DNA of 64,000 nucleotides. Source: Sipunculus nudus. Its lineage: Eukaryota > Annelida > Sipuncula > Golfingiida > Sipunculidae. The stretch spans positions 57,212,300 through 57,276,299 of the forward strand of contig CM049314.1 of the NCBI GenBank assembly GCA_026874595.1, read 5' to 3'. Position 1 is the stretch's first letter; each line of letters begins with the position of its first letter. Made by a program: the position numbers and the translations under genes. Shown one piece after another: positions 1 to 64,000 of this stretch. Below the pieces are notes generated by a model that had not been told where the DNA came from, did no database searches, and was given only the letters and a program-made list of their open reading frames with translations.

Positions 1-1507
1 TTGCAATTACTGATGTTTTATGGATCTTTCATGGATTGCTGAAAATATATTTCAAATGACACCATGCAGTCACCATTGGGAATTTTTTAATTTCAATCAT
101 AAAAATGAAAATTAAATAATTAAATAAAATTGTTGTTTACTATAAGGAATTATGTGAAGCATTTAATGATAGACAAGGATGCAGTTGATCATATTAAATT
201 AATCTAAATTTTCAGGTATTTTCCAGGTGTTTAATTTGTGTGTTTATTTTTTATTACAAAATTTAAAAAATTGAAATATGTAAAAAATTTTAAAAAATTA
301 CTCAGACAAGTGCTCATTAAAGATGTCAATATGTTTGATTAATAACATTAAGACTCATGGCTGTATCAGCTGTTACATGATACTGAGTAAATAATCAAAA
401 TTTATATTTCTGATACCTTTATTTCAGTTAATAAAATTAAACATTCCCAAATCCAGCTTGCTCCTTGTATAATATATTGGTTTGTTTTGATCCTTGGGTT
501 ATTTTTAACACATGTTTTTGTTTCATAGCTGAGATTATTTTCTTTTTTTTCTGATACATATTAAAAAAAATATTCCATTGTGATAAAAAAATCGGATCTT
601 AAAGACAAGTTCTCATTATGATGTCTGTAATGTTAATAATTGTCATAAGTGTCTTGACAGTGATGTGAAAGTATTCAGAAGTGAATATAATAATTTTTTT
701 TTTTATAAATTAAAGCCATAAAACCAGGTAGTTACAATCATTATTTAAATTTGTGAACTTTGTATATCCTGGATTCTCAACAGTTTCGTTCGACTGAAAC
801 TGAATAAATATGAGACATTGAGTGAATACTTTATAATTGTATTCAAATATGATTAAAAAAAATCAATAGTTCGATAATGAAAATTTATACAAATACTAAT
901 ACAGGTAAAAAGAAAGAATTTGAGTGCAAATACTTTCAAAATTTATTCATTAATGCATTCATGATTATATATTATAATATTATTTTAATAATCATTTATT
1001 TCAATTATATTATTAAAAGAAATATTTTGGATGTTACTGTTAATATTTTTTTATTAAAATTATATTTTGCCCAATAATTCCAATTAATTTTTAATGAATA
1101 GTTTAACTCTCATATCAGATGTGCTAGTGGTACTTTTGGCTATGGGCAACTTGTAATTATTGAATAACAGTTAACTCCTTTGTAAAAAACATGCATGATA
1201 ATTAACATGACTTACAGTGGACATTTATTTCCTGTTACTAGTGTTAGTGCTGTGGATTAAATTTTCACAGCATGTACACATAAGCATTTCATCTGTTAAA
1301 ATCTGAAATTTGAAACCAATTGATCAAAAACTGTAGATATCATTCAAGTTTTCAAGCACCATGTCTTGACTCTTTTCATCAAGTCAGTGAAATGTGTGCT
1401 GGAAGAAGTGTTACATAACATGTTACATAAACGGTTCAACTTCTGACCTAGCTACTGGCTCTGTGATTGTCTGGGTCAGGCTGGGTCAGGCAAAAATTAC
1501 CAGAGAG

Positions 1508-1536
1508 CCTCTCTCTCTCTCTCTCTGGCAGTTTAG

Positions 1537-1601
<65 letters not shown>

Positions 1602-1660
1602 ACAGTCTAGCTCACTCTCTCTTGCTCTCTCTCTCTCTCTTTCTCTCCCTTTCTCTCTTA
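1508..1660 (+). repeat. Interrupted (CT)n microsatellite
   Basis: Long CT dinucleotide runs on the + strand with interruptions (ggcagtttag, ccatgacagtctag). The repeat produces a Ser-Leu open frame that is an artefact of its composition. It lies inside the rearranged repeat copy. Confidence 0.95.
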
Positions 1661-2474
1661 CCCCTAAGCCTCCCGTCCTCCCTGCACCCCATTCTGTTGA
1701 CAGGTTCTATAAACCAGATTAATTAGCTATGAATGTTGAAGCAATTTAGAAATGTGAATCAACTGAAATATTCCTATATATATATGTTATACTGTAAATG
1801 TGTAGTTACAACCTGGAAAAAATGATGTATTGAAAAAAAGGAATTAAGGCAAATCTTGTTAATTTTTCCTGGTTCAGTAGAATTGGAATTAAAATGATTT
1901 GCTTTGTTTCTCCACCTTTCTGCCTGCGTAAATATTTAATAATTATGAAAAAACTTTTTTCCCTGTAAACACATGAATTAAATTTCATATCTTGTATGAA
2001 TATGCAAGGGTGCTGTAACTCCCACCATCCCCTTCCCCCCACCCCATAGAGTCCTTGTTCTTTGGCACTGTGAACAATAGTTCTATTGATATTCCATAAA
2101 ATTTAATAATTAAAGATAATATATACAGAGAGACTGAGGCGTTGTACCTTCCATCATAACCCCTCCCTCCATCAATCCTTCCACCTGTTAAGTGGGGACT
2201 TTATGGCTACTGTATACATATGATAAAATAGAAAAATAGGTTTATTTAAATAATTGATCTCATTAGACAAATGTGTAAACTGTTGAACAGCTTATCAAAA
2301 AGGTAACCAATGGAAACCCATGGTCGGATCTCAAAGTATTATTTGCAACAATTTCTTCAATCATATCAACCAACCATGGCCAAGATTACCTTTTCCAATC
2401 AGACTTTATCTACTTGTCATAATATTTTAGATTTTAACCTTCCAGGTGTTTAAGTACTGTTGAATGTTTCATCC

Positions 2475-2527
2475 CCTCTCTCTGTAACTCTCTCTGTCTC
2501 TCTCTCTCTCTCTCCTTTTCTCTCTAC
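2475..2527 (+). repeat. Short (CT)n microsatellite
   Basis: CT-rich run (ctctctctgtaactctctct and so on) within the repeat copy, just before the block shared with 46110-46749. Confidence 0.85.
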
Positions 2528-3504
2528 ATCCACCTCCTTGCTGTGCTCACTGTTCCCTTCTCCAAATCCATCCCAATGTCAGCCTAAGTAAACAAGAACA
2601 AGATGAATCAGATGTATTCATACTTCAATATTTTGTATAACTATTCATCCATAGGTACCTATGTACAAGCCAGAAATTATGTCAATATTGTGTAAAATGT
2701 AGACATAGTGGGCATCAAAATAATGTACCTTGTCAAGACTGAAGAGATATTGTGTCATACAGTCACAAATTCATAAATCCCTTCATCAGCATAGTAAATC
2801 ATAACATTATATCTGTCAAATTGATATCTTGCAGACTTCCATACACTATAGATTCTTCAACAAATAGCCTTATCATCATTCTACTACTGCTTATTACTGC
2901 TGTCATTGCATTCATATTTGCTCATATATTTCGCAATTTTCAACCCCTCCTAAATAGATAAAAAATAAACCACTATATTTGACTCTATTAATCCATCAGT
3001 CAGGTTATTTCATTTATCATTTACTCACATATTACATTACATTCCTTTATAATAGCTCAACATGTCCATGATATTCATTAGCTTTATCGACTCGATATAG
3101 TATCATAGTGGAGAAACATTTATAGCCCAATCACGATCAGCTGAGCGCCGTGACCCATGGGTCCCTTGTTTTTTCATGTTTTTCCATTTGTGATTTTAAC
3201 ATATCCATATCATGATGGCCTCTTAATTTTTCCAGTAAACTTCATTGAAATGGAAGTGACACCACATGCTAAGAGATACATAAAAATTCTAAGCACAGAA
3301 CTCAATTGTTCCTGTCTTATACATCATTCCACAAAGGGAATGTCTCTTCTGTAAAATATGATACCTTAATTATTTTCAGAATTTCATAATTAACCTTAAG
3401 TCATAGTACATATAGCTTTTTTATTATGCAGCAGACATACATTGCAGTTGTTCTAGATCTCCACTCTTGTAACTGCTGAAAGGTTTTCTGGGTTCACCTT
3501 TCCA

Positions 3505-3700
3505 GGGTGTACACAGAGCAAAGAATTGTAATCTGAGCAGTGAGAGCATGGTATCGCATTGTGCATCCAGCTCCAATTTTTTAACACCAGGACACCCACT
3601 TTCATAGGTCTGATACATGGCCCTGTGACAGGAATGGTGTTATCAGACAAATAGGAGGAATTGTCACATGTTTTAAATTTGGAGCTGGATGTATAATGTC
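3505..3700. mobile_element. Decayed copy of palindromic MITE (family of 39783-40104)
   Basis: Contains gtacacagagcaaagaattg, gcattgtgcatccagctcca and the inverted partner ttggagctggatg around a centre with acaccaggacacccac, matching the copies at 12825 and 39783. The outer terminal inverted repeats are degraded (a trace at 3427, gcagcagaca). Confidence 0.6.
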
Positions 3701-4610
3701 ATCCATTTGTCTTCATTTGCTTGAAATGATTCAAAGTGTGTCTTAAGTGGACATTTCCCACATTACCTTATAAATTGGAAGAATTTGACATGATCCTGGG
3801 AAATTTTTGTGAAGGCTCTATCTCAGTGCCATCTAACAGAAATTATGCTGATGAACTCTGCCCATGGAAAACCTTTCCATGACGAACCCAGTCAAAGTCA
3901 TGTGCACCTAGCTATCCATTGATAAACAGGTATAATGCTAAAATATGTGAATTGGCCCAGTGAATTACAGCTCCAATCTGAACACAGTAACTGTTTTATT
4001 TCACAGACCTGCAAGAACTGTAAATATATCCATGTGGTAATATAGATTTATGAATTTTTTATTATGCTGGTCTTTTCATGTTGTCTCCTCATAAATTATT
4101 CTCTTTTTTGCCTTTCCTCTAAGTAACAAGATAGATTGCCACTCTTTGTTTGGTTGGTATGAATGTGTCGATACATATTTGTGTCCTTTCTACTCAAGCA
4201 GCATGTACAAAGTTGATTACATTGACATAAAATAAAATTCCATATCAAGATCCAAGTCTTGAAAATGGATAAAGTTGCTTTTAATCTCTACTGTCTGTGT
4301 ATATTAGTTTATAATACTTATAATATATATAATACCTGTGAGTACAAGTTTAAATGAAACAGGTATGATAAAGTAATACGGATTTATTGCAGTGTGCCTC
4401 ATAAATTCTCTAGAAAGAAACCTAGCTTATTTGGCTTTTTGCCTCCTCGGCCCAGCTGTCAAAAGAACTGTTGCAAATATGTGTAGCATGGGAAAGTATA
4501 CGACAGCTATAAGCATGTGTAACAAAATATATTTTATGGTATGGATGCATGGGCCTGGGTTTTGAAATATTTAGACAAGTTCTTTTACATTCCTAATTAC
4601 AGTATTTTAC

Positions 4611-5282
4611 TGTGTAGATAGAGTGGACCTGTATTTTGAGATCAGTATTTATGTTGCACCTTGCAATATGGATGTGTCTTGAGCTGTGTTTTGAGAGTGT
4701 TATTTATTGTGTTTTGCAATATAGATGAAACTGAACTCTTCTTTGAGATGCTTAATTGTGGTACTTTACAGTGTGGATGGAGCAGATCAGTATTTTAGAA
4801 TACCATTAATGTGTTTTTTATTATGGATTGAGTTGATCTGTTTTAAGATTATTACACTTTATTTTGCAGTATGGGTGGAGCTGACCTGTATTTTTTTTTT
4901 TTGCAGTATGGATTGATTGACCTGTGTTTTAATATTGTCATTTGTATTTTGCAGTATGGATTGAATGACCTGTGTTTTAATATTGTCATTTGTATTTTGC
5001 AGTATGGATAAAGCTGACCTGTGTTTTGAGATTGTTATTTGTATTTTGCAGTATGGATGGAGCCGACCTGTGTTTTGAGATTGTTATTTGTATTTTGCAG
5101 TATGGATGGAGCTGACCTGTGTTTTGAGATTGTTATTTGTATTTTGCAGTATGGATCGAGCTGACCTGTGTTTTGAGATTGTTAATTCTATTTTGCAGTA
5201 TGGATTGAGCTGAATGTATTTTGAAATTGTTATTTGTATTTTGCAGTTTGAATGGAGCTTACCTATGTTTTGTATTTTGCAG
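4611..5282 (+). repeat. Tandem array of duplicated 3' splice site plus exon start (14 units)
   Basis: Units begin at 4611, 4667, 4720, 4772, 4822, 4870, 4907, 4955, 5003, 5052, 5101, 5150, 5199 and 5247, and the true exon begins at 5283. The usual period is 48-49 bp, with two short units (37 bp at 4870, 36 bp at 5247) and longer ones (50-56 bp) at the 5' end. Each unit is an intron end (atttgtattttgcag) followed by about 36 nt matching the coding start of the exon (tatggatggagctgacctg then tgttttgagattgtta). Units 5003-5150 are almost identical; units 5' of 4870 are increasingly decayed, and some have lost the AG. Ten units keep a usable AG after a T-rich run. Most would read into a stop within about 20 codons because 49 is not a multiple of three. 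Confidence 0.93.
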
Positions 5283-5360
5283 TATGGATGGAGCTGACCT
5301 ATGTTTTGAGATTGTTAAGCGGGCGTCCTCAGGGTTTGTGTACAGTGAAGCAGTTGCAGG
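5283..5360 (+). CDS. CASK: CASK exon: kinase hinge and helix D
   Basis: A 78-nt exon, preceded by ttttgcag and followed by gtgagt. It begins with the third base of a split codon (T, completing the Phe of the family's FMDGAD), then encodes 25 residues, [13 protein letters not shown] then [12 protein letters not shown], and ends with GG. With the next exon's first G this makes Gly before HYLRQ. In the kinase fold this is the hinge and helix D, next to the nucleotide pocket. The exon start is duplicated many times just upstream (see array 4611-5282), so the choice of acceptor matters. I chose 5283 because only this copy continues into the conserved [12 protein letters not shown] sequence and a donor site. 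The AG at 5246 would also be in frame. Confidence 0.93.
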
Positions 5361-8300
5361 GTGAGTAGAAGTCTATAAAGTTATTCATATGTGTAAATTC
5401 TATTGACTTTGTATCAGGCTTTTGTGATTAATCAGCACTATATTATTTATACACAGAGTGAACATTCACTGATAACTTACATGACTTAACACCAACATGA
5501 CCACCATCAGTCATGGATAGCATGATACACACCTTTATCTGTGGGGGTAAAATTCCATACATATGCCAGGAGATTCACCAGTATACTGAGTCAAAGAACA
5601 ATTGTCTTACTTCATTTTAGGTCTCATTAGAATGTAAACAGACAAATGTACTTGTTGGTCCATTAAATCAGGAAAGACATGATGAACCTTGTCTAAGTAG
5701 TCAGGAATTGTCTAAAAATAAAATGAAAAGTTTGTTTCCTCCTCGAGATTTTCATTGTAGTTTTCAACATGACTGTTTCTGTTACTCAGACATCATTGAT
5801 AGGCTGTCTTATGCTGGGGGACAAATGTTTTTCACTTTCAGGTATTTTGTTTTCTATAATGTGTATAAATATATCTCGTTTTCAGCAGGTTGGATTTAAT
5901 TGTCAGCTCTAAGAAAACCATAATATTCTGAACAGTAGCAATATAACTTACACTGACAATAAATCCACTAAAAGCACTATCCAGTTTTTCTATTCTGACA
6001 GGTAAATCAGCTGTTCTTATATAATATAATTAAATCCTTAACTTTAACCACCCAGTGTTATTTAATAATTATTATAGTCTTATTCTGTATACAAGGAATA
6101 TGAGTAACCGAAGGTTGTTAATTAAATTACTGTCTGTTTACTGTATATAAGTATTATAAATATTATTTGAAGATTTATCACTAATAATCTCTGGATTTAA
6201 ACAGTAAATTATCCTCTTAGTTACCCAGAGTACTCCTCTGTGCCACTGTTTTAGGTCCTGAATTGTCAGGAGTAATACCAGCTTTGTCCCAAAGGGGGTC
6301 ATTTTCCATATTTGCCCATAAATCCTGAGGAATTTGACATTATTTTGGGAGGGATGTCTAGCTGTGCCGTCTTTCAGAAATGATGCCTTTGTAATGCAAA
6401 GATATCATATAAAGCACTTTCTGTCATATTTGCAATGAAACTGGTTTTCAGGTGTGAAACAATTAACAGGTAATAAGCTAGTTAAAATAACAACTAGACT
6501 TCTTGTAACTGTTATACAACAGTTACAGTTTTCCACCTATCCCCCAACCCCCACAGCTCATCAAAATAATTCATCCATAGTAAGGCACATCTTGGGTAAG
6601 AATCAATGAAATTGTACCAAAAAAAAGATGCAGAATAATAACAGGAAAAAACAAATATCCGCACCTAAAAACAGGAGTAGATACTAATGCCAAAAAAATA
6701 TCTTCACCTATGGATAAGTGCAGATAATTATGTGAGAGTAGTAGACATGCAAATGAAGCCAGTATATGAAGCTATTTTAGGTATGTTTGTACCAAAAAAA
6801 TATGATATTTGGTAGACATGAGCAGTGAGAGCTACTACAGACTTTGCGGTCGAGCCAGACCAATCAGGAAACAATTCATCAATGCCCAGACACGTTTGAC
6901 CTTCCTCGCAGGTGCGTTGCCACTAATACAGACCTGAGTACATTCTGGGTTTAGTTGCTGTCGCAATAAAAACAGTACATCGACATCGAGGTGGATGTGG
7001 ATGCAGCCATTGAGTCTGGTTTCCCAGCTGCTCTGATCGGCAAAGTGCACACCAGAGATCAAAGTCAGCTTGTTTGGCAAACAGCCTTTTAAATGGTTTC
7101 CTAATATCGCTTTATCTTCTTTAAATGTTTGTTGTTGTCATGTAACTTGTCCATGATTTTAAGGTCCGTTTAGAGCCAAGAGTCCTCTGGGGTATCCCCA
7201 GTTGTTCTTTATTTTTTTACACGAATGCACCAGTAACCAGGATAAACATTTAAATCAACCACTTCCTGTTGGAATAACTGCTGCATATTCAAACTTGAAT
7301 ATATGATGGCTTTTATAATGTTGTCTATTCGAACTCTCGAGCTGACTGTTTCAACTTATATGATGACAAGAACAAGCATAAGAAATTGAAAAAGCGGTGC
7401 CCTATAGTGATCACCGTGTCCGTCTGTCCATCTGTCCTTCCTTCCGTCAGTCAGTGACACTTTCTTTTGTGCATGATATCCCAAAGAGAATACAATAAAT
7501 CTTTTTCAAAATCTACAGGGATGATTAGTTCCTAGGAGGGATCTGCCCCTATCAAATTTCAGACCAACCAAAAATTCAATATGGCTGCCAGAGCACAATT
7601 GGTGAATTTTTTTTCATGCAAAAAGAGACTACAGTTTCTCCGGAAGGATGTTTGCCATATAGAGATTCCTACATCGCCACAAAAGCTGTGCTACTATCAT
7701 CTTACACCTATTCACTCTTCAGGGCCCTCTTGAGGACCATCGTCTGATAACATCTACTTAAATTCAAGAATTTCAGTTGTTCTTTAATGTCAAGGAATTA
7801 TAATTTATTAACTCTTGTTCTTCCTTAGTTTCAAGAAATTTCACTTGTGTCTACCCTCAAGTCTTGAATAAAAATACAGATTAATTAAATACACAGTCTT
7901 ACCTGATCAATGCTAACAATCATATCAAAACACCAATTAAAGTTAATTTTACATCCATAGTTAACAGGTCATGCCATATCTTAATGATAATTAACAATGA
8001 TTTTTTTCCCTCCTACAGTGTATTTCTGGTTCACAGAAAAAAGTTAGGGGACAAAGGATACATATTGTTTTTCACCCAAGATATGTTTATTTATAGTGAA
8101 ATGTACCTAATTTGATAATCAGCTCCACCTGGTGTGTATTCCCTGAAAACTGAAAAAAATGTTCATTCCATCAGACATCTGTGTTGGCTTTGTCTTTGCA
8201 AAGTATATCAAAATGTCAATAGAAGGAAAAAGGTACGTCAGACCGTACCCATACCAGCAAATAATCTGGATAGCAGATCAGTTTACTCTAGGACACTTCT

Positions 8301-11300
8301 CCGCATCAGTTCAGTTTTCTGTAGACAGCTTAAAAAGCAGTCTACTGTCTTTCAGTTTACTTTATTCCGGTTTACAGTAAATGGACTTAAGTAAACTGAA
8401 CTACTGTAGTCCAGTTTACAGTAAACCAGTTCCTAGTGCATACAGGCAAATCTGTTTCTATTCTTTTTTAAGGCCAGCTTAGCTACTATTCGACCTAATT
8501 CTTCATCTGAAATATCACATGTTTGCAGCACAGTAAATTGGAATAACAACCAAGTACAGGCAGCAAACTTCTGTTTTATCAACTTAACTAGTTTGGGCTG
8601 AACCTAATGCAGAAATGTCCTAATATTCCTGGGAATTGATTCATGTATTATTAACAAGAACAGGGTTCAGTGTAACATCATGGAATTTCATCAAAAGTCA
8701 TGGAATTAAATATGATAACTGGGGAAAGTTATTGAAAAGTCAATGAAGGACAGTTCAGGTGACCATAGCTGATAATCAGGTTGAAAAGGTTTGGCATCAA
8801 TTGCTTTAAGATTCAACATTTACTCAGTTCATAGTTAACATTCATTGTCTTAAGGTACTGATGTGTATGCATATACATTTTATCATTGCTTGCTTTCAGT
8901 CAAATTTTTATCTATGTTAGTTTCAGCTAAGTTATAAAATGAGATTGTGATTCAAAGGCCATGTGTTTAAAGTTTGTGTGAATTTTCCAACTGAAAGTCA
9001 GTGAAATTTTTTACAGGATAATGCTTAAAACCCTGATGAAATAAACTGGCAAATACAATAAATGAAGAATTACTATTTTAATTCTTGACAGCACTGTTTT
9101 TCAACCACTGTTTTCATTGCTGTAAATCTATACAATGTTAAGAAGTGCTTTGCCAATAAATTGCACCCATTTATACTGACACAAATTTTGATTTACTGTT
9201 TATTAAAACAGCTAGACATAGATATAATATATAAAATACAAATAAATAGATCCTAATAAGTCTGAAGCTAATGCTTTCATGAATAGATTTCCTGGTCATA
9301 AATTGTTTGTAAAGCCTTAGCAGTTTAATTAGGGCCCCGCTTGAAAAGCGGGTGCCCTATAGTAATCAACCTTTCCGTCTGTCTGTCTGTCTGTCTAGCT
9401 GTTTGTCTTTCCACAAATTCTTTTCCATATGATAACTCCAGTTAGGATTGACGGATTGTGTTCAAACCTGACATATGTATTAACCATCAATTAAGGAAGA
9501 TCCCTATCGATTTTGGGGTCTGGAGGTCAAAGGTCAAAAAAGTTATTCACAGTTTGGTGTTAAATTGTAGGTCCCTTTTACAGCAGGGCAGAAATCATAA
9601 TTGTAACCATAAATGTTTGGTCCACCTTAACAGTAGGACAGGTCCTCATGTCAACAGCAACGAGGCATGATATATGGTCATAGTCAGCCATTTTTCTGTA
9701 AGTTATACGGTATAAACCATTACTTAACACCTAGTAGGGTTGCGCTCTCTTAGCAAATATGTATGCAAAAGGACACACATTGTTAACACAATAACTCGTA
9801 AAAAGTATTTCATATAAGGTCCCCAGAGTCACGGCAGTGATGGACCTTTTGATGGGCTACATCATGTATGAAGATGGGTGACCTTGATGAATTTTTCAAG
9901 GTCACAGAGGTGATAATGCTAAAATGATGTTAACCAAGTAGCTGGCAAATAATTTGACTAACACTCACTGAATTTGCACCAGTAATGTTTGTTATGAAGG
10001 GCTAGGTCAAGTTTGAAGATAGATGACCTTGACAGAGGCGATAATTCTCAAATGATGTTAAAGTTATAACTTGCAAAGAATTTGATGAACAATCAAATTC
10101 GTTTCTGCATAACAACTCCCTTAACATATGATGGATAGGATTCAAAACATAATGTATCACCCATGGCCTAAGAGAAGCTTATTGATATTTGGGTCAGAAG
10201 GAAAAACAAAGTAACACACAGTTTGGTGTTCAGTTGCTGGTGTCTCCTTCAGCAGGCCAGAAATGGATGAATCTTTTTCGAGTGTACAGCGGCATTACAT
10301 TTTCACAGCATATTTTGTACAGACAATTTGAAGATTCCCCAGAAAAGGATACACTGGCCCAACACACCACAGTGGCTCTCATTTAGACCATGTTTGGACA
10401 AATCTATCTCCAATTCCATCATCTCAAGGAATTTGGACCTATTATAGTGACCATCAACAAATTTACATTGATATTCATATGTAGCCATTCTACACAACAC
10501 AGCGCATCTGTAGACCCAAGCCCAAGAACAGCTGAATCTCAGTTCAAGAGAATGACCATTTTATCACTACTAACCAGCAGCTGACTCTCTCTAATACTAC
10601 AAGGTTCATGTACAGACTCAAGCCTCACATATAATAAGGCCAATTTAACATACAAATACTTGAAAAATATTTGACACATGCAGCCAAGACTTCAACCAAG
10701 AATAATTGGCACAGGTAATACACAAATACAGAAACTAAAAATGCATGCAGTTCTTTTATATCATTATTTTGATAGCTTTGAACATTTTCACTTTACCATA
10801 TCTTTTCTTCCAGTTTATACATGTCAGCTGTTCTTTAAGGATCTTTAATTTTCAAATATCACTCTATCAGCCCATGCTACCAAAGTACACCAAAATCACA
10901 GTACTACAATTTATAATGACTGCATCTTTTGCCGGGCCCTTCCTGACCTGTCAGTTTTGTAGTTCAAGAAAAAAAATTTACATTTTTGTGTGATTAAATA
11001 TATCCTGTATAAATTTTTGAAACTTTAATGAGAAATGTATGCATTAATGCATGTGATTTCCTATTAGAAAATGACCAATGTTCAGAAACAATGGAAGCCT
11101 TTGGAAATCTTTGCCAAGAAAAGATGCAGGCACAAGTCAAGAGTGATAAAGACGAATTTGCCTGTGTAAATCCAGCATATTTGTCTTATTTGAAAACATA
11201 GATTTCTCATTGATGTAAACTGTATTGGCTTTTGGTAGCATAGTTTATTCCACAAAATTAGTCTTTTTCCAATGTTTAAATCTTCAATTTGGAAATCGTC

Positions 11301-14300
11301 TTCTGTTTTGATAATACCGGATAAAGAGGTTAGGAAGGACTAAAAAATTAATGAAAATTTAAAGATTCTGTTTGCTAATGATGCAGGGAAGATCATCACA
11401 GTCATCAAGAAAACCATCGGTCAAAATGTGCTGTGAAACAGCTTGACTGAAACCGTGCCTATTTTAAATGCATGAAGCCATAAACACATCAGCCAGGCTG
11501 GGCTGTTAGTCCATCTACAGCAAGAGAATTGTGCTGTTTGTAGTCCCTCAGATCCCTGGAAGAGGCCAACACCTACATTTGGCCCCGGTGAAAATTAAAT
11601 TTAGAGCTATTTGTAGTCTTCTTCGAGAGAAAATCAGACTTGGAAAGGTCAGCAGTAGGCTTTACAGGCGACTAGTTACTAAACAGCTTTTCTCTTTGTC
11701 TATCGGATGTACAGGAAGCTCATATCACCTGGTTATTGTAAGATGTCACCTCATAAGCACCCAAAGAGGATATAAAGACATGTGAGGCTTACATGGATTG
11801 AATCTTGAAGATCTATCAGATAACCTGGATTCTGTCTAAGGCTGTTGGCTCCCATTTGGTATCTTTCTCATATTCCTGTAGACAGTAAAAGACACATTTC
11901 ATGTAACATGTAGTGCCTCCAAAACCAATATATAATTGTGTGAGATGAGCAGGCCTTGCATACCTTGCCATGTTCTGTAATCTGCTTTATTTGAAATATA
12001 TCCAAAGATTTATTAACAATAATATTTCATATGACTGGACATCATGTAGGTAATTAGGTAATATATATATATTCATACTATGTGTGTGTGCCAGGGCCTA
12101 AATCCAATCAAGATTTTGGCTGGACCAGATCCAGATCAGGGTTTAGGCTGGACTGAGTCTCAATAAGTCCTAAGTGACACATATATACAGAGAGAGAGAG
12201 AGAGAGAGAAGGGGGGGGGATGGTCAATGCAGATTACACAAGAAAGATACAGTATTCTTAAATTGAAATTCTAAGAATTCATGATCTTAAAGTATGCATG
12301 TTTTAATTCAGACAGGCTTATGACACATGCAGAGATAGACACTTATATAAGTACAAAAAGTGTAAGATATTACTGCTGTGAGTTCTGATTTGGGAACCAC
12401 ACCCAAGGAAAACCCCTGCTGAAAGCTTATGTTACAGCCAGGGATGATAACAGCATGTGTGCCTACAAAATTAAGTAAAGATCAAAGGAACTTCGCATAC
12501 AGTACAGCTCACATTGGAATCATCTCCTGACTCTTATTACTTAGACAGTTATTAAAGACTTTGACTCCCTTTGCCCTTCTTTAATTGGTTTGTCTCCAAA
12601 GGTTCCATGCAGATGTAAAGTATGTGTAAACCCGTTTTTGTCTTCAGTGCATCTTTGTCATACAGTCGAATGGCTTAGTCTCAGGTATGTCTCAGGTGCT
12701 GTCTACAATTCTTCATTACTGATAAACTTGTCCACAGGTTCACTTGTGGGATTGTCATACCTTTTATATGCGTACTGTTTTATGTAAGTTAGAGTATGCA
12801 ACTCATGTATGCTCCTCTTGTGTTACTGCTGCTTTGTATAGCAAGATTTCCTATAGCTAGGTCTGTACACAGAGCAAAGAATTGTAATCAGACCAATGAG
12901 AATGTTGTGTTGCATTGTGTTGCATTGTGCATCCAGCTCCATTTTTTTTAGTGGTACTCTCATTGGTCTGATAACACTGGTTCTGGCACAGCGCCAAGAA
13001 TTTGACCAACAAGAGTGGTCAAAGCAGCGGTAAAAACAAAGAAGAGACCTTGGACTGCTGTGTGGGAAGCGTAACTCAATGTAGCACTGGATTGGTAGGA
13101 CTTCTGAAATACTCCCAAAGTGCACATGATTATCTGCTATAATTCACGATGATGGACTTGGTTACTCTAGTTCATTATTCAGCCTCTTCTCTGCAGCTAC
13201 ATGCAGTTCCAGTTTATGATAGATGTCTTGATACTGCCTTGAGTGTATACTTTTGTATTGTATTTCTCTGCTTGTATCAAACCTTGAATATTTTTTTCTT
13301 TCATGTGCTACCATCTTTGTACGCACTAAAGTCGCAGTGTCAGAAATGGACTTTAAAATGCAGAGTCTAAAACAACATAGTAACAATTATGGTTATCAAT
13401 ATAAAAACTTCAAAACTTGAAATTGATAACCAGAACCTTTTCTCATTTATACCTCGGTGGAGATAGCACAGCCATGTGGTAAAGTACTTTGCCAGGGGTC
13501 TTATTGAATATAATGATAATTGATGCCTCCTTTTGCACCAATAAAATAATGCACTTTTTTTTAATATGATATTTGATATTGTGCATTAGACCCCTGAATA
13601 CCAATGCATACAATATGCTATGATCCACAGGGAGCTGAAACTCTAATGCATTGAAGGTCTTTTGCTGCTTCACCCCAGCTGGTTCTTTTAGGCTTTTATT
13701 CCAAATGGTAGAAAAAGCTACACTGAGCTCAAGCCAACCTTTACCCCTTTCACAGCTGATAATAACAATTTGTAGTGAAAGGTTCAGTTTTTGAAGTAAC
13801 AGCTTTTCCTTGGTATTTTTATGTATAGACTTTTTGAGGCCCAGCTTCCCTCCGTAATGGACACTGTGCTGGGTATGCCAGGATCTCTCAGGCTTTGTCG
13901 GGAGCCATTAGTTCACATCTCTGTAAATTAAAGGTTGCCTGTTTTCTGCGATGGAAGCTGATGCATTTCTGAAGAGTTATTTTGTTTTGGCAGTTTTCAA
14001 ACTTTTCTGCTGATATGGCTATGTCAACTTTGACTCTCCAACACATACATTTGAATTATAGAGCAATTTTTGTGCTGAAAATAAAACTGATCTTTTCCAT
14101 GGCAAAGGAAGGCTTTTCCCCAGAGCCTTGTTTCACGATTGTGTTGGTTTTGTGTGATGGCTGATGTCAAGGACCAAGAATGAATTCTTCCTTCACCCTT
14201 TGCACATCATGACCTGCTGAAAAATATTTTTTGTGCAATCCTTTTTCCCAGCGGCTTTTTAGAATATTAACTGGTTAATGAACAGATTTTTAAATAATAT

Positions 14301-17300
14301 CTTGAAATAGTATTTTTTTGGTCAAATATCTGGTCCAGTGATATCCAGGTAAACAAAAGAAAATGAACTAGAATCAACTTCTTTTAGTAATCAGTTTCTT
14401 TACTTTTCAATTGATTTATCTTTTCAAATTAAGTGCCCAGATCCTTGAACTAAAAAATTGGTCCATCATGTACATTAATTGGAGGTGGCATCCAGGCATG
14501 GGTAATTCATAAATGCAGTTGGTAATTTTATGGTAGAAATGTAGCACCTGGGGAATATGAAATACACACTAGACCCAACCTGTATTTCATTTAGAGTTGG
14601 AACTTCACACGGAACCACAATTTAATTTTCCCAAGCATTCCACCTAATTAACTAAGAGTATGGCCAAGATATGACCTGGATGTTCAGCTGTGTGGAGAGG
14701 GAATTATGGGATATATTCCTCTTGAAATAAAAAGAAAACACCTTTACTTTTTTTTCTTTGCACAGATTTTTATTTCTTTTATTATATATCTAGGTCTAAG
14801 CTAAGCTTTACAAGGTTAATACACTCGTTTTAAGAAACAATTTTGGCTGCTGATTTTGAGAAGATGAAATCATATGAATTTAGAGATGACAGGAACTTAG
14901 GGATGAAGGATGTATTCTTATGATGCAATACTTTTGTATAGTAAATCACATTGCTCAGGTCATATATGTGATATTTGGTTGGGAAGTGTGCTAGTCTTTC
15001 ATAGTAAAAATTTTAATCTTCACTGATATATAACAGTCAATGGTACATTTTTTTATACCTTTATTTATATATTTTTGTTATAAATGCTTTAATGTTTTTT
15101 TTTCTTGTGTGAAAAGAATCAATTGAAGGACTTGGGAATTTAGGTTGTTATATATTTCAAGTAATATTTTATCACCTCTTTCAAGCCTTAGTGCCCTGTC
15201 AGTACTTTTCAGGTTGATTTATTAAAATTACACAGAAAAAAATTATGAAAAAGATTTGAGTCCTCTAGTTAAGGAATGAGTCCTGTTAGTGGGTTGCCAT
15301 GCTTATTTTACCACAAAAAATTATTTCAGGGAATGAACTTTATGTGTATGTCTTCCTTTCCTTCTTTCTCATGTTCTTAAAGATGATTGGCATGCCTTGT
15401 GGAGGTAAATTCTACATAATTAAATAAGATTCATTGGTACTTTTTTCATTCGTATGAAAAGTCCAAACCTTTTCCTTGAAATCATTGTACTTATCATTAT
15501 ATAGTGTTTTAGAAAAGTAATCCCAACCAGCCAATCCCAATAGTCAGTTTACAAAAAAAAGATAGTTTAATAAATCTAAAGATTTGTACAACCTGACAGT
15601 GATTGTCCTTAGGCACCGGGACTTTGAAGCAGAAGACCTTCTTTTTCTTGTCTGCCGAGTGATTCAGATGTATTACTGATCCTATCCAAAGAGAGAGAGA
15701 TATGTGACTTATTTTGGATATTTATGGAGCTTTAATTTCTTCCTGCTCAGCTGATGTATTACTTACGCCTCAGTTGACTAGGAGATTGATAGGTTTCTTA
15801 TTCTAAGACCTGTACGGCTTTACTTTTGTTCTCAACCTCCAGGTGATATTTCTTCTTTGTCCATTGTATCTTTGTTGCATTAAATCTATTCTTGTCTATC
15901 CATTTCTGTCCACAATTATAAAATGGAAACTTTCTATATTGAGAACTAGATGTTTCACCAGTGAAAGTTCTTATTTAATAATCTCAGGTATAGATTCTAA
16001 TTGCAAAGTTGGATTGTATTACATTCTGCTTTCATTCTTTTATGTAAAAATGCTTTAAATTTCATAAATAAAAAAAGAATGAATTGCAGAATATGCTTTA
16101 GTAGAACTTGATTTTATATACTTGTTTAATACTAATAATTGTATTTTGTATAATGATTCCAACTTCATTTGTCTAAACATTCCAACTCAAATTGATATGT
16201 TACTGTCAATTGATTTCTTAATATGCTGTCTTGTTTCCATGGACACCATAATCACCATGGTAACTTTAAAAAAAATTGACATCAACATCCACATAGTGCC
16301 TGTCATACATCAATATTAATCCATGTGATAAATGATTTTCAATCAGTTACTACCGTAAATGAGTTCAAGATTTATCTTTTCATCATTTCCAATGGATGAC
16401 ATACCATTTCCTTTTATGTTGTCTGATTACATTGAAACATCAAAATTATGGCCGCCAAAGGCACCTCAACAAAGTAGCACATTTTAGAGGTGGTCATCTA
16501 AATTAGGTCTAATATATAGAGCAAAAAGAATTTGGACCATAAAAGTCTGGTTATTATTTTGAGAGGCTGCTAAACTGAGACAGTTGTTAGATGAGGTTTT
16601 ACTGTAATTACTTTAGTAAATGTAATTTACAAGATGATCTGTTTTCATTATCTATATTTAATTCACAGTACCAGTACTTTATTCATTGATTTGAACTTAA
16701 TTTTGTCAATAAATTGCTGATTTGGGGATAATAAAATATTTTGTAGGTACTTTTCTTGGAAAGGGATGATAATAATTAATAATTATTAATGATAGTAATA
16801 ATAATCATAATCATAATAATATTATGTAATAATATGTAATACAAAGTTTTGTTATGATAACTATCATATAGCATTATTGTCAGTAATTATTACAGCAATG
16901 AATTTAAATTTCCAATGATAGCTAGGTCTTTTCAAGTTAATTCTTACATAAACAAGTCTGCCTACCATTCTAGGGTTATATTTCATGAACAGAATTACAT
17001 CCTGTACATACATGTTAACAACAGATCATATGTATGAATCTTTTAACAAGTTTCCAGTTGCAGCTAGGCAACTCTTTTCATGTGAAATCATTTACTTTTG
17101 TAAATTCCATTAATTTCAATATGTCAGTGACAGTTACTAATCCCATCATGCAGCAGATAACCATGGCAACGAGTATCAGTGTGAAATTTCCATATCATTT
17201 GTATCAGCTTGGGATATAAACAGAACAAATATTTTGGAAGCAGCAGAGAGACTTGTGGTTATCTTACAGAATGGTTCGATCAGTAGTTTATTGTGAAGGA

Positions 17301-20300
17301 CTACTGTGTCATGTGACAAGTCTAATTGACAGAGATCTGCATAATCTTTTGCTTGAGTAGTTTCTCTGGACAGTACTACTTGTGATTGAACTCACTGAAG
17401 AGTTATCACAGTATGAGACAAAAGAGTTTCACTTTCACTTGCAGAACTCTAAAAAAGATATACAGTAATATGTAAAGAATAATAATATAGTCATATTCTG
17501 GTATATGTGTATCTTTACTGACATATTCATCACATTGAAGTTCATCATTTATTAAAGTTCGGAAGCTTGCATTTATAAGTTGTTTAACTATTGTTTTATC
17601 AAGTTATTATTTGTTGTTTTGAGTGTAGAGTTGTATTTAAAATTACAGATGATTGTTATATATTGTTTAGGCATGAACATTGAACTGCATGCCAGAAATA
17701 AGATCAGATTTGTCATATAAGTTTTACCATAAATATAAAATAAATACCTTAAATTTTGTCCAACTTTTATCATGGCACATTTTTCCCCCTGAACAAGCTG
17801 GTGATTTTATTTTCATAGCATATATACTTCAGGATTTAATCATTTAAAATCTGAAATTTCAAAGAAATTGATTGAAAAGAGTAGTTTTTATTCGAGTTTT
17901 TAAACACCATGTCAAATAATGTTTACATCAAGCCAGGCCAGTTTGGATTTTGTATTGTATCACAAGGGTTACAATGATTAAAGTTCACCTTTAATTATGT
18001 CCACAAAATGATGCATTGCTAAAAAGGTGTCAAGCATTTCATTCATATCACTTAAGGCTTGCTAGGCCTTGCAATCCATACCAGGGTTCAACGTTAACTT
18101 TTGAAAGCACTTGCACAGTTGGGCAAGTTACATCTAGCTTTTACTTGTCTCTTTATGCAAGTGACATCGTGCATAGCTTAGGTTAATTTTCTTCTGCCAA
18201 AATTACGTGTCACCTGACCACAGGCAGATGTTTCAGTACAAAAACAGCAGCATTTTAGTTGTGGTAGATGGCCTTGAATGTGCAAAAACTTTTGGGGATA
18301 CGTTAGGGAAAAAAAACGTTTAAATTGACATCGTTTTCATTGCACAAAAATAAATATGATATGACTACTAAAATGAATAGAATAAAAGTTATTCACGACA
18401 GGTTATTTACTGGATTTTTGTGCATATTTTAACCATATATTTTACCACAAAGCATAAATGTGCACCAGTCTACATGAAGTTTAACTGACTTTGTGACCCT
18501 ATTTAGAGCACTTTGTGGTACCCATGGCTTGGCTTTCATTTAAAAACTTTCCATCTTGAAGTGTGTTCTACATTCAATACAGAATAAGAAGCAAAATTTT
18601 AAGTAGCCTGTAGTTTAAAAGTAATTTTATACAATGACCATATTATTTCTTACGGGTGTCTGAAAGCTCTTTCTTTTGGATATATAATAACTTTACTGAA
18701 TGTTACTGTGCGTCCGCATGAAAGTTTTTTTAACTCTGTGGAATACCAGACTTAAAGATAATTTTTCTTGCCTTTGGATAAAGGTTTATGTTGGACCCAC
18801 TTGCCCAACCGGGCAAGTAGGAGGTGACTTTTGGTTGCCCTCCCACTATTTTCTGGAACTTTCACTTGCCCTGGGCAAGCAGTTAACTGATATTGTCAAG
18901 CCCTGCATATCACAGGTACACTTAATCAAGAATACTGTGCAAACATTCCTGGATTTAATCTTGAGCTTATTTTGCTTTATGTTTAAACTGTTTTTAGAAT
19001 TATTAATTACATTTACTCAATTTTATTTATCTAATATATCCTTTCATATAACAGTTAGGCCCATCATCTTTTTCCCTTGTTGCATGATTAAATGGTTTCA
19101 GGCCACAATTTTCATATATTGCAGAAGACAATACATACTTATTAGATTAAGTTTATTCTTATTTGAAAATGTACAATTTTATTTTTTTATTACAGCAATT
19201 TAATTCAGTTAATGAATTAACTGTGTATAATTATACAACAGCTCATGTCCACTTTCTTCCTTATTCTAATTTTTACAGGGTTTCATATATTCCCAATGGG
19301 TATTTAAAATACATATTACTTTCAAACAGTCGAAATACTGATAGGTTTACAAATATTTGAGAGGCTCCTGCATCTTTGATGTATTCCATAAAAGTGCACA
19401 TGCAGTATTTATCTTGCATTTATATTTAATATTTGATTATCACCAATAGCAGGGCCATTTACCTCTTAGCCTTTTAAATGCTTATAAATAAAAAAAAAAT
19501 AGAAATAAGTACTGCTAAAAATTCAGCTGAGCACCATGACCTATGGGTCCCTTGTTTATATATACTGTGATTCCCCTTATATTGGCGGGGCTGAATTTTT
19601 TTGCGGTTTTTATATTTTTAAAAGTTTCATTGGGTTCCTTTTTCACGCTCTATCATTGGTCTAGTAGTATATTCTATTATCAAAAATAATTTAATTAACT
19701 GGTGATTTCACTATTATCTAGGTCTACTTTTTCTCTGTCCGGATATTGCATGTTCGAACTTTCATAGATGGCGGAGCCGACACCCTCTGGAAGCAATGAC
19801 CCCACCTGCTGTAATTAGTTCAGGGCCGAGGCTTGCTGCAGTAATGCAGCGCTTACATATATAGTAAACAATATCACAGATAAATGGAGTCCGTACATGG
19901 CGGACTAGGCTGAGGCTCATTAAAAACAACTCAGTTGTTATTAAGGTGTGTCGAGAAACAAACCTTTAACTACAAACTGTATATTAAGTTTGTTTAGGGA
20001 AACTGTCTTGATAAGGGTATCTTACTCCTGTTAATTAAAAGTCGAGTAGTAATCACCTGTTCAACCAACAAGGGAAGCCTGTAGGTAGCCCCCTTGTTTC
20101 AGTATCAAAGGCAGGGATGTGCGCAGAATAATTTGAGTGCCGTTTATGTTGCTAATTACTTCCATATAGGTGGAAGAAGGAATGGTATTGAGTTTCTCAC
20201 AGTTAAAATCTGAAGCAAAACATAATATTCAACTGTTTTACGGCACTTTTGCCCCAAAATGAATTGTGACCTTTCAAATATATTCAAAATTAACGTCATC

Positions 20301-23300
20301 ACTAGCCAATCATACATTGTTTGGCACGTCATGATTTCGCAGAATTAGTCCTTTATACAGGTGGCGCAACACTAGCGGCTACATTCACTACTTTATTGGC
20401 AAATTTCATTCATTAACATGACCAAACATGGCACAATGTGAAAGAGAACCTTCTACTCAATATTCATTTTATGCGGCACTGGATGTCATCTAACTTGGCA
20501 CACATACACGTAATTTTTAAATATTACTGCCCAGCGGGCATTGACACTTTCAAGTCATGTGCCCGGGAGACAAGAAAAACTGCCGGGCGCGTTCGCCGGC
20601 TATAGCACGCACCTGCAAAGGGTCCCAGTTTTTGCATCTAAGCCAACTGATATTATTAGCGAACCTGTGAGCTTATGCAATGGCACAGCGTCGTCCGTCT
20701 GCCGTCCGCCGTCCAGGGCTGGCTTTCTGCCGTCCATGGCTGTAAGTCAGAAACTGTCGGAGCTAGCAGCTCCATATTACATGTAAGAATTCGTCACATG
20801 TGAAACTTGGTGGCCTGGAGCTTATTATTGGGTATCTGCATTAATTTAGATTTTATAGAGAAAAAGCTTAAAAACCTTTAAAATCTTCTTCTCTGAAACT
20901 GTCGAGCTAAATTGTCCAATATTTCACAGAAATGATCTCTGGAACAATCTCTCTCAAGTTTGTTCGAATGGTTCCAGTTCGGAGATTTTTGGCCGAGTTA
21001 CAGGAGGTTGAACTTAGTCATCTGTCCAAAAAAGCACACTAAAATTAAAATCTCAGAAACGGCTAGAGCTATAATGACCAAATTTTTTACCAATGTTTGT
21101 CACATATGTCATATCTGATTTTGAGGTATTGGTGGCGCCACCTACATTGATGTGTTTTTTACGAGTGAAAATGTAATTTTAAACTCTTCTAGCTTATACA
21201 CTGATTTATGATGAAACTGTTCAGCTGATTGGTTTAAACTTTACAAGAATTATTCTATGGTAGGGTTCTGCCAGTTTTATAAGAATATATTGGGTAAATA
21301 CAGTTTTAACCCTTTACTGTTCAGATTAGCCTGTGGATTGTCACACTCCTACTGTTCAGATTTATTTTGCATTTTTTCCACATTTTGACATGAATCTATA
21401 TAAGAGACATTAACTCAGTAACCGTTAAAGGTATCTTTGTGAAATTTTCAGCTTTTACTGTCAGGTATATGTCCATCATGTTATTTTATTTATTTTCTAC
21501 ATACCTGCAATGATATGTATGTAACTAAGGTATGTACAGGTAAAAACAGGTAAATCTGTACTAACTGTATTTCCCCTCACTGGTATATCACCAAAATGAC
21601 CCCTTTCATCCTGTTCAGGTAACCCATTAACCATTTGATAAAAACAGGGAAATGTAAGGATTTTTTTTTCACTCTAAGGTAATTGTTAATTAAAGGTAAG
21701 AAAAAGGTAAATGATTTGGTTTAATACTGGAAAGGGAACCACCAATGAACCAGAATGTGCAAGTAAAATTGGATTTTTCTGTGGAAATCAAGCATTTTTC
21801 ACCTGAAAAGCTTGCTGACCCAAAGAGCACATGCTATGATTATTAACATATAATACATATGTTTACCTGTACAGGTAAGTAAAGGTAATTTATTTTTTTT
21901 TCTGAATATGTTAGCAAACACCTTGTTCATCATTATAGTTACTATAAATTAATACCTTCTCTATTTATGGACTGTATAATTCATTTTGATATAAGAACAG
22001 GTGCTTTTAATACAGTAATTAAGTTACCTATGTTAACAGTACCTTTGTTCTTCGTCTGATCTACTTACCTGTGGCAGTGACAAAATCATGCTAAAAAGTG
22101 GCTGAGAAGAATATGTATAAACAAGTGTCAACTGTGTAAAACCATTATATTTTGATTTTTCAGACATGTAAAACATAAATTGATAATTTTGGTTAAGGTT
22201 ACACATTATAACATACTCACCTTTACAGGTGAGTACAGGTAAATACAGGTAAATTATTTTTTTAATGAAGTATATATTTTATACATGTAATAAGGGAGGA
22301 AAAAAAACACAACTTAATTTTGAGTGCCATGTGTAAAATTTATGAATTACAGGTACTAACTGCACCATTTATTGGGTTACCTGAAATGATACCTTTGATC
22401 TTAAACAGATTTAATTACCTTTGTAAGTACAGAATATAAAGACAACTTTTCATTTAAAAGTGGAGAGGAAATTTTTGAAGGAGTCAAAACAATATGCAGA
22501 ATCTATCTTTTAATTAACTGCACAGCCACGAGACTTGTGGATTTCAATTTTGCCAATTTCTACCTGTAAAAATTTACTCACCTGCACAGGTAAGATCAGG
22601 TAAATAAAGGTAAATTTTTTTTTTTTAATTTAAATTATATATTATACTTGTTATAAGGGATGTCACAATAAAACTGTTTACTTTTGTCCAGTGTGCAAAA
22701 TATATAATTTATGGGTGTGAAATGCACTAATTATCTAGTTACCTGTAATATACCTTTTTAGGTCAAATTAATATATTTTAACATGTGCAGGTAAAAAACA
22801 AATCGCCGACTGATGTTAAAATATAATCTCGAAAATTGTGTTTACCCTGTTTGTTAACATTTCATGCAATAATAAAATTGCTGTTTAGTTGGTCTGTCGC
22901 GTTTATCTGCACAGGTAAAAATCCAGGTGCGACAGGTAAACAGGTGTGCACTTGGTTCGATCAACGATTAGCCTAAATAAACATTGATATATCCAAATCT
23001 TTCCCATTCGAAACAGTGCAAATGTACTAAAATTTGAAATAAAAAAATCAAAACAAATATGTCTTACACTTGTGAAAACTCTTTTTTTCTTAATTGAGGC
23101 TATCCATGCAATTTCTTTTTAAGTACCCGCCCCTCCGCGGCTGACGGTGATTGAGCGATAATGAGTGAATTTAGCAATATGTAGCACACAAGGTACATTA
23201 ACGAGGCGGTTTTGCAGACTTTAGTCGCAGAATTATACGATCTAGTCAATATAACGGAAAAATAAAAATAAATAAAACATTTACTGGGCATTTAAGATGC

Positions 23301-26300
23301 AAGACGACACGTCTGTTTGGGTTTTTTTCCTGAACGGTCCAATTCTACAGCGTCATCCCTCAGCCAGCGATGACGCACTGACGCTGCAAACTTTTCTCAC
23401 CCAATCGTATCTACTTTTACATCGGCAAGGTTCACGTGACTGGGTCTGGCGTGTTTATTTTGTAAAGTCTTTTAAATGGACAAGGTTCACGTGACTGAGT
23501 CTGGCGTGTTTATTATAAGAAGCATCATGAGTTGCAGTGCCGACTTGCGGTCGAATTATTCTTTTTTTTGTGGGGGGGGGGGGGGGGAGTTACCTGGAAA
23601 CATCCTCTCACGTCATGCAAGAGTTACCTGGAAACATCCTCTCACGTCATGCGCAATATGTATGCATTAGAATCGATTCTTTCCCGCAGGGATCAGAAAC
23701 AATGAGAACACTGGTAGTACTAGTAGAACAATAATTTATTACATATAGAATAAATATGCACATTAATTTAAACAAATCGTTATAAACAAGAATATAAAAA
23801 AACGGAAAATCAATATTTTTTATTGTTGGAAAGGTGTTTTTAAAATGTGCTATTGGGGATCATGCACATAATATCAAAGTTTATAAACGTGGGAAAACGA
23901 TACTAAACTGTGAAGTAACACCAAAGAAACATGTTTTCACAGTACATTTTAATGTAAGTTATGTTATTCAAATATATAGGCCTACGTAAGTCCAACAATG
24001 CTTATAAAAAGTATGCCTAGTTTCTATGATTTCATAGCAGTACATTCTGGTATCTTAGAGGAAAATTGCACGTACATATCTTCATGCACTTACTTATCCA
24101 GGTCTTCAATTTGCACTTTATTTCAGTGACATTTAAATGAAGCATAATTACGTCATATGAAATTAATATAAAATTGAAATATAATATATAATTACATTTA
24201 TTCAATTCAACTTCACTTGAAGAAAAGTAGGAAATTTATTTAATAATTTTAAGATGCACAATTCCTTGGTTAACTAGATGTATACACGAGACCTAACTTC
24301 AAATCATATAGCTAATCTGGTAACCTCCGTATGTAACTTTGTACATTTAAGCCCTCATATAGTCAGAAATCATGCACTGCTGATAAAACTTCAGCTTCAG
24401 CAGGAAAGCATGCGATCTCCCCAGGCTGCAAACTAGGTGGTGATTTCACTGAGAGGCAGAGTTCCAGTTAATTATAAAACAATATGCAGCAACAATTCAA
24501 TAATTCTTATGAAGCACCTGGAATGTTCCAAAAACTTCTAATAAGTTATGATCTTTTGGGTGTTTGTTTTTTTATTTATTTTGTATTCACCAGTCCCGTC
24601 AGCTGTAGAGACGCGGACCATGATCTACACCTGGCAATTATACATGTCGTTCGGTTCCCGAACATTGTAAATGATGTCATTATCCTTTGATGATTAATGT
24701 AATAGATGCCAATTTAAAGCAGTAATTTTCACTCCGAATCCCCGTCTGGTTGGCCACAAGTTGTGTGCTGTCTTTCCGCTAAAATCTTCTGTGTGATAGG
24801 AAAATTTCCTTGTGCTAAATAAAACTGTCAATCAAACGTGAAAATGACAAGGTCGGTGAGTAAAAATAGAATCCGACACCCTGTGGTATTTTAGGTCTTC
24901 GAAAGGGGCAAGTTTGAGACAAAGCCATCAAACATTTTGCAATATAGATAAATTTGTATACCTGCGTCTTTTAAATCTTATCTTACAGCAATGGAAAGGT
25001 ACAATTAGATTTCAGTCTAATTTGTCCACCTGCATGGTTTCTCGATCGTCATTTTGAATACACCATGCGCATGCATATCGAAAGTCCGCATCTTTGGTCT
25101 TTATATTTTACTTTCACTGTGTCACCGTCACTATATATACGCTATAGCTTCTAATTTAAGATTGGCGAATGCATTTTATTCATTTTCTTGCAAGTATCAT
25201 GACTGAGACTGACTCCGCCGTATGACTTTAAAGGATTATCATGACCACGACACATTTTCCATATTTAATCCCTGGGCCATGCATGCACGCGTTGACTGGG
25301 TTTTGAGAGCGATATCAATATAAAGCGGCGTTTATACCGGGTGCACGTACGGTATATGCGATTTATATATGCAGTCTGCGGTATACGTTATGTATTTTTT
25401 ATGAATATAGGCTGTGAATGAACCCGATTTGAGAAACTTTCATAGATGAAATATAAAAAGGAGTTATAAGTTCTGGTATTAGTGATAAGATTTTATGTTT
25501 AAAAGGTACAAACATTTATAACGCAGTACTATTCCTTACAACAATGAATAGCCTGTTATAGGCAAACGTATTACAAAAAAAATTATTTACTTCAATTCAT
25601 AATATAATAGGTTATATTTTTTAAATTTAGTTTGCTATGTGCCATATATATTTAAGGATGTTTTGCAGCTCCGCCCAAAATCTGTTTCACTGGCAGTGAC
25701 AACTATTGGTGCTTTTTTCAATCACTAATGAAAATTATAATACGCACATAGGCCTATATATATATACACACACACACACAAACGCACACAAGTGCACGTA
25801 CACATGTAGCCTGTATACATATACAGGAAGTACTACACATATAAAAATTTGTAAAATCTGTTCAGTATGTGTTAAAACCGTATTAATACATATTTGTTCA
25901 ATTGATAAGTCATTTACTGTCTTGTTTTACATATTCAAGGATCTGGGTGTATAGGCGTACAGTTCCACATACGTCGAATAATAATTACTTCAATATTTCA
26001 TTGAGTATTAAGTTATCTTTATATTTTACACTGGAAAAATTAACTATATCTATAAATTATCTGGCTCTTTCTAATTTAAGACGGTATTAATTTTATTTTC
26101 AATCCAAAAAGCCTCTAAGAATGATTGACAGTTCTTGTGCACGGCCGATTGTGCCCGATTACGATTGTACATAGAATGTTTGGCACAGAAATGATCACTA
26201 GTAAACAATCAGACATCACGTATATATACGACATGATATATGACAGTATCTTCGATTTTTAGTTAAGAAAATATGTTAATATCTAAAATAAATACTCATC

Positions 26301-29300
26301 TTATTATATAATATTGGTTAAAAATGGTTTTCCAGTGCCAATACATGACACAGTACGCGTCAGTCAGTCGGACGGCGATCATTGGTCACAAGTTAAACCA
26401 ATAAAAAAGGGGATATTATATGATCTTGGAAATATTTAACGGAAGTTAAATCTGTAAACACACTGCACTTGATTTTGTCACCGGGATTGATGGCCAACAT
26501 TTAGTAATTTACCGATTTTTGATGAATTTAGCGTAGGTGTCTGATTTTACTCTCGCAGCCGACATGTTACCAGGGCCCACGTAACAAGGCCACGTGAGTG
26601 AAAGTCAATCATTTTTATATTTTTCCAACAAGTCTGCGTTCGCGCCAGTTTGGATCTTGGTCACATGTTAGAACAACACTTGACGTTTTTCTCTTTCATT
26701 TAAGTACAAATATGATGGATGACAATGGACATTTCACCCCAAAAACTTGCCCCAATTATGGGTATGTAAAATGGGCTTTAGCGCGCCCGGGCGGGCGCCT
26801 TTGAATTCTACGCCCGTGACAAACCGCGCGCCCTGGCGGGCGTTATTGGAGTTTAAAGCCTTAAAAAAGCATTGTAGCCAATTGAAAAAGGCTTTCTGTA
26901 TTTGAAAACAGATTTGACTTCATGCAGCCAAGTCAAGAGGTCACTCAGTACAAACAGGTGGGGTCCAGACATCACCATGGCAACTGACCTGGGGGGGGGG
27001 GGGGTGTCTAGACAATGAGTCTAGACGTCTAGACACAGCGTCTAGACGTCTGGATACAATGTTTAGATGCAGAATTCCCAGATTATTGGAACTATATCTT
27101 TCAACTGTTTGAAAAAAACTTGGGTTGCATTTTAAGCAAATCGGGTTTATCATCAGGTCACATGTGAACTGCTGTGCCTTCATTTTTGGTTGACATCTGA
27201 CCTTTCCTTGCTGCCCAGTGTCCATTTGTGCGTCTGTTTCCACACATAAACCCACATATCTCGGAAACCGTTTGACCGATCAGGCTAAAAATTTTGCACA
27301 AATGTAGCCCTTTGATAGCTTTATAACACACACTAAAAATGGTGGCGGCACCTGCAACCATTTTTGCACAGCGTCCATTTGTTCATCTGCCTTTGGATAA
27401 TATTACTCATATCTCAGCAGAGGTTTGACTTATCCACCTGAAATTTTGCAGGTTTATACATCCTGGACAGCTTTCTCGATTTTATGACAGGTGGCGCCAC
27501 CTACATTCACATTTACTGTGCAGACATCCAAGCTCACATCTCGGGAACCGTTTGACCGATAGGGCCAAAATTTTGCATGTGCCTAGATCTCACATAGCTC
27601 TTCATCATAGGCAAAACTGGTGGTGCCACCTGCAACCACTTATGCACAGCGTCCATCTTTTCATCTGCCTTTGGATAAAATCACTCATATCTCAGCAGTG
27701 GTTTGACTTATCCACCTGAAAGTTTGCAGTTTTATACATCCTGGAAGGTTTCTTGATTTTATGACAGGTGTCGCCACCTACATTCACAGTTACTCTGCAG
27801 ACATTCAAGCTCATATCTCAGGAACCATTTGACAGATTAGGCCAAAATTTTGCACGTGTCTAGATCTCACATAGCTCTTCATCATAGGCAAAACTGGTGG
27901 TGCCACCTGCAACCATTTATGCACAGCGTCCATCTGTTCATCTGCCTTAGGTTAAAATCACTCATATCTCAGCAGTGGTTTGACTTTTCCACCTGAAATT
28001 TTGCAGGTTTATACATCCTGGACAGCTTTCTCGATTTTATGACAGGTGTCGCCACCTACATTCACATTTACTCTGCAGACATTCAAGCTCTTATCTCGGG
28101 AACCATTTGACCGATTGGGCCAAAATTTTGCTTGTTTATAGATCCCACATAGCTCTTCATCATAGGCAAAACTGGTGGTGCCACCTGCAACCATTTATGC
28201 ACAGCGTCATTCTGTTCATCTGCCTTGGGATAATATTACTAATATTTCAGCAGTGGTTTTTGACTTATTCACCTGAAATTTTGCAGGTTTATACATCCTG
28301 GACAGCTTTCTTGATTTTATAACAGGTGGCGCCATCTACATTCACTTTTACTATGCAGACATTCAAGCTCATATCTCGGGAACCGTTTGACCGATTCGGC
28401 CAAAATTTTGCTTGTGTATAGATCTCACATCGCTCTTCATCATAGGCAAAACTGGTGGCGCCACCTGCAACCACTTATGCACAGCATCAATCTGTTCATC
28501 TACCTTTGGATAATATCACTCTTGTCTCAGCAGTGGTTTGACTTATCCACCTGAAATTTTGCAGGTTTATACATCCTGGACAGCTTTCTGGATTTATGAC
28601 AGGTGGCACCACCTACATTCACATTTACACAGCAGACATCCAAGCTCATATCTCGGGAACTATTTGACTGATTGGGCAAAAAGTTTGCGTGTGTATAGAT
28701 CTCACATAGCTCTTCATCATAGGCAAAACTGGTGGCGCCATCTGCAACCACTTATGCACAGCGTCCATCTGTTCATCTGCCTTGGGATAAAATCGCTCAT
28801 ATCTCAGCAGTGGTTTGACTTATCCACCTGAAATTTTGCAGGTTTATACATCATGGACAGGTTTTTCGATTTTATAACAGGTGGCACCACCTACATTCAC
28901 ATTTACTCTGCAGATTTCCAAGCTCATATTTCGGGAACCATTTGACTGATTAGGCCAAAATTTTGCATGTGTATAGATCTCACATAGCTTTTCATCACAC
29001 GCAAAACTGGTGGTGCCACCTGCAACCATTTATGCACAACATCCATCTGTTCATCTGCCTTAGGTTAAAATCACTCATATCTCAGCAGTGGTTTAACTTA
29101 TCCACCTGAAATTTTGCAGGTATTTTACATGCTTGACAGCTTTCTTGATTTTATGACAGGTGTCGCCACCTACATTCACTTTTACTCTGCAGACATCCAG
29201 CTCATATCTCGGGAACCATTTGACTGATTAGGCCAAAATTTTGCATGTGCATAGATCTCACATAGCTCTTGGCGCCACCTGCAACCACTTATGCACAGCA

Positions 29301-32300
29301 TCCATCTGTTGATCTGCCTTTGGATAAAATCACTCATATCTCGGCAGTGGTTTGACTTATCCACCTGAAATTTTGCAGGTTTATACATCCTGGACAATTT
29401 TCTCGATTTTATGACAGGTGGCACCACCTACATTCACGTTTAAGCTGCAGACATCCATGCTAATATGCAACACACCACACTGTATTCCCCTTGCCACTGA
29501 ATCCATGCTTCACTTCACCCGTCCCATTCAGATTTCTGCGGATACACATAATGGCTTGTCGACTACCCATATTCTGGTTTTAAAATGTCCTAGTCCGAAA
29601 TTGCAGGTCAGAAACGTCCATTTTGCTGAAATCATAATGACTAAGGTAGATATGCAGGACTTAGGAGGATCAATATTAAATTTTAAAAATAAACCTCCAT
29701 TCATACTCCTAAACTTTGCACAGGTTCGCATTAGGCCTGTAGGCCTTGTTTTAAATGGGCCCTATCATTCTCCCTGAACCATTTAACGTATATGCACCAG
29801 GCTCGATGGACATCACTACGTAGCTGAAGATAAATCTCAACTGTCGCAAACCATCGGCAGCTTCTGAAATTAATGACCAATGGTCTGGTATGTATGCATT
29901 CAAAACTGCGTGGTTTCAATTTCGCGTTCAGAGAGCGATCGCGAATTTCGCGAATTTGAAACCACCGCAAATAAGAAGACAACCACAGTATCTCTGTTGA
30001 AACTTTGAACATGCCTTCTCTATCCCTGTCCTCACTCTGCTCATTTCTGGCTCACTCCAAGCATCTGCTAGTGCCCCCCCCCCCCCATCTCACTTTGTCC
30101 TTGTTCTAGCTCACTCCATCCTTGTCCTAGCTCATCCCACTCTTATCTGAGCTCACTCCACCCTTGTCCTTGCTCACTCCATCCTTGTCCTTACTCATTC
30201 TACCCTTGTTTTAGCTCATTCCATCATTTTCCTTGCTCACACCATCCTTGTGCAAACTCATTCTGCCCTTGTTTTAGCTCATTCCACCATTTTCCTTGCT
30301 CACACCATCCTTGTCCTACCTCACTTTCTCCCTTGTCCTAGTTCACTTCACCCTTATCCTACCTCACTTTTCCTTTGTCCTAGTTCACTTCACCCTTGTC
30401 CTAGCGCACTCCACCCTTGTCCTACATCACTCCATCCTTGTCCTATCTGTTTTGTTGCCATCTGCTTCTCCTGGTGTATGATCTATGATAATACTTTGTT
30501 TGCACAAAAAAGCTTTATCAGAGAATAGAATAGAGGGATAAAGAAAACAAAAGGAAATAATGGGAAATGATGGGAAAATAAGCAAAAATGCAAATAACTG
30601 TCATGAATAGTCTGATGATTCTATTATCTGCTCAGGGATTGGTTTCATCTAAACCTCAGCCTGGTTAGTTAAAAGTAGATAATGGAAAATGAAAATTATA
30701 CATATATACCAGTCATGAATAAATGACTGAGCTTCTTTGTAAATTACAAAGAATATTTAGGAATGTAACAATTAAAGATGCAAACAGTCATAATGCATAT
30801 TTATAGGAGCCTGTTGTCTCCTCAGAAATTGGTTTCATCTGAACCTGTGCATGGCCAGTCACCAGTTGAAAGTGAAATATGGAAAATAAAAGTGAAACAT
30901 AAATACCAATCATGGCTAAATGAATGAGGTTCCAGAAATAGTTTCGCAGATGGACTCAAATCTGATTTCATTAGTCTAGCCATGAACAAAATAGTTGAAA
31001 GTTGTTTTTCTTCCAGGGGCATCGGGGAAATTTAAATTGACAGTGGATGGAGATGCGATAATGTTCATTTCTCACCCAGTTTTACATTGGGACATTTGGC
31101 GGAGGTGATTGAGGACTTTGGGCTTTCTTTTCAGGCACTACCTACGTCAGATCTTGGAAGCCTTGCGGTACTGTCATGAAAACGATATAATCCACCGAGA
31201 TATGAAACCCCACTGCGTCTTACTTGCCAACAAAGAAAACTCAGCCCCGATTAAATTAGGCGGCTTTGGAGTAGCCATACAACTTCCAGAGGGAGGGAAA
31301 ATATCGGGAGGTGAGTAACCCATTCAGGATGTGTAAGATTTTTTCCGTAACATGTGAAGTGCTGTGCTTACTTGGTATAATTTGCACGTAGGTGATTCAT
31401 AATATGTCATATTGTGATTTAAAACATGAGCTTGAAAACAACTTGTTCCATTCAGTAAAGTAATGCAAATGTTTCTTGCAATCTTAATTACTAAGTTGGC
31501 TGACTACTAATTGAATCATGTGCAGATTAGATATTGTTTCTTGTGTTGTCTGAATTATTTCTGTAAAAGATAAAAAGACACTGGCTATAACAGCTCCGAG
31601 AAAATTAATGAATAATTTTAGTTGCTTTCATTTCTTTTGTTATGACATCAAAAAGAACACAAACTTGTCAAAGGCTGGCCTGCAACCAATTTAAAATCAG
31701 TAATATTTTGCAGAGAACAGATTTCTAAAATCCAAGGGGAAAAAATGAAATAACTTTTTACCTTAAGCAAAATTAAAGTGGTTGATATGGAAATTTTTTG
31801 ACATGATTTTAATTTAATCAAATTTTTGGGTAAGATGAATATCCTAGTTCACTCCAGATGATGTGTAATGGTTTGTTTACTGATAAATTTTTCAGCGTTA
31901 GAGGAACATGTACACTATGGCACACAGTGTTGGCTTAGTTTGGAGGACAATAAGATGGGTAAGACCATGCAAGACCATTATAGCCACCAGGGAGCTTGCT
32001 TGGCCTCGGCCCTAATGATTAACCTCCTATGGTCTTGCCAGCAATCATTCGCTGCAGACCCTGCACATTTACTGCTGCACCGCTGTTATTCCATAGCTGG
32101 TAAAAGAAATACTGACACTTCTACTATGAATAATGGGAACCTCTGGTTTCTTCACACAAAATGACAGTTTTTACCCAATCAACCCTATTTTCTCCTAAGT
32201 ATTATATAAATGGGCTGTTCTTTTTTTCACCGAGAACACCTCGGCTATGTTATTGATATTATACTTGTGGGAAGAAATTCCTGAAAAAAAACACGTGATG

Positions 32301-35300
32301 CAAATTTTAGTTCATCAGTATCATTAAAAATACACCTAAAAATCAAGAAAAAAATGCAAAAACCATTAAATTTTAATATTTCTTTTTCTTAAACAGTCTC
32401 TATGGAAAAATGTAAATTATGCTTCGAAGGAGTATTTGAATAAATTACTTTTTCTAAAATTAAAGAAAAGTTTCATATTTTTTTAAATGAAAAGGATCAG
32501 TTTCATCTACAACTTTTTTATTTCAATAAAAAAATTCTGAACATGAAGAAAAAGAAATAAATAAGTCAGTTGACATGATTTTTTTGTGTGTTATCTGCAT
32601 ACCTTTTTCTTGTGTGGTCCCCTCAAGTAGAGACAGATGAAATGCATCCCTTGCATGTGAAACAATGATAACTCAAATTTTCTCTTGATTTCTTTTTTTT
32701 TTTTTATAAAAAAAGATATATATATAACTGATGAAATTGAGTTGTAAATACAAATTATTTAAGAATGCATGAATTCTGCTTCTGATTACTGATGTTTACA
32801 ATTTTCCTCCAATACCTTTTAATAGTCATGAGCATAATTGTGTTAAATCCCAGGTTTCTGCTCTAATGAGACTTAAATTAAATGAACTGTCTTAAAATAG
32901 TAACTAGATTTCCATTTAATTAAACAATAAAATAAATTGCAAAACAATAATAATTGTAAGTAATATTTACTGAATGGATAAATTTAAATGAACTTTCATT
33001 CTGCAAAACGAGAATGGGAAATATGTAATCCGTTAATTATATTACATCATAAGATACAAACAATTTCTGCTTTCCACTTTAAGGGGCAAATCATCTATCT
33101 GACCTTTATATGCATATATGCAGCCTACCACCTTAGGTTACCTGTGTTTAGCTCAGCTGACTATAAGTCATCTGAGCTATAGTCGTGGTCCATTGTCCGT
33201 CGTCCATCCGTCTGTCTGTCCGTCCGTCCGTAGATGTGGCACGTTTTGAAACCGTAAGACCTAGGAATCCAAAATTCAGAATAATGTTAGATGTCCCCAA
33301 GATCTCCTACCAAGCCGAAAACTGGGTCTTTGCGACTTCGTTCCTTTGAGAAATTAAGGAAAAACCTCAATTTTTTATTAAAAACCTATTTTCACATTTC
33401 AGGACTGCCTAATATCAAAACCACTCATCTGTTTTCCCTCATATTTACCATAAATATTCTTCTATATAGTTCCTATGTACATGCCAGAAATTATGTCTGT
33501 ATTATATAATTTAAAAAAGTTATGGGCCCAAACATAATGCATTTTGTAAAAAATCTGGAAAGATATTTGATCACTTAACACAAAACTTGTTAAAGCTATG
33601 GACTTTTTTTCCAGTAATATAACTTTAATTTATCAAAATTAAATTATAAACCCAAAATTAGATCAAAATCTTTTAAATTTTTTTAAATATTAACAAAAAT
33701 AAAAAATTGGTACCTTAAATTTTGCCCAACTTTGACCATGGCACGTTTTTTTACTGTAAGTACTGTGGATTTAATTTTCTCAGCATGTTTTTGTTAGCAT
33801 TTTGTCTGTTAACACCAAAAATTTGAAACCAGTTGAACAAAAACTGTAGATTTTATTCAAGTTTTCAAGCACCATGTAACAAATTGTTTACATCAAGCTA
33901 GTGTTATGCAGTTTGCAAGAGCTCAGCTCCCCAGCTTCAGCTCTCAGTTCCTAAAATTTGGCATACAATTAGATGTCTCCAAAATTCCCTACCATGCCAA
34001 GAATTTGGTCACTAGGACTTAATACCTTCGAGATATTAATGAACAACTTCATTTTTCCATTAAAATCCCATTGTTACACTTCAAGACTGCCTAATGTCAA
34101 AACCACTGATGTGACTTTAATCATATATAATATACATATTTTTCTATACATTCTCTATGCATATGCCAGAAATGATGTCAGTATTGCGTAATTGTTTTAA
34201 GTTATGGGCCCAAACATAATGCACTATGTAAAGAAATATATTTACTCCCTTAACAAGGGGATTGCTGAAGCTAGAGTTTTTTTGCCAGGGATGTAACATT
34301 ATTTAATCAAGATTCAATGGAATACCCCAAATTAGTCCTGAATTTTCAAATTTTATATGTTATTAGTATAAATATAAAATTAGTACCTTAAATTTTGCCC
34401 AACTTTGACCATGGCACATTTGTTTCCTGTGAGCACGGTTGATATAATTTTCATATCATGCACACAAGGATTTCAGCTTTTTAGTTTAGAAAGCTGAAAG
34501 AAATTGGCCAAAAATTGTAGCTTTTATTAATGTTTTTATGAGACCATGTCAGACCTTAACTCTCTCCAGCCCCTCTTGAGTCACCTGTATGTTGACCTTG
34601 TTGAAGTTTCAGCAAATTATGCATGCTTGAGGCGAGCCATACACTGTTGCAGGTAGGCAGCTTATGGCCAGCCACAGTTGATCCAGGTGTCCAACCCAAC
34701 TCATCTAGTAGTTTTAACCAACAACATAACAATTAACAATAAATTAATTGATTTTTCATTGTTTTTTAATAACAAATTAAAGAAAAATAAAAAAGAATTT
34801 GTTAGTTTATAATAACAGGAAATCAGCTTGCAGTTACTGATGATAAAAGAATCTTGTATCGATGGATAGAATGTCACGTACTCCAAATAACACCATGCAG
34901 TCACCTATGGTATTTTTCAGTTCAATTTTAATGATAAAAAAGTAAATCATATTATTCATTACTAATCATTAGGGATCATATGAAGGAAATTAATGATAGA
35001 CAAAGATGCAGTTGATATTATTAATCTAGATTCCTACTGTGTCTAGTGTGTACATTGATGTGAAATTAGTCTAAAATGAATATATTACATTTTTTTTTTT
35101 AATATAAATAAAAGCCATAAAACCAGGTACTTTTGATCATAATTTAAATGTGTGAATTTTGTATATTCTGGATTCTCAACATAATTGTTTGGTGAAAACT
35201 GAATAAATGCCAGTAATGGTGGGAAAACTTTGCAATTGTATTTAAATACGAATATGAATATGTACTCCATTATAAAATGTCTTGCATAAAGAATTGGAAT

Positions 35301-38300
35301 TCAGGTAAAAATGAAAGTATATGAATACCAGTGCAAATACTTTCAAAATGTATTCATGAATGCATTCATGAATATATTCTTTAATATTATTTTAATAATC
35401 ATTTCAGTTATATTTCATTTTAAAAAATCATAAGATTCTCTTATTATTTTTAATAAAAATTATATCTGGGACAATATTTGTAATTTTTTTTAAATAAATA
35501 GTTAAACTCTTATATCATTTGTTCTGCTTATAAGTTATATGGCCAAGTCAAAATCTGTGTGACAATAGTACTCCATTTGTTAATAAAATAAATGAAATCA
35601 ATCCTCTTCCCTGTCTCCAAAGATAATATCATAATCATACATAAGCTAAACACCAACAACTCATAATAAAGCTTATATTTATTACCACACCAAACCAGCA
35701 TATGCTTCATTCCTAAATCATATTTTTTAATCATATATAACAGCTGAGCGCCGTGACCCATAGGTCCCTTGTTCCCATTTGTCAACATTGCTGTGTTTAT
35801 AAACATGTTGATAAATAAATTCATACATTCTTCACGAAGGCCTTATAAGAACTTTTCACAACCAAAATTACCCTTAGATCATTAATATATACACAGAGGA
35901 AGCCAGTAATCACATAAATTCTTTTTCAAAAGGAAGGTGAATGGGCACCTTAAACACTGTAGTTCCCACTTAATTCCATTTTCCTCTTCCAACTTGTCTC
36001 AACCAGAATATATACCATAAAATTTGATTCTGCTTAAAATTTGATATTAGGCCAAAATAAAAAAAAGTATGGTTCTCAGGCACTTTTTACAGAAATCAAT
36101 GTGGGCGGGCGGTTTTTTATTTTAAATTTTTTTGTATGTTTCGTTAAAAATGTCAAATGATAAGGAACAATCATGATAATAACAGATTTATTTTGCTTAA
36201 CAAGTTAAAGCACTACATAACAAAGGAAATTGTATGCTTTTATCTTCTTGAAAGAAATGTCTAAGCGGCTACAGCTTGAAATTGGTAAGTTTCTATTGAA
36301 AATCAAAATAAAAATGTTTGATGCGGGGGTTTAAAATTGATGCGGGCAGTGCCTGAGAACCATACCTTATATTTTTTTTAAGAACAAATATTACTGGATG
36401 AAAAGTCAGCATCAAAATATATTTAAGGTTTTGTTAAATAAAGATATGCTACAATGTGGTCAAACTTCAAAATGTTTCAGATGAAGACAAAGCTATGTGA
36501 CAGTCTTCTGGGTAAAGCTGGTAATTATCTGCCATACAGCGTAGGTTATATGCTACAGGCAGAACCCCTTTGCATTGCGGAATAGACTTGTTATAGCCTT
36601 ATCCTGTTGTGTGATTTACTTGTGTTTGTGATGAATGTATATGAGGCTTCCATGAGCCGGTTGAATATTGTATTTGTTCATCTAACATAAAGGTTGCTAG
36701 TGCTGAGGTAAACCAGTCTGTAATCTTACAAAGCAAGATCTGTCAGCACTATTTTCTTTCATTTAGGTATAGATGTGTGTGTAGTTCAGACAGGACTTCA
36801 CCTACAGTGGCACCAGTGTTGGATTTTATAGCTGAAGGCCCATGGATGAATCCTTGCTTGATGAAACCAAGAAATCCTACCATAATTTGCCATCTTTGTA
36901 ACAACATTATTCCATATTCTGTGATGCTACTGGTCTGATATCTGTGAAACTATCTGCAAACTGGAATATGCCTTCACATTGTTCTCCCCTTTTATCTTCA
37001 TTTAGTGTTTATTTGCCCTTGCCAAATGATTGACGATTCATTCCATGTATTGCAGATCAAAGCTGCAATACAGTATAAGGAAAAGTACTGTGTGTTAAGT
37101 CTTAATCTTTCTATAATTTTATATTTGGGCGTGGCAAAATAAAAGCATTATTCCACTTTAAACTTTACTGATACATGTCCTGTTGAAACCAAACTCTATC
37201 CTAGCCTGGATGCTGTCCTCATATCTCTGCACCCATAATAAGCCCTGACAAATAAATTACTTCCAGTTTCTCCAAACTACTAATGCCATTTGCATAAATA
37301 TTAAAATCTGCAGATGTAAAATTTATGAGCCTACTGGTAGTGTTTAAAAAGAGTGTTCTCAAATATGTCCATGGAAATGAATATACCTGCATGATTCTGA
37401 TACATTTTCTGTATCATTAGTCTCTCTATATCTACAATAGATTACTTTTCATTTGACTATGATTGCAAAACATTATAAATATTTAATATTGTATTAAAAA
37501 AATGATTCTGTAACACTAGATGTAATTATTATTTGGGATTTTCTCATGATTCAGTATTAGTATATTTGAGGATTATGGTGTACTTGAACTGAGAATAATA
37601 GGATATTCACTGACCAAATAAGCCATAGAAGGCAGAAAAGAAATCTGATTATAAAAAAGCAACAGATCCAACAAAGTTGAAAATTTCCAGTGTGTGTATT
37701 TTTGCAATTATCAGTGTAGTCATTAGTCCAGGGTTCCACTCATCCCTTGATGTGGGTAATTTTGTTACAAAGACCATCAGAGAATTTAGTCACATGAGTG
37801 GGCATGCTCTCTTGATAAAGGTTATTAGATTTGTAATCTTGTGTCAGCCAAGCGGGAATTGTAGTTCCATGACTTCCCACCAGATGGAGCAGAGGCAAAC
37901 TAATCAAGCATTGTTTAGATTGTTCATAATCATTGTCCCTGCTCTGTGCACAGAGAGAGGTATAAAATACAAAAATGTTGAGAGCAAAATCCAGGTAGAG
38001 ATTTAGATACCAAATAGAGTTCTGTATTTGTTTTTGGTAGGAGGAGTAATTACACTTATCTTGGATTATTGATTGGACTCTGGACAAAATGTACAAATTT
38101 CAAGCAAATTCGCTTTTCGTCTCATAAATCAATCATTATAGTAGCCATGCATATTTCTCGTAAACTTTTATTTGGAAGCGTATCTAGGAATCCTGCCCAT
38201 TAACTCACACAGGCCATCAGGCTTAACTTGCTTCTATCTGCCTTTATAACATGTGAGCGTAATGGAAACCATTAAGTGAGTACAGCGAAATTTCTCTTTG

Positions 38301-41300
38301 TTAACACTACATTGGTTTATAGGCAGTGCCATGACCATAGAACATTACACACCAATTTATAGATTTTTTCCCAAATGGAAATCTTGAATTTCCAAACTAG
38401 TTTATCTCTATATGTTCTATTTTTCCAAGCCCTTAACCAGTTTTATAACATTCATTTCCATGGAAACTTTCCTTTATCTGAAATTATAAATGGTATATTG
38501 AACAGGATTAAAGGAAATGTTGAAAACCAGATTGCTCATGCTGCATTATTTATGGAGGTGAATACATGACTCAGACTTTGTAACCACTCCGATTTATTAG
38601 GTTGATATGGTCAACTTAGAATGGTGATTCCAGCGATATGCTGAAAACTGTGATGCAGTGGGCATTCACACAGTTGCTACAGTACCAGTGTATACAACTT
38701 GAATCTAAATATTGCGCTTAGAGTGAGGAATGCACACAACAGAGATGTGAATGAACCAACCATTGCATAAATCCCATCCCTGTGGTGGCTGTCAACTTTT
38801 CCTGTGGCCTGCATGACAAATCTGTCAGTCGCAGAACCTATCGGAGACATGCTTGCCACCAGGTAGAATAAGAAGACTATAAATGTGTTTCCTCTCTGAC
38901 TTTTACACTGAAGTTTTTGATATGACTCAGGCTGCCATTCTGAGATGGTCAATAAAAGTCTTAATAATCTTAGGGACAAAACTGCTGTCACATTGTTCAG
39001 TTTTAAAGACTTTTTATGTGATACCATGGTTAATATGTCAGTCATGTTTTAAAAACCCTCTTGTTGTAGTCTTTTTTCAGGTATCCAAAGATCCATTTGT
39101 TTAATAAACTCCCAATGAAGGGTGTGGTCACTTAGGCATGTTATTCTGGCCTCATCTCTGCAGTTATGGATCCAACCACCTCCTAAAGCTTTGTATATAG
39201 ATTTGAAATATGTACAATAAAACCTCCTGTTAAAGAAATTAAAATCAAATACCCCACTTTTGCCAAAGTTTAATGCTAAGAATTCCAAGATAAATTATTA
39301 CCATATAATAACCTGTTTGTATCAGTCCTTCAGTAAGTTAAAGCTTTACCACAAGTACCTTCGAGTTCGACACAATGAGGTTGGAGGTTATTTTAATTTA
39401 ATTTTGTTTCCTGAAGAACACATTTGTGTAATGAAGAGGTAATTAAAACAATTTATGTTATACTTAACATGAGGTACCAGTGAAATGAAATAATTTAAGT
39501 TTTGCCATGGTAATTTTAGAATATTATATAAAACTCAAAATGATAAGCACTGTTAAATGTAATCGATTAACTACAGCAGATATATGAACTTTGACTGTAA
39601 AGGTTTGATTTTTTCAGTTTATAACAACCTGGTACTTGTACAATTATATTGTTGTAAATGATTGGGATGTTGTGCTACATTGATGTCTCTTGTTTTTTTA
39701 TATATATATTTAGTTGTTTGTAACAACTATGCTTCTCAGGCAGTGGTTATACACTGCAGTCTTGCCAGATCTCCTTTGTTTTAACCGCTGCTTTGTATAG
39801 CAAGGTCTCTGGGTTACACCACCAGGGCTGGAACAGGGCAGAGAATTTTAATCAGACCATTGAGAGCATAGTACCTCATTGTGCATCCAGCTCCAAATTT
39901 TAAACATGCGACACCCACTCTTGTTGATATGATTACACCAGTTCTGGCACAGGGCCAAGAGTCAGACCAATGAGAGCAGATGTCACATGTTTAAAATTTG
40001 GAGCTGGATGCACAATGAGATACCTTGCTCTAATTGGTCTGATTATAATTATTTGCCCAGTGCCAGGTGGAACCCATAGACTCTTGATATACAAAGCAGC
40101 GGTTTGAACAATGCAGATCTGGGATGACTACAGTATTTAACAGCTGGTTGGGGGGTAAGTGTAACATCCAGTACTAATTCTTTACCATGTTGGTGATCAC
40201 TCTGGTTCTTTTTATCTTTGGGTGGTGGATTATTTTCATTTTTCATATGTTATATTCTGTGTTTATCAATCTTATTTTTTTCTCTCTTTTGAATGTATTT
40301 CATTTGATTGAAAAAAAAATTGCAGTGATGCTTTTTATTTTAATTTGGAATACCAGATATAGTGCAAGATTTCCCCTGCTGTATATTTAGATCCAAACTG
40401 GATATATTTAGCATTAATGAAGCTTAATTCAGTGACTGTTTTTTATTTAAAGTTTCTGCAGAAATTAGTTCAGCTGACCTTTTATATTATTTACATATGT
40501 TCAAATAAATGTGATTTTTCATTTGCGATGAAAATGTCCGATGCATCAAATATTGTTTTGCAGATAAATTCTTTTTAAATTATAGAAACGAAATTGCTTA
40601 CTCTTTTTCTAGGTACCAAAAGATGTAAAATGTCTTTTATGAACACCAAAACCTTTGTTTGACTTATTCCTTCAGTCCATAGCTGCTGCCATCTGTTGTG
40701 CAAAAGGGAACTAAAAAAGTGATTGTATGTGAAAATATTTATTTGTGAAAAATGTATTGTTCCTTAAATAGAAATACCAAAAAAAAATCACGAAAACCTG
40801 AATGAAATCATATGCTTGCTTTTATTATGAAATTATTAATGAGATATATTTACAAGCATAATATAAAGTGAATGTTAATATTATAATGTTTATTTTATGT
40901 ATTTGAGCACATAAGTGCCACTGCAAGTACTTTTTTCTTGTTTTTAGCAAAATTTGTTGTTTGACAAGTTCAGATGTGTATTTCAGTTATAAAATTAATG
41001 ATTTATTAATTTGCTTTCACTAGGGCAGAGTTGGCATCCCATGCTTGAGATATAGCAGAGTGATCCAATTTTCTGAATAAAAATTTATATTTTATTATAG
41101 TACATGATGTTTTATCATTGTGGTATTTTCAGGCCGCATAGGGACGCCACACTTTATGGCACCCGAAGTGGTGAAGCGAGAACGTTACGGTAAACCGGTT
41201 GACATATGGGGTACCGGTGTCATGTTGTATATACTGCTGAGTGGCACGCTGCCTTTCTTTGGGACCAAAGACAGATTATTTGAGATGATTGTCAGAGGGG

Positions 41301-44300
41301 CGTTCACAGTGAGTACCACAGTGGAGGGTTGTGGGATATGTCGCTCAATTTAAATCACGATATGTTGCTCGTTGCAGATGATATTCCCTATATATTGCAA
41401 TATTTAAATATTGACTAAAGAAAGTGTGCTTGTCCAGTATATGTGTCAAGTTTCCTTTCAAATATTCCTGTTGAGAAATAATTAAACAAATTGAACTTTC
41501 TGATGACATGAAAAGTTAAAACCTTTATTAATCGACAGGTTTCCATTCAGCAGTTGCTTTTTTCTATAAACTAAGCTTTAAATAGCGTGGTGCATTTTGC
41601 AGTATAGTATGGTCTGTATATTACAAAATATATTGAAAATTGTGATTGACAATTAGAAAAGAAAGCTTAACATGAACATTATGTATTGCCAGAAAAAAAA
41701 ATTCTGTTGATAAACTTCAGGCCTATGTTGTCATGATAGTGCAATATATAATTTTGAAATAATTTGTTACAAAGAAAACTTTTTTTTATAGCTTGTTAGT
41801 TGTAAGAGTTAAAAGGGATTCTTTCTCATCCAAAGTGACAGATCTTTATGAATTCAGACATTTTAATAACGATGAATATATTTGTAGTTCTCAATTAATT
41901 GTTGATGAAAGTGCTAAGTATATAGAGAATTGGCTTTGATAATTAATGATTATGATTATGATGATGAGGCATTGATGTAGCAGCTATGTACAACTAGCTA
42001 TTATGACTCGTTAATAAGGTATATTACCATCCTATGTTAATAATTAAATCTACATAACGATCCACAAATCAGAGTAATGGCTATATTTGTCATACTTAGA
42101 ACTTTGATGTCAGCTGAGACATTGAGAGACCTTGATTGTTATGGTTATTTACGATGTATGATGTTTATACAGATGAAGGGGAGGCAGTGGGATTACATCA
42201 GTGACGAGGGTAAAGACTTGGTACATCGTATGTTAGAGCTTGATCCCAACCGACGAATGACGGTAGAGGAAGCACTAGCACATCCGTGGGTCAGGGTAAG
42301 TCATATTCACCTATGTATGTCAGTCCTTATTTTTCTATATATCTGTATGTTTGCCATTGCTTGAGATAAATATTAAAATATAAATTCATTCAATTTATAC
42401 ATGGTTTTCTGTTAACATATCTTTTTGACTGAAGGAAAGGGATGGTTTGCAGTGTATTTTGCTTGATATTCAAGATCACTATGTGTCAGAAACGGCTGTT
42501 GGTGGTGTTACCTGGTGGAAGTTTTTTGTACTATAGTATAGCACAATCAGAGAAGAAATTATTTATCAATATGAAGGTAATATGTGGGTTTTGTTTATAA
42601 ATTAGAAGTTTTCTTATTGGTTTATATGGTTATATGTAAACTAAATGTGGTAGATCAAGGGAAAGTGGTACTTTTGTTTTTTGTCGCTTACCAAGCAAAA
42701 GCCCAATCATTCATGCAGTTAAATTTAATTAGTCAGGAACTTTATCCGTCTTATTTTTTACAGCTTTCCAGATTTTCTCCGTGTTTCACATCCTATTCAT
42801 ACAACTCTGTAAATACTTTAAGTTTTACATTCCAGTAATCAGTATTTCTCTTACAGTCACCTTCATGTATCTGTACTTCTTCTGTCTCTTTTGATTAAAT
42901 TTAGTGTTTTTTTCCCAGTTGCCCATTATTATTCAGTTCCTTCTTCTTGATATCTCCTCATAAATAATTACTCTCTTTTCTTAGATACAATGCTGTATTC
43001 ATTCCTATTTAACAGAACTGGTAAATTATGTTTACATCATTTTCCACTGTCTTTAATTCTGGGATTGGCAAGGAGTTATCATTTAACAGACCTGCCATCT
43101 GGTGTACAAACTTGTAACCAGGATTATATTAGTTGGCTTAAGACTCAACAGGGGGCACATTAGTCTTGTGTTTGCTATTGCTTAAAATAAGTGATTTATA
43201 TTTACATTCATGTTTCACTTCATGTTTGTAGGAGAAAGCCAAGACACCAAGGTTACATTTACATGAAACAGTAGAAGCTATGAAGAAATTTAATGCCAGA
43301 AGAAAACTTAAGGTAAATAAATTCTTTCACACTGAGGACCAGTCATTTACTGGTTTTGTACCAACTTTTTTCAATATTTTTCATACTTCATCATGCAAGA
43401 GAGATATAAATTTGTGAAATACTATTAAAGCCAAAGGGTCCATGGGTCCAGGGTCAGGATATGACCTTATGTTTAACCCATTTATATTGAACAGTTGAAG
43501 TTCTGCCGTCTTAGGGTCCACCAGGGACTCGTAGGTGGGAAGATGAAACCTTGATAGAACATAGGGATGCACTCTAATATAGTTAAAAAATTCTTGTCAG
43601 TGAAGGCTTTCCATGCCTATGGATGCGAGAGCTGTTTGTAAGTCGATGTTAACATCACAAAGATGTCACAAAGGTTGGTTTGTGTATATGACATCACATT
43701 AACTGACATCATCAGCTGGAATTGCTGCATCTCTGTTCCCCAGTGATGAATTTATTGCATTCATTGCAAAGTGTTCTGCCATATTTTGCATTTTTAGCTC
43801 AGCTGACTATAAGTCATCTGAGCTATAGTCATGGTCCATTGTCCGTCGTCCGTCCGTCCGTCGTGCCGTCCGTCTGTCCGTCTGTCTGTCCGTCTGGATG
43901 TCCGTCCGTAAGACTGGCACGTTTCGACACCGTTGGACCTACGAATCTGAATTTCGGCATACAGTTAGATGTCCCCATTATCTCCTACCATGCCAAAAAT
44001 TGGGTCAATAGGACTTCGTTCCTTTGAGATATTAAGGAAAAACCTCAATTTTTTATTAGAAATCTATTTTCACACTTCAGGACTGCCTAATATCAAAACC
44101 ACTCATCTGGTTTTCTTCATATTTACCATAAATATTCCTCTATATAGTTCCTATGTACATGCCAGATATTAAGTCAGTATTTTATAATTTAAAAAAGTTA
44201 TGGGCCCAAACATAATGGACTTTGTAAAAAAATCAGGAAGATATAATGTCACTTAAGACCAAAAGTGTTAAAGGTAGGGACTTTTTTCCAGTAATACAAC

Positions 44301-47300
44301 TTTAATTAATCAAAATTTAATTGTATACCAAAAATTAGATCAAAATTTGTTAAATTTTTTTAAATATTGGCAAAAATATAAAATTGGTACCTTAAATTTT
44401 GCCCAACTTTGGCCATGGCACGTTTTTTTCCTGTAAGTACTGTGGATTTAATTTTCACACCATGTATACATAAGGATTTAATCTGTTAAATCTGAAATTT
44501 GAAAATAAAAGCTGCAAAATTAGGCTAGTTTTTGAATTTTTTTGGAGGCTCTTGTTGTATTCCCTTATATTGTCAAGCAGTCCACTTTGATGACTGTAGG
44601 TCATTCAGTGCACATCTCTATGCTCCCCAGGCTGTTGACATAATTTTAGATGTCCCCAAAATCTCCTACCATACGGAAAATTGGGTCATTAGGACTTTGT
44701 TCCTTCGAGATATTAAGGAAAAAAAACTCTGTTTTCCATAAAAAAAAAGCCATTGTTACACTTCAAGGCTGCCTAATATCAAAACCACTGATCTGTTTTT
44801 GATCGTATTTAGTATTCACATTCTTTTATACATTTTCTATGAACATACCAAAAATTAGGTCAGTATTGGGTATTATTTTGAAGTTATGGGCCAAAACATA
44901 ATGCAATTTTTAAAAAAATCAGGAAATATATTTACTCACCTAACATGAGAATAGCTGAACCTAGAGACTTTTTTTCAGGAATATAACTATATTTAATCAA
45001 GATTCAAATGTTTACCCAAAATTAGATCTGAATTTTGCAAATTTTTCAAGTTATTAGCATAAATAAAAAATCAATACCTTAAATTTTGTCCAACTTTGGC
45101 TCTGTTGATTTAATTTTCCCAGCATATATGCATAAGGATTTAATCTTTTAAAATCTGAACATTCAAAAGAAATTGATTGGAATGAATAGCTTTTATTCAT
45201 GTTTTCATACACCATGTCAAGTGTTGTTTACATCTAGCCCACCTAGTAGTACAGCCTTCACTTGCATTATGTAACCCACCCCAGGCAGCTTACCTTGGCC
45301 CAGCTTGGCCACTACTAGCAGGCTTCCCCTTTGCCCTGCACTTATCCCCCCCCCCCCCCAGCTGGTGCATAAACTAGATGAATGTTATAATTTTTCTGTA
45401 TTTTATTTTATTCTTGGACATGCTACATTTTAGATTTTGTATTGTACCACCAGGGTTACAATGATTAAATTTACTTTTCAAAATTACTTTTATTTTATTT
45501 TGGTGAATAAAATTAGGCATGTCCTGAAAACTCCAATGTGCAAAACTTTTTATTGTGATTCAAGGAATATTCTTGTAGATGCCATGTTGTGGCATTATTT
45601 TCTTTTAAAATCAGTTTAAACATTTATGATTTAAAAATAATAAAATATATGTGTATGCATAATATGACCCAATGTTTTTTACTATGTATATATAATGATT
45701 GCAACTTTTGCAACAATTCTAATATTTTAACTTTTATTTTCAGGTTTTTTAATTAAAAATTTATAAACCTGTAAATAAAAAAAATGATTCAGATAAAAAC
45801 TTCTTAATGGAAAAAGTGGATCTGCTTAAAAAAATAGGATTATATTTAAACTTAAATGCATTATTCTCTTGAAAGTGAAATAAAGGTATTAGTCCATTCT
45901 GTCCACTTGCCTGTCCAACTATAAATTTTCGTATGCAACACAGTATCTCAAAACTTTTACTGTTTTTCTTCATGACAGTCTTGTCAGAGTATTAGTTTGC
46001 AATCATATATTTAGAACTTTACTATAACCAAGTAGGAGGGCCCCTTTCCCCACAGCTTTTCATATTCTTATATAAATGAAAAACATTACAATAGAATATT
46101 TCTACATCCACCTTCGTGCTGCCCTCACTTTTCCCTTCTCTGAACCCCATCCCAAAGTCAGCCTCAGTAAGCAAGAACAAGATGAATCAGATATATTCAT
46201 ACTTTAATATTTTGTATAACTATTCGTCCATAGGTACCTATGTACATGCCAGAAATTATGTCAATATTGTGTAATATGTAGACATAGTGGGCATCACAAT
46301 AATGTACCTTGTCAAGACTAAAGAGATATTGTGTCATACAGTCACATATTCATAAATCACTTCATCAGCATAGTTAATCATAACATCATATCTGTCAAAT
46401 TGAACACTTGCAGACTACCATACACTTTAGATCCTTCAACAAATAGCCTTATCATCATTCTACTACTGCTTATTACTGCTGTCATTGCATTCATATTTGC
46501 TCAAATATATCACAATTTTCAACCCCTCCTAAATAAATAAAAAATAAACCACTTTATTTGACTCTATTAATCCATCAGTCAGGTAATTTCATTTATCATT
46601 TACTTACATATTACATTACATTCCTTTATAATAGCCCAACATGTACATGATATTCATAAGCTTTATCGACTCGATATAGTATCACAGTGGAGAAACATTT
46701 ATAGTCCAATCACGATCAGCTGAGCGCTGTGACCCATGGGTCCCTTGTTTTTTTCTCATACAATTTTCAGAGCAAGGTAAGACAACTTCATTCACTTGGC
46801 AGCCGGCAGACAAGCACCTGTAACCTTTGGCCTAGAATGTTTAACTGTGTCTCATTTGTATAAAAAAAAATCCCGGAATAACCTGCAGATGGGGATACTG
46901 GTACAGACTAAATGTATTCTGTTTAGGAGAGTCGCCCAAATTATGCAAATTTTGTGCTCTTCAGGTGATTGACTGTTTACATTGCCAACAGTATTTAATT
47001 GGTTTCTTGCGACTTACCTGCTCATTATTGTTCATTGATTGAATATGCAAATAAGGTCACATTGAGTTCATGGTTAGTTCAATTATGGTTCCCTTCATCC
47101 CCATTGATGACTCATGGAACCACCCTTCATAAAACAGAATAAAAAGAAAAACACTAATACTAAAGAAAATTATGGTCAGACATACAAATACTTACAGGAC
47201 TTCTCCTTGCAACAGGATGTACTATTTCTCAACCAATAACTTGAACATTTTGTACAATGTGAAGGAGTGTCCAGCAGGCAACGTTGCATTATGGCATCCT

Positions 47301-50300
47301 GTACCAGCTTGATGGCTTTACCCTTAATTTAGTTAAAAAAGCTATCTGTGGCATATTTTGAGAATATTCTTCCTTATTATAAAATAAGTTTTGTTTTATT
47401 TGAGAAAACACCATAATGGATGAAAAGTAAATATATACAGTTATTATTTTCTGCAAGAGTTTAGCAAAGAGTGAACCTTATTACATAACAGAATACATAA
47501 AGAGCCTTCTTGAAATCAATTGCTGGTTGATTTGAGTGGCCTGGTTGACCTAAGACCATTGACCTCTTGGTGTTGTCTAAATATATATAGCATCCCCAAC
47601 TTTGCCCTGCCCTGAAATCCAAACCGACAGGTCATTTTCTTGGTTGATTCACTCCTGTTGTTATCGCTTTAACATTGAGGTTACTGTTTTAATAATATTA
47701 CTTAAAAGTAAAACATAAATGATGAGAAATACAAACAAAAAGGAATTTATATAATTTTTTGAGTGATACATCTACATATGTGTATCTAAATGTCACGGGG
47801 ATTGACATGGTCAGGTGACAGAGCTTGCATGTCATAGCAGTGGCAGTGGGACATTCCTGCCGGCTTGTTGACAAAATATCTATTTTTTTATATTATGTAA
47901 AAGAGAATATATAAATTATGCGAACTAACAAACACCAACTTAATATATGCACCTCTATGCCTCGGGGATTGACATCGTCAAGATGACGGACCTTGCGCGG
48001 CATTGCAGTGGCGGTCAATCATTCAAGCTGGGATATTGAAGATTTACAAAATATGTCTTCATTGTTTTATTAATATTATTTCCAAGAGAACATATATGAT
48101 TTATGAGAAATAACAAGCACCAACTAAATATATTTTATTGAATGATACATCCACATACGTGTCTGAATTCCATGAGGATTGGCATAGTAAAGGGACAGAT
48201 ATGCACGGCACTGCCGTGGCGGCATACTAAAGAAGTACCGTCTAGAATTTGGCTCTCAGACTTAATAAGCATAATTTATCAAGATTTTATGATTATTAGG
48301 TTATATACATGACAGAATTTATCATTTCCTTTTTATACATCAGATCAATAATATAGTTCACTTGAATCAGCCTTTTGGTTTATTTGGATTTATTTGTTTT
48401 GAGAGCACTAGGTTTCTAACTTAAGCCATTGCTTTAGATAAAGAATATACTGTCGCGATCCCATTAGGAAATCAAACTCCATACAAAGCTGTTTAAAATT
48501 CTTTTTCACAGTAACCTCCATGGAGATATACCTTTCCAATTAAAATTTCTGAGAATTCTGTCAGGAATAAGTGTTATATTGCCCACAGTTATATAGTTGT
48601 AGCTAACTTTTTTGTTGTGATTATTCTCAGCAAAAAGTAAGTAGGTGATTATCCTGGCTGATAAACAAGCAGTCCCATCATTAGCTAGCAGACATACATT
48701 TTTTAAGTATGAAAAAATTGTCAGATATGGGGATGCAAACCCTGCATGGAAGATGGTCTTTAAGTTGGTGCCTTGGAATGTTAATTAATCCTGTGTTATT
48801 CCTGGAAACTCTTTCATTGGAAAAATTTTGAAAAACACCCGTAGACATTGTGTTATTGCTGACAAAAAGTTTTTACAAACACAACGAACAACAACCTCGG
48901 CCTCCCATGCTCAACGTTGAATTACTGACACCTTGCAGGGAAATGGCTTGTAGAACGATGTCATTGTCCTCTGTGTTGTCATAACTCACACTCCAAAGAT
49001 GGCTGTATGGTCACATGCTACGTCCTTGTGTAAACAAACATGCCATAAAAACCCATAAAGTGCTCACTCATCCCTGGGTTAACAACGCTTAGATTAACAA
49101 CTAAAATTAATCACTAGGAGATATTCACATAACCAGCCTATATGGTAATTTCAATAACATCCACGATACTGTTCTTCAGATATCTTATGGACACACACAC
49201 ACACACATAGAAATGAGGGAATACATAGACCCTTGCTTTGTGCGGGTTGACGATGAAAGCAAAAGCTGGACTAATCTATTCAAAGAGAATGCCACATAAA
49301 TCTAAGATGAGAATGCAGCAAAAAATACCGTTCACTGCTCTAACATTTATGTTTTATTTATTTATTTTTCTGGTGAGGCAATGGCAGTCATAAATATCTT
49401 TAATTGGCTTAAATGTTTTATATACAATATACAGTTTCAATATATCTCATAAAGTCTCTTGATTTATGTCCTACTTTATAGGAGCACGGCCACATGAAAT
49501 AATGCTGTATGAGGGATTTGCAGGGGATACAAATTCTAGCTTTCTATATTTACTTTTTTATTAAAGTTATGGGGTGTTGTAAGGTCTTAGGCCATAGCAA
49601 ATTTGAAAAATTTGTTTCTTGGTGCATGGGGATCGATTTTTCGACAAAAAATGGTATCTCTCCTGTTAGTGGGAAGTGATTTGTTGACAGGAGACGAACA
49701 AATGGTAAAAGGTATAGAAATTCAATAAAAGGTCCTGCCTTTCAGAAGGAAGTGAGGAAAGGTCATAAAAATGTCTGTACAATTTATAACATGATTGTAT
49801 TATCTCATGTTTCTGTTAGTAAAAGAAATAAAGGTCACCCAGTAAAATGCTACAAGAATTACTGTTTATTGCAGTGATGGAAAATCATGCATACCACCAT
49901 TGGACATTGTGTACATAGTAGAATTTACAGTCATAGAAATGTCAGAAGATCCAGTAATGGCCTACAGGGTTTCATGCTTTTATCAGCCAGGTCAAATGGT
50001 CTTTGTGTTTCCACTCTAGCTTGTCTGTTTGTCATTCCACAAGAAGGTTCAAGAAGTTATTGTTAAATATAAGTATATTGTGGACATGTTATTTTTAGCT
50101 CAGCTGACAATAAGTTATCTGAGCTTTAGCTGGACGTCTGTTATCAGAGCATGTTTTGAAACGTTAGACCTTAAAACCCAGTGTTCGGCCATTTACCAGT
50201 AGATATCCCCTTGTTCTCCTGCGAAACCTGAAACTGGGTCACTGTGACCGTACTTCCAAGATATTAAGGAAACATCTCTGTTATCCAGTAAAACCTGTTG

Positions 50301-53300
50301 TTACACTTCAAAACTGCCCACTATGAAAAGCGCTGTTGTTAATCTATTCATATTTGATATAACTATTCACAAATACAGTGAACTCCTGCATTACGACCAC
50401 CCCATTAACACGACCACCCTGCTAACATGACCACTTTTCTTGGTCCAAGAATTATCTAATATAAATTATCATATAAAAAACTTCGGTAACACGACCATCC
50501 CGCTATTGCGACCAATGACCACCTTTTTTGGTCCTGACCTTCAGATGAGCCCCTGTATCACAACCACTGATCCGTGGTGACCGCGGCCCGTTGAGCAGGT
50601 GACATGCTCATACTCAGCTAGGTCTTAGATAATAGCCAGTGATTAATTAGCCAGGCACCTGGGAGAGCCTGCTTTTCTCTGCCCAGCCATAGTTAGGCTT
50701 GTTTATTATGCTGCCCAACCTGTTAGCCAAACTATACGCATCAATAGATATTGGAATCCATGGTCTGTTACATTGTTTGTTGAGTACGGCTGTCATATAT
50801 TAGCATTTAACATACTGATCAAAAAGGAGTTTGGCAAACATAACTAACACCACACGCATACATTCAGGTGAGTAAAGTAAAACTGACAAATCACATTTCA
50901 ATGATCAAGCAGGAAACATATAAATAACACTTAGAATTCGATGTGTTTATTCTGTTCTCACTACATGTTCGACATCAGACCATCTTCGTGTTAAGATAAA
51001 TGCTGTGAGAATGACTTCAACGCCAACTCGTAAAAAAACCTTAAGAGCTCAGCCTCATGGAGAAGATAGAACTCATCAAGAGACCCGAGACTCAGCCCGG
51101 TACAAGTCAAAGAAAACCAGCCACTCAGTTTGGGATTTTAAACAGGAACAACAACTAAACATTTACTTGAAATACCCATATTATCACCTGCGTTAATATT
51201 GGCAGACAAATGTACAAGCATCTCGCTAACACGACCACCCCGCCAACACGACCACTTTGCCTGGTCCCGCAGGTGGTCGCGCCAGCAGGTTTTACTGTAT
51301 ATCCTATAGACATGCCAGACATTGGGCAAAATTGTACAAGTCTTTGAAGTTTTGGCCCAAACATAATGCACTTTGTAAAAAATCAGGAAATATATTAACT
51401 CACTATACATGATAATTTGTTTAGCTAGAGAGCTTATTTCAAGCATATATCTATATTCCACTTAGTATTAAAGGAATACCAGAAATTAGATCAAAATTTT
51501 GTAAATTTTTTAAGTTATAAGCTTTAACTATGACAGATCTTTTCCTCTATGTACATTCGCTTTTATTTTCACATGATGGACAGATAAGAAATCTGAAATT
51601 TAAAAGGAATTGCAAAGAAAGGGTAGCTTCTATTCAAGTTTTCATACACCTTCTGATACAGCCATTAACCCGGTCTAGTGGTCTGCAGTGAGAGATGCAG
51701 CCCTCAGCTATGTTATGTAACTGCTTCACTCCAGTTATCTCCCTTGACTCAGCTGATGTAGGCTTCCCATATAATTATATTATATTATTCTCCTATATTA
51801 TTCTTCTGAATATAAATTTCAGTATTAAATTATAGTTGATGTAATTAGCATTATAATTTTGTTTCTATCTGATCCAACCAACAATGTGTATACCTGATTT
51901 GAAATCAGAGGAATTTTTTAATCAAATTTATTAAATCTTCCATTAGTTAATATAATACTAAAATCAAGCATGTACTAAAAACTCCAAAGTACAAAATGTT
52001 TTTTAATGATAATTCAAAGAATAATCTTGAAGATATCATGTTGTGGCATTATGTTTAAAAGAAAATTGATTTCAATTAAAACATTTTGTGATTTTAAATA
52101 TATATGTATGCATGTATATATGTATTTGACTTAATGTGAGCCAAACTAAGGATAAATAATGATGCAACTTACAATACTTAATTAACTGATATTTTCATAA
52201 GTTTTTAAAACAAATTTATAAAATTTATAAATTTAAAAATAAATTGAATATGGTAAAAATTATACATGTAAAAATGGATATGCTAAAAAATTCTTATTTC
52301 TTCCTTATTTAATCATTAAATGGTTTCAGGGTACAAGTTTCAGGGTACAAGTTTCATCTGCAGTTACACACTGCAGATGCCTAATTGTCTCATTTAAACT
52401 TGCTTATGAAATAAACTTTATGCTCATTTGAAAATGGAAAATTTTAATTATTTTACAGCATTTTTTTTTCAGTTAATAAATTAAATGTGCATTATTATGC
52501 TTCATCTCATGTCCATGCATTATTCTGGGTCCATAATTTGCTGGGTTTTGTATGTTCACTGTGGTTTTTTTTTTACATGGATATAACATCTAGTCACTAA
52601 GCTCAAATACTAAAGCTTTTACAAATACATGTTTGTGATCATGAGAGGCAGCTTCTTCATCTTTCATGTGGTGCATAAAAATGCACTGTCAACACAACCA
52701 CTAGGATTTTATACAAATATTCTCATAATCAATTTCAGCTGTGTAGGTGATCTAGAGGGTTGACGCTGGTATGCAATCTCTGAGTGCTTACTAGTTTAGG
52801 TATAGTCATACCCTGAGAAGTTAAAGCCTGGATGTGTGATGATGATTATGATGAAGTGAAGTTGCCGATCGAGCTGCACTTTAGACTTAAGCAATTTTAA
52901 GGCTACATTTCTGGTGGTAGAACACTGTGAAAGCACCAAGTGAAGCTGTGACTGAGCTGGAAAGCAAGCTAGCCCAGCCATCTGTGCAGGCCCTTTTTGG
53001 TCAATATACACCAGAGCTTATGGCTGTAATTTTAGTCAAAGGGTTATCTGCTGGTTGTGCACCTTGCTGTGCCTGGCTCATATTCCAATAGACTACATGA
53101 TATATGTACACCTGATTTTGCATTGTATGCATGATGTGGCGTGGTATTGTATTTTGGCGCATACTTTGAAGTCATACGTTTAACTGCACTGTATCTATAT
53201 GATGTTTCAGTAAATACCAATACTGAACAGCTTGAATCAATAGCCAATTATTTCCCATTGATTAGTCTCAGAGAATAAAACTAAAAGCAGTCAAGCATAG

Positions 53301-56300
53301 TTTGATGACTGCTTCATCTCAAGTTTAATTTCACAAAGTCGTGACTTTATATTTGTGAGGTCAGTGGCAGATAAAAGCAAGCTTGTATAAATTTAGAAAA
53401 TTGCACCTTTTCAGACATTATTCTTATGCTGAGTACAATGCAGTTTAATGCATAAAAACAGTCATTATTTACAGGCACTGATTTTAATTATACAGAAGGT
53501 ATTATGTGTTTATAACTGTTAATTAGTAGCATCTTTACTAGGTTGGTTGGTTTGTCTTTTAGTCTGGTCAGTATCCTGGTTATAAATAATATCTGGTGGT
53601 TTATAATGTTGTAGTATATATGTGGTCTCTGACTGCTTCGGTGTCTAGAATCACAGCATGATTGCTGACTTACTTAACTTATTCATCCTCTTAACACAGG
53701 GTTGCCAACGTTCAGGGAAAACTTATTTTTCTAAGTTCAGGGAAAAGTCTGGAAATTGTAATGGCTTTGTTGATCGCAGTTAGTTATCAGGTTGAAAGAG
53801 TTTGGCATCTCTTATAATACTCTGATAAGTTTTGCAGATTTTATCTTGTTTCCTTTTATTTTTTTTTGTATGAATATCTAAGGTTGATGATGCAGAGTAA
53901 GGATACACAACATATAACACCAATAATTAATAATGGACCAATTCTGTTTCTGAGCAGTAATATAAAAAAAGCAAGATCTGATTTATGAGTCTGCTGTTCC
54001 ATATGTTTTTCCAATGAAGTTTTGTGTTAGGTTTAGTTGGTGTTTGGTAAACTCAAAATTTCTTGATGATAATCCTTGAAACCAACTGAAAGTCAGGGAA
54101 TAGTCAGTGAAGGATTTTTTAGCTCAGCTGACTATAAGTCATCTGAGCTATAGTCGTGGTCCATTGTCCGTCGTCCGTCCGTCTGTCTGTCCGTCCGTCC
54201 GTCCGTCCGTCCGTAGATGTGGCACGTCTTGAAACCGTAAGACCCAGGGATCCAAATTTCGGCATAATGTTAGATGTCCCCAAGATCTCCTACCAAGCCA
54301 AAAACTGGGTCTTTGCAACTTCGTTCCTTTGAGAAATTAAGGAAAAACCTCAATTTTTTATTAAAAACCTATTTTCACACTTCAGGACTGCCTAATATCA
54401 AAACCACTCATCTGTTTTTCCTCATATTTACCATAAATATTCCTTTATATAGTTCCTATGTACAAGCCAGAAAATATGTCTGTATTATTTAATTTAAAAA
54501 AGTTATGGGCCCAAACATAATGCATTTTGTAAAAAATCAGGAAAGATATTTGTCACTTAACACAAAAAATGTTAAAGCTATCGACCTTTTTTCCAGTAAT
54601 ATAACATTAATTAATCAAAATTAAATTGTATACCCAAAATTAGATGAAAATCTTTTAAATTTTCTAAAATATTAATAAAAATAAAAAATTGGTACCTTAA
54701 ATTTCGCCCAACTTTGATCATGGCACGTTTTTTTCCTGTATGTACTGTGGATTTAATTTTCACAGCATGTTTTTGTTAGCATTTCAACTGTTAACACCAA
54801 AAATTTGAAACTAGTTGATAAAAAAATGTAGATTTTAATAAGTTTTCAAGCACCATGTAACATATTGTTTACATCAAGCTAGTGTTATGCAGTTTGCAAG
54901 AGCTCAGCTCCCCAGCTTCAGCTCTTAGTTCCTTAAATTCGGCATACAGTTAGATGTCTCCAAAATCCCCTACCATGCCAAGAATTTGGTCACTAGGACT
55001 TAATACCTTCGAGATATTAATGAAAAACTTCATTTTTCCATTAAAAACCCATTGTTACACTTTAAGACTGCCTAATATCAAAACCACTGATCTGACTTTA
55101 ATCATAAATAATATACATATTTTTCATTCTCTATGCACATGCCAGAATGATGTCAGTATTGCGTAATTGTTTTAAGTTATGGGCCCAAACATAATGCACT
55201 TTGTAAAAAATCAAGAAATATATTTACTCCCTTAACAAGGGCATTGCTGAAGCTAGAGATTTTTTTGTCAGGGATGTAACATTATTTAATCAAGATTCAA
55301 TTGAATACCCAAAATTAGTTCTGAATTTTTCAAATTTTATAAGTTATTAGTATAAATATAAAATTAGTACCTTAAATTTTGCCCAACTGTGACCATGGCA
55401 CGTTTGTGTCCTGTGAGCACTGTTGATATAATTTTCATATCATGCACACATTAGGATTTCAGCTTTTTAGTTTAGAAAGCTGAAAGAAATTGGCCAAAAA
55501 TTGTAGCTTTTATTAATGTTTTTTATGAGACCCTGTCAGACTTTGGCTCTCTCCAGCCCCTCTTGAGTTAAAGAAAAATAGAAAAGGAATTTGTTAGTTT
55601 ATAATAACAGGAAATTAACTTGCAGTTACTGATGATATAAGAATCTTGTATCGATGGGTAGAATGTCACATATTCCAAATAACACCATGCAGTCACCTAT
55701 GGCATTTTTCAGTTCAATTTTAATGATAAAGAAGTAAATCATATTATTCATTACTAATCATTAGGGATCATATGAAGGAAATTAATGATAGACAAAGATG
55801 CAGTTGATAATATTAATCTAGATTCCTACTGTGTCTAGTGTGTACATTGATGTGAAATTAGTCCAAAATGAATTTTTTACAGTTATTTTTTAATATAAAT
55901 AAAAGCCATAAAACCAGGTACTTATGATCATTATTTAAATGTGTGAATTTTGTATATTCTGGATTCTCAACATCATTGGTTGATGAAACTGAATAAATAC
56001 CGACATGGTGCGAATACTTTGTAATTGTATTTAAATACGAATATGATTATGTACTCCATTATAAAATTTCTTGCATAAAGAATAGGAATTCAGGTAAAAA
56101 TGAAAGTATATGAATACTCGTGTAAATACTTTCAAAATGTATTCATGAATGCATTCATGAATATATTCTTTAATATTATTTTAATAATCATATCAGTTAT
56201 ATTTCATTTTAAAAAATCATATGATTCTCTTATTATTTTTTATAAAAATTATATTTGGGACAATATTTGTAATTTTTTTTAATAAATAGTTAAACTCTTA

Positions 56301-58299
56301 TATTATATGTTCTGCTTATAAGTTATATGGCCAAGTCAAAATCTGTGTGACAATAGTACTCCATTTGTTAATAAAATAAATGAAATCAATCCTCTTCCCT
56401 GTCTCCAAAGGTACTATCAAAATCATACATAAGCTAAACAACAACAACTCATAATACAGCTTATATTTATTACCACACAAAACCAGCATGTGCCTCATTT
56501 CTAAATAATATTTTTTTATCATATATAACAGCTGAGCGTCGTGACCCATAGGTCCCTTGTTTCAGAGTTGGCTGCCCAGCAACCCTGCTCCACCCATTGC
56601 AGCCAATAACCCAAGCCATTGTACCCAGTCTTTATTTGTTGTTTCTGCTTTACTGTCAGCTGCACCATTCCATAATGTCTCTCTTTCTTTTCTATAGAAT
56701 GTCTAGATAACACCTTTATTTAAAAACATGCCTACAGACTCAAACAGAACCTCAGATCAAACACCTAATTGAAGGAAATGTTGACCATTTGTATGAATTC
56801 CTCTGAATGCCTTGAGAGCTGTGAAGTCGTTGGACCCAATGCCTTCACTTTGTAGCTGAGAACCTGAATTATAAGACTGTATCAATCCTTTGATTTTCCA
56901 ACTTTAATCTGGCCAGTGTAACATTCATTCTGAATATAGATTCTTCATATCAGTGTCCTTTAAATGCAGCCACTCTGTTCTTTTAAAACTATTTTTATCT
57001 AGAAAGACTACTCTTTACCTTTTCATATATTTTTTTCAGGTGTCTTTACTCTTAATCCTTTTTAGCTCAACTGGTTGTCCTCAGGATGGTGAATTTAGTC
57101 AGTATACACATACCTGCAGATATTATACCTAAGGCATTTTTGGAAGCATCACAAAGTCCAATTGTATGAACATTGCTTGTTTGGGATTACTTACTATACA
57201 CCTGCTGTAGACAGGACGTATTATGGTATACACATTGGCATCTGCTTCCGTCCATCTTTTAGTATCACCTTTATAACTTAGTAGAGCTATGATGGATTTT
57301 CACAAACTCACCATAACTATAAATTTACCAATAAATAATGTCGCCCTAAAATTGTACTTGGCAAAAGCCATGCCTATTTTAAACTTAGGTCAGGGGTTAA
57401 CAAACTTTGGTGGGCTGTGATGACTAACCAAAAATCTGATGGATTTTCTTGAAACTATTTACCAATAAATTTCTCACCTGAATGAAATTCTCAACAAAAC
57501 CCATGCATATCTAATGAGGTCAGAGGTTACAAGAGATTTGACAGGCATATTATGCATCTTTGCGGTGATCTTGTTCATACTGTTTTCAGGCACTTTTCCC
57601 TATATTAAGATATATACTTAATTTGTAAAAGCTTTTTATTCATCATATATAAACCAGAGTATTTCCCTCTTCCTGCAGGGTGCTGTTTTGGCTGCTGTGT
57701 CCAGTACAAAATGGACGTCGTTTTACAGTGACCCACATCCTGAGAACAACCAAGACATCTTGGGAGATTTCAGCGAAGATGAAGTCACTTCTTCGGGTGA
57801 GTAGAAAGAACTAATCAGATTGCTCCATGGTCATTTATTGGTGATTACAACATCTCATCATTTGTTCAATTAATAACAACTGTGCCAAGCAGATATAGTG
57901 AAGTCAAATGGAAATTATATTTAATGAATTTTAAGAAAAGTAATTTTAAGTGATATATATAAGATTTTGGTCCTTTCTTATTATTCCTTACCTTTGTTAA
58001 ATGCCCTCAAGTCATAAGTGTCATAAGATTTTGGTGTTTTCTCATTTTTCCTTCACCTTTGCTAAATGCCCTCAAGTCACAAGTCCATAAGATTTTGGTC
58101 CTTTCTTATATTCCATCACCTTTGCTTAATGACCTCAAGTGGTCAGTATCTGGAGGTTTGTGTCTTCTGTCCCTAAGGAGCGGTCAGCCAGATCCTTGAT
58201 TCTTTAGAAGAGATTCAGTGCCTGACAGAGTGTAGTGAGAAAGAGGTGGACTTCCTCCAGAGCGTCTTTGAAGACACTCAGCTACATGCCTTACTAGAT
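5283..58299 (+). CDS. CASK: CASK, calcium/calmodulin-dependent serine protein kinase (partial, seven internal exons)
   Basis: Spliced model join(5283..5360, 31135..31310, 41133..41308, 42173..42295, 43232..43312, 57679..57796, 58178..58299), 874 nt, giving one trailing base of a split codon plus 291 codons without a stop. All introns are GT-AG and all phases agree. The product aligns by eye with the CASK family throughout: [68 protein letters not shown] and [16 protein letters not shown] is a membrane-associated MAGUK scaffold (CaMK-like domain, two L27 domains, PDZ, SH3, guanylate kinase). It binds neurexin, Mint/X11 and Veli/Lin-7 at synapses and epithelial junctions. Only the kinase C-lobe, calmodulin-binding segment and first L27 start are here; both ends of the gene lie outside. 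Intron sizes are 25.8, 9.8, 0.86, 0.94, 14.4 and 0.38 kb. Identity is secure; the species is not determined. Confidence 0.96.
7388..7760 (+). mobile_element. Repeat with truncated stem-loop head and GTCC/GTCT tract
   Basis: Starts aaaagcggtgccctatagtg, the 3' half of the stem-loop head seen complete at 9332, followed by gtccgtctgtccatctgtcc and a body unlike that of the 9332 element. No coding capacity. The right boundary is uncertain; I place it near the change of sequence about 7760. Confidence 0.5.
9332..10265 (+). mobile_element. Non-coding repeat with terminal stem-loop (GGGCCCCGCTT / AAGCGGGTGCCC)
   Basis: A 26-nt stem-loop at 9332-9357 (arms gggccccgctt and aagcgggtgccc) is followed by ctatagtaatc and a GTCT tract (9376-9400). 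The body contains an internal diverged direct repeat: 9440-9600 resembles 10105-10265 (shared cacagtttggtgtt, attttgggtc-like, cagcagg). This head is common in mollusc repeats. Right end not determined. Confidence 0.6.
12189..12219. repeat. (AG)n microsatellite with G run
   Basis: AG dinucleotides from 12189 to 12209, then nine G at 12211-12219. Confidence 0.9.
12825..13031. mobile_element. Palindromic MITE copy
   Basis: Starts actgctgctttgtatagcaa and ends caaagcagcggt, inverted to each other, with internal gtacacagagcaaagaattg, gtgcatccagctcca and ggttctggcacagcgccaag shared with 39783-40104. About 207 bp, one arm deleted internally. Contains a short gtgttgcatt duplication. Confidence 0.7.
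17640..19556 (+). mobile_element. Dominant repeat family, copy 2 (5'-truncated)
   Basis: 17755-18000 matches 45100-45475 (aaatctgaa.ttcaaa, attgattgaaaagagtag, gattttgtattgta, agggttacaatgattaaa). 19085-19460 matches 52320-52690. It ends at 19523-19556 with cagctgagcaccatgaccta then tgggtcccttgtt. It lacks the 5' stem-loop head and is interrupted by the element at 18082-18905. Left edge approximate. Confidence 0.7.
18082..18905. mobile_element. hAT-like non-autonomous element nested in repeat copy
   Basis: Left end cagggttcaacgttaacttt and right end (reverse complement) cagggcttgacaatatcagt then taactgcttgccc are imperfect inverted repeats of the CAGGG...CCCTG type seen in hAT transposons. 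Subterminal gggcaagt motifs are also inverted (18118, 18805-18880). No transposase; the 167-codon open frame starting at 18700 is hydrophobic, crosses the element's end and matches nothing I know. An 8-bp target duplication is not clear. Confidence 0.45.
20521..21300 (+). repeat. Possible head and core of a satellite-bearing element
   Basis: Contains a GC-rich start (cagcgggcattgacac), a GTCC-type tract (tcgtccgtctgccgtccg near 20692) and diverged core units such as 21045-21150 ending ggtggcgccacctacattg. That last motif recurs in the 278-bp array at 27.2-29.45 kb. Boundaries unclear. Confidence 0.4.
21400..22960 (+). repeat. Degenerate ~350-bp tandem repeat with palindromic AGGTAA motifs
   Basis: Anchor motifs recur near 21540, 21866, 22224, 22584 and 22910: acctgtacaggtaagt, cacctttacaggtgagt, cacctgcacaggtaag and similar, followed by aggtaaat and a T run. 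Between anchors, gttacctg...atacctttgatc-like blocks also recur (21610, 22370, 22740). 21868-21883 is a perfect 16-bp palindrome, ttacctgtacaggtaa. No coding potential. Confidence 0.7.
23429..23520 (+). repeat. Tandem duplication of ~45 bp
   Basis: The block caaggttcacgtgactgggt then ctggcgtgtttatt occurs at 23427 and again at 23480 with one change (gggtct to gagtct). Each copy contains a CACGTG E-box. Confidence 0.8.
23572..23655 (+). repeat. G16 run and 34-bp direct repeat
   Basis: Sixteen G at 23572-23587, then gagttacctggaaacatcct then ctcacgtcatgc twice, at 23587 and 23621. Confidence 0.85.
25758..25790 (+). repeat. (TA)n(CA)n microsatellite
   Basis: tatatatata followed by cacacacacacaca, with decayed CA-rich sequence to about 25805. 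Confidence 0.9.
26772..26861. repeat. GC-rich inverted repeat
   Basis: Outer arms ggcttta and taaagcc enclose two very GC-rich stretches (gcgcgcccgggcgggcgcc and cgcgcgccctggcgggcg) that can pair with each other. Possibly a small foldback element; no gene. Confidence 0.45.
26991..27068 (+). repeat. G run and GTCTAGAC palindrome cluster
   Basis: Fourteen G (26991-27004), then five or so copies of gtctagac or one-base variants up to 27068 (gtctagacaatgagtctaga, cgtctagacacagcgtctag). The octamer is its own reverse complement. Confidence 0.85.
27218..29455 (+). repeat. 278-bp dimeric satellite array (about 8 units)
   Basis: The anchor cagcgtccatctgttcatct or variant occurs at 27371, 27649, 27926, 28204, 28484, 28761, 29039 and 29298: periods 278, 277, 278, 280, 277, 278 and 259. 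Each unit has two related ~139-bp halves. One starts catatctcagcagtggtttg and ends aggtggcgccacctacattc; the other starts catatctcgggaaccgtttg and ends tggtggtgccacctgcaacc. The palindrome ggtggcgccacc or a variant ends each half. Open frames on the - strand (MVAGG..SFAYDEE type) merely follow the repeat and are not genes. Confidence 0.92.
29953..29993 (-). repeat. Inverted-type terminus of a DNA-element family
   Basis: gaaaccaccgcaaataagaa then gacaaccacagtat resembles the right end of elements that begin ATACTGTGGTT..GCGG. Next to it, 29921-29960 has a cluster of tcgcga/ttcgcg palindromes. The only matching left-type end in the window is at 19562. Confidence 0.35.
30033..30450 (+). repeat. 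21-bp pyrimidine-rich minisatellite
   Basis: Units such as gctcactccacccttgtcct+t repeat every 21 bp (one 22-bp unit) from about 30130 to 30450, with less regular copies and a C13 run (30074-30086) before. A 63-bp higher-order period is visible around 30190-30320. Because 21 is a multiple of three, the array makes long but meaningless open frames. Confidence 0.9.
30631..30930 (+). repeat. Diverged ~190-bp tandem duplication upstream of CASK exon 31135
   Basis: ctcagggattggtttcatct at 30631 and ctcagaaattggtttcatct at 30821 start two related blocks sharing aacct, ccagtca/ccagtcac, atggaaaat and accagtcatg/accaatcatg. No obvious function. Confidence 0.7.
31135..31310 (+). CDS. CASK: CASK exon: catalytic loop and GFG segment
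   Basis: A 176-nt exon between tttcttttcag and gtgagt. It reads [19 protein letters not shown], then [19 protein letters not shown], then [16 protein letters not shown] and KISG. It covers helix E, the HRD catalytic loop and the position of the Mg-binding DFG. As in other CASK proteins the DFG is GFG and the usual Asn after HRDxKP is Cys, the two changes known to let CASK work without Mg2+. The exon starts with one base completing a Gly codon and ends after the first base of a Gly codon. Tandemly duplicated intron sequence lies 200-500 bp upstream. Any in-frame reading before 31135 is intron. Confidence 0.97.
33148..35773 (+). mobile_element. Dominant repeat family, copy 3 (full length, 2.6 kb)
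   Basis: The 5' end is a stem-loop at 33149-33179 (arms tagctcagctgact and agtcatctgagcta, loop ata), then a GTCC/GTCT tract (33197-33232). The body has two ~680-bp units (anchors tagatgtccccaagatctcc at 33288 and tagatgtctccaaaattccc at 33970), each ending with ttaaattttgcccaactttg and ccatggcac. The unique 3' part ends cagctgagcgccgtgaccca then taggtcccttgtt at 35773. No coding capacity, so it is non-autonomous. Nearly the same as 54119-56561, which lacks about 130 bp. A Helentron/pearl-like nature is an inference from the stem-loop ends. Confidence 0.85.
36067..36365. mobile_element. MITE with 18-bp perfect terminal inverted repeats
   Basis: gtatggttctcaggcact at 36067-36084 and agtgcctgagaaccatac at 36348-36365 are exact reverse complements, 299 bp end to end. 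Subterminal gtgggcgggcgg and gatgcgggcagt/gatgcggggg are also roughly inverted. No open frame. Superfamily unknown; no clear target duplication in the A/T-rich flanks. Confidence 0.85.
39783..40104. mobile_element. Palindromic MITE, best copy (322 bp)
   Basis: Terminal inverted repeats aaccgctgctttgtata (39783-39799) and tatacaaagcagcggtt (40088-40104) are exact. Inner arms also pair: gtgcatccagctccaaattt then taaacatg with catgtttaaaatttggagct then ggatgcaca, and atcagaccattgagagc with an inverted partner. Nearly the whole element can fold back on itself. Two other copies lie at 12825 and 3505. Confidence 0.88.
41133..41308 (+). CDS. CASK: CASK exon: activation segment to helix F/G
   Basis: A 176-nt exon after tggtattttcag and before gtgagt. 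It begins with GC completing Gly, then [49 protein letters not shown] and EMIVRGAFT, ending on a codon boundary. It contains the APE motif (MAPEVV), the buried Asp of helix F (VDIWG) and the hydrophobic helix F core. Vertebrate CASK has WGCGV where this has WGTGV, and KGKYK where this has RGAFT; both are conservative loop differences. The 864-bp intron after it is short compared with the 9.8-kb intron before it. Confidence 0.97.
41309..42172 (+). other. CASK intron of 864 bp
   Basis: Donor gtgagt, acceptor gtttatacag. AT-rich, no repeat or gene seen. Confidence 0.9.
42173..42295 (+). CDS. CASK: CASK exon: end of kinase C-lobe
   Basis: A 123-nt exon (41 codons, phase 0 at both ends) after tgtttatacag and before gtaagt. 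It reads [41 protein letters not shown]. It holds the subdomain XI arginine region ([12 protein letters not shown]) and the HPW motif that closes protein-kinase domains of the CaMK group. Vertebrate CASK has the same pattern (RQW.HIS...KDLVRRML.LDP..R.TV.EAL.HPW). The acceptor pyrimidine tract is poor (gatgtatgatgtttatacag), but the reading frame and homology fix the border. Confidence 0.96.
42296..43231 (+). other. CASK intron of 936 bp
   Basis: Donor gtaagt, acceptor tgtttgtag. No repeat or gene seen. Confidence 0.9.
43232..43312 (+). CDS. CASK: CASK exon: autoregulatory / calmodulin-binding segment
   Basis: An 81-nt exon (27 codons, phase 0 at both ends) after catgtttgtag and before gtaaat. 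It reads [20 protein letters not shown] then NARRKLK. In the family this helix follows the kinase lobe, and the basic [10 protein letters not shown] stretch is the start of the calmodulin-binding sequence that continues as GAVLAAVSS in the next exon. The donor GTAAAT is weaker than the other donors of the gene, and the intron that follows is 14.4 kb and repeat-rich. Confidence 0.95.
43794..46749 (+). mobile_element. Dominant repeat family, copy 4 (full length, 2.95 kb)
   Basis: Stem-loop head at 43795-43825, GTCC/GTCT tract 43846-43910, body units anchored by tagatgtcccc at 43966 and 44647 (period 681), a C14 run at 45346-45359, and terminus cagctgagcgctgtgaccca then tgggtcccttgtt at 46749. 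The 3' third (46110-46749) matches 2523-3170 rather than the 3' part of copies 3 and 6, so at least two subfamilies with different right ends exist. Confidence 0.85.
47690..48240 (+). repeat. Diverged tandem repeat, three units of about 170-210 bp
   Basis: Anchors ggggattgacatggtca (47797), ggggattgacatcgtcaa (47964) and gaggattggcatagtaaa (48174). Each is followed by cggcattgcagtggcgg-like sequence (catagcagtggcagtgg, gcattgcagtggcggtc, gcactgccgtggcggc) and an AT-rich part with gagaa.tacaaacaa-like text. CpG-containing cores alternate with AT-rich spacers. Confidence 0.7.
50376..51297 (+). mobile_element. pogo/Tigger-type DNA transposon remnant, 922 bp
   Basis: Ends cagtgaactcctgcattacg (50376) and, reverse-complemented from 51297, cagtaaaacctgctggcgcg, each flanked by TA (50374-50375, 51298-51299). 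That fits TA target duplication of the Tc1/mariner-pogo superfamily. Repeated cgaccacc motifs mark both ends. In the frame starting 51054, conceptual translation gives MEKIELIK then [12 protein letters not shown], which resembles the N-terminal helix-turn-helix of pogo/Tigger transposases; the upstream start-like frame (TSTPTRKKT at 51011-51040) is in another frame, so the gene is frameshifted and mostly deleted. Nested in repeat copy 5. Confidence 0.75.
51005..51145 (+). pseudogene. Transposase N-terminus remnant (pogo/Tigger-like)
   Basis: TSTPTRKKT in one frame (51011 on), then EKIELIK...GTSQRK...QFG in the frame starting 51054. Together they match the usual start of Tigger-type transposases (basic start, then EKIELI..E...GTSQR.LA..FGI). 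A frame change between the parts and the loss of the DDE domain show it is dead. Confidence 0.55.
54119..56561 (+). mobile_element. Dominant repeat family, copy 6 (full length, 2.44 kb)
   Basis: Stem-loop head at 54120-54150, long GTCC/GTCT tract (54166-54214), body units at 54271 and 54951 (period 680), terminus cagctgagcgtcgtgaccca then taggtcccttgtt at 56561. Closest to copy 3, differing mainly by a deletion near 55567, where copy 3 has about 130 bp more (34578-34780 region). Confidence 0.85.
57206..57575 (+). mobile_element. Second dispersed repeat family, copy A
   Basis: Shares with 58762-59253 the blocks attatggtatac, gctatgatggattttcacaa / ggtttgctggattttcacaa, actcaccataact, ggcaaaa.ccatgc, atgaggtcagaggt, gcatattat and the ending ctcttgtt/atcttgtt. 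No coding capacity. A weak ttagctcaactgg at 57063 may be the true head. Lies just before exon 57679. Confidence 0.65.
57679..57796 (+). CDS. CASK: CASK exon: calmodulin-binding end and linker
   Basis: A 118-nt exon after ctcttcctgcag and before gtgagt. It reads [39 protein letters not shown], plus the first base of a Gly codon. GAVLAAVSS completes the calmodulin-binding helix; DFSED..TSSG is the conserved acidic linker before L27. The middle ([10 protein letters not shown]) is longer and more polar than the vertebrate equivalent. I see no sign of the optional LLAAER insertion known from mammalian isoforms; SSG joins directly to AVSQ. Confidence 0.95.
57797..58177 (+). other. CASK intron of 381 bp
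   Basis: Donor gtgagt, acceptor gtccctaag. Half of it is the 63-bp tandem repeat at 57961-58150. Confidence 0.9.
57961..58150 (+). repeat. 63-65 bp tandem repeat, three units
   Basis: aagattttggtcctttctta at 57961, 58024 and 58089 (second copy gtgttttctca), each followed by ccttacctttg-like and aaatgccctcaagtca-like text. It lies between two CASK exons and ends 28 bp before the acceptor. Confidence 0.92.
58178..58299 (+). CDS. CASK: CASK exon: start of first L27 domain
   Basis: A 122-nt exon after cttctgtccctaag and before gtgagt. Starting with GA (completing Gly) it reads [40 protein letters not shown] and ends on a codon boundary. These are the first two helices of the N-terminal L27 domain, which in CASK-type MAGUKs pairs with the L27 of SAP97/Dlg-type partners. 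The family continues with LYDKI; I looked for that exon in the remaining 5.7 kb and did not find it, so it lies beyond the window. Confidence 0.95.
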
Positions 58300-58761
58300 G
58301 TGAGTATTCTTTTCTCAATATTGCAGTCTGCAATTTTTGTGATTTTGCAATCACAATATCACATTGGAACATACAGTGATCAAAATTGTAAATTATACTC
58401 AGTAGTTAAGTCAGAAGGGACTCCAGTTGGAAAATTGAATGAATGCTGACTTTGAATTTGATAATCAATTAGAGGATGTGACTGGAATAATTTTGCAAGG
58501 TTATAAATACATTGTATTGATTCAGGACATTCAGTGGGTGAGTGATACTGACAGCTGCTAATCAGGAGAAAACTTACACATACTGTCATACATTTGTTAA
58601 TATCACCAATTAACAATATTAATGCTTATGATGCTCATTTACTGTCCCCACCCCCAAATAAAAATTGTTTTAAGCCCTGGAAACAGGACTTACAATTCTG
58701 TAGGTCAGTTATCTTTGTTGGAGTTGTCCAAGTTTGAGGGCGGTTTTGAGTTGGTAACAGT

Positions 58762-59253
58762 TTTTATATGCCCTTATGTATGGATGTATTATGGTATACC
58801 TACAGTCCATCTGACAGTGCGTTAATTTTAAGAGTCGCAGCAGAAAACTTGCAAGTGGTTTGCTGGATTTTCACAAAACTCACCATAACTAATTACAATA
58901 GATTATCTCACCTGACTTCAAATAAAGGCAAAATCCACACATAGACGCAAGTCTACTTTGATGCAGGAACATAGTGCATTTTGATGAAACTCAACTATAT
59001 AATATCTCACCTAAGTTTGATTCCTGGCAAAATCCATGCATATATATATTATGAGGTCAGAGGTCACCAGACTTGGGAGGCGCTGTGATGACTTTCCAAA
59101 ATCTTATGGATTTTCATGAAATTCATTATTAATATTTACCAATAGGGTTCTCACCTGAATTAAGTTATTGGCAAAACCCACACATATTTAATAAGGTAAC
59201 AGGTCACAAGACATACAAAAGGCATATTATATGCCATTTTCAGTGCTCTTGTT
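58762..59253 (+). mobile_element. Second dispersed repeat family, copy B
   Basis: Paralogous to 57206-57575 in the same orientation; contains an internal duplication (gcaaaatccacacat, gcaaaatccatgcat, gcaaaacccacacat). Ends gcatattatatgccattttc then agtgctcttgtt. Non-coding. Confidence 0.65.
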
Positions 59254-59301
59254 ATAAGCTGCCTTTCGACTGGCTTTCAGTGCAGCAGCATTTGTACAAT
59301 A

Positions 59302-59478
59302 CAGTGAAACCTGTCATATGAGACCACTCATGGGACTGGCCAAAAGTTTCTTGAATAACAGGTGGTGTTATTTGACAGGTCAGTTATAGCAAAAGTGAAT
59401 GCTTTAAGTTCACCAGAGGGTGGTCTTTATAGACAGATGGTCTTATAAGACAGGTGGTCTTTCAGGCAGGTTCCACTG
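59302..59478. mobile_element. 177-bp pogo/Tigger-type MITE
   Basis: Ends cagtgaaacctgtcatatga and, reverse-complemented, cagtggaacctgcctgaaag, flanked on both sides by TA (59300-59301, 59479-59480). Internal gaccac/gtggtc motifs resemble those of the 50376 element. Confidence 0.8.
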
Positions 59479-60717
59479 TATACACTGTGTCAGAGCGCTG
59501 TACTGTATGAGACAAACTGAAACAGTCATCACGAGGGACATGAACTGTTTCAGTTTTGTCACTGATGTTATGGCAGCAAATGGGTTGATGGATCGCAAAT
59601 AACATAATAATGAAATGAGTGATCTTCTGGGTGTGAAGGTGATGACAAGCCTCATTATCAATTTAATCATCTGTCTTAATAAATCACTCGCTCATCATAA
59701 TATCATCACCCGGGAAGTGTGAATAAAACCATCAGCTGCTGAGGGTGCTGAAGTTCCCAGGAGCGGCACATTACGAGCCCAGGCTTAATTAAACAAATCA
59801 ATCAGATACTCAAGCTTGCTTAATCCTTCCTCAAAGACCAGTAATTAAAGACAGCTGCTGATAGGTCATAAATTATTATAAGTTGCGGTGGCAACCGTAA
59901 CATTACAGTTTTTCTCTGAAGATCTATAATCTTTTCGCCATGTGGATTCAATCAGGTTTCAGGGGGAAAAGGTTTTGTAGAGCTTTGTTAAAAATACTAA
60001 GCCAAAACTGAGATTTCATTGGGATTTTTCTTATCATTAATCAGTCTGGTATTTACGTTGTAGATCGTTGTTGTCAATTGGTGTTGGTCATTAATTTTTG
60101 ATGATTAAGTCATTATGCTGCAAGGAAGTCTATATCCAGAAACAATAGCATCGTTAAGAGGCCTGATTGGTCACAGTTATGAGCTAGCCTGTGGCCATAG
60201 CATTTTCTTTCAAATTAATGAAATTCTTGTGGTTTAATTTTCTTACCTTTTCAAGGAAGAAATAAATATAAAGTCTTAATCCTTGCAATTATCCCTGTTG
60301 TAGCTATGTAATAAGTAGCTCCTGGAGCTCCATCATCAAAATATATAATAGCAGATTATTTATAATTCAAGTGATCATGGATGCATTAAATATACATTAC
60401 TTTCACAAAATTTCAAGAATAAACTGTAAAATGGCATTAAGAAAAGTCTAGAACATACAGACAATAACCAGTTGATTTATTTATAAAAAAATATGAGAGA
60501 TATTTAAGGGGAAAATTACTATTAAAATTGAAATAGAATTTTTTAAAATTAAACTTTATATCTTTTAAATAATTTACTCCAAAGCATTACCAGACAATAC
60601 AGAGTGTTCAGAATCATTATTCATAAGTGTCAAACATGCATGGTAATCAGACAGTCTGCCTCTATAGGGTTATTGTGGAACATGATTAAAACTTTAAAAT
60701 ATTATTTTAATTGGTTA

Positions 60718-61803
60718 CCATATTTATTCTAATTTGGCAACCACTTAAAAATAATTAATTTTCTCAGAGGTCGAGATAATGGAGGATATTTGAAAATTAT
60801 CTTCATGCAGAAATTGCGGTGGTCGAGATTTTAGAGGCATGCAGTTTGATAACCTTCCGTAGAGACGCAGAGCCGCTCTGACACTCGAGCGGTCATATGA
60901 ATTGAGTGATAATTTGGTCGTTTATAAGTTTGTTTTGTTAGCTTAACAGTATTTCCTACAAACGGGCTTCAAACAATCACATGAATTATACGGAGTCCGC
61001 AAATGATTAATCAAACTGAGCTCAATCACTTCACAAAATGATCACTATTTCGTGTATAGGTACGATCACTTGACATAGACGGCAACTCATGTAACTACCA
61101 GCTGTTTCAAGTTAACCCACCAGGCAGCGATATCGGCGGGCCGAAAGGGACAAGCAGCTGCACGGGATTTGGAAGAAGACTTTATAAAAAATAACTGCCT
61201 ATTATCAGATAACTTTTATTTGCATAATACGTAATAAATAAAGGAAAGTAAAGGCGCGTTAAAATATATACGACCAGAAATGGTCCCAGCTCGCGTGCCC
61301 TCGATCGGGCCCTGTTTGGTACGTGCGGTCACTCATCCAAAAACTAACCGGGGTCGTTTTAACTTAACTAAGATGACAGTTCCAACTGTGTCACAGTTGT
61401 TCCACCGCGCGTGCTTTCCCGTACGTTGTAAATATTATTGCTAAAGATCCCACATGAATTGCACATGAGGAACGTGCGTACCAGGAATGGTACACAAGTT
61501 TGCTTCGTTAAGGACACCCATTTTGATCTTGAACGCATTATCATGTTTATATATTATGAAAAACGCATCTTTGTATCTGCAAAAATTTTATTTGAAACAA
61601 GTTTGATGTGGATGCTCAATGTAATAAGAATCTAGTCAGATACAAACTGCGGTGCCCATGAGAGACGGAGGCATTTCACCTTAACATCATCAACAGAAAA
61701 CATCGTCGGCAGTGGCAAAATTAGAGTCATTTTAGGTATTATGCTTTCAAAATATTTTTGGGGTCGAGAAATAAGAGGGATCGGCAAATTGGGATAAATA
61801 CGG
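60718..61803. mobile_element. TIR DNA element, 1086 bp, TA-flanked
   Basis: Left end ccatatttattctaatttgg (60718) and right end reverse-complemented ccgtatttatcccaatttgc are inverted repeats over about 22 bp, flanked by TA (60716-60717, 61804-61805). ggtcgaga motifs occur near both ends (60770, 60820, 61762). The interior 60840-61500 is clearly richer in CpG than the flanking intron. No transposase recognised; the open frame at 61438-61635 has no known similarity. Confidence 0.75.
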
Positions 61804-64000
61804 TATTAATGATTTAAATAGTTGTTAGGGAACTTTAAGTTGCTACTGCTGCTGAAATGAGATTGAGTAGCTGTTATGCTAGCTGGGATGATATGCTGCA
61901 CATGTTATTATTTAAGTCATTCAAATATATTGCCATTTTTGTCATATTTGATGGCTTTTTGTTTGACAGCTAGCATTCATCCATTCTTGTTTCCTGATAG
62001 ATAGCCCTGCAATAACCTCTTTCTTGAAAAATGTCATATTCCTCAGAATTTAAGGGAATGTATAGGAAATGACCCTCTTATGACACATCACTTGGCATTA
62101 TTCTTGACAGCTCAAGACCAAAAATTGGCATTTCAAAGGTGTGGCCATGCACAGAGGAGTTGTGTGATAAAGGTGGAGTGGCACCACAGTCGGTTGTAAT
62201 ATAAATTAAAGGGAAACTGATATTCAAACCAAAAGGAAATGTTGCCATGGCATTCAAATAAAGTTTAAGAGTAAAGCCTATAAAATCTTGAAAAAGTCAC
62301 TTCAGTCCACTTATATTATGCAAAACATACTAACACACGTCATGCGTGCACCATGTGCACGTCAATGGTCAAGCATCAGCAGTCTCTCTTGAAGCAATTT
62401 TTTAAGCATGATGCACACTTATTACATGGGGAATTCCTCTTCATGACATAACTTCAGAGAGGGTTTCCCTCACCAGCATACACATTCAGGATTAAACTTG
62501 AAACATGTTTGCAGCGTTAGTTTATTTTGAATTTGTCACAGACCGCATGCATGACGCTTGATGCACACGTGTTAGTCTGTTTTGTAAATGTTGCCTTGAG
62601 ATGGATTCTCTTTAAAACCTGAAAGTGTCTGGTAGGTAGCAGTAGAGGTAATGTAATTCATAAGATCCAGAGCTTACTTCAAGAGCACAATACCAGAGAG
62701 ACCTTGTTATCCTAAACCGCATGGAGAAACAAAGATATACCCTCGGGTACTGTCCAGGGGCTGGTTGTTTGAAGTCATATTAGTAAGGTTTATAACATTA
62801 GCATGGGAGTTACTTCTGTCGGCCACTGATCTGCTTAACCTAGCAGTAATGCTGTAGAACTCCAATGTAGGTTTCCTTTTGTGATTGCATCAGGACCCGC
62901 ACGACATGAGGCAGACCCAGGGCTGTGCCCTACAGCTTGTCCCTAGTGTTTGTTTGAAGGTATATTAGAGATGTAAGATTTACTAGTATCACAAATTTAT
63001 AAAGTACATATAACCTCAAATATCTAAATTGAAATGAAAATAAAAATTGTTTGGATAGTTGAGGTTATTGATATGTGAGTTCAGACATTTTCAAGAAGTA
63101 TTTTGCTGGTACATTGATAGCTACATTTGGCATATCATTTTAAATGTTCCATTAACATGATCCTGGCATAGAGTAACGTTATTTCATCATATCATTTTTA
63201 ATTGTCATTAATTATATTTTCCTTTCAAAGCTGCAAAGCATGTAATGGGGTTAATTTTGCTTCCTTTCCTTAAATTACAGGAAAATAAGAAAAAAGAGAT
63301 TCTGCTCTAACAATGTTTTTCAGTAATATCATCTATACCATATTTGTAGCATGTCTATAATTGTGCTGTTGGATTTGCTCAGTTTTGCTGTCTCAGATAA
63401 AAGGAAACTAGGTGGAATTCTCTTAAACAACTCAGGCCCTAGCTTGCATGATCATCATCATATGAAAATAAAATTAATATATGGTGCAATGTCCCCACAT
63501 CAGTGAAATTTGAATTTGCGAATTCATTGAATGAACGCACTTTTCTTAATGATTGTGGTTGATTCTTTATGAAATTATCAATGTTCCCCTTTTTTAAAGA
63601 ATTTATGTATCTGGTATCAAATGGACCAGTTTCCCACTCTTGTGATTTCCCATGAGGAAATGAACAGATTAATATTATTTCACTAGAATAGCTCACTCTG
63701 AAGTCTTAATAAAATCCAAGGGCCCAATTAATTATTTTAATTATGATTAATGGATTTTCTAGTTTGTATTCATATGAAATTAAACAGAAAGACAACTGAC
63801 TGATTCATTTTGAAATATAATTTGGTTTAATGAAGATTTAATGAAGGTTAAACTGGGCAGGTCCCAAATGAAATAGGATCATGCCGATTTGTCACATATC
63901 TCTTCCATCGGGATAGAGCATGCACTGTCATCAGTTGATCCATCTTAGAATAAACATGTCTTTGTTTTCAGAAACTGAAATCCAATTGTAAATAATTACA

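Follow-up and report, generated by a model that had tools for sequence, protein, structure and literature searches.

Tandem acceptor-like copies at the edge of a CASK exon in Sipunculus nudus: probably a tolerated mirage

Directly upstream of a CASK exon in Sipunculus nudus, the edge of that exon is repeated head to tail, together with the end of the preceding intron, in 14 units, most of which retain an AG that scores like an acceptor of the genome's own, and arrays of the same kind recur at the exon edges of other genes. We regard the array as probably a tolerated mirage, that is, a minisatellite which came to span the exon edge by chance and which splicing mostly ignores. Tolerated growth of a repeat is the most likely reading, rather than a special switch of CASK, because arrays of the same kind stand at other genes and because mirages are known from amphioxus. 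Positions are given for the window, namely the whole stretch of 64,000 nucleotides that was analysed, and the features on which the argument depends, within the window and elsewhere in the genome, are collected in Table 1.

The initial annotation had described 14 tandem units copied from the edge of a CASK exon, ten of which keep an AG, with nearly identical units at 5003–5150 and decayed units on the 5' side, and this description is borne out by locating the units and aligning them with the exon, which phmmer identifies as CASK, and by the AGs at the unit ends. The core unit of 49 nt joins exon nucleotides 1–35 to a 14-nt intron end; unit lengths run from 36 to 63 nt and are 48–49 nt in nine of the 14, the two shortest measuring 37 nt (4870) and 36 nt (5247). 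The TRF score of the array region is 559, and among 500 dinucleotide shuffles of the same region 48 gave any row with a period of at least 10, with a top score of 88. As in mirages, the units span the splice site, combining exon and intron sequence, and the array abuts a genuine exon, the last unit ending at 5282 and the CASK exon beginning at 5283. As far as the search reaches, the sequence of the array is found at one place only in the 1.43-Gb genome. The units at 5003, 5052, 5101 and 5150 lie 0–3 bases from the consensus and are probably the youngest part of the array, whereas the five 5'-most units show 70–85% identity to the exon over ungapped columns, and the last unit (5247) is also diverged, with 19 of 22 aligned bases identical; homogenised inner units and diverged boundary units are a further feature of mirages. 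Point changes aside, the last unit corresponds either to the 49-nt unit minus 13 nt between TTTG repeats or to a 36-nt duplication between TTTG repeats, and the TTTG repeats at the joins are compatible with single-amplification and second-duplication histories alike. The CTATG variant common to the exon and the last unit had been taken as a sign that the array grew more than once, which it does not require: it fits an early copy that turned CTGTG and was then amplified as well as a later second duplication, and one A/G difference in the later-amplified copy explains it equally.

Table 1. Features of the CASK array and its exons in the window, and exon-edge arrays at other genes
Feature	Position	Strand or orientation	Basis
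Tandem array, 14 units (intron end + first 35 nt of CASK exon)	about 4604-5282	+	repeat calling, alignment, shuffle control
Short 37-nt unit with T12 run, ending in the strongest decoy, AG 4905-4906 (start 4907)	4870..4906	+	matrix score
Four near-identical units (5003, 5052, 5101, 5150)	5003..5198	+	unit alignment
48-nt unit whose end is decoy acceptor 5247	5199..5246	+	matrix score, frame reading
Last unit, 36 nt, with true acceptor and CTTAC; CTATG common to exon	5247..5282	+	alignment, motif scan
CASK exon, 78 nt, from which the edge was copied; GTGAGT donor at 5361	5283..5360	+	repeat reading, phmmer
Next CASK exon, used for reading frames	31135..31310	+	
Further CASK exon; ends judged by eye	41133..41308	+	
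Further CASK exon; ends judged by eye	42173..42295	+	
L009, acceptor-side array, units about 82 nt			
L020 (myosin), acceptor-side array, 31-nt units			
L129, acceptor-side array, units about 30 nt			
L148 (kinesin), acceptor-side array, 11.5 copies of 61 nt	100-870; C14 near 65443000	reverse complement	
L026 (myosin), donor-side array, 27.8 copies of 36 nt	1737-2736; C7 near 52358000	reverse complement	
L124, donor-side array, 4.7 copies of 84 nt			

The exon from which the copies derive is matched by phmmer with an E value of 5e-10, all seven PDB hits with E no higher than 1 being CASK, and its translation is identical to the top PDB match in 23 of 25 residues. The next CASK intron holds two more tandem arrays, at 27335-29466 (278-nt units) and at 30098-30445 (63-nt units), the second of which stops about 690 nt upstream of the exon at 31135. 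Comparison by blastn of seven CASK exons and their flanks gave only chance-level matches to the first of these arrays (E 0.26 or more) and no match to the second.

The strength of the copies as acceptors was assessed with a 3' splice-site matrix of 93 acceptors from myosin, chaperonin and kinesin exons of the same genome, from which the doubtful boundary calls of L002, L123, L124 and L130 were excluded; the matrix leans towards good sites, because its training acceptors were called mechanically by a pyrimidine-favouring rule. On this genome-specific scale the true acceptor at 5283 scores 9.53 (57th percentile) and is not the strongest site. The ten decoys that keep the AG at the unit end have their exon-like starts, with scores in brackets, at 4772 (5.71), 4870 (8.01), 4907 (14.43), 4955 (8.17), 5003 (8.17), 5052 (9.68), 5101 (9.68), 5150 (9.68), 5199 (9.70) and 5247 (10.15); an extra AG at the outer edge of the array (4603), scoring 6.16, was left out of the decoy count. 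Six of the ten equal or exceed the true site, decoy 4907 reaching the 97th percentile, and nine stand at or above the 32nd percentile of the genome's own acceptors, in agreement with the earlier view that the copies are plausible as acceptors. With frames read into the exon at 31135, an early stop follows nine decoys, after 3 codons (4907, 4955, 5199), 21–25 codons (5003, 5052, 5101, 5150) or 47–48 codons (4772, 4870), and the stops fall at least 149 nt upstream of the exon's donor. The prediction that most decoys would give a stop in about 20 codons therefore stands as regards the stop and fails as regards its distance, which ranges from 3 to 48 codons with only four decoys at 21–25, and the decoy nearest to the exon, 5247, is in frame and open, adding 36 nt or 12 residues, a point that the initial annotation had overlooked.

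Ten AGs of this kind ahead of the true site had seemed to conflict with the rule that the spliceosome usually takes the first AG after the branch point. This paradox weakens because the true site has a branch-like motif of its own downstream of all decoy AGs, namely a CTTAC, its putative branch point, with the A placed 22 nt before the exon, the nearest AG upstream of the true site being 25 nt away. An AG less than about 12-15 nt from the branch point is reported to be open to bypass in scanning (PMC1431707), and since scanning permits bypass, splicing need not be captured by AGs that lie 5' of the true branch point or in the immediate vicinity of a decoy's. Decoy 4907 scores far above the true site and has a CTGAC with its A 23 nt upstream. 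Within 50 nt before decoys 5247 and 5101 there is no YTNAY. Branch-point signal is weak in this genome as a whole, YTNAY preceding 59 of 92 acceptors versus 170 of 350 controls, and CTNAC shows no enrichment upstream of the genome's acceptors (7.6% vs 7.7%). A strong CTGAC branch point in every unit was also considered and rejected, as CTNAC lacks enrichment and the motif has been lost in some units. The sequence model alone fails to explain an exclusive use of 5283, and real use of decoys is therefore possible. Such use could amount to constitutive noise, in which the decoys, above all 4907 and 5247, would be taken at a few percent without regulation and would yield degraded RNA and a little of an isoform with 12 more residues. 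We think this unlikely: the scores of 4907 and 5247 both exceed that of the true site and the frame of 5247 is open, but 5247 lacks a YTNAY in its preceding 50 nt, and the 12 added residues would lie within the kinase domain, immediately ahead of MDGADLC, and might not be tolerated there.

The initial annotation had placed the array in a conserved gene taken to be dosage-sensitive; that it is special to such a gene is not supported, similar arrays standing at myosin, chaperonin and kinesin genes, on the acceptor and the donor side. Among 73 exon loci chosen by protein family, irrespective of repeats (30 of myosin, 19 of host chaperonin and 24 of kinesin, with 11 bacterial loci among the 30 of PF00118, L113-L122 and L127, dropped before counting), tandem-repeat calls and reading of the flanks revealed six more exon-edge arrays, four at acceptors and two at donors. 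In L148 a kinesin exon (AFDHIFETIMSMDNVKYLV...) is preceded by copies of its acceptor; in L026 the unit repeats the exon's own donor, CAG/GTCAGT, and 27 decoy donors pass the 5th percentile of the genome's donors. If every AG that exceeds the 5th percentile and lies inside or next to an acceptor array is taken as a decoy, the five such arrays have 56 decoys, 53 of which lead to a stop (CASK 9 of 10, L020 7 of 8, L009 7 of 7, L129 5 of 6, L148 25 of 25). In L009, 2 of 7 decoys equal or exceed the true site in score, as do 14 of 25 in L148, and the true site beats all decoys in L020 and L129. A 17-nt array with CTACAG that reaches up to a kinesin exon in L159 was left uncounted, a better acceptor (8.02 vs 7.62) lying 30 nt further in. 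In L151 a two-copy repeat without exon sequence stands right after the donor. A further array in L123 (1-836, reverse-complement orientation) consists of 46 copies of an 18-nt unit, TTACCAGGTGTCTGTGTA, that looks like a splice donor repeated over and over, and a reading of 180 nt at the end of the array revealed no exon edge.

Three observations of another kind concern the genes and contigs of the assembly. Several unplaced contigs among C60-C99 (e.g. C60:17380-18780, and C89) carry bacterial genes, cytochrome oxidase and GroEL-like, with equal or near-equal scores; the relatives of the oxidase in a collection of bacterial species, the best among the matches listed, have 54-60% identity and include myxobacterial and Bdellovibrio-like MAGs among others, and the contigs probably represent an undescribed bacterial associate or contaminant. 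The dermatopontin-like family PF14704 shows a large expansion, with 67 exon matches, of which 23 fall on C16. The top PDB matches to a myosin exon of L001 are the squid and scallop chains 3i5f, 2ec6, 2os8 and 1dfk (193 to 190.8 bits), closely followed by Myosin-6 chains at 190.1, which weakly suggests a lophotrochozoan- or mollusc-like genome and not a cephalochordate one; the GFP and molluscan hemocyanin families had no match, control genomes likewise giving none.

Tandem arrays are common in the introns of this genome and, if anything, rarer at exon edges. A first test of 137 boundaries of primary matches found L026 only, and a wider one, covering 201 boundaries of 106 exons, found at least three copies at three of them (L009, L026, L129); L143, whose locus shows one copy only, proved to hold the exon end of the array in L148. 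L020 and L124 were found by eye and lie outside the 201-boundary count, the exon of L020 being absent from the match list and the donor of L124 uncalled. The background is set by random flank words, 149 of 2,920 of which have at least two further copies. Enrichment at exon edges was accordingly rejected, the comparison of 4 of 201 edges with these words giving a Fisher P of 0.043 towards depletion, and of 0.017, again towards depletion, when only edges with at least three copies (3 of 201) are counted, with both values serving only as a guide, since the exon-edge arrays are themselves among the flank words, which moreover cluster by locus.

A wider proposition is that in this lineage a percent-level share of the splice sites gives rise to exon-edge arrays, and that these are filtered by selection via the decoy closest to the exon, which comes into an open frame through indels in the last unit (CASK 5247, +36 nt; L020, +33 nt). 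The nearest decoy would then be a harmless alternative acceptor, and thereby a path to new isoforms and new introns, and CASK would have a kinase-domain isoform with 12 extra residues. The proposition appears very doubtful to us, as only CASK and L020 have an open nearest decoy, and at the other three of the five arrays on the acceptor side (L009, L129, L148) it leads to a stop; an in-frame nearest decoy is thus not established as a general rule.

A function as a regulated set of acceptors, which the initial annotation had put forward, finds no support in these comparisons. Under such a scheme of poison acceptors, a set share of CASK transcripts would be sent to decoys and so to an early stop and decay, by which the dose of CASK would be tuned. 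The early stops, placed well before the exon's donor, and the acceptor-like scores of the decoys would suit this scheme, but the acceptor columns carry no significant extra conservation, the mismatch among units being 8.2% in acceptor-side (intron) columns vs 13.1% on the exon side (P = 0.10) and P being 0.51 for the AG columns, both comparisons having low power within one genome. Similar arrays moreover occur at unrelated genes, also on the donor side, and amphioxus mirages are reported to splice regularly (PMC3087553, PMC3902484), so that we consider regulation by poison acceptors highly improbable. As for an assembly artefact, we give it next to no credence: repeats are a usual place for errors and the locus turned up only once in the assembly, but the units carry private substitutions and indels, the array is short and lies inside a contig of 79.8 Mb (C9), and like arrays recur elsewhere in the genome.

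If the array is a tolerated mirage, as we favour, a short tandem duplication would by chance have spanned the 3' splice site of the CASK exon and given birth to a minisatellite, which may then have expanded from its middle through slippage or unequal exchange as decay set in among the outer units. Splicing would most likely be to 5283 almost always, this site being favoured because it adjoins the exon and its donor, where a choice by exon definition would operate, and because its own branch-like motif lies 3' of every decoy AG. Use of the decoys should be leaky and low, and nearly all of its products would presumably be cleared by nonsense-mediated decay, with the exception of those from the in-frame decoy 5247.

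The CASK array and the six others would extend mirages beyond amphioxus, and exon-edge arrays would then be no oddity of lancelets; among the literature matches listed, with subscription papers largely outside their scope, there was no report of exon-edge arrays outside chordates, which is a weak negative. A genome with many such arrays offers a natural experiment in which the spliceosome chooses among up to 28 near-identical acceptors or donors, and also one on whether exon-edge arrays give rise to new introns or isoforms. How branch points are chosen and exons defined becomes directly testable, because each array has matched decoys whose sequences differ by a few bases.

Several known systems resemble the CASK array in part. 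On the donor side, Turri and colleagues reportedly described in 1995 a minisatellite with multiple splice donor sites in human IFI6 (6-16). That case and CASK share a minisatellite repeating a gene's splice site, and they differ in that the repeats of IFI6 reportedly provide multiple donors of a transcript, whereas those of CASK lie on the acceptor side and are candidate sites. In human duplicated genes, minisatellites at exon-intron boundaries are reported to be able to activate cryptic splice sites and form novel introns; these internal tandem repeats resemble the CASK array in position, but they vary between recent paralogues, while CASK is one locus in one assembly (PMC2812944). Intronic minisatellites of C. 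elegans are likewise tied to splicing, being dispersed and enriched near multiple alternative exons, though the available text of that report does not describe them as exon-edge copies (PMC4039745). In NAGNAG tandem acceptors, as in CASK, several AGs compete for one exon, but the acceptors there are 3 bases apart, whereas the CASK units measure 36–63 nt and each may bring its own branch-like motif (PMC3250501).

The closest likeness is to the mirages reported from amphioxus in the globin genes BflGb6 and BflGb9 and in Adh3, TnC and PGBD5, which have been proposed as a source of new introns (PMC3087553; PMC3902484). These, too, are described as minisatellite-like tandem copies across an intron-exon boundary, beside the real exon, which can hit both exon boundaries and in which many, not all, units keep the AG or GT (PMC3087553). 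Units within a cluster are alike there, homogenised inner units being reported for the globin mirage, and boundary units stand outside the homogenisation (PMC3087553). They differ in dimensions, the units being 150-160 bp in 3-6 copies in BflGb6 and 10-72 bp in Adh3, in contrast to mostly 48-49 nt in 14 units at CASK (PMC3087553). For the globin and Adh3 mirages length instability is reported and RT-PCR suggested regular splicing (PMC3087553; PMC3902484), whereas the CASK array is known from the sequence of one assembly.
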